DNA of 43,694 nucleotides from Candidatus Choladousia intestinavium (GTDB lineage: Bacteria; Bacillota; Clostridia; Lachnospirales; Lachnospiraceae): the NCBI GenBank assembly GCA_018712785.1, contig DVGK01000054.1, positions 1 through 43,694 of the forward strand, given 5' to 3'. Positions within the stretch are counted from its first letter, which is position 1. Each line of letters opens with the position of its first letter. The position numbers were made by a program, and so were the translations under genes. Positions 1 to 43,694 of this stretch are shown piece after piece. Under the pieces are notes generated by a model. The model was given only the letters and a program-made list of their open reading frames with translations, searched no databases and was not told where the DNA came from.

Positions 1-600
1 GGAACTGAAAGAAAAGAGTAAAGAAGAGGAGCGAATCGGAATCGGTAAAGGAAGAAAAAAGATCTGCAAAAACAGAACCTGAAAAGGAACATAAAACGTA
101 TTCTGGAGAAAGATTCAGGTAAAATCTCAAATGATATTCAGGAAATCTTAGAAGAAGACGAAAACATAGAATTTTCTCAGAGAGAAAATTGTGAAGAAAA
201 CAGCAGATCAAAGAAAGAGATACAGATCGAAATACAGAGAAAGCCGTAATAATCATGAGAAAATAGAATCATGATCAAAGTGAAGAAAGAACGATAAGTT
301 TAAATCTTCCAAAACAGACAGAAGAGGATTTTTAAAATAGTCTTTATTTTAAAAAATCCCATAAATCCAAGAAAGGCACAAAAAGATCTGAAGCAGTATT
401 CTGAGAAAGACTAAGAAACAATCACTACAAAGGAGCAGAAGAAAAAAACAAAACAGATCACCATCCAGAGAAAAAAGAATGGAAAGGGTGCCGCGAATAC
501 CTGAAAAAGCTGCATGGTTTATAGATTTAAGATCTGTGTGAAGAAACAGAACTCATTTCTATAAAGAACAGGAAATCATAACTCTCCGGTCACACTGTTA
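1..600. other. Purine-rich region without an intact gene
   Basis: The plus strand is dominated by A and G and contains no convincing intact gene. One frame stays open without a start codon over about 46-249 and would encode a Lys/Glu-rich, coiled-coil-like peptide. An overlapping frame is open at 2-79 and closes with TGA. This is what a frameshifted remnant of a charged coiled-coil protein would look like, but the purine bias alone could produce it. No ribosome site or start codon supports expression. Composition differs clearly from the neighbouring genes. Apart from the hairpin at 326-359 I see nothing else here. Confidence 0.35.
326..359. repeat. AT-rich hairpin
   Basis: Left arm 326-339 pairs with right arm 345-359 (14 bp, one extra A on the right) around a 5-nt loop. 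No clear T-run follows on either strand, so a terminator role is only possible. Confidence 0.4.
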
Positions 601-652
601 AAATAAAAAATAAGCGTACGCTTATAGATAAAACAGAATATAGTTAAATACC

Positions 653-684
653 GAAGCTGTCTCTTAAAAGAGGCAGCTTCTTTT
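653..684 (+). terminator. Rho-independent terminator
   Basis: GAAGCTGTCTCTT (653-665) pairs with AAGAGGCAGCTTC (668-680) with one G:T pair and a 2-nt loop, followed by TTTT. It would end plus-strand transcription coming out of the purine-rich region. No intact gene upstream is visible. Confidence 0.6.
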
Positions 685-685
685 G

Positions 686-734
686 ATTCAAAACAATAGA
701 AAACATGCGGAACATGTTTTCTATTGTTTTGAAT
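686..734 (-). terminator. Perfect 22-bp inverted repeat after the amidohydrolase gene
   Basis: Arms 686-707 and 713-734 are perfect reverse complements around a 5-nt loop. It begins 1 nt after the stop codon of the minus-strand gene, so it probably terminates or stabilises that mRNA. There is no classic T-tract beyond it on the minus strand. The immediately adjacent plus-strand terminator may make the pair bidirectional. Confidence 0.55.
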
Positions 735-735
735 G

Positions 736-1734
736 TCATCTGCGGTCGTCAGCTTTGTTGCGATTGATGAAATCCAGAAAATTTTGTTGGTATATTTTAT
801 TCAGAACCTCTTCGGACAATCCGAGTCCGTGCATAATCACAGGCTCCCTCTCCACCACATAGTAGCCGTCCTCCGTAAGAAGATAATCTCCTTTGGTCTC
901 CAGAAAATCCCGGATGAGCTTAACTCTGGATCGGCATTCTTCAATGGAGAGAGGAACGTCTTCCTTACGGATGAGGGCTCTTGCGCCCATATCTGTGCCA
1001 TAGATAATCCGATTCTGATAGCGGTCTATGAACTGTCTGGCAGTGTCTCCCTGAGCGGAAAGATTATAGTAGAGTTCAATGCCGGGCGTAAGATCAATCC
1101 ACACGTTTGGATAAGAATCCAATATCTTTGCCAGCCGCTTAAGCTGACAGGATAAAAAGAAAAAATGGGGAAACAGAATTCTTAAACGGGGATGCCTCTC
1201 CAAAACATTTAAGATCTGAGTATACTGTTCTTCGTTGTTTATGAAAGTGTCATCATAGAACCAGCCGGCTTTTTTTACATAGTCTGCTACATGTTCTCCG
1301 TCCCAGAATTCTTCCGGATCGTTGACATGAAGGATTACCGGAATCTGCTCCTGCTCCAGGCGCCGGAAAAAGGGAGCAAAGGCTTCAGAGTCAAAATCCG
1401 GCACAGGGAATGCTTTGCGGACGTCCGGCTTTCCTTCCAGCATTTTGATTCCCGTACAGCCAAGAGCAAGAAGACGGGAAAGCTCTCTGTCAGCACGCTT
1501 GGAAAAAGCCGAAGGGGTGAGGCCGGGGCTGTAAATGTTTCGGTCTAATCCGCCAAAAACATACACAGGTATACTGCAGGAATCCCGAAAGGCAAAAGCA
1601 TCCTCTTCTACAGGAATTGTACCGCCTTTTGGGATACACAGCAGGGCAATTCCTTCCAGGTTCATTTCTTCGATCACTTTTTTCAGCCGCTGCGGACCTA
1701 CGGAGCGGGAGTAATGAATATGGGCGTCAATCAT
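736..1734 (-). CDS. Amidohydrolase-family metal-dependent hydrolase
   Basis: A 332-residue TIM-barrel amidohydrolase (amidohydrolase 2 type). Visible metal-site residues are the HxH pair at His5 and His7 right after the start, His136 in a LHVND segment, His190, and Asp248 in the motif GTDMG near the end of the barrel. Lys97 (GIK) sits where some members have a bridging lysine. These proteins hydrolyse or decarboxylate small cytoplasmic substrates; the substrate cannot be told from the sequence. AGGAGG about 9 nt upstream fixes the ATG start. The gene stands alone, ends directly in a perfect inverted repeat, and is followed on the other strand by an unrelated redox pair. No signal peptide is seen. 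Confidence 0.85.
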   Translation of the reverse strand: MIDAHIHYSRSVGPQRLKKVIEEMNLEGIALLCIPKGGTIPVEEDAFAFRDSCSIPVYVFGGLDRNIYSPGLTPSAFSKRADRELSRLLALGCTGIKMLEGKPDVRKAFPVPDFDSEAFAPFFRRLEQEQIPVILHVNDPEEFWDGEHVADYVKKAGWFYDDTFINNEEQYTQILNVLERHPRLRILFPHFFFLSCQLKRLAKILDSYPNVWIDLTPGIELYYNLSAQGDTARQFIDRYQNRIIYGTDMGARALIRKEDVPLSIEECRSRVKLIRDFLETKGDYLLTEDGYYVVEREPVIMHGLGLSEEVLNKIYQQNFLDFINRNKADDRR

Positions 1735-1977
1735 TGGGAAAATCCCTCCTAATTTCTATGAGAAAAACAGCAGAAAGCATGTTCCGCAAACTCTCCATTA
1801 TCGTAAATAAAAAGCAGAATCATCATAACAAGTTTTCCCAGACTGTGCAAGAGGCAGGTCAGCGCAGTATAAAGTGAAAGGTTTTAACTGAGAAACCAAT
1901 CGGGACTTCTGAAAGAGCGTTTCTTTTTTTATAATAAAACCGCAGTAAGGATTTTGCCGAATATACGGGGGATCGCC

Positions 1978-2658
1978 ATGAGTACAAAACAGAAATTAAA
2001 AATTGCGGTTGATATTCTGATGACCGCGGCGCTTCTGCTTCTTATGCCCTACGCGCTGATCGGGGAAGCGGCCCATGAATGGATCGGAATGGGAATGCTT
2101 GTGCTTTTTGTTCTGCATCATATTCTGAACCATCGCTGGATCAAAAATCTGGGACGGGGAAAGTATACATGTATCCGGGCAGTGCAGACTGTGCTGGCAG
2201 CATTGATTCTGATCAGTATTCTCGGGTCTATGGCCAGCGGGATTCTTCTCTCACGCTATGTGTTTGCCTTTCTGGATATCCGGGGGCTGACTGTCCTGGC
2301 CAGGAGCATTCATATGTTCTGCGCGTACTGGGGCTTTGTGCTGATGGCCCTTCACCTGGGACTTCACTGGGGAATGGTCACAGGCCTGACAGGAAAGTGG
2401 TTTAAAAGCCCCTCTGCGGCCCGGACGCTTTTTGCCCGGGGGATCTCCCTGGCTATTGCCGTATATGGAATCCGGGCCTTTATGGCAAGAGGGATTCCCG
2501 GATATCTGCTGATGCAGGTCCACTTTGTGTTCTTTAATTATGAGGAGCCGGTTATTTTCTTTATTCTGGATTATATGGCGGTTATGGGGCTCTTTGTATT
2601 TGTGGGATACTATTTCGGCAGGGTGCTTAGAAACAGAAAAAAGAAGGAAAAGAAGTAA
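1978..2658 (+). CDS. DUF4405 membrane protein, cytochrome b-like
   Basis: A 226-residue integral membrane protein with about five or six hydrophobic helices. It matches the DUF4405 type (four-helix, cytochrome b561/ferric-reductase-like) and carries helix histidines in HHILNHRW, SIHMFCAYW and ALHLGLHWG that could be haem ligands. The ATG at 1978 is preferred to an upstream in-frame TTG because a G-rich ribosome site lies just before it and the helix-rich domain begins there. The next gene, 31 nt downstream, is an exported flavodoxin, so the pair probably moves electrons across or at the membrane (inference). A TATAAT-like box at 1930-1935 could be the -10 element. Confidence 0.8.
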   Translation: MSTKQKLKIAVDILMTAALLLLMPYALIGEAAHEWIGMGMLVLFVLHHILNHRWIKNLGRGKYTCIRAVQTVLAALILISILGSMASGILLSRYVFAFLDIRGLTVLARSIHMFCAYWGFVLMALHLGLHWGMVTGLTGKWFKSPSAARTLFARGISLAIAVYGIRAFMARGIPGYLLMQVHFVFFNYEEPVIFFILDYMAVMGLFVFVGYYFGRVLRNRKKKEKK

Positions 2659-2689
2659 GAAAGCGAAAAAAGAGAAAGGATGAGAGAGT

Positions 2690-3454
2690 ATGAAAGCGAA
2701 AAAAATCATTTCCATGATGCTGGCTGGTGTAATGGTGATGGGACTGCTGGCAGGCTGCAGCTCCAATGCAGGAGGGTCCGGCAGAGATACTGAGGAAACG
2801 GTGCAGAGTGAAACTGAGACTGAGGCTCAGGAAACTGAGACACAGGAAGCGGCAGAAAGTACAGAAGAAGAGACTGTACAGAGCGATACCCAGGAGGAAA
2901 CAGAAGCTCAGAGCCAGCTTCAAAGTGCTGCCGGTGATACGGAGGCTGCTGCTGATACAGCATCCGACACAGCAAATGTCCTGGTAGTTTATTATTCGGC
3001 CACAGGAAATACAGAGGCCGTGGCAAATACAATTGCGGAAGCCACCGGCGGCGATCTTTTTGAGCTGGAACCGGCAGATCCGTATACAGATGAAGACCTG
3101 GACTGGACGAACGATGACAGTCGGGTATCTACAGAATATGCCAATGAAGACCAGAGGGATGTAGAACTGGTAGCCGCGACGGTTGACAACTGGGATTCCT
3201 ATGACACAGTTTTTATCGGGTATCCGATCTGGTGGGGTATCGCTGCCTGGCCGGTGGACACCTTTGTGGAGGCTAATGACTTTACCGGCAAGACCGTGAT
3301 CCCCTTCTGTACTTCCTCCACCTCTGACATCGGAGAGAGCGGACAGCTTCTGGCGGATCTGGCAGGGACCGGAGACTGGCAGGCTGGTATGAGATTCCGT
3401 TCCGGTGTAGACGCGGTGGATGTGCAGGCCTGGGTGGAAGAACTGGGACTGTAA
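2690..3454 (+). CDS. Lipoprotein-anchored flavodoxin
   Basis: A 254-residue protein in three parts. Residues 1-23 are a lipoprotein signal peptide with lipobox LAGC (lipidated Cys23). Residues 24-95 are a low-complexity Glu/Thr/Gln linker. From about residue 97 to the end there is a flavodoxin-like domain with the FMN phosphate loop SATGNT at 103-108 and the aromatic GYPIWWG loop near 180. Flavodoxins are normally cytoplasmic, so this one is predicted to sit outside the membrane on a flexible tether. It follows the DUF4405 membrane protein by 31 nt and ends at a good terminator, giving a two-gene redox unit. The electron donor and acceptor are unknown. Confidence 0.85.
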   Translation: MKAKKIISMMLAGVMVMGLLAGCSSNAGGSGRDTEETVQSETETEAQETETQEAAESTEEETVQSDTQEETEAQSQLQSAAGDTEAAADTASDTANVLVVYYSATGNTEAVANTIAEATGGDLFELEPADPYTDEDLDWTNDDSRVSTEYANEDQRDVELVAATVDNWDSYDTVFIGYPIWWGIAAWPVDTFVEANDFTGKTVIPFCTSSTSDIGESGQLLADLAGTGDWQAGMRFRSGVDAVDVQAWVEELGL

Positions 3455-3481
3455 TTGGTGAGAATAGAATACTTGGAAAGG

Positions 3482-3514
3482 TGGGCAGGGTACAAGGTAT
3501 CCTGCTCATTTTTT
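3482..3514 (+). terminator. Rho-independent terminator after the flavodoxin gene
   Basis: Arms 3482-3493 and 3497-3508 form a 12-bp stem with two G:T pairs and a 3-nt loop, followed by six T residues. Confidence 0.8.
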
Positions 3515-3590
3515 GAAGAGACAAAAATAGATTTAGGGGAAGTGACATTTTATCTGAGTATTCTTTCAGATAGATCAGCAGAAGGTTCTG

Positions 3591-3599
3591 TGATATACT
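3591..3599 (+). promoter_or_regulatory. Extended -10 promoter for the MNT gene
   Basis: TGATATACT fits the TGnTATAnT extended -10 pattern about 55 nt before the nucleotidyltransferase start. No good -35 box is visible. Confidence 0.4.
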
Positions 3600-3654
3600 A
3601 TGGATGAGCAGAAAGCGGAATCTCAGTTAAGTTTTTTGAAAGGTTGTGAACTGG

Positions 3655-3969
3655 ATGATTAACAATGAGATCAATGCAATTAAAGACAGGATCTGTATGA
3701 CTATCATGCCGAAACGAATCTATCTGTTCGGTTCCTTTGCAAAAGATAACTATAATGAGGACAGTGATTACGACTTTTATGTTGTGGTTCCTGATGATGC
3801 CGGGAACAAAATAGAACTGTCCCAGAAAGCATATAAATCCCTCCGAGGAGTGCGGAAACGTCCGATAGATATTGTTGTGGGCTATGAATCGTCTTTTGAA
3901 GAAAGAGCGAAGGAAAATACCCTTGAAAAGGTCGTAAAGCAGGAGGGTGTGCTGTTATATGAAAAATGA
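3655..3969 (+). CDS. MNT-type nucleotidyltransferase (HEPN-MNT antitoxin)
   Basis: A 104-residue minimal nucleotidyltransferase. The motif GSF at residues 26-28 followed by DSDYD (Asp38 and Asp40 as metal-binding aspartates) is the family signature. MNT proteins pair with HEPN proteins in toxin-antitoxin systems, and several have been shown to neutralise the HEPN partner by AMPylation or oligoadenylation. ATG 3655 has GAAAGG about 11 nt upstream; an in-frame GTG at 3646 lies too close to that site. The HEPN reading frame overlaps the 3' end but is broken, so this may be an orphan antitoxin. A second, truncated copy of the same pair lies at 5603-5777. Confidence 0.8.
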   Translation: MINNEINAIKDRICMTIMPKRIYLFGSFAKDNYNEDSDYDFYVVVPDDAGNKIELSQKAYKSLRGVRKRPIDIVVGYESSFEERAKENTLEKVVKQEGVLLYEK

Positions 3970-4128
3970 AAAGATTTTAAAAGAGTGGGTGAGGCTATAG
4001 AAAAGCTATTGAAAGGTGTTTTGATTTCCAGAGGAGTTACGATTAAGAAGACACATGATCCCGGACTATTGGCAGAAATGCTGCAGGAATACACAGAAGT
4101 GGACGAAAAGTATCTTGAGTTCCTATGA
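3959..4128 (+). pseudogene. HEPN partner gene, internally deleted and frameshifted
   Basis: ATG 3959 overlaps the end of the MNT gene and opens the HEPN frame, but stops at TAG 3998-4000 after 13 codons. From 3991 a different frame is open to TGA 4126 and encodes a recognisable mid-HEPN segment (EKLLKGVLISRGV, then KTHDPGLLAEML). The helix that should join these two parts is missing. Compared with the N-terminal part kept in the second copy (5691-5777), an internal out-of-frame deletion explains it. The C-terminal RxxxxH region of HEPN RNases is absent, so no active toxin is expected. Confidence 0.75.
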
Positions 4129-4202
4129 GTGGGAGGGAGCCAGGAACGTAGTGATTGCTGTACAAAAATAAAGAATTCAGAAAAAGTTCATTTTGTGCTG
4201 TG

Positions 4203-4257
4203 TTGCTATTTTATCCCGGATGGCATATAATAAAGTTACACAAGGAATAATATTGTG
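4203..4257 (+). promoter_or_regulatory. Promoter and candidate operator of the 61-aa/GNAT pair
   Basis: TTGCTA (4203-4208), a 17-nt spacer and TATAAT (4226-4231) make a good sigma-A-type promoter. Just downstream, CACAA (4239-4243) and TTGTG (4253-4257) form an inverted repeat with a 9-nt centre. It overlaps the expected transcription start, where an autoregulating antitoxin would bind (inference). Confidence 0.6.
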
Positions 4258-4299
4258 ACAAAATAAAGAAAGAACCATGAGCAGTAAGGAGGTGTCATT

Positions 4300-4485
4300 A
4301 TGGCTACATCAAGTATTTTTGCGAATTTTAACATCACGGATAAAAAGACAGCGGAAGACTTCGTTGCCGCATTGGATGCCTCGGCCCATGACCCGAAAAG
4401 AGTACCGGTTTCGCCGGTGAAACCTCCTTTGACGGATCATGCAGCCATCCGGGCATTCCTGGCAAAGAGGAACGCGAAAAAGTGA
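4300..4485 (+). CDS. Small protein upstream of GNAT gene, possible antitoxin
   Basis: A 61-residue basic-ended protein with a strong AGGAGG site 8 nt before ATG. I do not recognise a named family. Its N-terminal half predicts a short strand and helix (FANFNITDKKTAEDFVAAL), its middle is proline-rich, and its end is Lys/Arg-rich. Its stop TGA overlaps the ATG of the following acetyltransferase frame (TGATG at 4483-4487), so the two are translationally coupled. The arrangement of promoter, inverted repeat, small protein and overlapping GNAT enzyme resembles acetyltransferase toxin-antitoxin modules, which suggests an antitoxin role. That is inference from layout only; it does not look like the usual ribbon-helix-helix partner. 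Confidence 0.6.
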   Translation: MATSSIFANFNITDKKTAEDFVAALDASAHDPKRVPVSPVKPPLTDHAAIRAFLAKRNAKK

Positions 4486-5076
4486 TGGAATATACGGTGA
4501 TTAATATACTGGATTTGCTTGAAACGGTCGGAGAGGAAGAGATTGGAAGTATCCTCTCCGATTTTTCCTGTCCGCAGAATCCTGAAATATCCTGAAATTG
4601 AAAACTTTTTACATAACAATGCGGTAGAGTTTGCAAAGAAAAAAATGTCGATCACACACCTTGTTTTTGATGATCATGCGCAGCTTTTGGCTTATTTTAC
4701 GCTGACCCACAAACCCTCCTATGTAGAAGGGGACCTGCTTAGCAAAACCAGACAGAAAAAACTGTCTATGCATGCCCGGTTTGAAGAAACGGCGCAGGCA
4801 TACAGTGTGTCGGCTTACCTGATTGCCCAGTTTGGGAAAAACTATGGGTGGAAGGAAGGTAAAGCAATCAGCGGGGATCAACTAATGGACCTGGCATTTG
4901 ATGTCCTGGAACGTGTCCAGCACCAGATTGGCGGCGGGCTTGTGTTCTTGGAATGTGAGGAGCATGAGGCGCTTTTAAAGTTTTACCAAAATGAACACAA
5001 CCGCTTCCGGATTTTTGGGGAACGGTATTCAGAGAGAGATCAGGTGAAATACCTGAAACTGCTCCGGTTTTTTTAG
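4485..5076 (+). pseudogene. GNAT acetyltransferase, frameshifted by a 10-bp tandem duplication
   Basis: Translation from ATG 4485 reads MEYTVINILDLLETVGEEEI and runs to TGA at 4593-4595. The same protein then continues in another frame to 5076 with the core of a GNAT N-acetyltransferase: a beta-strand pair around VFDDHAQLLAYFTL, the acetyl-CoA loop near LIAQFGKNYG, and the terminal GGGLVFLECEEHEALLKFYQ segment. Two adjacent copies of ATCCTGAAAT (4579-4588 and 4589-4598) cause the shift. Deleting one copy restores a single reading frame of about 193 residues across the join (NPEIENF). The lesion is therefore recent or reversible. Coupling to the 61-aa gene suggests a toxin-antitoxin or stress role. 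Confidence 0.8.
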
Positions 5077-5111
5077 AAATAGACCGGTAAAATAGCATAT
5101 AGTTGGTGGAG

Positions 5112-5137
5112 ACTCCCTGGTTTATCCGGGGAGTTTT
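5112..5137 (+). terminator. Rho-independent terminator after the GNAT gene
   Basis: ACTCCCTGG (5112-5120) pairs with CCGGGGAGT (5126-5134) with one G:T pair and a 5-nt loop, then a T4 run. A weaker stem (about 5179-5192) followed by seven T residues lies 45 nt further on. Confidence 0.7.
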
Positions 5138-5311
5138 GCAATGCATAAGCGTGATAAATAAATAGTATGTTAAGGATACGGGATATGTCCTGTTTTTTTA
5201 TTCACGAAAAAGGTAGACAATGAAACGATTCTATACAGCCTAAGCGCCAAATAATCATGCGGTCAGAAATAAAATTACCCCAGCTTGCAAGATGGAGTAA
5301 TTCACTATAAT

Positions 5312-5431
5312 TCACATGCGATTTTTGACAGATTGGAGTTTTTCGCTCCAGGGAGCCAGCTCTCCAAGCTGTTCATCAGTCATCTCTTTTGAGGGCCGGT
5401 GTTCCAGAAGAATCTTCAGATATTCATAAAC
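5312..5431 (-). mobile_element. IS66 transposase C-terminal remnant
   Basis: The last 39 codons of this minus-strand frame (VYEYLKILLEHRP, then MTDEQLGELAPWSEKLQ) match the conserved C-terminal tail of IS66-family TnpC transposases. The upstream part of the frame no longer resembles the family, and neither the DDE core nor TnpA/TnpB is present. Terminal inverted repeats were not found. It is a scar of an IS66 insertion between two copies of the MNT/HEPN pair and may have contributed to their rearrangement. Confidence 0.7.
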
Positions 5432-5602
5432 CTTCAGGGATTGTATGATTTTGTGCAAGAGCCGGAAAAGCGCTGAAAGAACGCTGGAACATATCATCCC
5501 GTTCATCACAGGGAAATTATACCTGAAGCTCAATCTCGAAAAGACAACAGTAAGCTGCATCAGTAAAGTGAAGTAACATAATTCTCTATTGCTATCGCGG
5601 AA

Positions 5603-5701
5603 ACTGTTGTGGGTTATGAATCGCCTTTTGAAGAAAGGGCGAAAGAGAATAACCTTGAAAAAGTCGTAAAGCAGGAGGGGGTGCTGTTATATGAAAAATG
5701 A
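5603..5701 (+). pseudogene. MNT nucleotidyltransferase, 3'-end remnant (second copy)
   Basis: This frame encodes VVGYESPFEERAKENNLEK and onward to the stop, nearly identical to the C-terminal third of the MNT protein at 3655-3969. The catalytic GSF/DxD part is missing, replaced by unrelated sequence after the IS66 scar, so it is non-functional. Confidence 0.8.
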
Positions 5702-5777
5702 AATAATTTTAAAAGAGTGGATGAAGTTTGCCAAAATGGATTTTCTTGCGGCAAAACATCTGTATGAGTATATGTAG
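5691..5777 (+). pseudogene. HEPN toxin N-terminal remnant (second copy)
   Basis: ATG 5691 overlaps the MNT remnant exactly as in copy one and encodes 28 residues (MKNEIILKEWMKFAKMDFLA and on) before TAG 5775. This is the first helix of a HEPN domain, the part that copy one has lost. The rest of the gene is gone and the SDR gene begins 34 nt further on. The copies share about 115 bp of near-identical DNA, which would permit recombination between them. Confidence 0.75.
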
Positions 5778-5811
5778 CCGAAATCGCTTTCAAAAAAGAA
5801 AATATTTGCTT

Positions 5812-6828
5812 ATGATCTATTTGGTAACTGGAGCAGCAGGATTTTTAGGAAGTCATGTCTGCGATGAGCTGTTGGCCCGGGGAAATCAGGTGCGCGCGCT
5901 AGTCCTCCCAGGAGATAAAACTGTAAAATATATCCCCAAAGAAGTAGAGATTGCGGAAGGAAATCTTTGTGATATATCTTCCCTTGAAAAATTTTTTACA
6001 GTACCGGGCGGGAGTACATCCGTGGTGATTCACTGCGCCAGCATGGTCACAACGAACGCGGAGTTCAGCCAAAAGCTGGTGGATGTGAATGTGGGGGGCA
6101 CCAAGAATATGATTGACCAGTGCCTGAGACATCCGGAATGTAAAAAGATGGTATATGTAAGTTCCACCGGCGCCATTCCGGAGCAGCAAAAAGGCACGCC
6201 CATTCGGGAGACGAATCAATTCACGCCCATTGATGAAAAGCGTCAGGTAGGCTGCTACAGTCAGACTAAGGCTATGGCCACGCAGGCGGTTCTGGATGGC
6301 TGCAGAGAGAAAGGTTTGAAGGCTTGTGCAGTACACCCAAGCGGAATTCTGGGACCGAAGGATTATGCTATAGGAGAGACTACGGGAACTGTGATTAAGA
6401 TCATGAATGGGAAGATGCCTATCGGTATGGGCGGCTCCTTTAATCTCTGTGATGTGCGCGATCTGGCTCACGGCTGTGTGGCGGCGGCAGACAAAGGGCG
6501 TATCGGCGAGTGCTATATCCTTGGGAATAAGGAAGTGACCTTAAAGGAAATGTGCCGAATGCTCCATGAGGCCAGCGGATGTAAGACTCCGTACTTTTAT
6601 GTGCCGATTGGAATGGCGTACAAGCTGGCGGAAAAGATGGAGAAGAAAGCGGAAAAAACGGGGGAGAAGCCTCTTATGACAAATTTTGCGGTTTATAACC
6701 TGGCCAGAAACAATGAATTCGATTATTCAAAGGCGGAACGGGAATTGGGATATCATACAAGGCCTTATGAAGAAACACTGAAGGATGAAGCAGAGTGGCT
6801 GATGGAGCAGGGACTTATCGAAAAATAA
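5812..6828 (+). CDS. Extended short-chain dehydrogenase (dihydroflavonol reductase-like)
   Basis: A 338-residue NAD(P)-dependent epimerase/reductase of the extended SDR class. The nucleotide-binding motif TGAAGFLG is at residues 6-13. The catalytic YxxxK is intact as Tyr149 and Lys153, preceded by a VSSTGA segment supplying the serine. It most resembles the dihydroflavonol-4-reductase / NAD-dependent epimerase group; the substrate is unknown. ATG 5812 is chosen because the Rossmann fold begins at once; the open frame upstream is part of the HEPN remnant. The ribosome site is weak (AAGAAAA), so the upstream rearrangement may have removed the native leader. A Nif11-like repeat protein follows 34 nt later, probably in the same transcript. 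Confidence 0.85.
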   Translation: MIYLVTGAAGFLGSHVCDELLARGNQVRALVLPGDKTVKYIPKEVEIAEGNLCDISSLEKFFTVPGGSTSVVIHCASMVTTNAEFSQKLVDVNVGGTKNMIDQCLRHPECKKMVYVSSTGAIPEQQKGTPIRETNQFTPIDEKRQVGCYSQTKAMATQAVLDGCREKGLKACAVHPSGILGPKDYAIGETTGTVIKIMNGKMPIGMGGSFNLCDVRDLAHGCVAAADKGRIGECYILGNKEVTLKEMCRMLHEASGCKTPYFYVPIGMAYKLAEKMEKKAEKTGEKPLMTNFAVYNLARNNEFDYSKAERELGYHTRPYEETLKDEAEWLMEQGLIEK

Positions 6829-6862
6829 AAAAATTTATTTTAAATTGGAGGAGGAGACAGGC

Positions 6863-7522
6863 ATGAAAGACAGTATCATTCGGGAAACGGCAGATGGAAC
6901 AAAGGAAGTCTTTGTTGAAGGGAAGGAATTCGTGGAGGCAGTGGCGAAGGCCGCGTCTAAGGAAGAACTGAAACAATTACTGAATGCGGGCGGTATTTAC
7001 GAGTTCAGTGAAGAGGAACTGGAGAAAAGCTATAAGAATCTGGCTCTGTCACAGGATTGGGACGCGATTCTGGAGTTGTTTGAGGATAAAGATTATGAAA
7101 GCTGTAAGAGAAAGCTGGAAGCCCATGGCATAACCACCAGCAGGGAGCATTTCGATCTGATCAACGAAGTGATTGCGACAGCTTCGGATGATGAACTGAT
7201 CCATGAAATCCTTCATATGGAGAATATGGAAAGCACTTTGAAGGCATTGCGCCGGCATGGCTATCATTATATGACAGCGGAATTCTTAAGCCTTGTTCAG
7301 GAAAATGCTCTGCATTTCTATGAAGACGCACTTTTGACACCGGAAGAAATCAGAGAGCTTTCGGGAAAGAATTTTTATGAAAGATGCAAAAAGTCCATTA
7401 ACCTGATGTTCACGCTGAGCAGCATCGCGGGGTTAGCTCTTGGAATCAGCGGTGTGGCGGATCCGGCTCTATTGATCGCTATTGCGGGGGGCGTCAGCCT
7501 GATGTTTGGAGAAGAGCAATAG
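6863..7522 (+). CDS. Protein with three Nif11-like helical repeats and a hydrophobic tail
   Basis: A 219-residue protein of unknown function. ATG 6863 follows GGAGGAGG by 8 nt; an in-frame TTG at 6845 would lie upstream of that site and is rejected. I see three degenerate repeats of about 45 residues, each helix, small-residue turn, helix: EELKQLLNAGGIYEFSEEEL, then CKRKLEAHGITTSREHFDL, then LKALRRHGYHYMTAEFLSL. The pattern resembles Nif11-type domains, known both as leader peptides of RiPP precursors and as free-standing proteins. The last about 35 residues are hydrophobic and Gly/Ala-rich, like a membrane-inserting helix pair. No RiPP maturase is nearby, so a precursor role is not supported. 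The SDR upstream is the only likely operon partner. Confidence 0.6.
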   Translation: MKDSIIRETADGTKEVFVEGKEFVEAVAKAASKEELKQLLNAGGIYEFSEEELEKSYKNLALSQDWDAILELFEDKDYESCKRKLEAHGITTSREHFDLINEVIATASDDELIHEILHMENMESTLKALRRHGYHYMTAEFLSLVQENALHFYEDALLTPEEIRELSGKNFYERCKKSINLMFTLSSIAGLALGISGVADPALLIAIAGGVSLMFGEEQ

Positions 7523-7694
7523 ATATATTTTTAACATCGGCTGCCTTAAACCCACCGCCTGCAAAGATGAGAAGAAGGCTCAGTCACAACTACATACTCT
7601 CCCTTTTCGAGAGCAAAGCGGGCGCAGAGAGACCAGGAGTTTAGGTCCTCTGATTGTAATATCAAACGGGAAAGTTACAGCAGAAAAAAATAAA

Positions 7695-7762
7695 TGTAAC
7701 TATTGACATTACAACTGAAGCGTGCTATTTTAATACTGCGAGATGTAACAATGATAATTACA
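7695..7762 (+). promoter_or_regulatory. Promoter with paired TGTAA-N9-TTACA operators
   Basis: TTGACA (7703-7708), a 17-nt spacer and TATTTT (7726-7731) form the promoter. Two copies of the inverted repeat TGTAA-N9-TTACA lie at 7695-7713, overlapping the -35 box, and at 7744-7762, just past the expected start site. Their centres are 49 bp apart. Identical spacing and placement argue for a dimeric repressor, of the kind that controls quinone or electrophile stress genes. No such regulator is encoded nearby. Confidence 0.7.
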
Positions 7763-7788
7763 ATAATAATTAAAAGGAGGAAATAGAA

Positions 7789-8421
7789 ATGAAAAAAATC
7801 GCAGTAGTTTGCGCAAACGGAAAAGCAGGGAGACTGATTGTAAAGGAAGCGGTAGAGAGAGGAATGGATGTAACCGCAGTGGTAAGAAAAGAGAACCAGA
7901 CCAAGGCACAGCATGTACTGCAGAAAGATCTGTTTGACCTGACAGCCAAGGATTTGGAATCCTTTGACGCAGTGGTGGACGCCTTCGGCGCATGGACAGA
8001 AGAGACGCTGCCTTTGCACAGCACATCTCTGAAGCACCTGTGCGATATCCTTTCAGGAAAGCAGACCAGGCTTCTGGTAGTGGGAGGCGCCGGCAGCCTT
8101 TATGTCAATCCGGAGCATACAGCGCAGGTAGCGGACGGACCGGATTTCCCGGACGCCTTTAAGCCTCTGGCGGCCGCTATGGCAAAGGCCCTGGATGAGC
8201 TGCGGGAGAGAAAGGATGTGTACTGGACCTATATCAGCCCGGCCGGGGATTTCCAGGCAGAGGGAGAAAAGACGGGAGAGTATATTCTCGGAGGTGAGGA
8301 GCTGACGCTGAATGAGAAGGGCGAGAGCGTCATCAGCTATGGAGATTACGCAGTGGCAATGGTGGATGAAATTGAAAAGGGCAGCCATATTCAGGAGAGA
8401 ATCAGCGTAGTGAGAAAATAA
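7789..8421 (+). CDS. NmrA-like NAD(P)-binding oxidoreductase
   Basis: A 210-residue single-domain Rossmann protein of the NAD(P)H-binding / NmrA-like atypical SDR group. The nucleotide loop reads CANGKAGRLI at residues 8-17 in place of GxxGxxG, and a VVGGAGSL segment marks the fourth strand. There is no YxxxK catalytic pair, as usual for this group. Such proteins act as quinone reductases or redox sensors and are often induced by electrophiles. AAAAGGAGG precedes the ATG. The promoter carries two matching operators, which supports induction by a dedicated repressor. A hairpin follows the stop, then the sirtuin-like gene. Confidence 0.8.
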   Translation: MKKIAVVCANGKAGRLIVKEAVERGMDVTAVVRKENQTKAQHVLQKDLFDLTAKDLESFDAVVDAFGAWTEETLPLHSTSLKHLCDILSGKQTRLLVVGGAGSLYVNPEHTAQVADGPDFPDAFKPLAAAMAKALDELRERKDVYWTYISPAGDFQAEGEKTGEYILGGEELTLNEKGESVISYGDYAVAMVDEIEKGSHIQERISVVRK

Positions 8422-8449
8422 TCGAAAACACGCTCCGCGAGTTTTCGAT
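8421..8449. repeat. Hairpin between the NmrA-like and sirtuin-like genes
   Basis: ATCGAAAAC (8421-8429) and GTTTTCGAT (8441-8449) pair perfectly, with a 3-bp CGC/GCG inner stem. It starts on the last base of the stop codon and lacks a T-run, so it may be an mRNA processing or stability element rather than a terminator. Confidence 0.45.
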
Positions 8450-8523
8450 GGCCATGGATAAAAGACAAAATGGCGGCCCAGGCCGGGATAAAGAAAACAG
8501 ACTGGAATTTGGAGGAGATAGCG

Positions 8524-9459
8524 ATGATACGGACGAAGAAAGTCGATTTTTCACAGTTTCTTTGCGGGACGCCTGCCCGGGATTATATTTTTCAGGATAC
8601 GGCATATGAGGAGCAGGTTAAGCAGGCGGCAGAGCTGCTGAAGAACGCTGACGCTGTGCTGATCGGAGCCGGAGCGGGACTTTCCGCAGCGGCGGGGCTG
8701 AATTACGGCGGCAGCCGCTTCAGAGAAAATTTCGCGGATTTTATTGAGAGGTACGGTTCTGCCGCCATGAGGGATATGTACAGCGCGGGATTTTATCCCT
8801 TTCCTTCAGAAGAAGAGAAGTGGGGGTACTGGTCGAAGCATGTGTGGCTGAATCGTATCGAGCCGGATGCCCTGTCTCTTTACCGGTCTGTCTATGATCT
8901 GGTGAAGGATAAGCCGCATTTTGTGCTGACCACCAATGTGGATCATCAGTTCTGGAAGGCCGGTTTTTGGGATGGAAATATTTTCGCCACCCAGGGAGAC
9001 TACGGTGAAATACAGTGCGCCAGGGGATGTCATGATAAAGCTTATGATGCCACAGACCTGTTTCTTCAGATGCATCAGGCCAGGAAGGACTGTCAGGTGC
9101 CCTCTTGCATGGTGCCCAAATGTCCGGTCTGCGGAGGAAAGATGGCCATGCATCTGCGATGCGACCAGTATTTTGCGGAGGATGAACACTGGAATCAGGC
9201 GGCCGGAAGATACGCGTCGTTTCTGAAGGAATACAGGAAAAAGAAGGTTGTGCTTCTGGAGCTGGGCGTGGGCTTCAATACGCCTATTATTATCCGCTTT
9301 CCTTTTGAAAAAGATATACGGGAGAACCGGGAGTGGACGCTTCTTCGGCTGAACCGGGACGAAGCGGCAGTGCCGGAGAGCTTTGGAGATAGGGCGGTAG
9401 GAATCAATGAAGATCTGGCGAAAAGTATAAAGGATATAAAAACGGCAGCGCAGCTGTAA
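8524..9459 (+). CDS. Sir2-family protein of the class M (SirTM-like) type
   Basis: A 311-residue sirtuin-fold NAD-dependent enzyme. Residues 48-54 (GAGAGLS) bind NAD; TTNVD at 136-140 replaces the classical TQNID. The segment expected to hold the catalytic HG is ATQGDY (Gln157), so the deacetylase histidine is absent. Four cysteines (C165, C169, C200, C203) form a zinc ribbon. TTNVDxQF and QGDY are features of class M sirtuins, several of which are protein ADP-ribosyltransferases acting on lipoylated GcvH-L and linked to macrodomain and LplA2 genes. None of those partners is present here. ATG 8524 has GGAGGA about 8 nt upstream; an ATG at 8470 lacks one. Confidence 0.8.
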   Translation: MIRTKKVDFSQFLCGTPARDYIFQDTAYEEQVKQAAELLKNADAVLIGAGAGLSAAAGLNYGGSRFRENFADFIERYGSAAMRDMYSAGFYPFPSEEEKWGYWSKHVWLNRIEPDALSLYRSVYDLVKDKPHFVLTTNVDHQFWKAGFWDGNIFATQGDYGEIQCARGCHDKAYDATDLFLQMHQARKDCQVPSCMVPKCPVCGGKMAMHLRCDQYFAEDEHWNQAAGRYASFLKEYRKKKVVLLELGVGFNTPIIIRFPFEKDIRENREWTLLRLNRDEAAVPESFGDRAVGINEDLAKSIKDIKTAAQL

Positions 9460-9554
9460 ACCATTAGGTATAGACTGAAAAACGAATGGAGACTTCCTTC
9501 TGGCAGGAATTGTTTTATAATTAAGGATAGAAAGAAGACAGGAGGAATGAACTT

Positions 9555-10403
9555 ATGGAATACGCGGTTTTAAATAACGGATTAAAAATGCCCATGGAAG
9601 GAATCGGAACCTTTCTTCTTCAGCCGGCTGAGGCGGAAGAATCTGTATACCAGGCTTTAAAAGCAGGATATCGTCTGGTCGATACAGCCAACGCCTATAT
9701 GAACGAGAAAGGCGTGGGACGGGGAATTAAAAAGAGCGGCGTAAAGAGAGAAGAGCTGTTCATTACCACGAAGCTTTGGGTACAGGACGCGGGCTATGAA
9801 GAGGCAAAGAAGGCGATTGAGACTTCTCTTAAAAATCTCGGGCTGGATTATCTGGATCTCTATCTGATTCATCAGCCCATGGGAGATTATATCGGAGCGT
9901 ACAGGGCCATGGAGGAAGCGTACCGGGAAGGAAAGCTTAAGGCCATCGGTGTGTGCAACTTCTACCCGGCGCGTCTGGCAGACCTCTGTGAGACGGTGGA
10001 GGTAAAGCCGGCAGTGAACCAGGTAGAGCTCCATCCCTTCTTCCAGCAGGAGAATGCCCTGGCTCTTATGAAAGAATACGGCGTTCATCCGGAGGCATGG
10101 GGTCCCTTCGCGGAGGGAAACCACGGAATCTTTACCCATCCCGTACTGACAAAGATCGGTGAAAAATATGGGAAGAGCGCGGCTCAGGTAGCCCTGCGCT
10201 GGAATATCCAGAGAGGGGTAACAGTGATTCCAAAATCTGTGCATAAAAACCGTATGGAGCAGAATATGGATATCTGGGATTTCAGACTGGATGAAGAGGA
10301 TATGGCGGAAATCGCCAAGCTGGATCTGGGACACAGTGAGATTGTCAATCATGACGATCCGGGCTTTGCGAAGATGCTGCACAGCATGAAAATCCATGAA
10401 TAA
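9555..10403 (+). CDS. Aldo/keto reductase
   Basis: A 282-residue NADPH-dependent aldo/keto reductase with full family length. The catalytic tetrad is complete: Asp43 and Tyr48 in DTANAY, Lys73 in TTKLW and His106 in LIHQP. The C-terminal coenzyme region (VIPKSVHKNRMEQN) is also intact. Such enzymes reduce aldehydes and ketones, including glyoxals, in the cytoplasm. GGAGGAATG precedes the ATG by several bases, and TATAAT at 9516-9521 is a likely -10 box, so it is probably transcribed on its own. A second, decayed reductase and a divergent LysR regulator lie downstream, so LysR control of one or both is plausible. Confidence 0.92.
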   Translation: MEYAVLNNGLKMPMEGIGTFLLQPAEAEESVYQALKAGYRLVDTANAYMNEKGVGRGIKKSGVKREELFITTKLWVQDAGYEEAKKAIETSLKNLGLDYLDLYLIHQPMGDYIGAYRAMEEAYREGKLKAIGVCNFYPARLADLCETVEVKPAVNQVELHPFFQQENALALMKEYGVHPEAWGPFAEGNHGIFTHPVLTKIGEKYGKSAAQVALRWNIQRGVTVIPKSVHKNRMEQNMDIWDFRLDEEDMAEIAKLDLGHSEIVNHDDPGFAKMLHSMKIHE

Positions 10404-10488
10404 GCCCCTTTGATTCTCTTCTGAAAAAGTCTCATGCTGCTGGCGGACCGTATGTCCGGGACAGTCTGAGTTCTATAGAATTGTATAA

Positions 10489-10544
10489 AATACTGGTGCA
10501 GTGTGTCTTTACTCCTTTCTGGCATGATCGGCGCCAGTATTTTT
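10489..10544. terminator. Long-loop inverted repeat between convergent genes
   Basis: AATACTGGTGC (10489-10499) pairs with GCGCCAGTATT (10531-10541) with one wobble pair, across a 31-nt loop, followed by a short T-run on the plus strand. It lies between the reductase and the convergent LysR gene and could serve both. Confidence 0.5.
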
Positions 10545-10582
10545 CGTTCATTCAGAACCGGGAGCCGGCGGTAATGGTATTT

Positions 10583-11455
10583 TCAGCTTAAATCCGCCGG
10601 CAGGGAATCCCGGGAGCGAAGATAGCGGAAAACTCTTCGGAACCTGTCGGCATTATCTCTGGGGCAGACGCAGTAGTACGTTACGCTGGCCTCTTTATCC
10701 AGTACAGGGATCGTGATGCGGTCAGAGATCTCCCCGTTCCTTTTCATAACATAATCCGTGGTAAAGGCCGGCAGAGCGGAATTAGCTACCAGCTCTCCCA
10801 GAACCTCCATTTCCGTCTGCATGAGAAAACGGGAGGAGGGCATTTTCCGGCGGCACAGATCATCCCAGAAACCGGTCTGGGAGTAGAGAAGAAAGGTCTG
10901 GCCGTCCAGTTCCTTCAGGTAGAGTCCCTGGGAGTCGGCCAGGGGGTGTACCGGAGGAAGGGAGATGTAGAGCTGCTCACTGTCCAAAGGACAGGAACAG
11001 AACCGTTCCGGATCCGGCTCGTCGTGGAGGATGGCCAGCTGGTAACGGCCTTCGGCCAGATGCTCCGGGAGGCGGGGATCCCCGGTGACCTCCGTAGAAA
11101 GGGCCATGCCCTCATAGAGCCGGGACAGGAGGGCGACAAATTCGGGGATCAGGGCCGGAGCGCAGAAGCCTACAGAGATGGTGCGCTTTTTCCGGTCAAA
11201 GTCCCTGAGCTGCTGAATCATGGAGGTCTCCTGGAGAAGGAGATTCCTGGCGTATTTTACGGTCAGTTCACCGTTTTCATTCAGAGAAAGACGGCTTTTG
11301 TGACGGTCAAAGATTTTTATTTCCAGTTCATCCTCCAGCCGCTGCATAGAACGGCTTAAGGCTGGCTGGGAAATATGCAGCTGTTCGGCGGCGGCGGATA
11401 AGGTTCCGCAGTCCGCGAAGGCTACCAGCTGCTCAAACAGATGTATTTCGATCAT
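10583..11455 (-). CDS. LysR-family transcriptional regulator
   Basis: A 290-residue LysR-type regulator. The N-terminal winged helix-turn-helix covers about residues 1-60, with the recognition signature GTLSAAAEQLHISQPALSRS. The rest is the effector-binding periplasmic-binding-like domain. ATG at 11455 with AAGGAG upstream is chosen over a 16-codon longer frame, because the canonical LysR start (MIEIHLFEQL) falls there. It is transcribed divergently from the decayed aldo/keto reductase at 11560; the 104-bp gap is where LysR proteins normally bind to control both directions. The effector is unknown, but aldehyde or electrophile stress fits the neighbours. Confidence 0.9.
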   Translation of the reverse strand: MIEIHLFEQLVAFADCGTLSAAAEQLHISQPALSRSMQRLEDELEIKIFDRHKSRLSLNENGELTVKYARNLLLQETSMIQQLRDFDRKKRTISVGFCAPALIPEFVALLSRLYEGMALSTEVTGDPRLPEHLAEGRYQLAILHDEPDPERFCSCPLDSEQLYISLPPVHPLADSQGLYLKELDGQTFLLYSQTGFWDDLCRRKMPSSRFLMQTEMEVLGELVANSALPAFTTDYVMKRNGEISDRITIPVLDKEASVTYYCVCPRDNADRFRRVFRYLRSRDSLPADLS

Positions 11456-11559
11456 GAAAATTCTCCTTGAAAATTTAGGCAAATCCTGGTATGGGGCAGA
11501 CACCCTGTTTCTATTTTACAGGAGGTTCACAGGAGAAGCAAGGAAAAGAGGGAAAGAGG

Positions 11560-12249
11560 ATGCGCGGAATTTTGCTGAAGAACGGGATCCGTATGCCGCT
11601 GCTGGGATTCGGCGTGCTGCAGATGAAGGAACACGAAAAATGCAGACAGTGTGTCAGAGAGGCGGCAGCCGCCGGTTATCGGATGTTTGATACGGCTGCT
11701 TCTTACGGAAATGAGGAGGCTGTAGGACAGGCGCTGAGAGAGGCTGTGGAAGCGGGAGAGGTAAAAAGGGAGGAGCTTTTTCTGATTACCAAGCTCTCTA
11801 TTGAAGATACGGAGGAGGCAAAGGCATACAGAGCTTTTGAAGAATCCCTGGAAAAGCTTCAGACAGAATATCTGGACCTGTACCTGATCGGGCAGCCTTA
11901 TAACGACTATTACGGGGCGTGGAGAGCCCTGGAGAAGCTTTATAATGAGGGAAGGATACGCGCCATCGGCGTCAGCAATTTCAGTCCGGAACGTCTGACG
12001 GATCTTTGCCTGAACAGCCGGATTCCGCCTATGGTCGACCAGATCGAAACGCACCCCTTCTACCATCAGAGGGAGGCCCTGCGCACCATGGGAGAGCTGG
12101 GAGTGCAGCCCCAGGCATGGGCGCCCCTGTGCGAGGGGCTTAAAAACATTTTTTCCAATAAAACACTGGGCAGGATTGGAAGAAAGTATGGGAAAACAGC
12201 GGCCCAGACAGCTCTCAGATGGAATATAGACCGCCAGGATCTTTATTGA
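11560..12249 (+). pseudogene. Aldo/keto reductase paralogue, truncated and lacking catalytic His
   Basis: This frame encodes 229 residues related to the intact reductase at 9555-10403. Asp44, Tyr49 and Lys78 are kept, but the catalytic histidine is replaced by Gly111 (LIGQP for LIHQP). Translation stops after ALRWNIDRQDLY, where the intact enzyme continues with about 50 more residues including the NADPH phosphate-binding VIPKS segment. No other frame downstream restores that tail, so it has been deleted. A ribosome site (AAGAGG) and normal codon usage remain, so a short protein may still be made, but reductase activity is unlikely. Confidence 0.7.
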
Positions 12250-12274
12250 ACACAGAAAAGACAAAAGAAAATAA

Positions 12275-12303
12275 TTGAGTTTCTTTCCCGGTGCTTTTAT
12301 AAT
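12275..12303 (+). promoter_or_regulatory. Promoter of the cupin-PocR-kinase operon
   Basis: TTGAGT (12275-12280), exactly 17 nt, then TATAAT (12298-12303), about 50 nt before the kinase start. Confidence 0.7.
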
Positions 12304-12354
12304 ACCTTTGAAGAAAGATTAACGCTTGAGTTATGGGGAAAGGAGAAGAGTTCA

Positions 12355-13836
12355 GTGCCGCGGCAAAAAACAGACTGGGGATATATTGACTGGCTGGAGG
12401 AAAACATGGATGAGAGCAGAGCCGCCCTGAATGTGGGGGTTGTGACGATTTTCCCTCATGCCCATATGAACCCGCATATACATTTTACGGAACAGGTCAT
12501 CTACACGCTTCAGGGGACCGGGTACAGCCTAATAAACGGGAAAAAGATCGATATGTCTATTCCCGGGGAAATCCTTCACTGGGAGGCCAGTGTCATTCAT
12601 GAAATGTATAATGAAGGGGAAGAAGAATTTAAGCATCTGATGGTATCCTGTCCGGACATGGTGAAATTTGACCCGGTTCATCCTGATGGAACGGGAGGCT
12701 GCAGCTTAAGCGGTCAGGAGGCGGAAGAGTATCTTCTGGCGGCTGTCAGCGGGACATGCGAGCAGTTTTTAAATACACTTCATTATTCTTACGCGATTTT
12801 TAATGCTTCGGGCATGCTGGCAAAGAGGACCAGGGTTTTTCCGGAATTCTGCTGCCTTCACTGTATGGAAGAGATATCCTCCGGGGAGGCGGCCTGTATG
12901 CGCCACTGCGTCTGTTATCCCTTTTATGAAGAGATGAGTTTCGAGTGCCCCTACGGAGCTACTGTATTCTGCATTCCCATAGTCTTCCACGGGGCGTTTC
13001 TGGGCTATATACAGGGAGGATACGCGCACATGCATATCGTTCCGGAAAGGGAAGTTTATATTATGCCGGAAAGCTCCATTCAGGGAGCCAAGATCCTTCT
13101 GCGCCAGATCGCCAAGGCTATGACCGATTACTGCGAGGTCTGCCAGTTTAAAAAGCAGCTGTCCAGGCAGGAGCTGGAGCTTGCGGATACCCATCAGTAT
13201 CAGGAGGTGCTGATTGAAAATCTGAGGAATGCGGAAAACACTATGACAGACCTGAAGATCAACAATCATTTTCTGTTCAATACACTGAATCAGATGGCGT
13301 CCATGGCTCTTGGCGGGGGCATGGTGTCCCTTTATCAGTCCATCCTGGATCTGTCCTGTCTGTTTTCCAGCGCGGTGCGCAATAACAGCAGCATGGTGAC
13401 CCTGACCAAGGAATATGAATATTTAAACGCTTATCTGAAGCTTCAGAAGCTGCGCTACGGAGAAAGGCTTTTTCTGAACCGGGTGATAGAAACCGATATG
13501 GAAGAGTGGAAGGTGCCCTTCAACTTCCTGATGCCCATAGCGGAGAATGCCTTTATTCACGGCTTTTCCCAGGAAGAGGATAAGAGGTTCTCTCTGGCGG
13601 TACGGGAGCAGAAAGAGCAGCTGGTATTTGTCATGGAAAATAACGGTACCCGGCCAAGCCGGGAGGAATGCGGAAGCGTTATGAATAAAATGCGGGAAAA
13701 CTCTTCCCACGGCCTGGCTATGGTTTACCGGAAGCCGTATTCTGTATATGGGGAGAATTTTTCCATCGAATTTGCTCCTGGGGTTCCGGACGGCGTCCGA
13801 ATTACCATTGCCCTGCAGGCGGAAAGAATTCTGTAA
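12355..13836 (+). CDS. Cupin-PocR-LytS-type sensor histidine kinase
   Basis: A 493-residue cytoplasmic sensor kinase starting at GTG with AAAGGAG upstream. Residues about 25-105 are a cupin barrel with possible metal ligands His35, His37, His41, His43 and His82. Residues about 130-235 are a PocR ligand-sensing domain, cysteine-rich (FCCLHC at 166-170, then C181, C185, C187). Residues about 300-400 are the LytS/YehU-type His kinase core with phospho-acceptor His305 in NHFLFN. An HATPase domain follows, with the N-box around Glu397-Asn398. No membrane segments are visible, so it senses an internal ligand, perhaps a small metabolite bound by the cupin or PocR domain. The response regulator follows after 15 nt. 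Confidence 0.88.
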   Translation: MPRQKTDWGYIDWLEENMDESRAALNVGVVTIFPHAHMNPHIHFTEQVIYTLQGTGYSLINGKKIDMSIPGEILHWEASVIHEMYNEGEEEFKHLMVSCPDMVKFDPVHPDGTGGCSLSGQEAEEYLLAAVSGTCEQFLNTLHYSYAIFNASGMLAKRTRVFPEFCCLHCMEEISSGEAACMRHCVCYPFYEEMSFECPYGATVFCIPIVFHGAFLGYIQGGYAHMHIVPEREVYIMPESSIQGAKILLRQIAKAMTDYCEVCQFKKQLSRQELELADTHQYQEVLIENLRNAENTMTDLKINNHFLFNTLNQMASMALGGGMVSLYQSILDLSCLFSSAVRNNSSMVTLTKEYEYLNAYLKLQKLRYGERLFLNRVIETDMEEWKVPFNFLMPIAENAFIHGFSQEEDKRFSLAVREQKEQLVFVMENNGTRPSREECGSVMNKMRENSSHGLAMVYRKPYSVYGENFSIEFAPGVPDGVRITIALQAERIL

Positions 13837-13851
13837 AGGGGGAGGAGCAGT

Positions 13852-14547
13852 ATGATTCGAGCTGTTATCTGTGATGATGAGACTGCCAGCCTGGCCATTA
13901 TAAAATATCTGATCGAAAGCGAAGGACTTCCGATTCAGATTGTGGGAACCGCCTTAAATGGCCAGAGTGCCCTGGAACTGATCCGCCGGGAAGAACCGGA
14001 TCTGGCGTTTATGGATATACAGATGCCGAAGCTGAACGGCTTTGAGGTGATCGAAGGATTAGGGAGAACGAAAGTAAAGATCATTATTATCACGGTACAC
14101 AATACCTTCGCCTATGCCCAGAAGGCGCTGCGGCTGGGGGCCTGTGATATCATTACGAAGCCTATTGGTATTTCGCAGCTTCGGGAGGCCATTGTCAGGG
14201 CGGTAGGGTGGAATTATACGGACAACGAGACGCTGAACCAGGCCCTGCGCTATATGTATCTTCACTATGCGGAGAATATAAATCTTAACAGTCTGGCGGA
14301 AAGCACCTGCTGTACCTACAGCCACCTGGCTCACCTTTTCCGGAGGTATTTTGATATGTCCGTACTTTCTTATCTTCATAAGATCCGTATCGCGAAAGCG
14401 GCCCAGCTTTTAAGAGCCGGCGTCAGCGTCCAGGATGCCGCCTGGCAGACGGGCTACACCAGTATGAATCATTTCTATAAATATTTTAAGCTGTATCAGG
14501 GCATGACCCCGGCATCCTACCGGCATCTGAAACTTCCTGAAGCATAA
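13852..14547 (+). CDS. AraC-type response regulator
   Basis: A 231-residue regulator with an N-terminal receiver domain and a C-terminal AraC DNA-binding domain. The phospho-acceptor is Asp55 (FMDIQMP), with acidic residues Asp8 and Asp9, Thr81 and Lys103 completing the site. Two helix-turn-helix units occupy about residues 125-228 and end with the family signature around GYTSMNHFYKYFKLYQG. It is the partner of the upstream kinase (15 nt apart, GGGGGAGGAG ribosome site). The symporter and SHMT-like genes directly downstream are its likely targets; an inverted repeat around their -10 box at 14599-14632 is a candidate binding site (inference). Confidence 0.92.
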   Translation: MIRAVICDDETASLAIIKYLIESEGLPIQIVGTALNGQSALELIRREEPDLAFMDIQMPKLNGFEVIEGLGRTKVKIIIITVHNTFAYAQKALRLGACDIITKPIGISQLREAIVRAVGWNYTDNETLNQALRYMYLHYAENINLNSLAESTCCTYSHLAHLFRRYFDMSVLSYLHKIRIAKAAQLLRAGVSVQDAAWQTGYTSMNHFYKYFKLYQGMTPASYRHLKLPEA

Positions 14548-14598
14548 AAACAAAAATGATATATTTTTCAGCAGAATCCGCCATATTTTTATCCTTTC

Positions 14599-14632
14599 TG
14601 TTCGTGCCATAATTTAGAGGAGCAAACGAACA
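14599..14632 (+). promoter_or_regulatory. Inverted repeat flanking the symporter -10 box
   Basis: TGTTCGT (14599-14605) and ACGAACA (14626-14632) are perfect inverted repeats flanking CATAAT (14608-14613), a likely -10 box. The right half touches the AGGAGG ribosome site. It could be an operator for the upstream response regulator, or an mRNA hairpin over the ribosome site. Confidence 0.4.
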
Positions 14633-14646
14633 GGAGGGATATTTTT

Positions 14647-16104
14647 TTGAACGATTTCCTGACAAACCTGAATGACATTTTGTGGAGCATGCCTCTGGTA
14701 ATTCTGATTCTGGGGGCTGGTCTTTATTTTTCGGTCCGCATGGTGTTTCCGCAGTTCCGGTATCTGAAAGAAATGATACGGATCATGGGGCAGGGGGAGG
14801 ACTCGGCAAAGGGACTTTCTCCCCTGCGGGCCTTTGTTTTTACTGCGGCCCGGACCGTAGGAGTCGGCAATATCGCAGGTATGGCCACGGCTATCTATTT
14901 TGGAGGTCCGGGAGCTGTATTCTGGTTCTGGGTTCTGGCATTGATTGGTTCCGCAGTGGCGCTGATCGAGGCAGTGCTGTCTCAGACTTACCGCCGCACC
15001 ATGCACGGTGAGTACCGGGGAGGGCCTGCCTATTACATGGAATATGGGATTAAATATAAAAAGCTTGGACGCCTGATGGCCTCCGTATTCGCGGTTTTTA
15101 CAATTCTCTGCTTTATCTTTCTCGCGCCTACGACCCAGTCCTACAATATTACACAGGGGGTTGCCTCCGCGTTTCATTTGCCGGTACTGGCTGTGGGAAT
15201 TGTGTTTACCGTGTTTCTGGCTTTCGTGCTTTTGGGAGGACTGAAGCGGATGGGGGATGTGGCTCAGAGAATTTCTCCGGTTATGGCTCTGCTCTACCTT
15301 GTAATGGCTCTCATTATTATCCTTATGAATCTGCAGAAGCTTCCGGGTATCATCGCCCTGATTTTCACCTCCGCTTTTGGCACGGATCAGGTATTTTCCG
15401 CCATTGCGGGATCCGCGGTTACCTGGGGGATTAAAAGAGGCGTATTCGCCAATGAGGTGGGTGTGGGATCTTCGGCAGTGACAGCGGCTGTAGGGGAGGT
15501 AAGCCACCCGGCCAAGCAGGGACTGAGCAATGCGCTGAGCGTATTTATCGGTACATTTTTTGTATGCACCACATCGGCGATTATGATGCTGATTACCGGA
15601 TGCTACAATGTCAGCGGCGGCAGCGGGGAAATGCTGTATGAGGGACTGCCGGGAGTGGCCTACGGGAATGGTTTCGTATCGGAGGCAATCGATACGGTGG
15701 TGCCCGGACTGGGAGCGCCCTTTGTGGCCGTGGCAATTCTGTGCTTCGCCTCTGTGGTGCTGCTGGCGTACTACCTGTATGGGGAGAGCAGTCTTCTCTA
15801 TCTTTTCCCCAAAAGCAGGAACCTTCCGTGGATTCTGAAAATCTGCTTCCTGGCGGTTGTTTTCCTGGGCTGCGTGCTGTCGGCGGACATGGTATGGACG
15901 CTTGGGGACATAGGCCATGGGATTATTGCCTGGATCAATGTGATCGCTCTTCTGATTCTGGGAAATCAGGGAATCCGCATCTTTAAGGATTATGACAGGC
16001 AGAAGAAGGAAGGCGTAAAGGAGCCAGAGTTTGATCCGGACGCCCTGGGGCTTGTAAATGTAAGTGAAACCTGGAAGAGAAGCAACAGAAAGCATTCTTC
16101 ATAA
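14647..16104 (+). CDS. AGCS-family sodium:amino acid symporter
   Basis: A 485-residue membrane protein with about 10-11 transmembrane helices, of the alanine/glycine:cation symporter family (AGCS, SLC-type). Signatures include GVGNIAGMATAIYFGGPGAVFW near residues 77-98, and EVGVGSSAVTAA near 274. It imports a small amino acid, usually alanine or glycine, with Na+. It starts with TTG at 14647, 8 nt after AGGAGGGA; the next in-frame ATG would cut into the first helix. The SHMT-like gene follows after 64 nt, and the two-component system precedes it. The context suggests uptake and then PLP-dependent processing of an amino acid. Confidence 0.9.
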   Translation: MNDFLTNLNDILWSMPLVILILGAGLYFSVRMVFPQFRYLKEMIRIMGQGEDSAKGLSPLRAFVFTAARTVGVGNIAGMATAIYFGGPGAVFWFWVLALIGSAVALIEAVLSQTYRRTMHGEYRGGPAYYMEYGIKYKKLGRLMASVFAVFTILCFIFLAPTTQSYNITQGVASAFHLPVLAVGIVFTVFLAFVLLGGLKRMGDVAQRISPVMALLYLVMALIIILMNLQKLPGIIALIFTSAFGTDQVFSAIAGSAVTWGIKRGVFANEVGVGSSAVTAAVGEVSHPAKQGLSNALSVFIGTFFVCTTSAIMMLITGCYNVSGGSGEMLYEGLPGVAYGNGFVSEAIDTVVPGLGAPFVAVAILCFASVVLLAYYLYGESSLLYLFPKSRNLPWILKICFLAVVFLGCVLSADMVWTLGDIGHGIIAWINVIALLILGNQGIRIFKDYDRQKKEGVKEPEFDPDALGLVNVSETWKRSNRKHSS

Positions 16105-16168
16105 GCTTTCTGATTATATAACAAAGATTAAAAATCATATGGCAGATATGCCAGGAAAGGAAGTATTT

Positions 16169-17425
16169 ATGATGTTGAAAGAGACAAGACGTACAGATCC
16201 TGAACTTGCCGGAATTGTGGACAGAGAGCTGATCCGGCAGGAAAAATGTATTGAGATGATTGCTTCCGAAAGCACTGTTCCGGTTCCGGTTATGGAGCTT
16301 TCAGGCAGTGTGTTTACAAATAAAACGCTGGAAGGATATCCGGGAGCCCGTTTCCAGGCCGGAGGCCAGGTGGCGGATGAGATGGAGCGTCTGGCAGTAA
16401 GCAGGGCGAAAGAGCTCTTCGGGGCAGAGCATGTAAATATTCAGTCCTATTCAGGATCCACAGCCAACTATTCCGTGTTCGCTACGATTCTGAAGCCGGG
16501 AGACAAGGTTCTGGCAATGCGCCTGGATCAGGGAGGACATCTTACCCACGGTTCACCTGCCAACTGGACCAGCGGTATGTATGACCATACCTTCTACGGA
16601 TGCGATCCCGAGACCGGACGGATCGATTACGATGAAATGGAGAGACTTGCCAAAGAGGTACAGCCGAAGCTGATTATCTGCGGCGCCAGCTCCTATCCCC
16701 GGCTGATTGACTATGAACGGGTCAGCAAAATCGCGGAATCTGTGGGAGCCTACTCTATGTGCGATATGGCCCATGTGGCAGGGCTTGTGGCGGCCAAGGT
16801 AATCCCCAGCCCCATTCCTTATATGGATTTCGTCACCTCATCCACCACGAAAACCTTCTGCTCCGCAAGAAGCGGTATGGTATTCTGCAAGGAGAAATAC
16901 GCCAAGGCGCTGGATAAGGGAACCTTCCCGGGAGCGCTGGGTTCCATTCATCTTCACACCATGGCGGCAAAATGCTGGAGCTTCCGCTATGCGGCCTCCC
17001 AGGAATTCCATGACATTATGGTTCAGGTGGTAAAGAACGCCCAGCATATGGCGGCAGAGCTGATCAAGCGGGGCTATACGGTAGTAAGCGGCGGCACGGA
17101 CAACCACCTTCTTGTGGTGGATCTGCGCAATAAAGGCGTAAACGGACGCCAGATGCAGAATGCTCTTGAGAAGGCCGGAATTTCCGTAAATAAGCAGGTG
17201 GTGCCTTTCGATACGGCTAAGCCCAGCATTACAAGCGGAATCCGCATCGGCCTTACCTCTGTAACCCAGCGGGGACTTAAGGAAGACGCGGTTACAGAAA
17301 TCGTGGAGATGATCGACCGGGTCGTAAACGCTCCGGAAGATGAAGCTGTGATTGCGGAAGTGAAGGCACAGGCAGAGGCGCTGATTTCCAAGTACCCTCT
17401 TTATCCTGCCGGAGCTCTGGAATAA
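16169..17425 (+). CDS. Divergent serine hydroxymethyltransferase-like PLP enzyme
   Basis: A 418-residue fold-type I PLP enzyme with the overall SHMT layout: SYSGSTAN at 93-100, GGHLTHGSP at 122-130, and Asp199/His202 in CDMAH. The PLP lysine is Lys228. The canonical active-site sequence TTTTHKTLRGPRGG is replaced here by TSSTTKTFCSARSG, so the histidine before the lysine is Thr227 and the Gly-Pro-Arg turn is lost. The loop EGYPGKRYYGG reads EGYPGARFQAGG. These changes hit folate- and substrate-contacting positions. It may therefore be a paralogue acting on another amino acid or an aldol-type reaction rather than the housekeeping glyA. The start is ATG 16169 or 16172, both behind AGGAAAGGAAG. 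A strong terminator follows. Confidence 0.8.
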   Translation: MMLKETRRTDPELAGIVDRELIRQEKCIEMIASESTVPVPVMELSGSVFTNKTLEGYPGARFQAGGQVADEMERLAVSRAKELFGAEHVNIQSYSGSTANYSVFATILKPGDKVLAMRLDQGGHLTHGSPANWTSGMYDHTFYGCDPETGRIDYDEMERLAKEVQPKLIICGASSYPRLIDYERVSKIAESVGAYSMCDMAHVAGLVAAKVIPSPIPYMDFVTSSTTKTFCSARSGMVFCKEKYAKALDKGTFPGALGSIHLHTMAAKCWSFRYAASQEFHDIMVQVVKNAQHMAAELIKRGYTVVSGGTDNHLLVVDLRNKGVNGRQMQNALEKAGISVNKQVVPFDTAKPSITSGIRIGLTSVTQRGLKEDAVTEIVEMIDRVVNAPEDEAVIAEVKAQAEALISKYPLYPAGALE

Positions 17426-17483
17426 GAAAAATAAGTCCGCAGACAGTCTGAATGAGACATAAATTTTACGCGGAAAAGAACTG

Positions 17484-17514
17484 CCCCCTGTGCCCGAGCG
17501 GACACAGGGGGTTT
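17484..17514 (+). terminator. Rho-independent terminator after the SHMT-like gene
   Basis: CCCCCTGTG (17484-17492) and CACAGGGGG (17503-17511) form a perfect 9-bp GC-rich stem with a 10-nt loop, then TTTT overlapping the last stem base. It ends 4 nt before the convergent flavin reductase gene. Confidence 0.85.
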
Positions 17515-17518
17515 TGAG

Positions 17519-18079
17519 TTACTTCAGCTTCAGGCCGTCCCGGAAGGCGTTCCCTACTTTTTCGCTTATCTTCAGATAAGCGTTGTTCACAGGATCAAAG
17601 GTGATGGGCTGCAGCTTCGCGGGATCGATCTTTCCCTTTTCATCCAGGATGCTCTCATCCGCGCTGACATTGACGATCTCGCCTACCATGCGGCAGGATT
17701 TCGGATCATAGCTGACGAGGCGGCACTCCAGTGCCATGGGCAGCTCGTCAATTAAGGGAGCGTCCACAAAGTCCGATTTAGTCGTATGAAATCCGGCCTT
17801 CGCAAGCTTGTCCGGCACATCATTGGCAGATACCACGCCTATATAATCGCACTCTGTTACATGAGCGGCGTCTGCCATGCTCACTGTAAAAGCTTTGCGC
17901 TTCAGAATATTTTCTACTGTCTTATGGCCTGCGCTGAGACACATGGAGATCTGCGTGTCATCGCTGATGCCGCCCCAGGCGGCGTTCATGGCGTCGGCGG
18001 TTCCGTCTTCGCCATAGCTGGCAATAATCAGGACCGGCTGGGGATACGTATAAGGCTTTGCGCCAAAATTTTTTCTCAT
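17519..18079 (-). CDS. Flavin reductase-family (flavoredoxin-like) protein
   Basis: A 186-residue split-barrel FMN-binding protein of the flavin reductase / flavoredoxin family. The start MRKNFGAKPYTYPQPVLIIA, the AMNAAWGG loop and the repeated short beta strands are typical. Such proteins bind FMN and pass electrons from NAD(P)H or ferredoxin to small acceptors. AGGAGG lies about 11 nt before the ATG, and a matched promoter (18120-18148) drives it. It is convergent with the SHMT-like gene and divergent from the TPR/P-loop gene, so it is a single-gene transcript. Confidence 0.88.
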   Translation of the reverse strand: MRKNFGAKPYTYPQPVLIIASYGEDGTADAMNAAWGGISDDTQISMCLSAGHKTVENILKRKAFTVSMADAAHVTECDYIGVVSANDVPDKLAKAGFHTTKSDFVDAPLIDELPMALECRLVSYDPKSCRMVGEIVNVSADESILDEKGKIDPAKLQPITFDPVNNAYLKISEKVGNAFRDGLKLK

Positions 18080-18119
18080 AAAAGATCATGCCTCCTACTG
18101 TTTCTTGGAATATGGTTTG

Positions 18120-18148
18120 ATTTTATCATTTTCGCGGCAGAACTGCAA
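18120..18148 (-). promoter_or_regulatory. Promoter of the flavin reductase gene
   Basis: On the minus strand, TTGCAG (18148-18143), a 17-nt spacer, then TAAAAT (18125-18120). Confidence 0.65.
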
Positions 18149-18184
18149 GCAAGACAAAAACCATTGTTTTCCGACAGGTTGTTT

Positions 18185-18213
18185 TTGACAAGGAAATTCA
18201 GGTATGATACACT
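18185..18213 (+). promoter_or_regulatory. Promoter of the TPR/P-loop gene
   Basis: TTGACA (18185-18190), 17 nt, then TACACT (18208-18213), about 40 nt before the start codon. Confidence 0.6.
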
Positions 18214-18254
18214 AAAGCCAGGTCTAAGAAAGAAATGATAATGAGGTGAAAAAA

Positions 18255-20945
18255 TTGGATAAATATGAATACAACCTCAAGCTGGAGGAGATAGATAAGC
18301 TGGTTGACCAGGGGGACTATGAAGAGGCTGCCAAGCTGGCCGATACCATTGACTGGAGACGCGTTCGGAATGTAAGGACCCTCTGCCTGATCAGTGAGAT
18401 TTATGAGGCATCCGGAAGACTGGAGGAAAGTAAGAATCTTCTGCTGCGCGCTTACAGAAGATCTCCCTCCGGGCGTTCCATCCTTTACCGTCTGGTAGAG
18501 GTTACCACTGCTATGAAACAGTATGACGAGGCTCTTGAATTTTACACAGAGTATGTTCAGGCAGCGCCTCATGATAATAACCGTTTTATTCTCAAATATA
18601 AAATTTACAAGGGAAGAGGCGCGGATCCGGAAGAGCTGATCAGCATTCTGGAAGAGTACCTGGGGCAGGAATACACGGAAAAGTGGGCTTACGAGCTGGC
18701 GTCTCTGTATCAGCAGTCCGGCCAGATTCAGAAATGTCTGGCTACCTGCGATGACCTGGTGCTGTGGTTCCACAGCGGCAAGTATGTAATCAAAGCTCTG
18801 GAGCTGAAGAAGCGGTATGCCGCTCTTACCCCGAAGCAGCAGGAGATTTATGACCAGCGGTTCCTTCAGGAGGAAGATGAGGCTTCTCCGGAGGAAGATC
18901 TGGAAGAAAATGTGATCCGTAATGTGGAGAGCACAGACGGAGAGGTGCTGGCAGAATCGATTCTGGCAGAGACGGAGAAACAGATTGCCGGCGAGGTGGC
19001 AGCACGAAAGGCAGAGCTGGAGCGGGAGGCCAGCAGAAAGAATCAGCAATTCTCTCCTATGGTGGACGAGGAGCCCCAGGAGACTGAGCCTTCTGCAAAG
19101 CAGCCGGACCCGGAACCCGAGGCAGAGCCCCAGGATGAAGGGGAAGCCGGAGCGGAGAGCGGCAGGACGGATTACAGTCCTGAGAATCTGCAGATGGAGC
19201 TGGCGAAAAGCATGAGGGAAATCATCTCCGGTGTAGTGAAGCATACCAGCCCCCAGGAGGAGGATATTCCGGCTTCTGTGGAAAAGAACCTGCAGATGCC
19301 AAAGAAGGTGACCGTACCGGAGCCGGACGTAAAAGTGGCCGGAAAGCTTTCCATTGATGATATCCTGCTTTCCATGGGAGATAAAGGAAAGGAGCTTGCC
19401 AGAAATAGGAAGGCCCGGGAAGAGGAAGAAGAAGCGGAAGTATTGTCCCATGGGAAGGAGCCGGCGGAGGAAAGCGCTGCGGAAGAGAATATAACCCGGG
19501 AGGACAGCGGGGAGCTTCGGGAGTTCCAGGAAGATGAAGCGGTACACGAAGAGGAACGGGAATACCCGGAGGAAGAAGCGGAGTACGAAGAAAACCGGGA
19601 ATATATGGAAGAAGAAACGGAGTACGAAGAAGAAGGGGAATATACGGAGGAAGAAGCGGGACTTGAAGAGACCGGTGAGGATTTTCCGGAGGAGTATTCA
19701 GAAGAAGGACTGACGGAGGATCAGAAGGAAGCTCTGCGATATACGGATAATCCGGAAAAGCTGCTTAAAAATAAAGACTCCATGCCTGTTTACCGGGATG
19801 AGCCCCAGGAGGACGCCTCAGAGGATCTGAGCAAGACCCAGAGAATTGTAAATACGAAGGAAGAGCTTCAGAAGGCTGCTCAGAAGGAGCTTCTGGCGGA
19901 GAAGACCATCCGGATTCCCACGGAGGAGGTCGCCAGAAGGAGAGGAAGGGCTGAGGAAGAGCCAACGGAAGCACAGAGACCGGAAGAATATCCTCGGAAG
20001 GATGGTTCAGATGAGGCTTCCTACGAAGAGGTATACTACGAAGAGACATATGAGGAAGAGTATCCGGAAGAGAACGAAGAGGAAGACGTAGTATACGAGG
20101 AGGACGGCCAGGAAGAAGGCACGGAGGAAGACTGGGATGAAGCAGAGGCCGATAAATCTGAAGCTGAAGACGGAGAATGGGAGGAAGAAGAACCTCTTAT
20201 GATTCCGGCCCATCTGAGAAATCTTTTCAGCGGATTTACAGAGATCGAGGGGCTGGAAGAGCAGATTGCCAATGCCATTATCCAGGCGGAGGCTAAGGGC
20301 GGCGACCGGACCTCGAAGAATGGAAATATTCTGATTTTCGGGCCCCACGGCTCCGGAAAGACGACGCTGGCGATGAACATCGCCAAGGCCATTGCCCAGG
20401 ACCGGGGAAATCAGGTCATGAAAATGGCCAAGATTTACGCGGCGGATCTGAACCGGAAAGACATCGCGGCCACCATCGCCAAGATCGCGGGAGGTACCCT
20501 GATTATCGAAGAGGCGGGAGATCTGGAGGACGGAACGGTAGAACAGCTTACAACTGCCATGGAGTTCCGCACGGACGGACTGATTATGATTCTTGAGGAC
20601 GAGCAGCAGTATATTCATGAGCTGCTCATGCAGCATCCCAGATTCACCATGAAGTTTACAGCACAGATTTATATTCCGGTGTACACGGTTGAAGAGCTTG
20701 CCATGTTCGGACAGCTTTACGCCAATGAGCAGGATTTTGTAATCAGTGATGAGGGGATGGACCGGCTGGAGCAGAAGCTTTCGGATCTGGCAGAGCAGGG
20801 TGAGAATGTATCCATCAATGATGCGATCGGCATTGTCAGCGGAGCCATCCGCAGGTCGAATAAATTTTTTCGTAAAATGGCCCTGGGAAAAAAGCGATAT
20901 GACGATCAGGATTACATAATTTTATTCGCCAAGGATTTTAAATAA
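18255..20945 (+). CDS. TPR - acidic disordered - P-loop ATPase protein
   Basis: A large protein of 896 residues. Residues about 1-200 are TPR-like helical repeats (EEAAKLADTIDW, LEESKNLLLRAYRRSP and so on). About 210-650 are low-complexity and extremely Glu-rich, with irregular repeats of EEEAEYEE type. From about 665 there is a P-loop domain with Walker A GPHGSGKT at 696-703, a Walker B-like LIIEEAGD near 753, and an AAA-like fold. The C-terminal half recalls SpoVK/CbxX-type ATPases, but I do not recognise a named family. A TTG start at 18255 behind GAGGTGA is preferred; a GTG at 18246 in the same frame would itself lie inside that site. It has its own promoter and ends in a hairpin. The function is unknown; a scaffold-type ATPase is a guess. 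Confidence 0.75.
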   Translation: MDKYEYNLKLEEIDKLVDQGDYEEAAKLADTIDWRRVRNVRTLCLISEIYEASGRLEESKNLLLRAYRRSPSGRSILYRLVEVTTAMKQYDEALEFYTEYVQAAPHDNNRFILKYKIYKGRGADPEELISILEEYLGQEYTEKWAYELASLYQQSGQIQKCLATCDDLVLWFHSGKYVIKALELKKRYAALTPKQQEIYDQRFLQEEDEASPEEDLEENVIRNVESTDGEVLAESILAETEKQIAGEVAARKAELEREASRKNQQFSPMVDEEPQETEPSAKQPDPEPEAEPQDEGEAGAESGRTDYSPENLQMELAKSMREIISGVVKHTSPQEEDIPASVEKNLQMPKKVTVPEPDVKVAGKLSIDDILLSMGDKGKELARNRKAREEEEEAEVLSHGKEPAEESAAEENITREDSGELREFQEDEAVHEEEREYPEEEAEYEENREYMEEETEYEEEGEYTEEEAGLEETGEDFPEEYSEEGLTEDQKEALRYTDNPEKLLKNKDSMPVYRDEPQEDASEDLSKTQRIVNTKEELQKAAQKELLAEKTIRIPTEEVARRRGRAEEEPTEAQRPEEYPRKDGSDEASYEEVYYEETYEEEYPEENEEEDVVYEEDGQEEGTEEDWDEAEADKSEAEDGEWEEEEPLMIPAHLRNLFSGFTEIEGLEEQIANAIIQAEAKGGDRTSKNGNILIFGPHGSGKTTLAMNIAKAIAQDRGNQVMKMAKIYAADLNRKDIAATIAKIAGGTLIIEEAGDLEDGTVEQLTTAMEFRTDGLIMILEDEQQYIHELLMQHPRFTMKFTAQIYIPVYTVEELAMFGQLYANEQDFVISDEGMDRLEQKLSDLAEQGENVSINDAIGIVSGAIRRSNKFFRKMALGKKRYDDQDYIILFAKDFK

Positions 20946-20967
20946 TATTATTAAGAGGACAGATACA

Positions 20968-21001
20968 GAGAAAGCCTGGGTTTAGAAGCCCAGGCTTTCT
21001 C
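20968..21001. terminator. Bidirectional hairpin inside the LUD gene 3' end
   Basis: GAGAAAGCCTGGG (20968-20980) pairs perfectly with CCCAGGCTTTCTC (20989-21001) around an 8-nt loop. The right arm also encodes the last residues (GESLGF) of the convergent LUD protein, so the coding sequence and the shared terminator overlap. T-runs are weak on both sides. Confidence 0.6.
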
Positions 21002-21617
21002 CGATTAAGAAGATTTTGATCCGGCCGGGAAAGGCATTGAAGCGGGTGATCACTGTGTGGCCGCAGATACAGTCATCAGAAAGGCAGTCTTTACAGACCC
21101 CGGTTTTCGCGCAGGGAGTGGAGAGTTTCAGGCGGGCGGCATTGGGAGGAGCCGCGCAGGTATGAATCCGTTTTAGGGCGTTTTCCACATCCGCAGCCGC
21201 TTTATTCATCCCGGCCAGTATCATCACATGTTTGGGACCGTACACCAGGGCGGCTGCCCGGTTCCCGTTTTTGTCTACGTTTACCAGTTCACCGGCTGTT
21301 GTGATTGCGTTGGTGCTCATAAAATAATAGTCAGCGGACAGAGCTCTGTGAAAACATTCCTGGGTTTCCGCAGGGGTTTTGGCTGTGGCCCGGTCAATGG
21401 TCTGAAAGCCGGAGGATTTCAGAGCCTCCAGCATCCCGGTCTGCTCCAGAGTGGCGGAACCGCCCCAGCTTACAGAGGTGCCTTCGGGCATCATCGCCAG
21501 GATTTTTTCTACGGCCTCTTTTGAGGTGTCAAAATAATAGCCTTCCATCCGGCGCTTTTCCAGATTTTTGATGATGGTGGCGGCAAGGGTTTCATAATAC
21601 TGTTTCATAGGTGTCAT
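20982..21617 (-). CDS. LUD-domain (lactate utilisation type) protein
   Basis: A 211-residue protein of the LUD / DUF162 family (YkgG/LutC-like fold). Visible signatures are the SWGGSATLEQTG segment, STNAITTAGELVNVD, and a C-terminal Cys cluster (CAKTGVCKDCLSDDCICG) with ITRFNAFPGRIKIFLIGE. LUD proteins are linked to lactate oxidation complexes, but stand-alone versions like this one have no assigned reaction. The start ATG 21617 uses AAGGAGG, which lies inside the last codons of the upstream TagF-like gene, so translation is coupled to it. There is no functional link to glycopolymer synthesis that I can see. Confidence 0.85.
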   Translation of the reverse strand: MTPMKQYYETLAATIIKNLEKRRMEGYYFDTSKEAVEKILAMMPEGTSVSWGGSATLEQTGMLEALKSSGFQTIDRATAKTPAETQECFHRALSADYYFMSTNAITTAGELVNVDKNGNRAAALVYGPKHVMILAGMNKAAADVENALKRIHTCAAPPNAARLKLSTPCAKTGVCKDCLSDDCICGHTVITRFNAFPGRIKIFLIGESLGF

Positions 21618-21619
21618 GT

Positions 21620-24217
21620 CTAAACCTCCTTTTGCTGATATTGAATCATTTCTTTATAGATTCTTTCGCAGTTTTTATGATCGGAGAAGGTGAAGAAATC
21701 ATCGGCCCGTCTTTTGTATTTTTCTCGCATCTGACAGTCTCTTTCCATATACTGGCAGAGTACCTGAACCAGTTCCTCGCTGGTATGGCAGATCTCTCCA
21801 AACCCCATGGTATCGTAGTAGAAGGTTCCTTCCTCGTAGTGCTGGGGAATATCCCGGTGGTGGAGATATACCACAGGCTTGCGCATGTAGGCGAAATCAA
21901 ACTGAACGCCGGAAAAATCCGTTACCATCAGGGCAGCTTCGCGGAAAATTTTTTCGTAGCTCATATCCCCTGTGGAGGGAATGATTTCCACGAATTCATT
22001 TTTCGTAAAATCCTCTGCCTGGGGGCTGATAATGGGATGCAGGACGTACTGAATCCGGTAGCCGTACTTTTTTGCCGCGTTTAAAAGAAGAGGATCATTG
22101 ATCAGCCCGTTATAGATCTTATAGTAATTGGTCTCCTTAAAATTCGGGTTATAATCCCGGGCTACCCCCTCGTTTTTCGTCACCGGGAGGACGGAGTTCA
22201 TCCGCCAGGTGGGAGAGAGAAGGAGGATTTTCTGAGCCTGGTTCTTAAGGCCGTCATACCGGGGGACGCCGGTAAGCTTCAGAGCGTTGTACCCTTCGTA
22301 ATCATACACAGGCTTGGAAAGGTTGGCGATCTCATACTTGGAAGCGCAGAAGTACAGCTTCGTGTTGTCACGGAGGCGGTTCTGAGCCACTGCGATCTTC
22401 TGAACGGACATGCCGTGCTGCACGCAGGACACCCCGAAGTGGACGTCGCCCCGGATCGGGAGAGAGCGCTGGAAGGTGTAGTCATTGAAGGCAAACACCG
22501 TGGAGTTGGAAGCAATCACCATATCCGCGTTTAAAAACAGAAGACGGTGCTTTAAGCTGCCGCGTCTTACGGGATGCAGCCCTTCCTTCTGAAGCCGGCT
22601 ATAGTCCGGGCAGGAGGGATCCAGAAGATAATATTTATGGATTCCGTCTCTGAACTGCCGGGAATACCGGTACAGATACTCCGAGGAATCTCCGCCTTTA
22701 TAGATCTTGTCAAAAAAGAACCAGATCTTTCTTCTGGAAAACCAGGGCCGCAGAAGGAAGTTCAGAACCTTCAGGGGGAGCTGGTCCCGGAACATTCCAT
22801 CCTTAAGCTGCCACATCTGCTTCCACAGGCGCAGCTCCTTGTACAGCACCATAAGCTTCCGGGATCTTTGGATGTGAATGCCGTCCTTCTTCCAGTAGGA
22901 CAGGTAGGGACCGAAGCGCCAGTAGGCGTAGGTGAGATCCTTGCAGAAGCGGCTGGTGTGGGAGGGAAAGGCAAAATCCATCAGATAAGTTTTCTCTCCG
23001 GTACAGAAGCAGAATCTGAGAATCCTCTCCCTGGAAGAATCCGGAACGGGAATGCTCATATGAAACGTCTTCAGGCGGTAAAAGGTCACGCCGAAGCATT
23101 TGGTCATGGAGTAACGCTGATTGTATACGGGCGCGTACGTTTTTCCGTCGAACTCGGCGTAAATCTCCGCCTCCCGGGAGGAAAAATAATCCTGGAAGCC
23201 GCCGTCGATTTCCAGACATCCCTTTCTGTAGTCAATGAGATTGATCCGGGCCTGAATGTTTTTCAGTGTTCCGAAGGGGACGCCGTCACAGGACAACTCA
23301 ATGGTATCTTCCTGGCAGGACAAGCTGGGATAGTAGGAGAAGTCCCGCTTTTTCAGCCTTACCTCCATAAGCTGGATCGGCAGATCCCAGGTAAGGGACT
23401 GACAGCTTCTGTCCAGAATCAGCCGCGTATCAATCCGCTCCAGCACATCGGAAAAAAGCTCGGCATAGCCTGCGGCTTCCCGGCGGGAAATCAGATTTTT
23501 ATTCCGGTTGTTCAGATTCGCCAGGATCCGCGTATTCAGCATGTATAAAGACAGACACTGGACATAGAGAGAAGGCTTTTGCTCTTTCAGAAGAGGCAGA
23601 AGGAATCCGGTCAGGGGAGTAAAATACCAGTCCCTGGACAGGCAGGACAGGCAGTATTCATAATCGTGTTCCCTGGGGAAAAAGTATTCAAAGTCCTGTG
23701 AGCCGAGATAGAAAAATTCCGGGCGGCTGTCCAAAAGAGAAACCAGAATCTGTTTTTCCGGCTCAGCTTCTTCCAGACAGTTTTCTGCGGCCTGCAGAAG
23801 AGAGGAGGTCTGAATCAGAAGACCGTTCAGACAGGTGGGAAAGACAGCGGGAATCTCAGTCAGAGAAACATGCAGCTCATCCTTTCCTTCCAGAGAAAAC
23901 TGCTCCCTGGGCCTTTTTACATGAATACAGGTCTGGGAAGGCATGACCATCACGGACTTTTCCTTTTGGGCTTCTGTGAAAAGCGCCTGGATAAAATCCC
24001 TGGAAAAAGAATCTCCCTGATCCAGAATCAGGGTGTACCTTCCACGGGCCTCCCCCAGTGCCAGAACCGTATTTTTCCTGGGATGAAGAGGGTCGTCCTC
24101 TTTCACAGGAAGAATCTGCATCCGGTCGGAGGGAAAGGTCTGGGTGGATAAGTCTGTTTTCCCGTCATGCTCCGGGCCGTGAGAGACCAGGAAGACAGTA
24201 ATATCATAAACGCTCAT
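21620..24217 (-). CDS. Large TagF-like CDP-glycerol glycerophosphotransferase (copy A)
   Basis: An 865-residue protein. The first about 130 residues resemble a degenerate GT-A glycosyltransferase start (YDITVFLVSHG, YTLILDQGDSFSRDF). The middle is a beta-rich region with no family I recognise. From about residue 500 to the end there is a CDP-glycerol:polyglycerophosphate transferase domain (TagF/TagB type): KIWFFFDKIYKGGDSSEYL, catalytic-type His601 in VQHGMSVQ, LHPIISP, and TDFSGVQFDFAYMRKPVVYL. It is a paralogue of the protein at 30027-32675 with the same architecture, but lies outside the main cluster on the other strand. An extended -10 promoter lies about 100 nt upstream, and the LUD gene is coupled downstream. 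Confidence 0.85.
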   Translation of the reverse strand: MSVYDITVFLVSHGPEHDGKTDLSTQTFPSDRMQILPVKEDDPLHPRKNTVLALGEARGRYTLILDQGDSFSRDFIQALFTEAQKEKSVMVMPSQTCIHVKRPREQFSLEGKDELHVSLTEIPAVFPTCLNGLLIQTSSLLQAAENCLEEAEPEKQILVSLLDSRPEFFYLGSQDFEYFFPREHDYEYCLSCLSRDWYFTPLTGFLLPLLKEQKPSLYVQCLSLYMLNTRILANLNNRNKNLISRREAAGYAELFSDVLERIDTRLILDRSCQSLTWDLPIQLMEVRLKKRDFSYYPSLSCQEDTIELSCDGVPFGTLKNIQARINLIDYRKGCLEIDGGFQDYFSSREAEIYAEFDGKTYAPVYNQRYSMTKCFGVTFYRLKTFHMSIPVPDSSRERILRFCFCTGEKTYLMDFAFPSHTSRFCKDLTYAYWRFGPYLSYWKKDGIHIQRSRKLMVLYKELRLWKQMWQLKDGMFRDQLPLKVLNFLLRPWFSRRKIWFFFDKIYKGGDSSEYLYRYSRQFRDGIHKYYLLDPSCPDYSRLQKEGLHPVRRGSLKHRLLFLNADMVIASNSTVFAFNDYTFQRSLPIRGDVHFGVSCVQHGMSVQKIAVAQNRLRDNTKLYFCASKYEIANLSKPVYDYEGYNALKLTGVPRYDGLKNQAQKILLLSPTWRMNSVLPVTKNEGVARDYNPNFKETNYYKIYNGLINDPLLLNAAKKYGYRIQYVLHPIISPQAEDFTKNEFVEIIPSTGDMSYEKIFREAALMVTDFSGVQFDFAYMRKPVVYLHHRDIPQHYEEGTFYYDTMGFGEICHTSEELVQVLCQYMERDCQMREKYKRRADDFFTFSDHKNCERIYKEMIQYQQKEV

Positions 24218-24315
24218 AAGACACGCCCTTTCTATTTATATTGGTTTTTTCGGAAGGTTTTGTTCCTGTCAAAACGGGCATCTAACCACCTCCCAGCGGT
24301 GTTTCTTTTTGCTTT

Positions 24316-24324
24316 ATTATAGCA
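24316..24324 (-). promoter_or_regulatory. Extended -10 promoter of TagF-like gene A
   Basis: The minus strand reads TGCTATAAT, a perfect TGnTATAAT extended -10 element about 100 nt before the start codon. No clear -35 box is visible. The rest of the 264-bp gap (24218-24481) holds no other feature that I can support. Confidence 0.45.
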
Positions 24325-24481
24325 ATTGTTTTCCATTTTGCCTATCCTCGGATGCAGTCTTTTTTAGATGATTCCGGCAGTCTGCAGGACGATATTCTTC
24401 ATTCATTTCCGGTAAGGATTGCATAATTGACGAAAAACTGGTAAAATATTTACAAAACTTCAGAAATAGGAGGGATGATTT

Positions 24482-25093
24482 ATGGAAAACAAGGTTATAG
24501 TAACAATAGGAAGACAGTTCGGAAGCGGCGGACATGAAATCGGTGAAAAACTGGCGAAAAAGCTTGGCATTGATTTTTATGACAAAGAACTGATCAAAGT
24601 TGTGGCAAAGCAGAGCGGGTTCTGTGAAAAGGTTTTGGAGAGCTATGACGAAAAGCCTACCAACAGCCTTCTGTATTCCATTGTCATGGATATTTATCCC
24701 TCTGCCATGTATACAGGCCCGACCATTGACCAGCAGATCTATCAGGCTACTTATGACGCTATCCGGGGACTTGCGGACAAGGGCTCCTGCGTGATCGTAG
24801 GACGCTGTGCCGACTATGTGCTCAGGGATCATCCGGAGCTGGTGAGCGTCTTTATCCACGCGAATATGGAATTCCGCATGGGACGTGTTGAGGCGGAGTA
24901 TCATCTCCCGGAGAATAAGCTGAAGGATTTTATCATTAAAACCGATAAAAAGAGAGCCAGTTATTCCAACTTCCAGTCTGAGAAAAAATGGGGAGCGGCC
25001 TCCAGCTACAATCTTTGCCTGGAAAGCAGCGCTTTGGGGATTGACAAATGTGTGGATCTGATTTTAGACTATATCCGGTACAGACAGAATTAA
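24482..25093 (+). CDS. Cytidylate kinase-like family protein
   Basis: A 203-residue P-loop kinase of the cytidylate-kinase-like family common in Clostridia. The P-loop is unusual, GRQFGSGGHEIG at about residues 11-22, followed by a typical LGIDFYDKELI segment. The nucleotide motif GRCADYVL is near 119. Whether it phosphorylates CMP or another substrate is unknown; many genomes carry it in addition to cmk. AGGAGGG precedes the ATG. TcdA follows after 30 nt and PepT after another 10 nt, so the three probably share a transcript. Confidence 0.85.
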   Translation: MENKVIVTIGRQFGSGGHEIGEKLAKKLGIDFYDKELIKVVAKQSGFCEKVLESYDEKPTNSLLYSIVMDIYPSAMYTGPTIDQQIYQATYDAIRGLADKGSCVIVGRCADYVLRDHPELVSVFIHANMEFRMGRVEAEYHLPENKLKDFIIKTDKKRASYSNFQSEKKWGAASSYNLCLESSALGIDKCVDLILDYIRYRQN

Positions 25094-25123
25094 CCAATCA
25101 AACTGGATTTTGGAGGTTGTCAG

Positions 25124-25846
25124 ATGCAGGAAACGTTTTCCAGAACTGAGATGCTCCTGGGAGCAGCAGGAATGGAACGGTTAAGAAATGCCCGGGTCGC
25201 CGTATTCGGCATCGGCGGCGTCGGGGGATATGCAGCAGAAGCTCTGGCGCGCAGCGGCGTCGGGGCTTTTGACTTGATTGACAAAGATGTGGTCAGCCGG
25301 TCGAATCTGAACCGGCAGATTATTGCCCTTGAGAAGGACATCGGACGCAGCAAAACAGAAGTGATGAAAGAACGGATCGCCCAAATCAATCCGGAGGCAA
25401 AGGTGCGGGTAAGGAACTGTTTCTTTCTGCCGGAATCTGCCGGGGACTTTGATTTCACAGAGTACGATTATGTAGTGGACGCGGTAGACACAGTGACGGC
25501 GAAGATTCTTTTGGTTCTCCGGGCGCAGGAGGCCGGGGTCCCTGTGATCAGCTGTATGGGCACAGGAAATAAACTTCACCCTGAGCTTTTGGAGACCCGA
25601 GATATCTATGAGACCCAGGTGTGTCCCCTGGCCAGGGTGATGCGCCGGGAGCTGAAAAAAAGAGGGGTAAAAAGCCTGAAAGTGGTGTTCTCCAGAGAAA
25701 TCCCCAGAAAACCCCTCTGGGAAGAAAGAAACGGAGAGAAGACTGTGCCGGGAAGCACCTGCTTTGTCCCGGGGGCAGCAGGGCTGCTGCTGGCTTCCCA
25801 GGTGGTGCAGGATCTGATACAGGAGAAAGAAGAAAAGAATCAGTAG
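25124..25846 (+). CDS. tcdA: tRNA threonylcarbamoyladenosine dehydratase (TcdA)
   Basis: A 240-residue E1-like (ThiF/MoeB superfamily) enzyme that adenylates and cyclises t6A37 to ct6A in ANN-decoding tRNAs. Signatures are the ATP loop GIGGVGGYAAEAL (residues about 30-42), the LIDKDVVSRSNLNRQ motif, the DAVD segment near 120, and the CMGTGNKLHPE region typical of TcdA/CsdL rather than ThiF. Length and domain order match the family. It is tightly packed between the cytidylate-kinase-like gene and pepT. Confidence 0.9.
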   Translation: MQETFSRTEMLLGAAGMERLRNARVAVFGIGGVGGYAAEALARSGVGAFDLIDKDVVSRSNLNRQIIALEKDIGRSKTEVMKERIAQINPEAKVRVRNCFFLPESAGDFDFTEYDYVVDAVDTVTAKILLVLRAQEAGVPVISCMGTGNKLHPELLETRDIYETQVCPLARVMRRELKKRGVKSLKVVFSREIPRKPLWEERNGEKTVPGSTCFVPGAAGLLLASQVVQDLIQEKEEKNQ

Positions 25847-25856
25847 GAGGCAGCAT

Positions 25857-27077
25857 ATGAGAGCGTATGAAAGATTTTTAAGGTATGCGGCAGTTTACAC
25901 TGCCAGCGATGAGGAGAGCACAGCGGTTCCAACCACGGCAAGACAGTTCGATCTTGCCCGGATGCTGGTACAGGAGCTGCGGGAAATGGGAGTAAAGGAC
26001 GCCCGGGTAGATGACAAGTGCTATGTATATGGCAGTATTCCGGCCACACCCGGATATGAAGGATGCGTGAGTCTTGGCTTTATTGCCCATATGGATACCA
26101 CTCCGGATTTTAAAGGAGAGGGCGTGAAGCCCCAGGTGATCCCTGATTATGACGGAGAGGACGTGGCCTTAGGAGACAGCGGGCGGGTTCTGTCGGCGGA
26201 GCAGTTTCCCCACCTTCGCGGCCTGAAAGGGCGGACGCTGATTACCACGGACGGAACGACGCTGCTGGGGGCGGATGATAAAGCGGGAGTGGCGGAGATT
26301 ATGACTTTAGCGGAGCGGATTTTGAATGAGGAGATTCCCCACGGGAAAATCTGCATCGGGTTTACCCCGGATGAGGAAGTGGGAAGCGGAGCGGATTACT
26401 TTGATGTGGAGCATTTCGGAGCCCAATATGCGTACACTCTGGACGGCGGCGTGGAAGCTGAGGTTGTGTATGAGAATTTCAACGCATGCTCAGCCTCCTT
26501 TGAGGTTCACGGAGTCAATATTCATCCCGGCGACGCCAAGGATAAGATGGTAAACGCGTCTCTGGTAGCGATGGAGATCAACCAGATGCTTCCCTCCTGC
26601 GACACGCCGGCCCACACAGAAATGTATGAGGGATTTTTCCATCTTACCTCTATGGAGGGAAACGTGGAGAAGGCTAAGCTGCACTATATTGTCCGGGATC
26701 ACGACAGAGAGAGCTTTCAGGTGCGGAAAAAGCTTCTGAGATTCATTGAGAAAACCATAAATGAAAAGTACGGGAAGGGCACAGCGGTTCTTCAGATTCA
26801 GGATGAGTATGAAAACATGGAAGAGAAGATCAAGCCCTGCCTGCATCTGATCGACAATGCCAAGGACGCTATGCGGGAGCTGGGAATTGAGCCGGATGTG
26901 TCTCCGGTGCGGGGAGGAACGGACGGAGCAAGGCTGAGCTTCATGGGGCTGCCCTGTCCCAATCTGGGAACCGGCGGCTATGCCTTCCATGGCCCCTATG
27001 AGCATATTACGGCGGAAGGAATGGACACGGTGGTGGAGATCGTGCTGGGGATCATCCGCAGGTATGCCAAAGCCTGA
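25857..27077 (+). CDS. pepT: Peptidase T (tripeptide aminopeptidase)
   Basis: A 406-residue M20B metallopeptidase that removes the N-terminal residue from tripeptides. The two-zinc site is complete: HMDTTPD near residue 79, GADDKAG near 140, PDEEVGSG near 173, LDGG near 197, and GPYEH near 380. The dimerisation domain sits between them. AGGAGG precedes the ATG, and the gene begins 10 nt after tcdA. It ends 3 nt before a 97-bp inverted-repeat element that probably also terminates the transcript. Confidence 0.94.
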   Translation: MRAYERFLRYAAVYTASDEESTAVPTTARQFDLARMLVQELREMGVKDARVDDKCYVYGSIPATPGYEGCVSLGFIAHMDTTPDFKGEGVKPQVIPDYDGEDVALGDSGRVLSAEQFPHLRGLKGRTLITTDGTTLLGADDKAGVAEIMTLAERILNEEIPHGKICIGFTPDEEVGSGADYFDVEHFGAQYAYTLDGGVEAEVVYENFNACSASFEVHGVNIHPGDAKDKMVNASLVAMEINQMLPSCDTPAHTEMYEGFFHLTSMEGNVEKAKLHYIVRDHDRESFQVRKKLLRFIEKTINEKYGKGTAVLQIQDEYENMEEKIKPCLHLIDNAKDAMRELGIEPDVSPVRGGTDGARLSFMGLPCPNLGTGGYAFHGPYEHITAEGMDTVVEIVLGIIRRYAKA

Positions 27078-27080
27078 GTA

Positions 27081-27177
27081 GTTACTATTCACAGTCTGGT
27101 TTCAGAATTGACAGCAGATGCTTACGTGCAAGCACGATACGCCTGCTGTCAATTCTGAAACGGCTGTGAATAGTAAC
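27081..27177. repeat. 97-bp imperfect palindromic element
   Basis: The outer arms GTTACTATTCACAG (27081-27094) and CTGTGAATAGTAAC (27164-27177) are perfect complements. The second arms TTTCAGAATTGACAGCAG (27100-27117) and its complement (27143-27160) are also perfect. They are separated by a small internal mismatch, with a GTGC/GCAC tip at 27126-27135. The size, nested perfect arms and position right after a stop codon resemble dispersed intergenic hairpin repeats (MITE or REP-like) that double as terminators. Confidence 0.65.
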
Positions 27178-27216
27178 CCTGAGTACAGATAAGCTGAAAA
27201 TGAAAGCCGGAAATAA

Positions 27217-27245
27217 TTTACATGGCTGGCCGGATATGGTAAAAT
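27217..27245 (+). promoter_or_regulatory. Promoter of the surface-polymer operon
   Basis: TTTACA (27217-27222), exactly 17 nt, then TAAAAT (27240-27245), about 65 nt before the permease ATG. It is the only good promoter seen in front of the nine co-directional genes. Confidence 0.65.
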
Positions 27246-27311
27246 GAACAGATGATCTGAAAAGTGGGGGGCAAGGTCTGCCCCGAAATCTCAGATACTT
27301 GGGAGGAAGGC

Positions 27312-28100
27312 ATGAATCTTTTTAAATACCGAATCAAAACGCTGTTTAAGTACAAGGATCTGGTGAAAGAACTGGTGGGAAGGGATCTGAAGCTGAAATA
27401 CCGGCGCAGCTTTCTGGGCTATGTGTGGAGCGTGCTGAACCCTTTGCTGATCATGATCGTGCTGACCCTGGTATTTTCGCGGATATTCCAGCGGGACATT
27501 GAAAATTTCCCCGTCTATTATCTGACCGGGCGAACGATGTATGATTTTTTGAAGAGCAGTACCAACAGCGCCATGAAGTCTGTAACAGGAAACGCGGCTC
27601 TGCTGCGGAAGGTTTACGTGCCGAAATATATCTTTACTCTGGCAAAGGTCACAAGCGCCATGGTAGATATGGTGTTTTCCTTCGGCGCTATGGTGATTGT
27701 GATGATTGCCACAGGGGCGCCCTTTTACTGGACGGCGCTGCTGTTCCCCATTGTAGTGATTCAGATTTACATTTTCTGCTGCGGTCTGGGATTTTTCCTG
27801 GCTCAGCTTAATGTTTTTTTCCGGGATATCCAGCATATTTACTCAGCGGTGCTTACAGCCTGGCTGTATCTTACGCCCATTATGTATCCCATTGAGAGAC
27901 TGGGGGAGACGCTTACCTTTATCGTAAAAGCCTTTAATCCGTTGTATTATTATGTGGCGCAGTTCCGGGACCTGATCTACTACGGACAAATTCCGGGACC
28001 GAGAGTATTCTGGGGCGGCTGGCTTATTGCCTTTGTGATGCTGGCAATCGGCGTCTGGTCCTTCCAGCGGTCAAAGGATAAATTCATACTGTATATCTGA
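27312..28100 (+). CDS. ABC-2 type polysaccharide/teichoic acid export permease (TagG/Wzm-like)
   Basis: A 262-residue integral membrane protein with six predicted helices, of the ABC-2 polysaccharide exporter family. The N-terminal amphipathic start KDLVKELVGRDLKLKYRRSFLGYVWSV and LNPLLIMIVLTLVFS are hallmark sequences of TagG/Wzm/RfbA permeases. It would form the membrane channel for a lipid-linked polymer together with the next gene's ATPase domain. ATG 27312 follows AGGAGGAAGG; an upstream in-frame start at 27264 lacks a ribosome site and the family's start. The gap to the ATPase is 14 nt. Confidence 0.92.
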   Translation: MNLFKYRIKTLFKYKDLVKELVGRDLKLKYRRSFLGYVWSVLNPLLIMIVLTLVFSRIFQRDIENFPVYYLTGRTMYDFLKSSTNSAMKSVTGNAALLRKVYVPKYIFTLAKVTSAMVDMVFSFGAMVIVMIATGAPFYWTALLFPIVVIQIYIFCCGLGFFLAQLNVFFRDIQHIYSAVLTAWLYLTPIMYPIERLGETLTFIVKAFNPLYYYVAQFRDLIYYGQIPGPRVFWGGWLIAFVMLAIGVWSFQRSKDKFILYI

Positions 28101-28114
28101 CAGGGGAGGACAAG

Positions 28115-30025
28115 ATGGAGAATTACGTAGTTGACGTGAAGGATCTGACCATCCGGTTTAACCTTTCCAGTGAAAGGGTGGACAATCTTAAAGAATATGC
28201 CATTAAATTCGCGAAAAAAGAGCTTATGTTCCAGGAGTTTCTGGCTCTGAAGGGCGTGTCTCTTCAGGTGAAGAAGGGAGAAGCCTGGGGGCTGGTGGGT
28301 ACCAACGGTTCCGGAAAGTCCACTCTTTTAAAAACCATCAGCGGCATTCTGAAGCCTTATCAGGGGACTGTTAAGACAAAGGGGAAAATCGCTCCTCTGA
28401 TTGAGCTGGGGGCTGGATTTGACGGCAATCTCACAGCACGGGAAAATATTTTCCTTAACGGGATGGTGCTGGGACACTCCAGAAAATTTATGGAGGAGCA
28501 TTTTGACGAGATTGTGGAGTTCGCCAATCTGAAGCGTTTCCTGGACTCCCCTATCAAAAATTTCTCTTCCGGTATGAAAGCGCGGCTGGGATTTTCTGTG
28601 GCCACGATGGTGGATCCGGATATCCTGATTGTGGACGAGGTGCTGGAGGTAGGAGATTACCAGTTCCGTCGGAAGTGCAATGAGAGAATGCGCCAGATGC
28701 TTTCAGGGGGAACGACGCTTTTGTTTGTGTCCCATAATACAGAGACGGTGAAGCGGCTGTGCGATCATGCCCTCTGGCTGGACAACGGAGTCGTCCGGAT
28801 GGCAGGGGCGGCGGAAGAGGTCTGCGACGCCTACAAGGAGGAGCAGGAGGCCGCGATCCGTGAGAAAAAAGAAAGAAAGCGGGCCAAGCTGAGAGAAGAG
28901 GGGAAAAAATACGACTATCTGGTAGTGGGGGCAGGCCTCTACGGATCCGTATTTGCCAGAGAGCTTACCAGATCCGGAAAGCGCTGCCTTGTCATCGACA
29001 AGAGAGATCATATCGGAGGCAATATTTATACAGAGGATGTGGACGGGATCCAGGTTCACAAGTACGGGGCGCATATTTTCCATACCAGCAATCCTAAGAT
29101 ATGGAAGTATGTAAATAAGCTGACAGAGTTTAATAATTATATTAATTCTCCTGTGGCGGTTTATAAAGACGAGCTGTACAACCTTCCCTTTAATATGAAT
29201 ACCTTCTATAAAATGTGGGGACTGAAGAAACCCCAGGAGGTGAAGGATGAGATCGCCAGGCAGATCGGGGATCTGAATATCAGAGAACCCCGGAATTTGG
29301 AGGAACAGGCTCTATCCCTGGTGGGAAAGGATGTATACGAGAAGCTGGTGAAGGGCTACACGGAGAAACAGTGGGGAAGAGACTGCAGAGAGCTTCCCTC
29401 CTTTATCATCCGCCGGCTTCCCCTGCGGTTTACCTACGATAATAACTATTTTAACGACTTGTATCAGGGAATCCCTGTGGGTGGCTACACGAAGCTGGTC
29501 CAGAAACTTCTGGACAATGTGGATGTTATGACGGGGACGGATTTTTTTGAATACCGGAAAGAAAATTCCCACATGTATGACAGAGTGATCTACACAGGGA
29601 TGATTGACGAGTATTTTGATTACTGTCTGGGACATCTGGAGTACAGAACCCTTCGATTTGAGACGGAGCGGCTGGAGGAAGAAAATTATCAGGGAAACGC
29701 TGTCATGAATTATACGGAGAGGGAGATTCCCTACACCAGGATTATTGAGCACAAGCATTTCGCGCCGGAGGAGGAGAGGGAGAATCCCAAACCCTACACC
29801 GTGATTTCCAGAGAGTACCCGCAGGAGTGGAGGCCCGGAATGGAGCCCTACTACCCTGTGAATGATGAAAAAAACAGCCGGCTCTATGAACAGTACCTGG
29901 AGCTGACAAAGAAAGAAAAGAAGGTCCGCTTCGGCGGAAGGCTTGGCTCCTACCGGTATTATGATATGGATAAGGTGATTGAAGCAGCGCTGGAGGATGC
30001 GGAAGAAGAGCTGGGGAGACGCTGA
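28115..30025 (+). CDS. ABC exporter ATPase fused to UDP-galactopyranose mutase
   Basis: A single 636-residue reading frame holding two complete enzymes. Residues 1-240 are a TagH/Wzt-type ATPase: Walker A GTNGSGKST at 62-70, signature SSGMK at 151, Walker B ending in DE at 174-175, and SHN switch at 206. Residues about 241-265 are a charged Lys/Glu linker. Residues 266-636 are a full UDP-galactopyranose mutase (Glf), starting KYDYLVVGAGLYGSVFAREL (FAD loop). It keeps HKYGAHIFHT, YNLPFNMNTF, GYTEKQWGR, YQGIPVGGYT and RIIEHKHF. Glf makes UDP-galactofuranose in the cytoplasm. The fusion ties precursor supply to the export ATPase of the permease encoded just upstream. No frameshift or internal start is evident at the junction. 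Confidence 0.9.
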   Translation: MENYVVDVKDLTIRFNLSSERVDNLKEYAIKFAKKELMFQEFLALKGVSLQVKKGEAWGLVGTNGSGKSTLLKTISGILKPYQGTVKTKGKIAPLIELGAGFDGNLTARENIFLNGMVLGHSRKFMEEHFDEIVEFANLKRFLDSPIKNFSSGMKARLGFSVATMVDPDILIVDEVLEVGDYQFRRKCNERMRQMLSGGTTLLFVSHNTETVKRLCDHALWLDNGVVRMAGAAEEVCDAYKEEQEAAIREKKERKRAKLREEGKKYDYLVVGAGLYGSVFARELTRSGKRCLVIDKRDHIGGNIYTEDVDGIQVHKYGAHIFHTSNPKIWKYVNKLTEFNNYINSPVAVYKDELYNLPFNMNTFYKMWGLKKPQEVKDEIARQIGDLNIREPRNLEEQALSLVGKDVYEKLVKGYTEKQWGRDCRELPSFIIRRLPLRFTYDNNYFNDLYQGIPVGGYTKLVQKLLDNVDVMTGTDFFEYRKENSHMYDRVIYTGMIDEYFDYCLGHLEYRTLRFETERLEEENYQGNAVMNYTEREIPYTRIIEHKHFAPEEERENPKPYTVISREYPQEWRPGMEPYYPVNDEKNSRLYEQYLELTKKEKKVRFGGRLGSYRYYDMDKVIEAALEDAEEELGRR

Positions 30026-30026
30026 G

Positions 30027-32675
30027 ATGATAACAGTCTGCGTGATATGGGACGGAGAACAGGAAAAACTGAATAAAACGCTGAACAGCTTGGAAAAACA
30101 GGGGCCGGATTTTCAAAAGGAGATCCGGCTTAAAATCCTGTGCGGGAAAAGTGAGGACGAGGTGGAAAGCTCTCTTTCCGGACAGGCGGAATACTTTTTC
30201 GGACAGGATCAAAGAGAGCTTCTGGCGGCCCTGGAAGGGGTCCTCTATGGTCTTGAGACTGAGCTTGTGACTGCCGTGGAGGCTGGGGAGACCTGGCAGG
30301 GTCAGTCTCTGGCTATGGGAAGCCGGATGCTTATGGAGACAGACGGGGCGGACGGACTCCTTCTGCAGCATTTCGGCGGACGGAAAACTGCCGGACGGGT
30401 GAAGAAAAAGGCAGGCAGAGACGGAGTGTCCCAGGGAAAGCTGTATTCCCTGGAACGGGCGGAGGATATTCTTAAGCTTCCCGCCTGCCTTCACGGAGCT
30501 GTGCTCCGTTCCCAGGCTGTCCGGGGAGAAGCCTACGAGGAATCCTACGGCCCCGGCATGGAAGAGGCTTTTCTGTTTAAGATTCTCATGAAGAAGGGGA
30601 AGGTTCTTTTTTCCAGGGAGCTGGGCTTTTTGGGAAGTTCGCCGATGTATGACGACCGGGTTTTAAAGCCTCAGTGGGAGGACCCGTCCTGGTATCTGGC
30701 TGTGGCGCGGGATTACTGTTTAGGGCTTCTTGAGGAAGAAAAAAGGAAGTACGGGGCACCCCGTCTTTTCGCCCAGGCTCAGGCAGCCTATGCCGTCCGC
30801 CATATGTTTGACATTAATACAGACAACCGGGATCGGCAGGTTCTGAAGGGGAAGGACTGGGCACAGTTCCTGAAGAGCTGCCGGGCCTGTATGGAGATGG
30901 TGAATAAGAGTCTGCTGCGCCCGGAGGAAAGTCTCCATGTGGAGAGACGGATGCAGTATTCCGTGTGGCCGCTTATGATGAAGCTTGCCTGCAGGGAGCG
31001 GGAGAAAAAAGAAGTCCTCCCTATGGCTTTCATAGATCTGACGGAGGAGGAGAATGGATGTATCCGTCTGGAAGGCTCCTTCGATCAGATCGGAGCCGGG
31101 GAGAAAGGGAGCTTTTTTGTAAAATACAGGGGAAACAGGATTCCCCACGCCAGAAGCCCCAGGTACGCGAAGCTTTGTTTTTTCGGAAAGCCCCTGGTGA
31201 AGAAATACGCTTTTTCCGTTACTCTTTCAGCCGGGATGCTGAAGGAGGGCGGAGAGCTGAGCTTCTGGATTACGGATGGGAAAAGAGAGCAGAGGATGCC
31301 TGCGGGAGCCCTCCGGTATACGGCCGGGTTCACCCATCTTCTGAGGCGCTCCTACCGGTGTTATGGAAGGTATCTCCTTTCTTTCAAGGAAAAAGACGGA
31401 GTCCCTGAGGCTGTGTCCATAAGAAAAACGGGAAAAGCAGGACATTTTCTCCGGGAAATAAAATTCTTAAAGGAAATTCTCACTTCCGCCTACGGCTCCA
31501 GAAAGCTTTTCCTGGTTCGGCTTTTGTACTGGCTTACAAGGCCCATGTATAAGAGACGCCATATCTGGCTGACCTTTGATAAGCTGTACAAAGGAGGAGA
31601 CTGCGGGGAATATTTTTATAAATACATGGAAAAAGAAAAGAAGCAGGGAGTGACTCCCGTTTATATTATAAGGGAGAACGCGCCGGACCGGAAGCGGCTG
31701 GAGGGGGAAGGATACCGCCCGCTGATTCACCGGAGCTTAAAGCAGAGGCTGGCCTACCTGAACGCGGAGATGGTTTTTGCCACCCACAGCGCGGTGCCCT
31801 CTTTCTGCGGCTTTGACAAATGGGAGGTACGGTTTGTCCAGGATCTGCTGCGGGGAACGAATACCTGCATTCAGCACGGGCTTTCCGTTCAGGATCTCAC
31901 CTTTGACTCCAACCGGGTTGTGAATAATAATAAGCGTTACTACTGCGCGTCCCCCAGTGAAATTGAAAATCTCTCAAAGCCGGAGTATGATTATCCGCTC
32001 CAGACCCTAAGGCTTACCGGAATTCCCCGGTACGACGGACTTGTAAACCGGGATCAGAAGCAGATTCTCATCACTCCTACCTGGAGAGCCTATATCGCCA
32101 TGCCGGCAGTGATGGGAAACGCCAGGCCCTACAGTCCTGAATTTAAACACACGGATTATTTTAAACTGTATAATCGGCTGATTACGGATGAGAAGCTGGC
32201 GCGTACGGCCAGGGAGCATGGGTACAGAATCGTATTCCTTCTCCATCCCGTCACCAGCTCTCAGAGAAGGGATTATCCGGAGGATACCGAGACGGTGAAG
32301 ATTGTCACGGCCCTGGAGACCAGCTATGAGAAGATTCTCACAGAGTCCAGCCTGATGGTAACGGACTATTCCGGGGTTCAGTTCGATTTTGCCTATATGA
32401 GAAAGCCGGTGGTTTATTTCCATTCGCCCAAGCTTCCTCCACACTATCAGGAAGGCGGCTTCTCCTACGAGACCCAGGGCTTTGGGGAGATCTGCCGGGA
32501 TCCGGAGGAGACGGCAGATCTTCTGTGTACCTATATGGAGCAGGGCTGCGCTCTGAAGCCGGAGTATAAAGAGAGACAGGATGCCTTCTTTGCCTTTGAC
32601 GATCATGAGAACTGTAAACGAATTTTCCAGGATGCCATGGAGTACAGGAAATGTTTGCGATCAAACAGTATTTAA
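30027..32675 (+). CDS. Large TagF-like CDP-glycerol glycerophosphotransferase (copy B)
   Basis: An 882-residue protein, starting ATG one nucleotide after the fusion gene's stop. The N-terminal region (about 1-450) is weakly GT-A-like and beta-rich without a clear family. The C-terminal about 370 residues form a TagF/TagB-type alditol-phosphate transferase domain: RRHIWLTFDKLYKGGDCGEY, His617 in IQHGLSVQ, LLHPVTSS, and TDYSGVQFDFAYMRKPVVYF. It would add glycerol- or ribitol-phosphate units from a CDP-activated donor at the inner membrane face. It is a paralogue of 21620-24217 with the same domain plan. Its 3' end overlaps the TagB-like gene by 25 nt. Confidence 0.87.
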   Translation: MITVCVIWDGEQEKLNKTLNSLEKQGPDFQKEIRLKILCGKSEDEVESSLSGQAEYFFGQDQRELLAALEGVLYGLETELVTAVEAGETWQGQSLAMGSRMLMETDGADGLLLQHFGGRKTAGRVKKKAGRDGVSQGKLYSLERAEDILKLPACLHGAVLRSQAVRGEAYEESYGPGMEEAFLFKILMKKGKVLFSRELGFLGSSPMYDDRVLKPQWEDPSWYLAVARDYCLGLLEEEKRKYGAPRLFAQAQAAYAVRHMFDINTDNRDRQVLKGKDWAQFLKSCRACMEMVNKSLLRPEESLHVERRMQYSVWPLMMKLACREREKKEVLPMAFIDLTEEENGCIRLEGSFDQIGAGEKGSFFVKYRGNRIPHARSPRYAKLCFFGKPLVKKYAFSVTLSAGMLKEGGELSFWITDGKREQRMPAGALRYTAGFTHLLRRSYRCYGRYLLSFKEKDGVPEAVSIRKTGKAGHFLREIKFLKEILTSAYGSRKLFLVRLLYWLTRPMYKRRHIWLTFDKLYKGGDCGEYFYKYMEKEKKQGVTPVYIIRENAPDRKRLEGEGYRPLIHRSLKQRLAYLNAEMVFATHSAVPSFCGFDKWEVRFVQDLLRGTNTCIQHGLSVQDLTFDSNRVVNNNKRYYCASPSEIENLSKPEYDYPLQTLRLTGIPRYDGLVNRDQKQILITPTWRAYIAMPAVMGNARPYSPEFKHTDYFKLYNRLITDEKLARTAREHGYRIVFLLHPVTSSQRRDYPEDTETVKIVTALETSYEKILTESSLMVTDYSGVQFDFAYMRKPVVYFHSPKLPPHYQEGGFSYETQGFGEICRDPEETADLLCTYMEQGCALKPEYKERQDAFFAFDDHENCKRIFQDAMEYRKCLRSNSI

Positions 32676-33766
32676 AAATGCTTCTGCAGAATGTGCTGCT
32701 GCCGGCTGTCTATTTCTGCTTCCGCCGAGGGCCCCTGCGGAAGGGTACGGTGCTCTTCGCGGACGGCCATCACACGGAAATGCCTTTTTCCATGAGGCGG
32801 ATGTATGAGGCCGTGGAGACGGAAAAGGACCGATATCATACGGAGCTTTTTATAGAGGATTTCAACCAGATGTCTTTTTTACAAACGGCAGTTTTTCTTC
32901 TGCGGTTTATGCGCAGCTACGCCACGGCAGAGTACGTCTTTATCTGCGATTATTTTTTGCCGGCGGCCGCCTGCCGGAAGCGCAGGGAGACTACCCTGGT
33001 GCAGCTGTGGCACTCCTGCGGCCTGATGAAAAAGATTGCCTTTGACGCGGGGCAGGATATCCCCAAAAACTACCGGGGCAATATGTTTGGAAATTATACG
33101 TGGCTGACCATGAGCGCGCCGGTGTGCGTTCCGGTTCACGCCAAGGCCCTGCGCATGGAGCCGGAGAGAATCCGGGCCACCGGAATCTGCAGAACGGATT
33201 ATTATTTTGATCCCCAGTGGAACCGGCAGTGCCGGGAGCGGTTCTTTCAGGAGCATCCGGAGGCCAGGGGTAAGAAGATCGTCCTCTGGGCGCCTACCTT
33301 CCGGGGAAATGCCGCCATGCCAAGACTGGAAGGGCTTTCCGGAATCCGCCGGGCGGCCGGGGAGCTTGGAGACGACTGGTATTTTATCCTGAAGGCCCAC
33401 CCTCACATAGACGGGCGGGAGCAGGTGTCAAATACCCGGATTCCCACGGAGGAGCTTTTGTGTGTGGCAGATCTTCTGATTACAGATTATTCCTCCGTGC
33501 TGTTTGATTATGTGATTTATGAAAAGCCGGTGCTGCTCTTTGCGCCGGATCTGAGAGAATATGAGAAGGAGCGGGGATTCTACATTGATTACCGCTCTAT
33601 GCCCTTTCCAGTGGTGGAAAAGGAGGAGAAGCTGGCAGAGGAAATTCCACGGAGTCTGGAGAGCGCCAGAAAGCGCCGGAAAGAGATCCATGAATTCCGG
33701 ATGAAATATACAGGAGCCTGCGATGGAAGGTCTACAGAACGGATTATGAAGCTGGCGGGCATGTAA
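32651..33766 (+). CDS. TagB-like CDP-glycerol glycerophosphotransferase
   Basis: A 371-residue single-domain alditol-phosphate transferase. Motifs include QLWHSCGLMKK with His121, VLWAPTFRG, ILKAHPH near 248, and TDYSSVLFDYVIYEKPVLLF near 280. An N-terminal amphipathic or hydrophobic helix (MLLQNVLLPAVYFCF) is typical of membrane-associated TagB. It probably adds the first alditol phosphate to the lipid-linked primer, with the larger TagF-like protein extending it (inference from family roles). AGGAA precedes the ATG, inside the 25-nt overlap with the upstream gene. Confidence 0.9.
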   Translation: MFAIKQYLKMLLQNVLLPAVYFCFRRGPLRKGTVLFADGHHTEMPFSMRRMYEAVETEKDRYHTELFIEDFNQMSFLQTAVFLLRFMRSYATAEYVFICDYFLPAAACRKRRETTLVQLWHSCGLMKKIAFDAGQDIPKNYRGNMFGNYTWLTMSAPVCVPVHAKALRMEPERIRATGICRTDYYFDPQWNRQCRERFFQEHPEARGKKIVLWAPTFRGNAAMPRLEGLSGIRRAAGELGDDWYFILKAHPHIDGREQVSNTRIPTEELLCVADLLITDYSSVLFDYVIYEKPVLLFAPDLREYEKERGFYIDYRSMPFPVVEKEEKLAEEIPRSLESARKRRKEIHEFRMKYTGACDGRSTERIMKLAGM

Positions 33767-33795
33767 GCAGCACGAACTATGTTTCTGGAAAAGCA

Positions 33796-33820
33796 GCTTA
33801 ATGGTACCGGGAAATTAAGC
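33796..33820. repeat. Small hairpin in the 140-bp gap of the polymer operon
   Basis: GCTTAAT (33796-33802) and ATTAAGC (33814-33820) form a perfect 7-bp stem with no T-run. It may mark an mRNA processing site; no promoter is evident in this gap. Confidence 0.35.
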
Positions 33821-33906
33821 CATATAAAGGCATGTAAAAACAGCAGAGCCGTATTCCGGAGGCAAAGAGTCTGACCTGCGGCAGTGTATACGGAAAGGAG
33901 GCCGAG

Positions 33907-34689
33907 ATGAATATAGCTATTATTTTTGCGGGAGGCAGCGGAGTGCGGATGGGGGCCGGAGTTCCCAAGCAGTTTCTGGAGATAAACGGAAAGCCCATCC
34001 TGATCCATACGCTTCTTCTGTTTCAGGAGCATGAAGAAATTGATAAAATCTATCTGGCAGTGGGAGAGGAATACATCCCCTATGCCTGGCATCTGGCGGA
34101 GGAGTTCCGGATTGACAAACTTCAGGAGGTGGTGGCCGGAGGCGAGACAGCCCAGGATTCCATTTACAACGCCTTGAAGAAGGCATCTCAGGAGAATCCG
34201 GAGGACTCCATTGTGCTGATCCACGACGGGGTGAGGCCCATGGTGGACTACACAGTGATCAGTGACAATATCTCCAGCGTACAGGAATATGGAAGCGCCA
34301 TCACCTCCACGCTCTGCTATGAGACGATTCTTCTCAGCAAGGACGGGGAAACTGTGGACAGCCTTCCCCTGCGGAAAGAAAGCTATGCGGCCCAGGCGCC
34401 TCAGAGCTTTTATCTGAAGGATATCCTGGAGGCCCATGAGGCTATCCGGACAAGGGAGAGCCGGTATGAGAATATGGTGGACGCCTGCACCATCTACAGG
34501 GCTTTGGGAAAACAGCCTCATATTGTCCAGGGAAACAGAGGGAATATTAAGGTAACCACACCGGAGGATGTGTATATGCTTCGGGCGTTGATTCAGTATA
34601 AAGAAAATGAACAGGCCTTCGGACTGGGATCCGCGGACCGGCTTGCCAGGAAGATGAACCGGTACCGGAAGAAAATGGAAAAGAAATAA
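33907..34689 (+). CDS. IspD/TarI-type cytidylyltransferase
   Basis: A 260-residue nucleotidyltransferase that activates an alditol phosphate with CTP. Signatures are the N-terminal loop IIFAGGSGVRMGAGVPKQFL (residues about 5-24), HDGVRPMVD near 106, and the QAPQSF and TTPEDVYM segments. IspD (methylerythritol) and TarI (ribitol-5-phosphate) share this fold. The polymer operon, the adjacent reductase-type gene and the downstream LicD favour CDP-ribitol or another CDP-alditol. AAAGGAGG precedes the ATG. Confidence 0.85.
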   Translation: MNIAIIFAGGSGVRMGAGVPKQFLEINGKPILIHTLLLFQEHEEIDKIYLAVGEEYIPYAWHLAEEFRIDKLQEVVAGGETAQDSIYNALKKASQENPEDSIVLIHDGVRPMVDYTVISDNISSVQEYGSAITSTLCYETILLSKDGETVDSLPLRKESYAAQAPQSFYLKDILEAHEAIRTRESRYENMVDACTIYRALGKQPHIVQGNRGNIKVTTPEDVYMLRALIQYKENEQAFGLGSADRLARKMNRYRKKMEKK

Positions 34690-34721
34690 AGAAGAAAAGC
34701 AGGCAAGACTAGGAGGAAAGA

Positions 34722-35819
34722 ATGGAAAAGCTTCAGCTGACAAGGGATCCGATCCTGCAGCAGGATCTGGAGGAAATCGCGGGCTCGGACATGATAGAGT
34801 GGGAGCGCTTTCGCGGGAAGACGATTCTGATTACAGGAGCTACCGGCCTGATCGGGAGCCAGGCAGCTATGGCTCTGACTCTGGCCGGAAAGCTGCGGGA
34901 CCTGAATCTTAAGGTTCTGGCATTGGTAAGAAACCGGGAAAAGGCGGAAAAGATGCTGGGAAGCTGTCTGGAACAGGGACTGGAGCTTCTCATAGGAGAT
35001 GTGACAGCGTTTCCGGGGACCGAGGAAAAGATTGATTTTGTCCTTCACGGCGCGGGAGTGACTGCCTCGAAGCAGTTTGTGGAGAAGCCGGTGGAAACGA
35101 TCCTTACCACTCTGAAAGGGACGGAAGCCATGCTTGAACTGGCCAGAAGCCATAGGGCCGAGGGAATGGTTTATCTCTCCTCCATGGAAGCCTATGGGGT
35201 GGTGGACCCGGAGCATTATATTGTCAGAGAAAAGGATTACGGCTATATTGATCCTCTGGAGGCGCGCAGCAGCTATTCAGAGAGCAAGCGGATGGCAGAG
35301 GGACTCTGCGCGGCTTACGCCCATGAGTACGGCCTTCCGGTAAAAAACGCCAGGCTGGCTCAGACCTTTGGGGCAGGAATTCCCGAGAGCGAAAACCGGG
35401 TATTCGCCCAGTTTGCCAGAAGCATTCTGAAAGGGGAGGATCTGGTGCTTCACACGGACGGAAGCAAGGCACACTGCTACTGCTATACTTCCGACGCGGT
35501 TCTGGGACTTCTGAAGATTCTCCTTGAAGGAGAACCAGGGCAGGCGTATAATGTCTCCAACGAAGACACCTTTTCTACCATCCGCGAGATGGCTCAGATG
35601 CTGGTGGAGGAATACCCGGAATCCGGTTCCAGACTGGTATTCGATATCCCAAAGGATGCCAGCCTCTACGGATATGCCCCGTCTTCCAGGATGCTGGTGA
35701 ATTCCGGAAAGCTCCAGTCTCTGGGCTGGAAGCCCCAGGTAAACCTGTCTGGAATGTACCGGCGGCTGATGGGGAGCATGAAGGGCTGGAAAGAGTTCCA
35801 GGGAGAGCCGCGGCCGTGA
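34722..35819 (+). CDS. NAD-dependent epimerase/reductase (intact extended SDR)
   Basis: A 365-residue extended SDR with an about 30-residue N-terminal extension. The coenzyme loop GATGLIG is at 39-45, and the catalytic pair is Tyr185 and Lys189 (YSESK), with SSMEAYG supplying the serine. It lies 32 nt after the cytidylyltransferase. In TarIJ and Bcs1-type systems a reductase makes ribitol-5-phosphate beside the IspD-like enzyme. TarJ is a medium-chain enzyme, whereas Bcs1 carries an SDR, so this protein could fill that role or modify a nucleotide sugar. It is the only one of three consecutive SDR-like proteins that keeps the active site. Its stop overlaps a possible GTG start of the next gene. 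Confidence 0.87.
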   Translation: MEKLQLTRDPILQQDLEEIAGSDMIEWERFRGKTILITGATGLIGSQAAMALTLAGKLRDLNLKVLALVRNREKAEKMLGSCLEQGLELLIGDVTAFPGTEEKIDFVLHGAGVTASKQFVEKPVETILTTLKGTEAMLELARSHRAEGMVYLSSMEAYGVVDPEHYIVREKDYGYIDPLEARSSYSESKRMAEGLCAAYAHEYGLPVKNARLAQTFGAGIPESENRVFAQFARSILKGEDLVLHTDGSKAHCYCYTSDAVLGLLKILLEGEPGQAYNVSNEDTFSTIREMAQMLVEEYPESGSRLVFDIPKDASLYGYAPSSRMLVNSGKLQSLGWKPQVNLSGMYRRLMGSMKGWKEFQGEPRP

Positions 35820-35878
35820 CTGTATCTGAGAAGTCAGGGGGCGGAGAGCAGCCGGAAAAGGAAAGGAGACGACAGCAA

Positions 35879-36625
35879 ATGGAAGCAGGAAAAAAATATG
35901 CCGATTCTCCTGTGTGGGAGCAGCTTTCGGGCAGGCGGATCCTTCTGATGGGAGTGAAATCGCCGCTGAAGCAGAGCTTTCTTCAGAATCTGTCCCACAT
36001 GGGAACCCAGATGGGAGGAGAGTTCCAGGTGGTGGAGGATCCTGCGGAGATCCGGGAAGGCGATCTCATTTTTCTGTTCGGTCTGACCAGAGAGAGCGGA
36101 TTTGAGGCCTGGAAGGAGATACAGAGCCTCTGGCAGGTCTTCCGGTTTCTGGAAGGAAAAGAATTTGAAGCCGCGGCTCTGGTGACAGGAACGGAGGTTT
36201 ACGGAAAGCTTTACGGGAAAGAGAGAGCCATACGGGAAGAGGAGATGGGGTATGTAAGCCATCTGCTGAAGGAGGACACAGCCCCCTTCTGTATGCGCAC
36301 CGCGGAAAATCTGGCGGGGAGGCTTGCCAGGGAAAAGGGACTTCCCATAAAGATCCTGCGGACAGTAAGAAACTGGGAGGACACGGTTTCTGATACAGTG
36401 GTGGCAGAAGGCGTCGCCGGGGCCTTTGGAAGTCCCATTCAGCGGCTGATTCAGGGAGCGGTAACGGCGCTGTTTTTGGGAAAAGCCGGGGAGGCGTATA
36501 ATCTGCCTTGGGAGGAATCTTCCTTTGAGGAGGAGCCGGAGAGCAGAAGTCCTCTTTCTCCGGTGATTGTGAAGCCGGATACGCAGAAACTGGAGCGGCT
36601 CGGCAAAGACGCGGCGGCAGGATGA
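35879..36625 (+). CDS. Degenerate SDR-like protein without catalytic residues
   Basis: A 248-residue protein that aligns by eye with the SDR upstream but has lost its active site. The Gly-rich loop is replaced (LLMGVKSPLKQ for LITGATGLIGS). The YSESK motif becomes FCMRT, so both Tyr and Lys are gone, yet flanking blocks persist (TGTEVYG, REKGLPIKILRT). It may be a structural partner of the intact SDR. ATG 35879 follows AAAGGAGA; a GTG at 35816, overlapping the previous stop, would add 21 charged residues and is the alternative. The following 121-bp gap holds a hairpin. Confidence 0.65.
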   Translation: MEAGKKYADSPVWEQLSGRRILLMGVKSPLKQSFLQNLSHMGTQMGGEFQVVEDPAEIREGDLIFLFGLTRESGFEAWKEIQSLWQVFRFLEGKEFEAAALVTGTEVYGKLYGKERAIREEEMGYVSHLLKEDTAPFCMRTAENLAGRLAREKGLPIKILRTVRNWEDTVSDTVVAEGVAGAFGSPIQRLIQGAVTALFLGKAGEAYNLPWEESSFEEEPESRSPLSPVIVKPDTQKLERLGKDAAAG

Positions 36626-36650
36626 AGGAGAGTGAGGATGCCGTTTGGAT

Positions 36651-36691
36651 GGCGGACAGCAGGATGAAAAACTGTGGGAATGCTGTCCGCC
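36651..36691. repeat. Perfect 11-bp hairpin between the two SDR-like genes
   Basis: GGCGGACAGCA (36651-36661) and TGCTGTCCGCC (36681-36691) pair perfectly around a 19-nt loop. There is no T-run. Located inside the operon, it may slow transcription or protect upstream mRNA. Confidence 0.5.
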
Positions 36692-36746
36692 GGCAGATAG
36701 CGGCGGAGAATCTGAGAACGTGGGAGAATGGAGGCTTTCTTAACAT

Positions 36747-38639
36747 ATGCTTCGGGATTTTTTAAATGAATTTCAGCTGGACTGGGCTATGGCCCCTGTT
36801 CGTTCCGGCATGATTCCCAGAGAAAAAATCAATAAAAAGAGAGTTCTGCTGGCAGGAGGAGAGGATTCCCTGCGTCAGGCTCTGGCCTGGTCTTTCCTTG
36901 CCTGGAATGAGAAGGAGGGGGTTTCCGTAAAGGCAGAGCAGTACGGAGAAGGCGAAGAGATACCGGAGGAGAGCTTCCGGGAAGCGGATTATATTGTGTT
37001 TCCAGGGTTATGCTCCGCAGCGCTGCCTCAGGATCCGTATCAGTGTATGGCCTGGCTGGACGACTGGTTCCGTCTGCTTAAGAGAACGGCGGATCTCTCA
37101 GCAAAGGCCCGGCTGATTCTTTTGTCGGACGGCCGTTCCTTCGGAAAGCTGAAGCGGGGATTCGCTGCTTCCGAATACGAGGAGGGGAAGACGGACCCTT
37201 TGGAAGAGGATTTTTCCGCCCAGTATATCATGCAGGCGGCGGAGGGGATTTTCATCTCCTGGGCAAAAGAGAATCGAAGGGAGTTTAACATTCTGCGGAC
37301 CGGTTGGGTGTACGGGCCGGGGATTTTTATGCTGGATCACCCGCTGGGCCGGCTGGCCCGCCTTACAGCGGCAGGGGAAGAGAGAGAAATCCCCATTCTG
37401 CCGGATCAGGACTCCTATACCTGCATCCACGATCTTCTGACGGCTCTTCAGTTTGTGCTGACCCGGTGCCCGGCAGGAAAGGTATTTCACGTGACGGGAC
37501 TTGATTCGGACGCCACTGCCGGGGAGATGGCGCTGATTCTCCACCGGAATTTTCCGGAGCTGTGCCGCCTGAACCTGGTATGCCGGGAAGCGGGGGAGAA
37601 CAAGGGGATTCTGCTGAACACCCAGCTTCTTCGCCATTACGGCTTTGAACCCAGGGTGAGTCTGGAGGACGGTCTGATTATCCTTGTAAAAAGCCTGCAG
37701 AATACCGGGGAGGTATTTATTTTTGACAATACCTACCTGGGCAAGCTTGAGAAGGTACACGAAATCCTCCTTGCCTATCTTCTGGAAATAGACCGGATCT
37801 GCAGGAAACATAACATCAAATATTTTCTGGCAGGAGGAACCCTCCTGGGAGCTATCCGCCATAAGGGCTTCATCCCATGGGATGACGACGCCGACGTGAT
37901 GATGCTGAGAGAGGATTACGACCGCTTTCTGGAGGTGGTTCGGGATGAGCTGCCGGAGAACATTTTTCTGCAGCTTCCCTGGACGGAAAAGGGAAATCAC
38001 AATCCCTTTACCAAGCTGCGGATTGACAATACTCTTTTCGCCACAGAATTCACAGGACATTTTATGGACATGCACAACGGAATTTTCTTCGATGTGCTGT
38101 CCCATGATAAGACCGGGAACCATTCCTGGTCCCAGAAGCTCCACCTGATGATCACCATGCTTACCCGCTCCATTGTATTCAATAAATGGGGGAATACAGA
38201 TATAAAAGGGGGAGGGGCTCACCCTCTGATCTGCAAATTTGTGGACAAGGCCAAGTATCTGATCCCCATGCGGTTCGCGGAGTGGGCACAGAATAAAGCC
38301 CTTACCTTTTTTAAAAACCGGGACAGCGATTATCTCTATGACGGCATGGGGAGAAATCTGAAACGGGGGGCTTTTCCGAAAAAATGGCTGGATGAGGCTG
38401 TGTATGTGGAATTTGAAGGATATCAGTTTCCGGTGCCCCGGGATTACGACCAGTACTTGGCTTATCTTTATGGAGATTATATGCAGATGATACCGGTAAG
38501 TCAGAGAAGAACCAGTCACAGCATTGTGGTCATGGATCTGGGGGCATATTCGGATTTTAGCATAAAAGACAGCGGGAAGGAAGAAACAGCAGATTCCCGC
38601 CGGACAGAAAGGAAGGAAGGTGGCAGATGCTTTCGGTGA
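36747..38639 (+). CDS. Degenerate SDR domain fused to LicD transferase
   Basis: A 630-residue two-domain protein. Residues about 30-315 are a second decayed SDR: LLAGGEDSLRQA in place of the Gly-rich loop and YIMQA in place of YxxxK (lysine lost), but with the late motif ILRTGWVYGPG kept. Residues about 330-600 are a LicD domain with AGGTLLGAIRHKGFIPWDDD and the metal-binding cluster D379-D380-D381-A-D383. LicD proteins transfer phosphocholine, and the related fukutin and FKRP transfer ribitol phosphate from CDP donors. With a CDP-alditol synthase two genes upstream, decoration of the polymer with an alditol phosphate or choline is likely (inference). GGAGG lies 12 nt upstream. The end overlaps the next gene by 13 nt. 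Confidence 0.85.
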   Translation: MLRDFLNEFQLDWAMAPVRSGMIPREKINKKRVLLAGGEDSLRQALAWSFLAWNEKEGVSVKAEQYGEGEEIPEESFREADYIVFPGLCSAALPQDPYQCMAWLDDWFRLLKRTADLSAKARLILLSDGRSFGKLKRGFAASEYEEGKTDPLEEDFSAQYIMQAAEGIFISWAKENRREFNILRTGWVYGPGIFMLDHPLGRLARLTAAGEEREIPILPDQDSYTCIHDLLTALQFVLTRCPAGKVFHVTGLDSDATAGEMALILHRNFPELCRLNLVCREAGENKGILLNTQLLRHYGFEPRVSLEDGLIILVKSLQNTGEVFIFDNTYLGKLEKVHEILLAYLLEIDRICRKHNIKYFLAGGTLLGAIRHKGFIPWDDDADVMMLREDYDRFLEVVRDELPENIFLQLPWTEKGNHNPFTKLRIDNTLFATEFTGHFMDMHNGIFFDVLSHDKTGNHSWSQKLHLMITMLTRSIVFNKWGNTDIKGGGAHPLICKFVDKAKYLIPMRFAEWAQNKALTFFKNRDSDYLYDGMGRNLKRGAFPKKWLDEAVYVEFEGYQFPVPRDYDQYLAYLYGDYMQMIPVSQRRTSHSIVVMDLGAYSDFSIKDSGKEETADSRRTERKEGGRCFR

Positions 38640-39550
38640 TACTTCCGGCGTACAATGAAGAAAAAATGATCGGCAAAGCAGCCGGCACCATTGGGGAAAT
38701 CCTCGCCAAAGCGGGCATACCTTATGAAATTATTTTTGTAAATGACGGATCCCGGGATCATACCTGGGAGGAAATTCAGAAAACAGCCGGAGAAAAGGCC
38801 GAGGTGCTGGGAATCCGATTTTCCAGGAATTTCGGGAAGGAGGCCGCTATGATGGCCGGCCTGGCCGCGGCTTCCGGAGACTGCTGCGCTGTCATGGACT
38901 GCGATCTGCAGCACCCGCCCCAGACGCTGGTGGAAATGTACCGGCTGTGGGAGCAGGGGTATGAAGTGGTGGAGGGAGTCAAAAGAAGCCGCGGGAAGGA
39001 GAGCGCGGCCCACCGCATGAGCGCCGGGCTTTTCTATAAGATCATTTCCCGGGCAGTGAAGATTGACATGTCCAGGGCCTCTGACTTTAAGCTTCTGGAC
39101 CGGAAGGCCGTGGACGCGATTCTGTCTCTGCCGGAGCGGAATCTTTTCTTCCGGGCTCTGTCCTCCTGGGTGGGCTTTAAGACGGCTTCTGTGGAATTCG
39201 ATGTACAGGAACGTACGGAGGGTGAATCCAAGTGGTCCACCTGGTCCCTGATTCAGTACGCGGTGAAGAATATTGTGGCTTTTTCCACAGTACCTATGCA
39301 GTGCGTAACGGTGGCCGGCGTTGTGGTCTTTGTGATGGCGGTGATTCTGGGGATCCAGTCTCTGATCAAGTATTTTTCCGGCCATGCGGTAGAAGGCTTT
39401 ACCACGGTGATTCTGCTGATTCTGATTATCGGCAGCATTATTATGATCAGTCTGGGAATTATCGGATATTACATTGCCAAAATCTACGAGGAAGTGAAAG
39501 GCAGACCCCGGTATATCATTGCCGAGAAGACGAAAAAGAAGGAAGCTTAA
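38627..39550 (+). CDS. DPM/GtrB-type membrane glycosyltransferase (GT2)
   Basis: A 307-residue GT2 enzyme with the motif VNDGSRDHT near 38-46, Asp91 and Asp93 in the DCDLQHPP metal site, and two C-terminal transmembrane helices (about 226-250 and 258-285). This is the layout of dolichyl/undecaprenyl-phosphate sugar synthases (DPM1, GtrB, ArnC). It would load a sugar onto undecaprenyl phosphate for transfer to the polymer outside the cell. AGGAAGGAAGG precedes the ATG inside the overlap with the LicD fusion. No partner flippase or outer-face transferase is visible in the window. Confidence 0.88.
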   Translation: MLSVILPAYNEEKMIGKAAGTIGEILAKAGIPYEIIFVNDGSRDHTWEEIQKTAGEKAEVLGIRFSRNFGKEAAMMAGLAAASGDCCAVMDCDLQHPPQTLVEMYRLWEQGYEVVEGVKRSRGKESAAHRMSAGLFYKIISRAVKIDMSRASDFKLLDRKAVDAILSLPERNLFFRALSSWVGFKTASVEFDVQERTEGESKWSTWSLIQYAVKNIVAFSTVPMQCVTVAGVVVFVMAVILGIQSLIKYFSGHAVEGFTTVILLILIIGSIIMISLGIIGYYIAKIYEEVKGRPRYIIAEKTKKKEA

Positions 39551-39648
39551 TTCTGCCTGCAAAATTATCACATTTGTAATGGATGTATCGGAAAAATGTG
39601 AATTATGTAAAATGCAGGTTAAATTTTGGAAAGGTTCAGACAACTATA

Positions 39649-39677
39649 TTGACAAGGAAATTTCCCGGTGCAATAAT
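39649..39677 (+). promoter_or_regulatory. Promoter of the metallophosphoesterase gene
   Basis: TTGACA (39649-39654), 17 nt, then AATAAT (39672-39677; ATAATA with 18-nt spacing is equally good). An imperfect inverted repeat (TTTCCCGGTGC against GCACACGGGAA, within 39658-39707) overlaps the -10 box and start site and ends in five T residues, so the leader could act as an attenuator. Confidence 0.5.
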
Positions 39678-39782
39678 ATTTTTGGCACACGGGAATTTTT
39701 ACTTCAGGGCCCGAAGTTTACCTCCTGTTACCGGTTTGATACAGAATTATTTTCTGGAGAGAATGAAAGGAGTTAAACAATT

Positions 39783-41507
39783 ATGAAAAATAAAGTTGTT
39801 GCCGCGCTTCTGGCTTCATTAGCCATTTTAGGAACATGTCCGGTTTCTTACGCAGCTACGGAGCATTATACAGACAGCAGTGTGATTACCACAGATAACG
39901 CATCCTGGGATGAATGGGTAGAAGGGTGGGAGACCCTTGCCAATGACTTCACTCAGGTTTCCATTACCCCCGGCGCGGATGAGACACAGCTGAACTTTGC
40001 GTGGTACAGCGAAAAGACTGACGCTGAGGCTACTCCGGTGGTTCATTTTGGAACGGATGAGGCGAATCTGGAAGCTTTCACAGGAGAGTCAGGGGATGTG
40101 AACCAGGAGCTGACCGGAGATACCGCTTATGTTTACAACCATGTAACGATAACTGGCCTTGAACCCAACACCACCTATTACTATACTGTTGAGAAGAATG
40201 GAGAACAGACAGAAGTCTGTGAATATACAACACAGGATACAGAAGAAGTGAAGATTCTGTACGTAGGCGACCCGCAGATCGGCGCTTCCAAGGGACAGAC
40301 CCAGGACGGCGCGGAGCTTACGGCGGATGAGACAGGTGCCGCCAACACAGCAGCCAGAAACGACGCATTTTCGTGGAACCGGACTCTGAGCTACGCTTAT
40401 GCAGAGAATCCGGATCTGAATTTTGTCATCTCCGCAGGCGATCAGGTAAACAGAACCGGACAGCCCAAGGAGGAGGAGTACGCGGGATATCTTTCTTCTG
40501 ACGTTCTCTCGGGGCTGGCTGTAGCTACTACGATCGGAAACCATGACTCTCTCAATGAGGATTATATGTATCACTTCAATAATCCCAATGCTTCTGAGTA
40601 CGGCGCTACGGCAGCAGGCGGCGACTACTATTATACATACGGCGATGGACTTTTTATCGTGCTGAATACCAACAACTACAATGTGGCAGAGCATGAAGAG
40701 CTGATCAAAGAGGCAGTAGAAGCGAATCCGGACGCTGTATGGAGAGTGGTAACCATCCATCAGGATATCTACGGCTCAGGCCTTGATCACTCTGATACAG
40801 ACGGCATGATCCTCCGTACACAGCTCACGCCTGTATTTGATTCCTATGACATTGACGTGGTGCTTCAGGGACATGATCACACCTACAGCCGTTCCGCTCT
40901 GCTCTACGGAGACGGACAGCAGCACAACAAGTATGAATTCTCTCTGAACGAGGATGGAACGGATTACGACTGGGATCATGCTACTAACGTAGACACACAG
41001 GAGAAGATTCAGCTGAGCCCCGAAGAGGGAGATGAGGAAGCAGCAGCTGCTCTGGAAGCCTTCCGGGAGGACAACAACTGCTACACCATCGAGGATGTGG
41101 AAGGAAATACCGTTACGGATCCCCAGGGTACTCTGTATATGACCGCGAACTCCGCTTCCGGATCTAAATACTATGAGCTGATCCCGACACAGCAGGATTA
41201 CATCGTAGCCCGCAGCCAGAACTGGCTTCCCAGCTACTCTGTAATCACGATGGATGCCGACAGCTTCTCCATTGAGACGTATCAGATCACAGATGACGGT
41301 ACGGTAGAGACCATCGATGAGGCATTTACCATTGAGAAAACTGGCGCAGCCGGCGCGTCAGAGGAAACAGAAGCAGCAGCAAGCGAAGCTCCAGCGGAGG
41401 AGACCGAGACTGCGGCAGCAGAGACAGAAGCTCCAGCGGAGGAGACTGAGACTGCGGCAGCAGAGACAGAAGCTCCTGCGGAGGAAACAGAGGCCGCTGC
41501 GGAATAA
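39783..41507 (+). CDS. Exported purple acid phosphatase-like metallophosphoesterase
   Basis: A 574-residue secreted protein. Residues 1-25 are a signal peptide ending near VSYA-A. Residues about 40-150 form a fibronectin-like N-terminal domain of the purple acid phosphatase type (FAWYSEK, ITGLEPNTTYYYTVE). Residues about 155-400 are a calcineurin-like phosphoesterase: GDPQIG, SAGDQVNR, IGNHDS, TIHQDIYG and GHDHTYSR, a full dinuclear metal site. The C-terminal about 45 residues are Glu/Ala/Thr repeats, encoded by a 42-bp tandem repeat. No sortase motif or transmembrane anchor follows, so the tail may bind the wall loosely or act as a spacer. It could release phosphate from extracellular esters, possibly from wall polymers (inference). 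Confidence 0.88.
   Translation: MKNKVVAALLASLAILGTCPVSYAATEHYTDSSVITTDNASWDEWVEGWETLANDFTQVSITPGADETQLNFAWYSEKTDAEATPVVHFGTDEANLEAFTGESGDVNQELTGDTAYVYNHVTITGLEPNTTYYYTVEKNGEQTEVCEYTTQDTEEVKILYVGDPQIGASKGQTQDGAELTADETGAANTAARNDAFSWNRTLSYAYAENPDLNFVISAGDQVNRTGQPKEEEYAGYLSSDVLSGLAVATTIGNHDSLNEDYMYHFNNPNASEYGATAAGGDYYYTYGDGLFIVLNTNNYNVAEHEELIKEAVEANPDAVWRVVTIHQDIYGSGLDHSDTDGMILRTQLTPVFDSYDIDVVLQGHDHTYSRSALLYGDGQQHNKYEFSLNEDGTDYDWDHATNVDTQEKIQLSPEEGDEEAAAALEAFREDNNCYTIEDVEGNTVTDPQGTLYMTANSASGSKYYELIPTQQDYIVARSQNWLPSYSVITMDADSFSIETYQITDDGTVETIDEAFTIEKTGAAGASEETEAAASEAPAEETETAAAETEAPAEETETAAAETEAPAEETEAAAE
41385..41503 (+). repeat. 42-bp in-frame tandem repeat
   Basis: Units begin at 41385, 41427 and 41469 (about 2.8 copies) and encode EAPAEETETAAAET repeats. 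The unit length is a multiple of three, so copy number can change without a frameshift. Confidence 0.85.
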
Positions 41508-41526
41508 GCGGGATACTTAGCAGTAA

Positions 41527-42759
41527 ATGAAGAAATTCGTAAAAGCCGGGCTTCCGCCCAAAAGGGCGGCGGTCCGGTATCTCATTATATTCGTATTGAT
41601 CTGCCTGTTTGGATTTTTCGTCGTAAAAATCAATGATGTGGAAAAGACGGAGCTGGTAGTCCGGAGCGGGCAGACTTTTGAAAAAGCGGAAGTAATTGAA
41701 ATCATACAGGATAATTTGCAGGAGAATGGGACCCGGGTAGGCGAGCAGAGGGTCAAGGTGCGGATGCTTACAGGGGAAAAGGAAGGAGAAGAGCTGGAGA
41801 TTACCAGCAGCTCCGGGTACCTCTTTGGAGCGGCCTGCGAGGTGGGAATGCAGGTCATCGTTATGCAGAGCGTATCCGGCGATACGGTGGTGGCCAGCGT
41901 TTATACCCAGGACCGGGAATGGGTGATTTACATTTTCGCGGCCCTCTACCTGCTGGCTCTGGCCCTTGTAGGAGGATGGCAGGGAATGAAAGCCTGCCTT
42001 GGCCTTGTGTTTACCTTTTTTTCCATGATTTTCGTGTATCTTCCCATGATTTACCGGGGATATTCCACTTTCTGGACAGCCGTGTTCCTGTGCTTTATCA
42101 CCACCCTGGTGACTATGTACCTGATCGGCGGCCCCTCCAGAAAGACGGCTGCCGCGATTGCGGGAACGCTGGCCGGAGTGGTGATTGCCGGCGTTTCCGC
42201 CCAGCTTTTCAGCCTGGCCTCCGGAATTACCGGGTACAATGTATCAGATATTGAATCCCTGATGACTCTTTGGAACACAGAGGGAATCCAGGTAGGCGGC
42301 CTTCTGTTTTCAGGCCTTTTGATCTCGGCCTTGGGAGCGGTGATGGATGTGGCTATGTCTGTCAGCAGCTCCCTCCAGGAGATTTACAGTCAGAATCCCT
42401 CTATGACCCGATTTGAGATTTTCAAATCCGGCATGCACGTAGGGCGGGATATGATGGGAACTGACAGCAACACGCTGATTCTTGCCTTTGTGGGAGGCAG
42501 TGTCAGCACCCTGCTTTTGGATTACGCCTACGATCTTCCCTACCTCCAGATTATCAATTCCAACAATATCGGAATCTCTATTATGCAGGGACTGGCAGGG
42601 AGCTTCGGCGTTGTCCTCTGTGTTCCCCTTACGGTGCTGATCTGCACGGCGCTGTTCTATGGACATCCTGTAAAGAGAGCCGCGCAGGCAGGAGAAACAG
42701 AAGCAGAAAGCGAAGCGGGAGCAGAAGAAGAGCCCGCGGCAGGAGCAGAGGGGAAATAA
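41527..42759 (+). CDS. YibE/F-family membrane protein
   Basis: A 410-residue membrane protein of the YibE/F-like family. An N-terminal helix (about 18-36) is followed by an extracytoplasmic beta-rich domain (about 40-130). Seven or so helices then carry the conserved GALGAVMDVAMSVSSSLQEI and GRDMMGTDSNTLILAFVG motifs near 270-325. The tail is a short acidic Glu/Ala stretch similar in composition to the end of the preceding phosphatase. The function of the family is not established; a transport role is usually assumed. It begins 19 nt after the phosphatase gene, with a weak ribosome site. Confidence 0.88.
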   Translation: MKKFVKAGLPPKRAAVRYLIIFVLICLFGFFVVKINDVEKTELVVRSGQTFEKAEVIEIIQDNLQENGTRVGEQRVKVRMLTGEKEGEELEITSSSGYLFGAACEVGMQVIVMQSVSGDTVVASVYTQDREWVIYIFAALYLLALALVGGWQGMKACLGLVFTFFSMIFVYLPMIYRGYSTFWTAVFLCFITTLVTMYLIGGPSRKTAAAIAGTLAGVVIAGVSAQLFSLASGITGYNVSDIESLMTLWNTEGIQVGGLLFSGLLISALGAVMDVAMSVSSSLQEIYSQNPSMTRFEIFKSGMHVGRDMMGTDSNTLILAFVGGSVSTLLLDYAYDLPYLQIINSNNIGISIMQGLAGSFGVVLCVPLTVLICTALFYGHPVKRAAQAGETEAESEAGAEEEPAAGAEGK

Positions 42760-42840
42760 AAGCTTTTTCCAGGAATAAAGGGCAGGGCGCAGGAATAGAA
42801 TGGGAAAGAACATACAGATTTTCTCTGAAAAAGGAGTCGT

Positions 42841-43455
42841 ATGAATCTTCTCTGGGGCGCTATGATTCTGATCGGAATGATTTATGGAGTGTTTTCGGGA
42901 CGCGCGGAGGATGTGTCAGAGGCCGTTCTTTCCTCTGCCAGGGAGGCTGTGAACTTAAGTATTACGATGATGGGAGTCATGGCCTTCTGGACGGGACTTA
43001 TGGAAATCGCTAAGGATGCGGGACTGATCACGTCTATGGAGAGGAAAATGCAGCCGCTCATTCGCTTCCTGTTTCCGGGAATTCCTCCGGATCATCCGGC
43101 GGGCGTTTCCATCAGTACCTGCTTTCTGGCAAACTTTTTAGGACTCGGAAACGCTGCCACCCCGGCGGGACTTAAGGCAATGGAAGAGCTGAACGGTCTG
43201 GAAGAGCAGAGAAGGAAAGGGCTGGCCCCGGGGGCACCTGTAATGAGGGGAACGGCCAGCAATGAAATGTGTACGTTTCTGATCCTGAATATTTCTTCCC
43301 TGCAGCTGATTCCCATGAGCGTCATCGCTTACCGGGCACAGTACGGCAGTCCCAATCCGACGGCCATCACAGGGCCGGCCATTGCGGCTACGGCTGTGAG
43401 CACGGGGGTGGCGGTGGTGTTTTGCAAAATAATGGATTTAAGGCGGAGAGGGTGA
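42841..43455 (+). CDS. spmA: Spore maturation protein A (SpmA), without adjacent spmB
   Basis: A 204-residue membrane protein with the Gate/nucleoside-recognition domain. Diagnostic segments are SAREAVNLSITMMGVMAFW, CFLANFLGLGNAATPAGLKAM and GTASNEMCTFLILNISSLQL. SpmA and SpmB together promote spore core dehydration, and the two genes are normally adjacent. Here no spmB frame follows; a GTG overlapping the spmA stop opens only 17 codons (43452-43505) before TAA. AT-rich DNA with its own promoter begins just after. AAGGAG precedes the ATG. It marks the organism as a probable spore former or a descendant of one. Confidence 0.9.
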   Translation: MNLLWGAMILIGMIYGVFSGRAEDVSEAVLSSAREAVNLSITMMGVMAFWTGLMEIAKDAGLITSMERKMQPLIRFLFPGIPPDHPAGVSISTCFLANFLGLGNAATPAGLKAMEELNGLEEQRRKGLAPGAPVMRGTASNEMCTFLILNISSLQLIPMSVIAYRAQYGSPNPTAITGPAIAATAVSTGVAVVFCKIMDLRRRG

Positions 43456-43493
43456 GACCTCTTCGCTTTTGTGGTGTTTTTACTACCATTTTG

Positions 43494-43522
43494 TTGACAT
43501 CATAAAAAGCCAATAATAAAAT
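43494..43522 (+). promoter_or_regulatory. Consensus promoter of the leader region
   Basis: TTGACA (43494-43499), exactly 17 nt, then TAAAAT (43517-43522). The expected start lies near 43529, giving an AT-rich leader of at least 165 nt. Confidence 0.75.
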
Positions 43523-43558
43523 GAAAGAAAAAATTCATTGTAAAAGGAAATTAAAATA

Positions 43559-43588
43559 ATGTACGATGTAGCTGTAATGGTTAAGTAA
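43559..43588 (+). CDS. Nine-codon leader peptide
   Basis: ATG at 43559 encodes MYDVAVMVK and stops at TAA 43586-43588, with an AAAGG site about 12 nt upstream. The stop and last codon lie inside the left arm of the following 27-bp hairpin, so a stalled ribosome would open the stem. This is the layout of attenuation leaders found before antibiotic-resistance genes such as ABC-F, Erm and Tet ribosomal-protection genes. The gene it serves must lie beyond the right edge of the window. Confidence 0.5.
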   Translation: MYDVAVMVK

Positions 43589-43645
43589 TACTTTCCCTAT
43601 CTGCCGTCACTCGATAGTACGGCAGATAGGGAAAGTATTACTTAA
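43581..43645 (+). promoter_or_regulatory. Perfect 27-bp hairpin, likely attenuator stem
   Basis: Arms 43581-43607 and 43619-43645 are perfect reverse complements, with an 11-nt loop that can pair further (ACT/AGT). The left arm overlaps the end of the nine-codon leader. No T-run follows, so this is more likely an anti-terminator or ribosome-sensing stem than a terminator. Confidence 0.7.
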
Positions 43646-43667
43646 ATGAATGTAAAAAGTGGAAGTG

Positions 43668-43694
43668 AATTGGTCAGACACCTTCTGACCAATT
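43668..43694 (+). terminator. Second perfect hairpin at the window end
   Basis: AATTGGTCAGA (43668-43678) and TCTGACCAATT (43684-43694) pair perfectly around a 5-nt loop. The window ends on the last base of the stem, so a T-run cannot be seen. It is the likely terminator of an attenuation system. Confidence 0.55.

Follow-up and report, generated by a model that had tools for sequence, protein, structure and literature searches.

The stretch of DNA from Candidatus Choladousia intestinavium analysed here (43,694 nucleotides in total, referred to as the window) contains a gene in which an ABC ATPase of the TagH/Wzt type is joined in frame to a UDP-galactopyranose mutase (Glf). This fusion is real and inherited. 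Judged from the aligned relatives, the fused Glf lost catalytic residues in three lineages while the domain and the ATPase motifs were kept, and a further role of the mutase half at the exporter, in structure or in recognition, is probable. The gene and its parts, with the evidence for each, are as follows.

28115..30025, + strand: fused gene, TagH/Wzt-type ABC ATPase plus UDP-galactopyranose mutase, 636 aa (Pfam, NCBIfam, in-frame relatives)
28115..28843, + strand: ATPase half, residues 1-243 (Pfam, NCBIfam, nearest solved chains, Foldseek)
28811..28897, + strand: linker, residues 233-261 (one continuous predicted helix in the AlphaFold model)
28907..30013, + strand: mutase half (Glf), residues 265-633 (TIGR00031; 1i8t, 4mo2; 12/12 tested active-site residues)

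The gene is a single frame of 636 codons which starts with ATG and has no internal stops. Pfam matched ABC_tran at residues 45-176 (83 bits, cut-off 25), NAD_binding_8 at 270-336 and GLF at 410-615 (281 bits, cut-off 26.3), and the NCBIfam model UDP-GALP_mutase (TIGR00031) matched residues 265-633 with 437 bits (cut-off 304), covering positions 1-377 of the 378 in the profile. The ATPase half has Lys68, Ser152-Gly153, Asp174, Glu175 and His207, which are the Walker A lysine, the signature, the two Walker B residues and the H-loop, respectively. The solved chains nearest in sequence are TarH (6jbh), Wzt (6amx and 8dku) and TagH for the ATPase half, and the E. coli and C. jejuni mutases (1i8t and 4mo2) for the mutase half. 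These results, together with the recurrence in the genus described below, bear out the initial annotation, which had read a complete TagH/Wzt-type ATPase and a complete Glf in one uninterrupted frame. The ATPase stays below the cut-offs of the TagH equivalog NF010066 (186 bits against 320) and the galactan-ATPase equivalog NF050108 (207 bits against 400). A Wzt-type C-terminal beta-sandwich sugar-binding domain was not found by Pfam or Foldseek; the C-terminal half has the UGM fold, and it is the sole PF03275 match in its own genome (90% complete).

A search for the two-domain architecture in Lachnospiraceae, where the initial annotation had expected it to be sought, revealed it as a lineage trait of some members, occurring in the genus of the window and in other genera. 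An uninterrupted frame over the junction is present in 42 of the 47 genus genomes; 41 of these are full length, and in G363 the fusion is cut by a contig end within the mutase half. Three genus genomes (G004, G024 and G030) gave no match to the fusion. G026 has a TAG stop codon in the linker (L125, near 10679), and in G362 the halves are in different frames near the linker (L156, 3609-5734). Either interruption could be due to faulty assembly or reflect a true separation of the halves, which would imply a weaker need for the physical link. G362 belongs to the clade with lost catalytic residues described below, and G026 to the genomes with an intact Glf. A sequencing or assembly error at the junction of the window gene is unlikely, because in-frame fusions recur across the genus at 67-94% identity.

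Outside the genus, among the matches listed for the 297 other-genus genomes of the family sample (E <= 1e-60, four candidates scored per genome), only G201, G128 and G284, the last at a contig edge, have the fusion. No further fusion was seen among the matches listed for 390 additional genomes sampled across the class, at settings (E <= 1e-120, three candidates scored per genome) by which weaker cases could be missed. A locus search gave at least eight fused loci (L040-L047) among the 80 listed; L041, L042 and L044 appear to repeat genus genomes already counted, and L046, from Porcincola intestinalis, is near-identical to G128. In a plasmid search, each of the eight listed records aligned with the Glf half alone; 56 records covering at least 80% of the query were counted, so plasmid-borne fusions may exist. 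Other Glf fusions were considered for seven loci (L187-L193) in which a long open frame had been indicated next to a Glf match. Six of the seven have an ordinary Glf frame of 368-383 residues from stop to stop, the corresponding frame of L193 is 509 residues long, and none was taken as a fusion. A description of an ATPase-Glf fusion was not found among the papers listed for a limited body of literature.

The linker was found to be charged, as had been claimed, and is conserved in length but variable in sequence. Among the 47 fused genes scored (46 by pattern and L007 by eye, with L131 left out), the linker is 25 residues long in 36, 26 in seven, 27 in three and 29 in one. In the AlphaFold model of the fusion (single chain, 51 sequences, pLDDT 85.3, pTM 0.72), the predicted helix 233-261 runs from the ATPase towards the mutase, and the mean pLDDT is 94, 86 and 88 for three blocks spanning residues 231-260. 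Near the linker, the window gene has a single in-frame start-like codon, GTG271, located within the first mutase strand. An internal start scan of 38 fused genes found no position common to all and no start whatever in four of them. With GTG271 as the sole candidate and no shared internal start, separate initiation of the window mutase half is unsupported. In some relatives separate translation could occur, because there is an ATG in their linker (L023 at 247 is one of several examples).

Conservation of the active site was scored at Kp N84, Y155, W160, R174, Y185, N270, R280, Y314 and Y349, at H56 (E. coli) and R343, and, in addition, at D351. The residues were mapped by hand via the E. coli alignment. 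For the active-site list apart from D351, including the FAD contacts H56 (E. coli) and R343, we used Table 3 of PMC3624792. All 12 tested residues are present in the window Glf. The active site is kept in the window genome and 37 others of the 43 genus genomes scored, with D351N in G012, and residues are likewise kept in six fused relatives from other genera, with D351N in L032, L033, L043, L045 and L046 and no change in L034. The Arg found in the GAHIFRT motif of the C. jejuni UDP-GalNAc mutase corresponds to His in the window protein and in the E. coli enzyme, a residue associated with preference for UDP-Gal.

Five genus genomes (G010, G035, G015, G361 and G362) have each lost five catalytic residues. 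R174 is replaced by E, E, E, G and K, respectively, and Y314, Y349, N84 and either Y185 or N270 are lost as well. Outside these five, L047 (RUG409) lost six residues (N84, R174, N270, Y314, Y349 and D351), and the Glf of L131 lacks some 100 residues, to which Y155, W160, R174 and Y185 belong, and shows three other changes besides. Since the five species form one clade in the Glf tree, these cases with L047 and L131 would amount to three loss events. The six tested ATPase residues are intact in 48 fused genes (the window included), in the G362 piece and in four more; L034 misses one of them at a contig end, and for the G026 piece the check was limited to the motifs. In the mutase halves of L139, L141 and L142, copies which have lost catalytic residues, insertions precede the Tyr314 region, and those of L139 and L141 contain repeated peptide motifs.

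The Glf of the five-species clade is under purifying selection, looser than that of intact copies. Seven of the ten possible pairs gave dN/dS values (Nei-Gojobori, 500 codon bootstraps) of 0.137, 0.085, 0.128, 0.091, 0.134, 0.114 and 0.144, with an upper 95% bound of 0.274 for the closest pair and at most 0.202 for the others; with insert columns included, the range is 0.092-0.166 (eight pairs). For comparison, dN/dS was 0.012-0.093 for Glf in intact fused pairs (16 pairs with a value; 0.016-0.069 in five pairs by the count matching the clade values of 0.085-0.144), 0.021-0.054 for the standalone replacement Glf (five pairs) and 0.038-0.049 for the ATPase half of the same five-species clade (five pairs). 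Selection was tested in this one of the three lost-catalysis lineages. Because the domain stays constrained after the loss of catalytic residues, the mutase half would probably have a role other than catalysis. The clade Glf also changes faster relative to dS than Glf in intact pairs, and slow decay is thus possible.

The main competing explanation is that the fusion serves catalysis only, channelling UDP-galactofuranose to the exporter or co-expressing its synthesis with it, and that the copies with lost residues are leftovers decaying after a standalone Glf had arrived. The active site kept in 38 of the 43 genus genomes fits this explanation, as do the faster change and occasional insertions of the lost-catalysis copies. 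So does the distribution of other Glf genes: each genome of the five-species clade has a standalone Glf with 12/12 residues (L165, L183, L166, L157 and L159), and another Glf is present in 13 of the 38 genomes in which the fused Glf kept its active site (Fisher p 0.009, kinship ignored). Decay, however, predicts dN/dS moving towards 1, far from the 0.085-0.144 observed, and the Glf frame is open in all five clade members, at silent divergences of up to 1.2. The separate fusion L131 retains its Glf, too, even without some 100 residues. We consider an explanation by catalysis only to be unlikely.

Several features of the other Glf copies were noted in passing. The neighbours of four standalone genes (L165, L166, L157 and L159, the four fetched) seem by eye unrelated to polymer synthesis. 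About 1.2 kb downstream of the L047 fusion another Glf begins, which is truncated by the end of the contig. G016 combines an intact fusion with four standalone Glf: one of these has 12/12 residues, and N84 is changed in the other three. In several genus genomes, the sugar contact Asn84 is Leu in the standalone copies L170, L171, L172, L175 and L179, Cys in L176 and Tyr in L167, L177 and L178; judging by this residue, such copies perhaps use another substrate.

Foldseek matches of the model placed UGM first and Wzt and TagH next, those of the ATPase half including 8dku and 7k2t. The hinge helix of A. aeolicus Wzt leads into a dimeric carbohydrate-binding domain, which contacts it (PMC9445017), and in capped O-antigen systems such a module binds the terminal epitope and licenses export (PMC11231755). 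Bacterial UGMs tend to be dimers (PMC3624792), and dimers of this family occur in E. coli, Klebsiella and Mycobacterium. By analogy, the mutase half on its hinge helix likely occupies the place of the dimeric carbohydrate-binding domain of Wzt, the analogy being one of position and symmetry drawn from a single-chain model. Wzt proteins with such a domain (A. aeolicus, E. coli O8/O9a) thus have in common with the fusion the ATPase fold and a helix-borne, dimer-forming C-terminal module; their module, however, is a beta-sandwich sugar binder, and that of the window gene is an FAD-enzyme fold of about 369 residues.

This resemblance leads to another explanation, in which the mutase fold has taken over from the Wzt carbohydrate-binding domain and binds chain ends that contain galactofuranose; a replacement of that domain had been the second idea of the initial annotation. 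The shared position after the ATPase hinge helix and the tendency of both families to form dimers speak for such a role in cargo recognition, and so does the retention of the domain without its catalytic residues. Yet the sugar-nucleotide contacts Asn84, Arg174, Tyr314 and Tyr349 are among the residues lost, and binding would thus require a newly formed site; we hold this explanation to be quite unlikely. Finally, it is very improbable that the fusion merely reflects faulty assembly or annotation, or that its halves are made as separate proteins: the stop in G026, the frame change in G362 and the linker ATG of some relatives would fit this, but the frame runs through in 42 of the 47 genus genomes, the linker is nearly constant in length, and the start scan gave no shared internal start, with four of 38 genes having none.

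To trace the origin of the fusion, trees of both halves were examined. A tree of 106 ATPase domains groups 46 of them, from genes that are or once were fused and including the window gene, in one clade (SH-aLRT 96), which was also recovered in a tree without the window row; the 47th fused ATPase, that of L131, branches apart. The fused label needs two changes on the ATPase tree with L131 and one without it. On the Glf tree (86 rows) it needs two, with the rooting uncertain due to long rows. L131 (G016:C108, 4413-6008, - strand) is an ATPase-Glf fusion of 532 aa on a single 7 kb metagenome contig, and its ATPase is 83% identical to the unfused L090 ATPase of another lineage; by these comparisons, L131 is a second, independent fusion.

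Among unfused kin, TagG, TagH and glf lie in a row in L039/L140 (G308) and in L050 (a Ruminiclostridium MAG), with ATPase and Glf 64-68% and 63-71% identical to those of the window, respectively. In L051 and L144 one gene intervenes between TagH and glf, and in G016:C20 (L130) TagH adjoins glf unfused. The gene 3' of glf in L140 has a GlfT2 N-terminal domain (PF17994, E 1e-8), and G016:C20 has two PF17994 matches. The close unfused kin L049, L052 and L053 have no Glf within the stretch fetched. Given the unfused TagH and glf neighbours, some with a GlfT2-like gene, the fusion likely arose from neighbouring genes in a galactofuranose-polymer operon. Features of three ATPase relatives were noted as well. 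L088 (64-2490) has a related ATPase in an 809-residue frame, the long hydrophobic C-terminal part of which resembles a membrane acyltransferase by eye. L053 (10001-10729) is a close relative (60%) in a Spirochaetaceae MAG, and L097 (10101-10580) is 66% identical over about 160 aa in a Pasteurellaceae record; both were perhaps transferred.

In the genus, the fused gene sits within a teichoic-acid-like operon. The genes around it in the window are as follows.

21620..24217, - strand: relative of the enzyme at 30027-32675 (PF04464; same cluster; 31% identical)
27312..28100, + strand: TagG/Wzm-like permease, likely partner of the ATPase (PF01061)
30027..32675, + strand: two-part teichoic-acid-type enzyme, N-terminal GT-A fold plus C-terminal TagF/TarL-like part (predicted model)
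32651..33766, + strand: TagF/TarL-like polyol-phosphate transferase (PF04464, 190 bits)
33907..34689, + strand: TarI/IspD-like cytidylyltransferase (PF01128; NF001183, 186 bits, cut-off 166)
34722..35819, + strand: NAD-dependent epimerase/dehydratase-family protein (PF01370)
35816..36625, + strand: conserved neighbour with no Pfam match (cluster 12, 9 members)
36747..38639, + strand: LicD-family protein with a weak epimerase-like N-terminal part (PF04991 at 352-576; PF01370 E 0.1)
38627..39550, + strand: GT2 glycosyltransferase, PgfS-like (PF00535; NF047588, 278 bits, below the cut-off of 500)

In 46 of 47 loci rows (two rows being one G001 locus), the fusion is preceded by a TagG-like permease, an order for which the initial annotation had proposed a test; the exception has just 194 bases upstream. 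The cut-off exceeded by the product of 33907..34689 is that of the D-ribitol-5-phosphate cytidylyltransferase subfamily model. The N-terminal part of the 30027-32675 product models like the GT-A fold of TarP, TarS and RmlT and is a candidate user of galactofuranose, but Pfam found no match in the first 391 residues of the product, and the DXD motif looks degraded by eye. None of the genes in the window operon was identified as a galactofuranosyltransferase. A GlfT2-like polymerase was considered as the user and rejected, as PF17994 has 0 matches in the window's own genome (90% complete); GlfT2-type genes occur in one of the 47 genus genomes.

Some further observations were made in this region. 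Two related enzymes with a TagF-like part, 21620-24217 (-) and 30027-32675 (+), lie near each other on opposite strands. Between the upstream gene and the permease is an inverted repeat of about 100 bases (27077-27180), with four further matches of 76-86% in its own genome; it is perhaps a small repeat element.

The explanation we somewhat favour is an exporter ATPase carrying a Glf module which would supply UDP-galactofuranose at the exporter and do a non-catalytic job besides. Together, the ATPase and the TagG-like permease would make up a 2+2 transporter, and its cargo would be a lipid-linked surface polymer with polyol phosphate, as suggested by the TagF/TarL-like, TarI-like and LicD genes of the operon. 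The window mutase half, a complete enzyme and the sole Glf found, would supply UDP-galactofuranose at this exporter. As its second job, the mutase dimer may stabilise the ATPase pair, dock synthesis enzymes or touch the cargo. Dimer geometry, transport, polymer identity and the exact second job are points which we infer. Several observations weigh against this explanation: the losses amount to three events, one of them with a selection test; the Glf of that clade changes faster; two interruptions fall at or near the linker; three genus genomes lack the fusion; the operon has no identified galactofuranosyltransferase, and GlfT2-type genes are rare in the genus; and the 13 genomes with both an intact fusion and another Glf show that a second copy does not always bring loss. 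The initial annotation had placed UDP-galactofuranose synthesis at the membrane export gate; the 12/12 residues and the sole PF03275 match support this for the window copy, but synthesis would not be the whole reason for keeping the domain, as it stays in three lineages in which catalytic residues were lost. This leaves room for a stand-in for the Wzt carbohydrate-binding domain or for a scaffold.

Known systems share parts of this arrangement. TagH/TarH (6jbh, 7dd0, 9cfl) has in common with the fusion the ATPase sequence, a TagG-like partner and a teichoic-acid-type operon; TagH/TarH is not known to have a Glf domain. The standalone UGMs (E. coli 1i8t and the C. jejuni UDP-GalNAc mutase 4mo2) are 58-59% identical to the mutase half but are free enzymes, whereas the window mutase is fused to a transporter ATPase. 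The unfused TagG-TagH-glf triplets (L039/L140, L050) share the gene order but keep TagH and glf separate. The mycobacterial Wzm-Wzt galactan exporter, with separate Glf and GlfT1/GlfT2, combines ABC export with the supply of galactofuranose in a single pathway, as proposed here; Glf, however, is a protein of its own in mycobacteria and primarily cytosolic by fractionation (PMC10951656). This fits the earlier statement that the two proteins have no physical link in known systems, which was probed in a limited body of literature.

A bolder form of the favoured explanation, which we put forward tentatively, is that the enzyme became a structural, export-licensing part: synthesis would have come first, and the mutase dimer would then have become needed for the shape of the exporter, so that in three lineages the domain stayed although its chemistry was lost. 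If this is true, the lost-catalysis copies would be natural separation-of-function variants and the mutase half a new kind of Wzt C-terminal module. For ABC polymer exporters without a carbohydrate-binding domain, the questions are how cargo is recognised and how export is coupled to synthesis, and natural relatives that have lost catalytic residues but kept the enzyme half allow direct probing of the role of this extra half in export. Galactofuranose is absent from mammals, and the fusion suggests that it may be present on the surface of some gut Lachnospiraceae.
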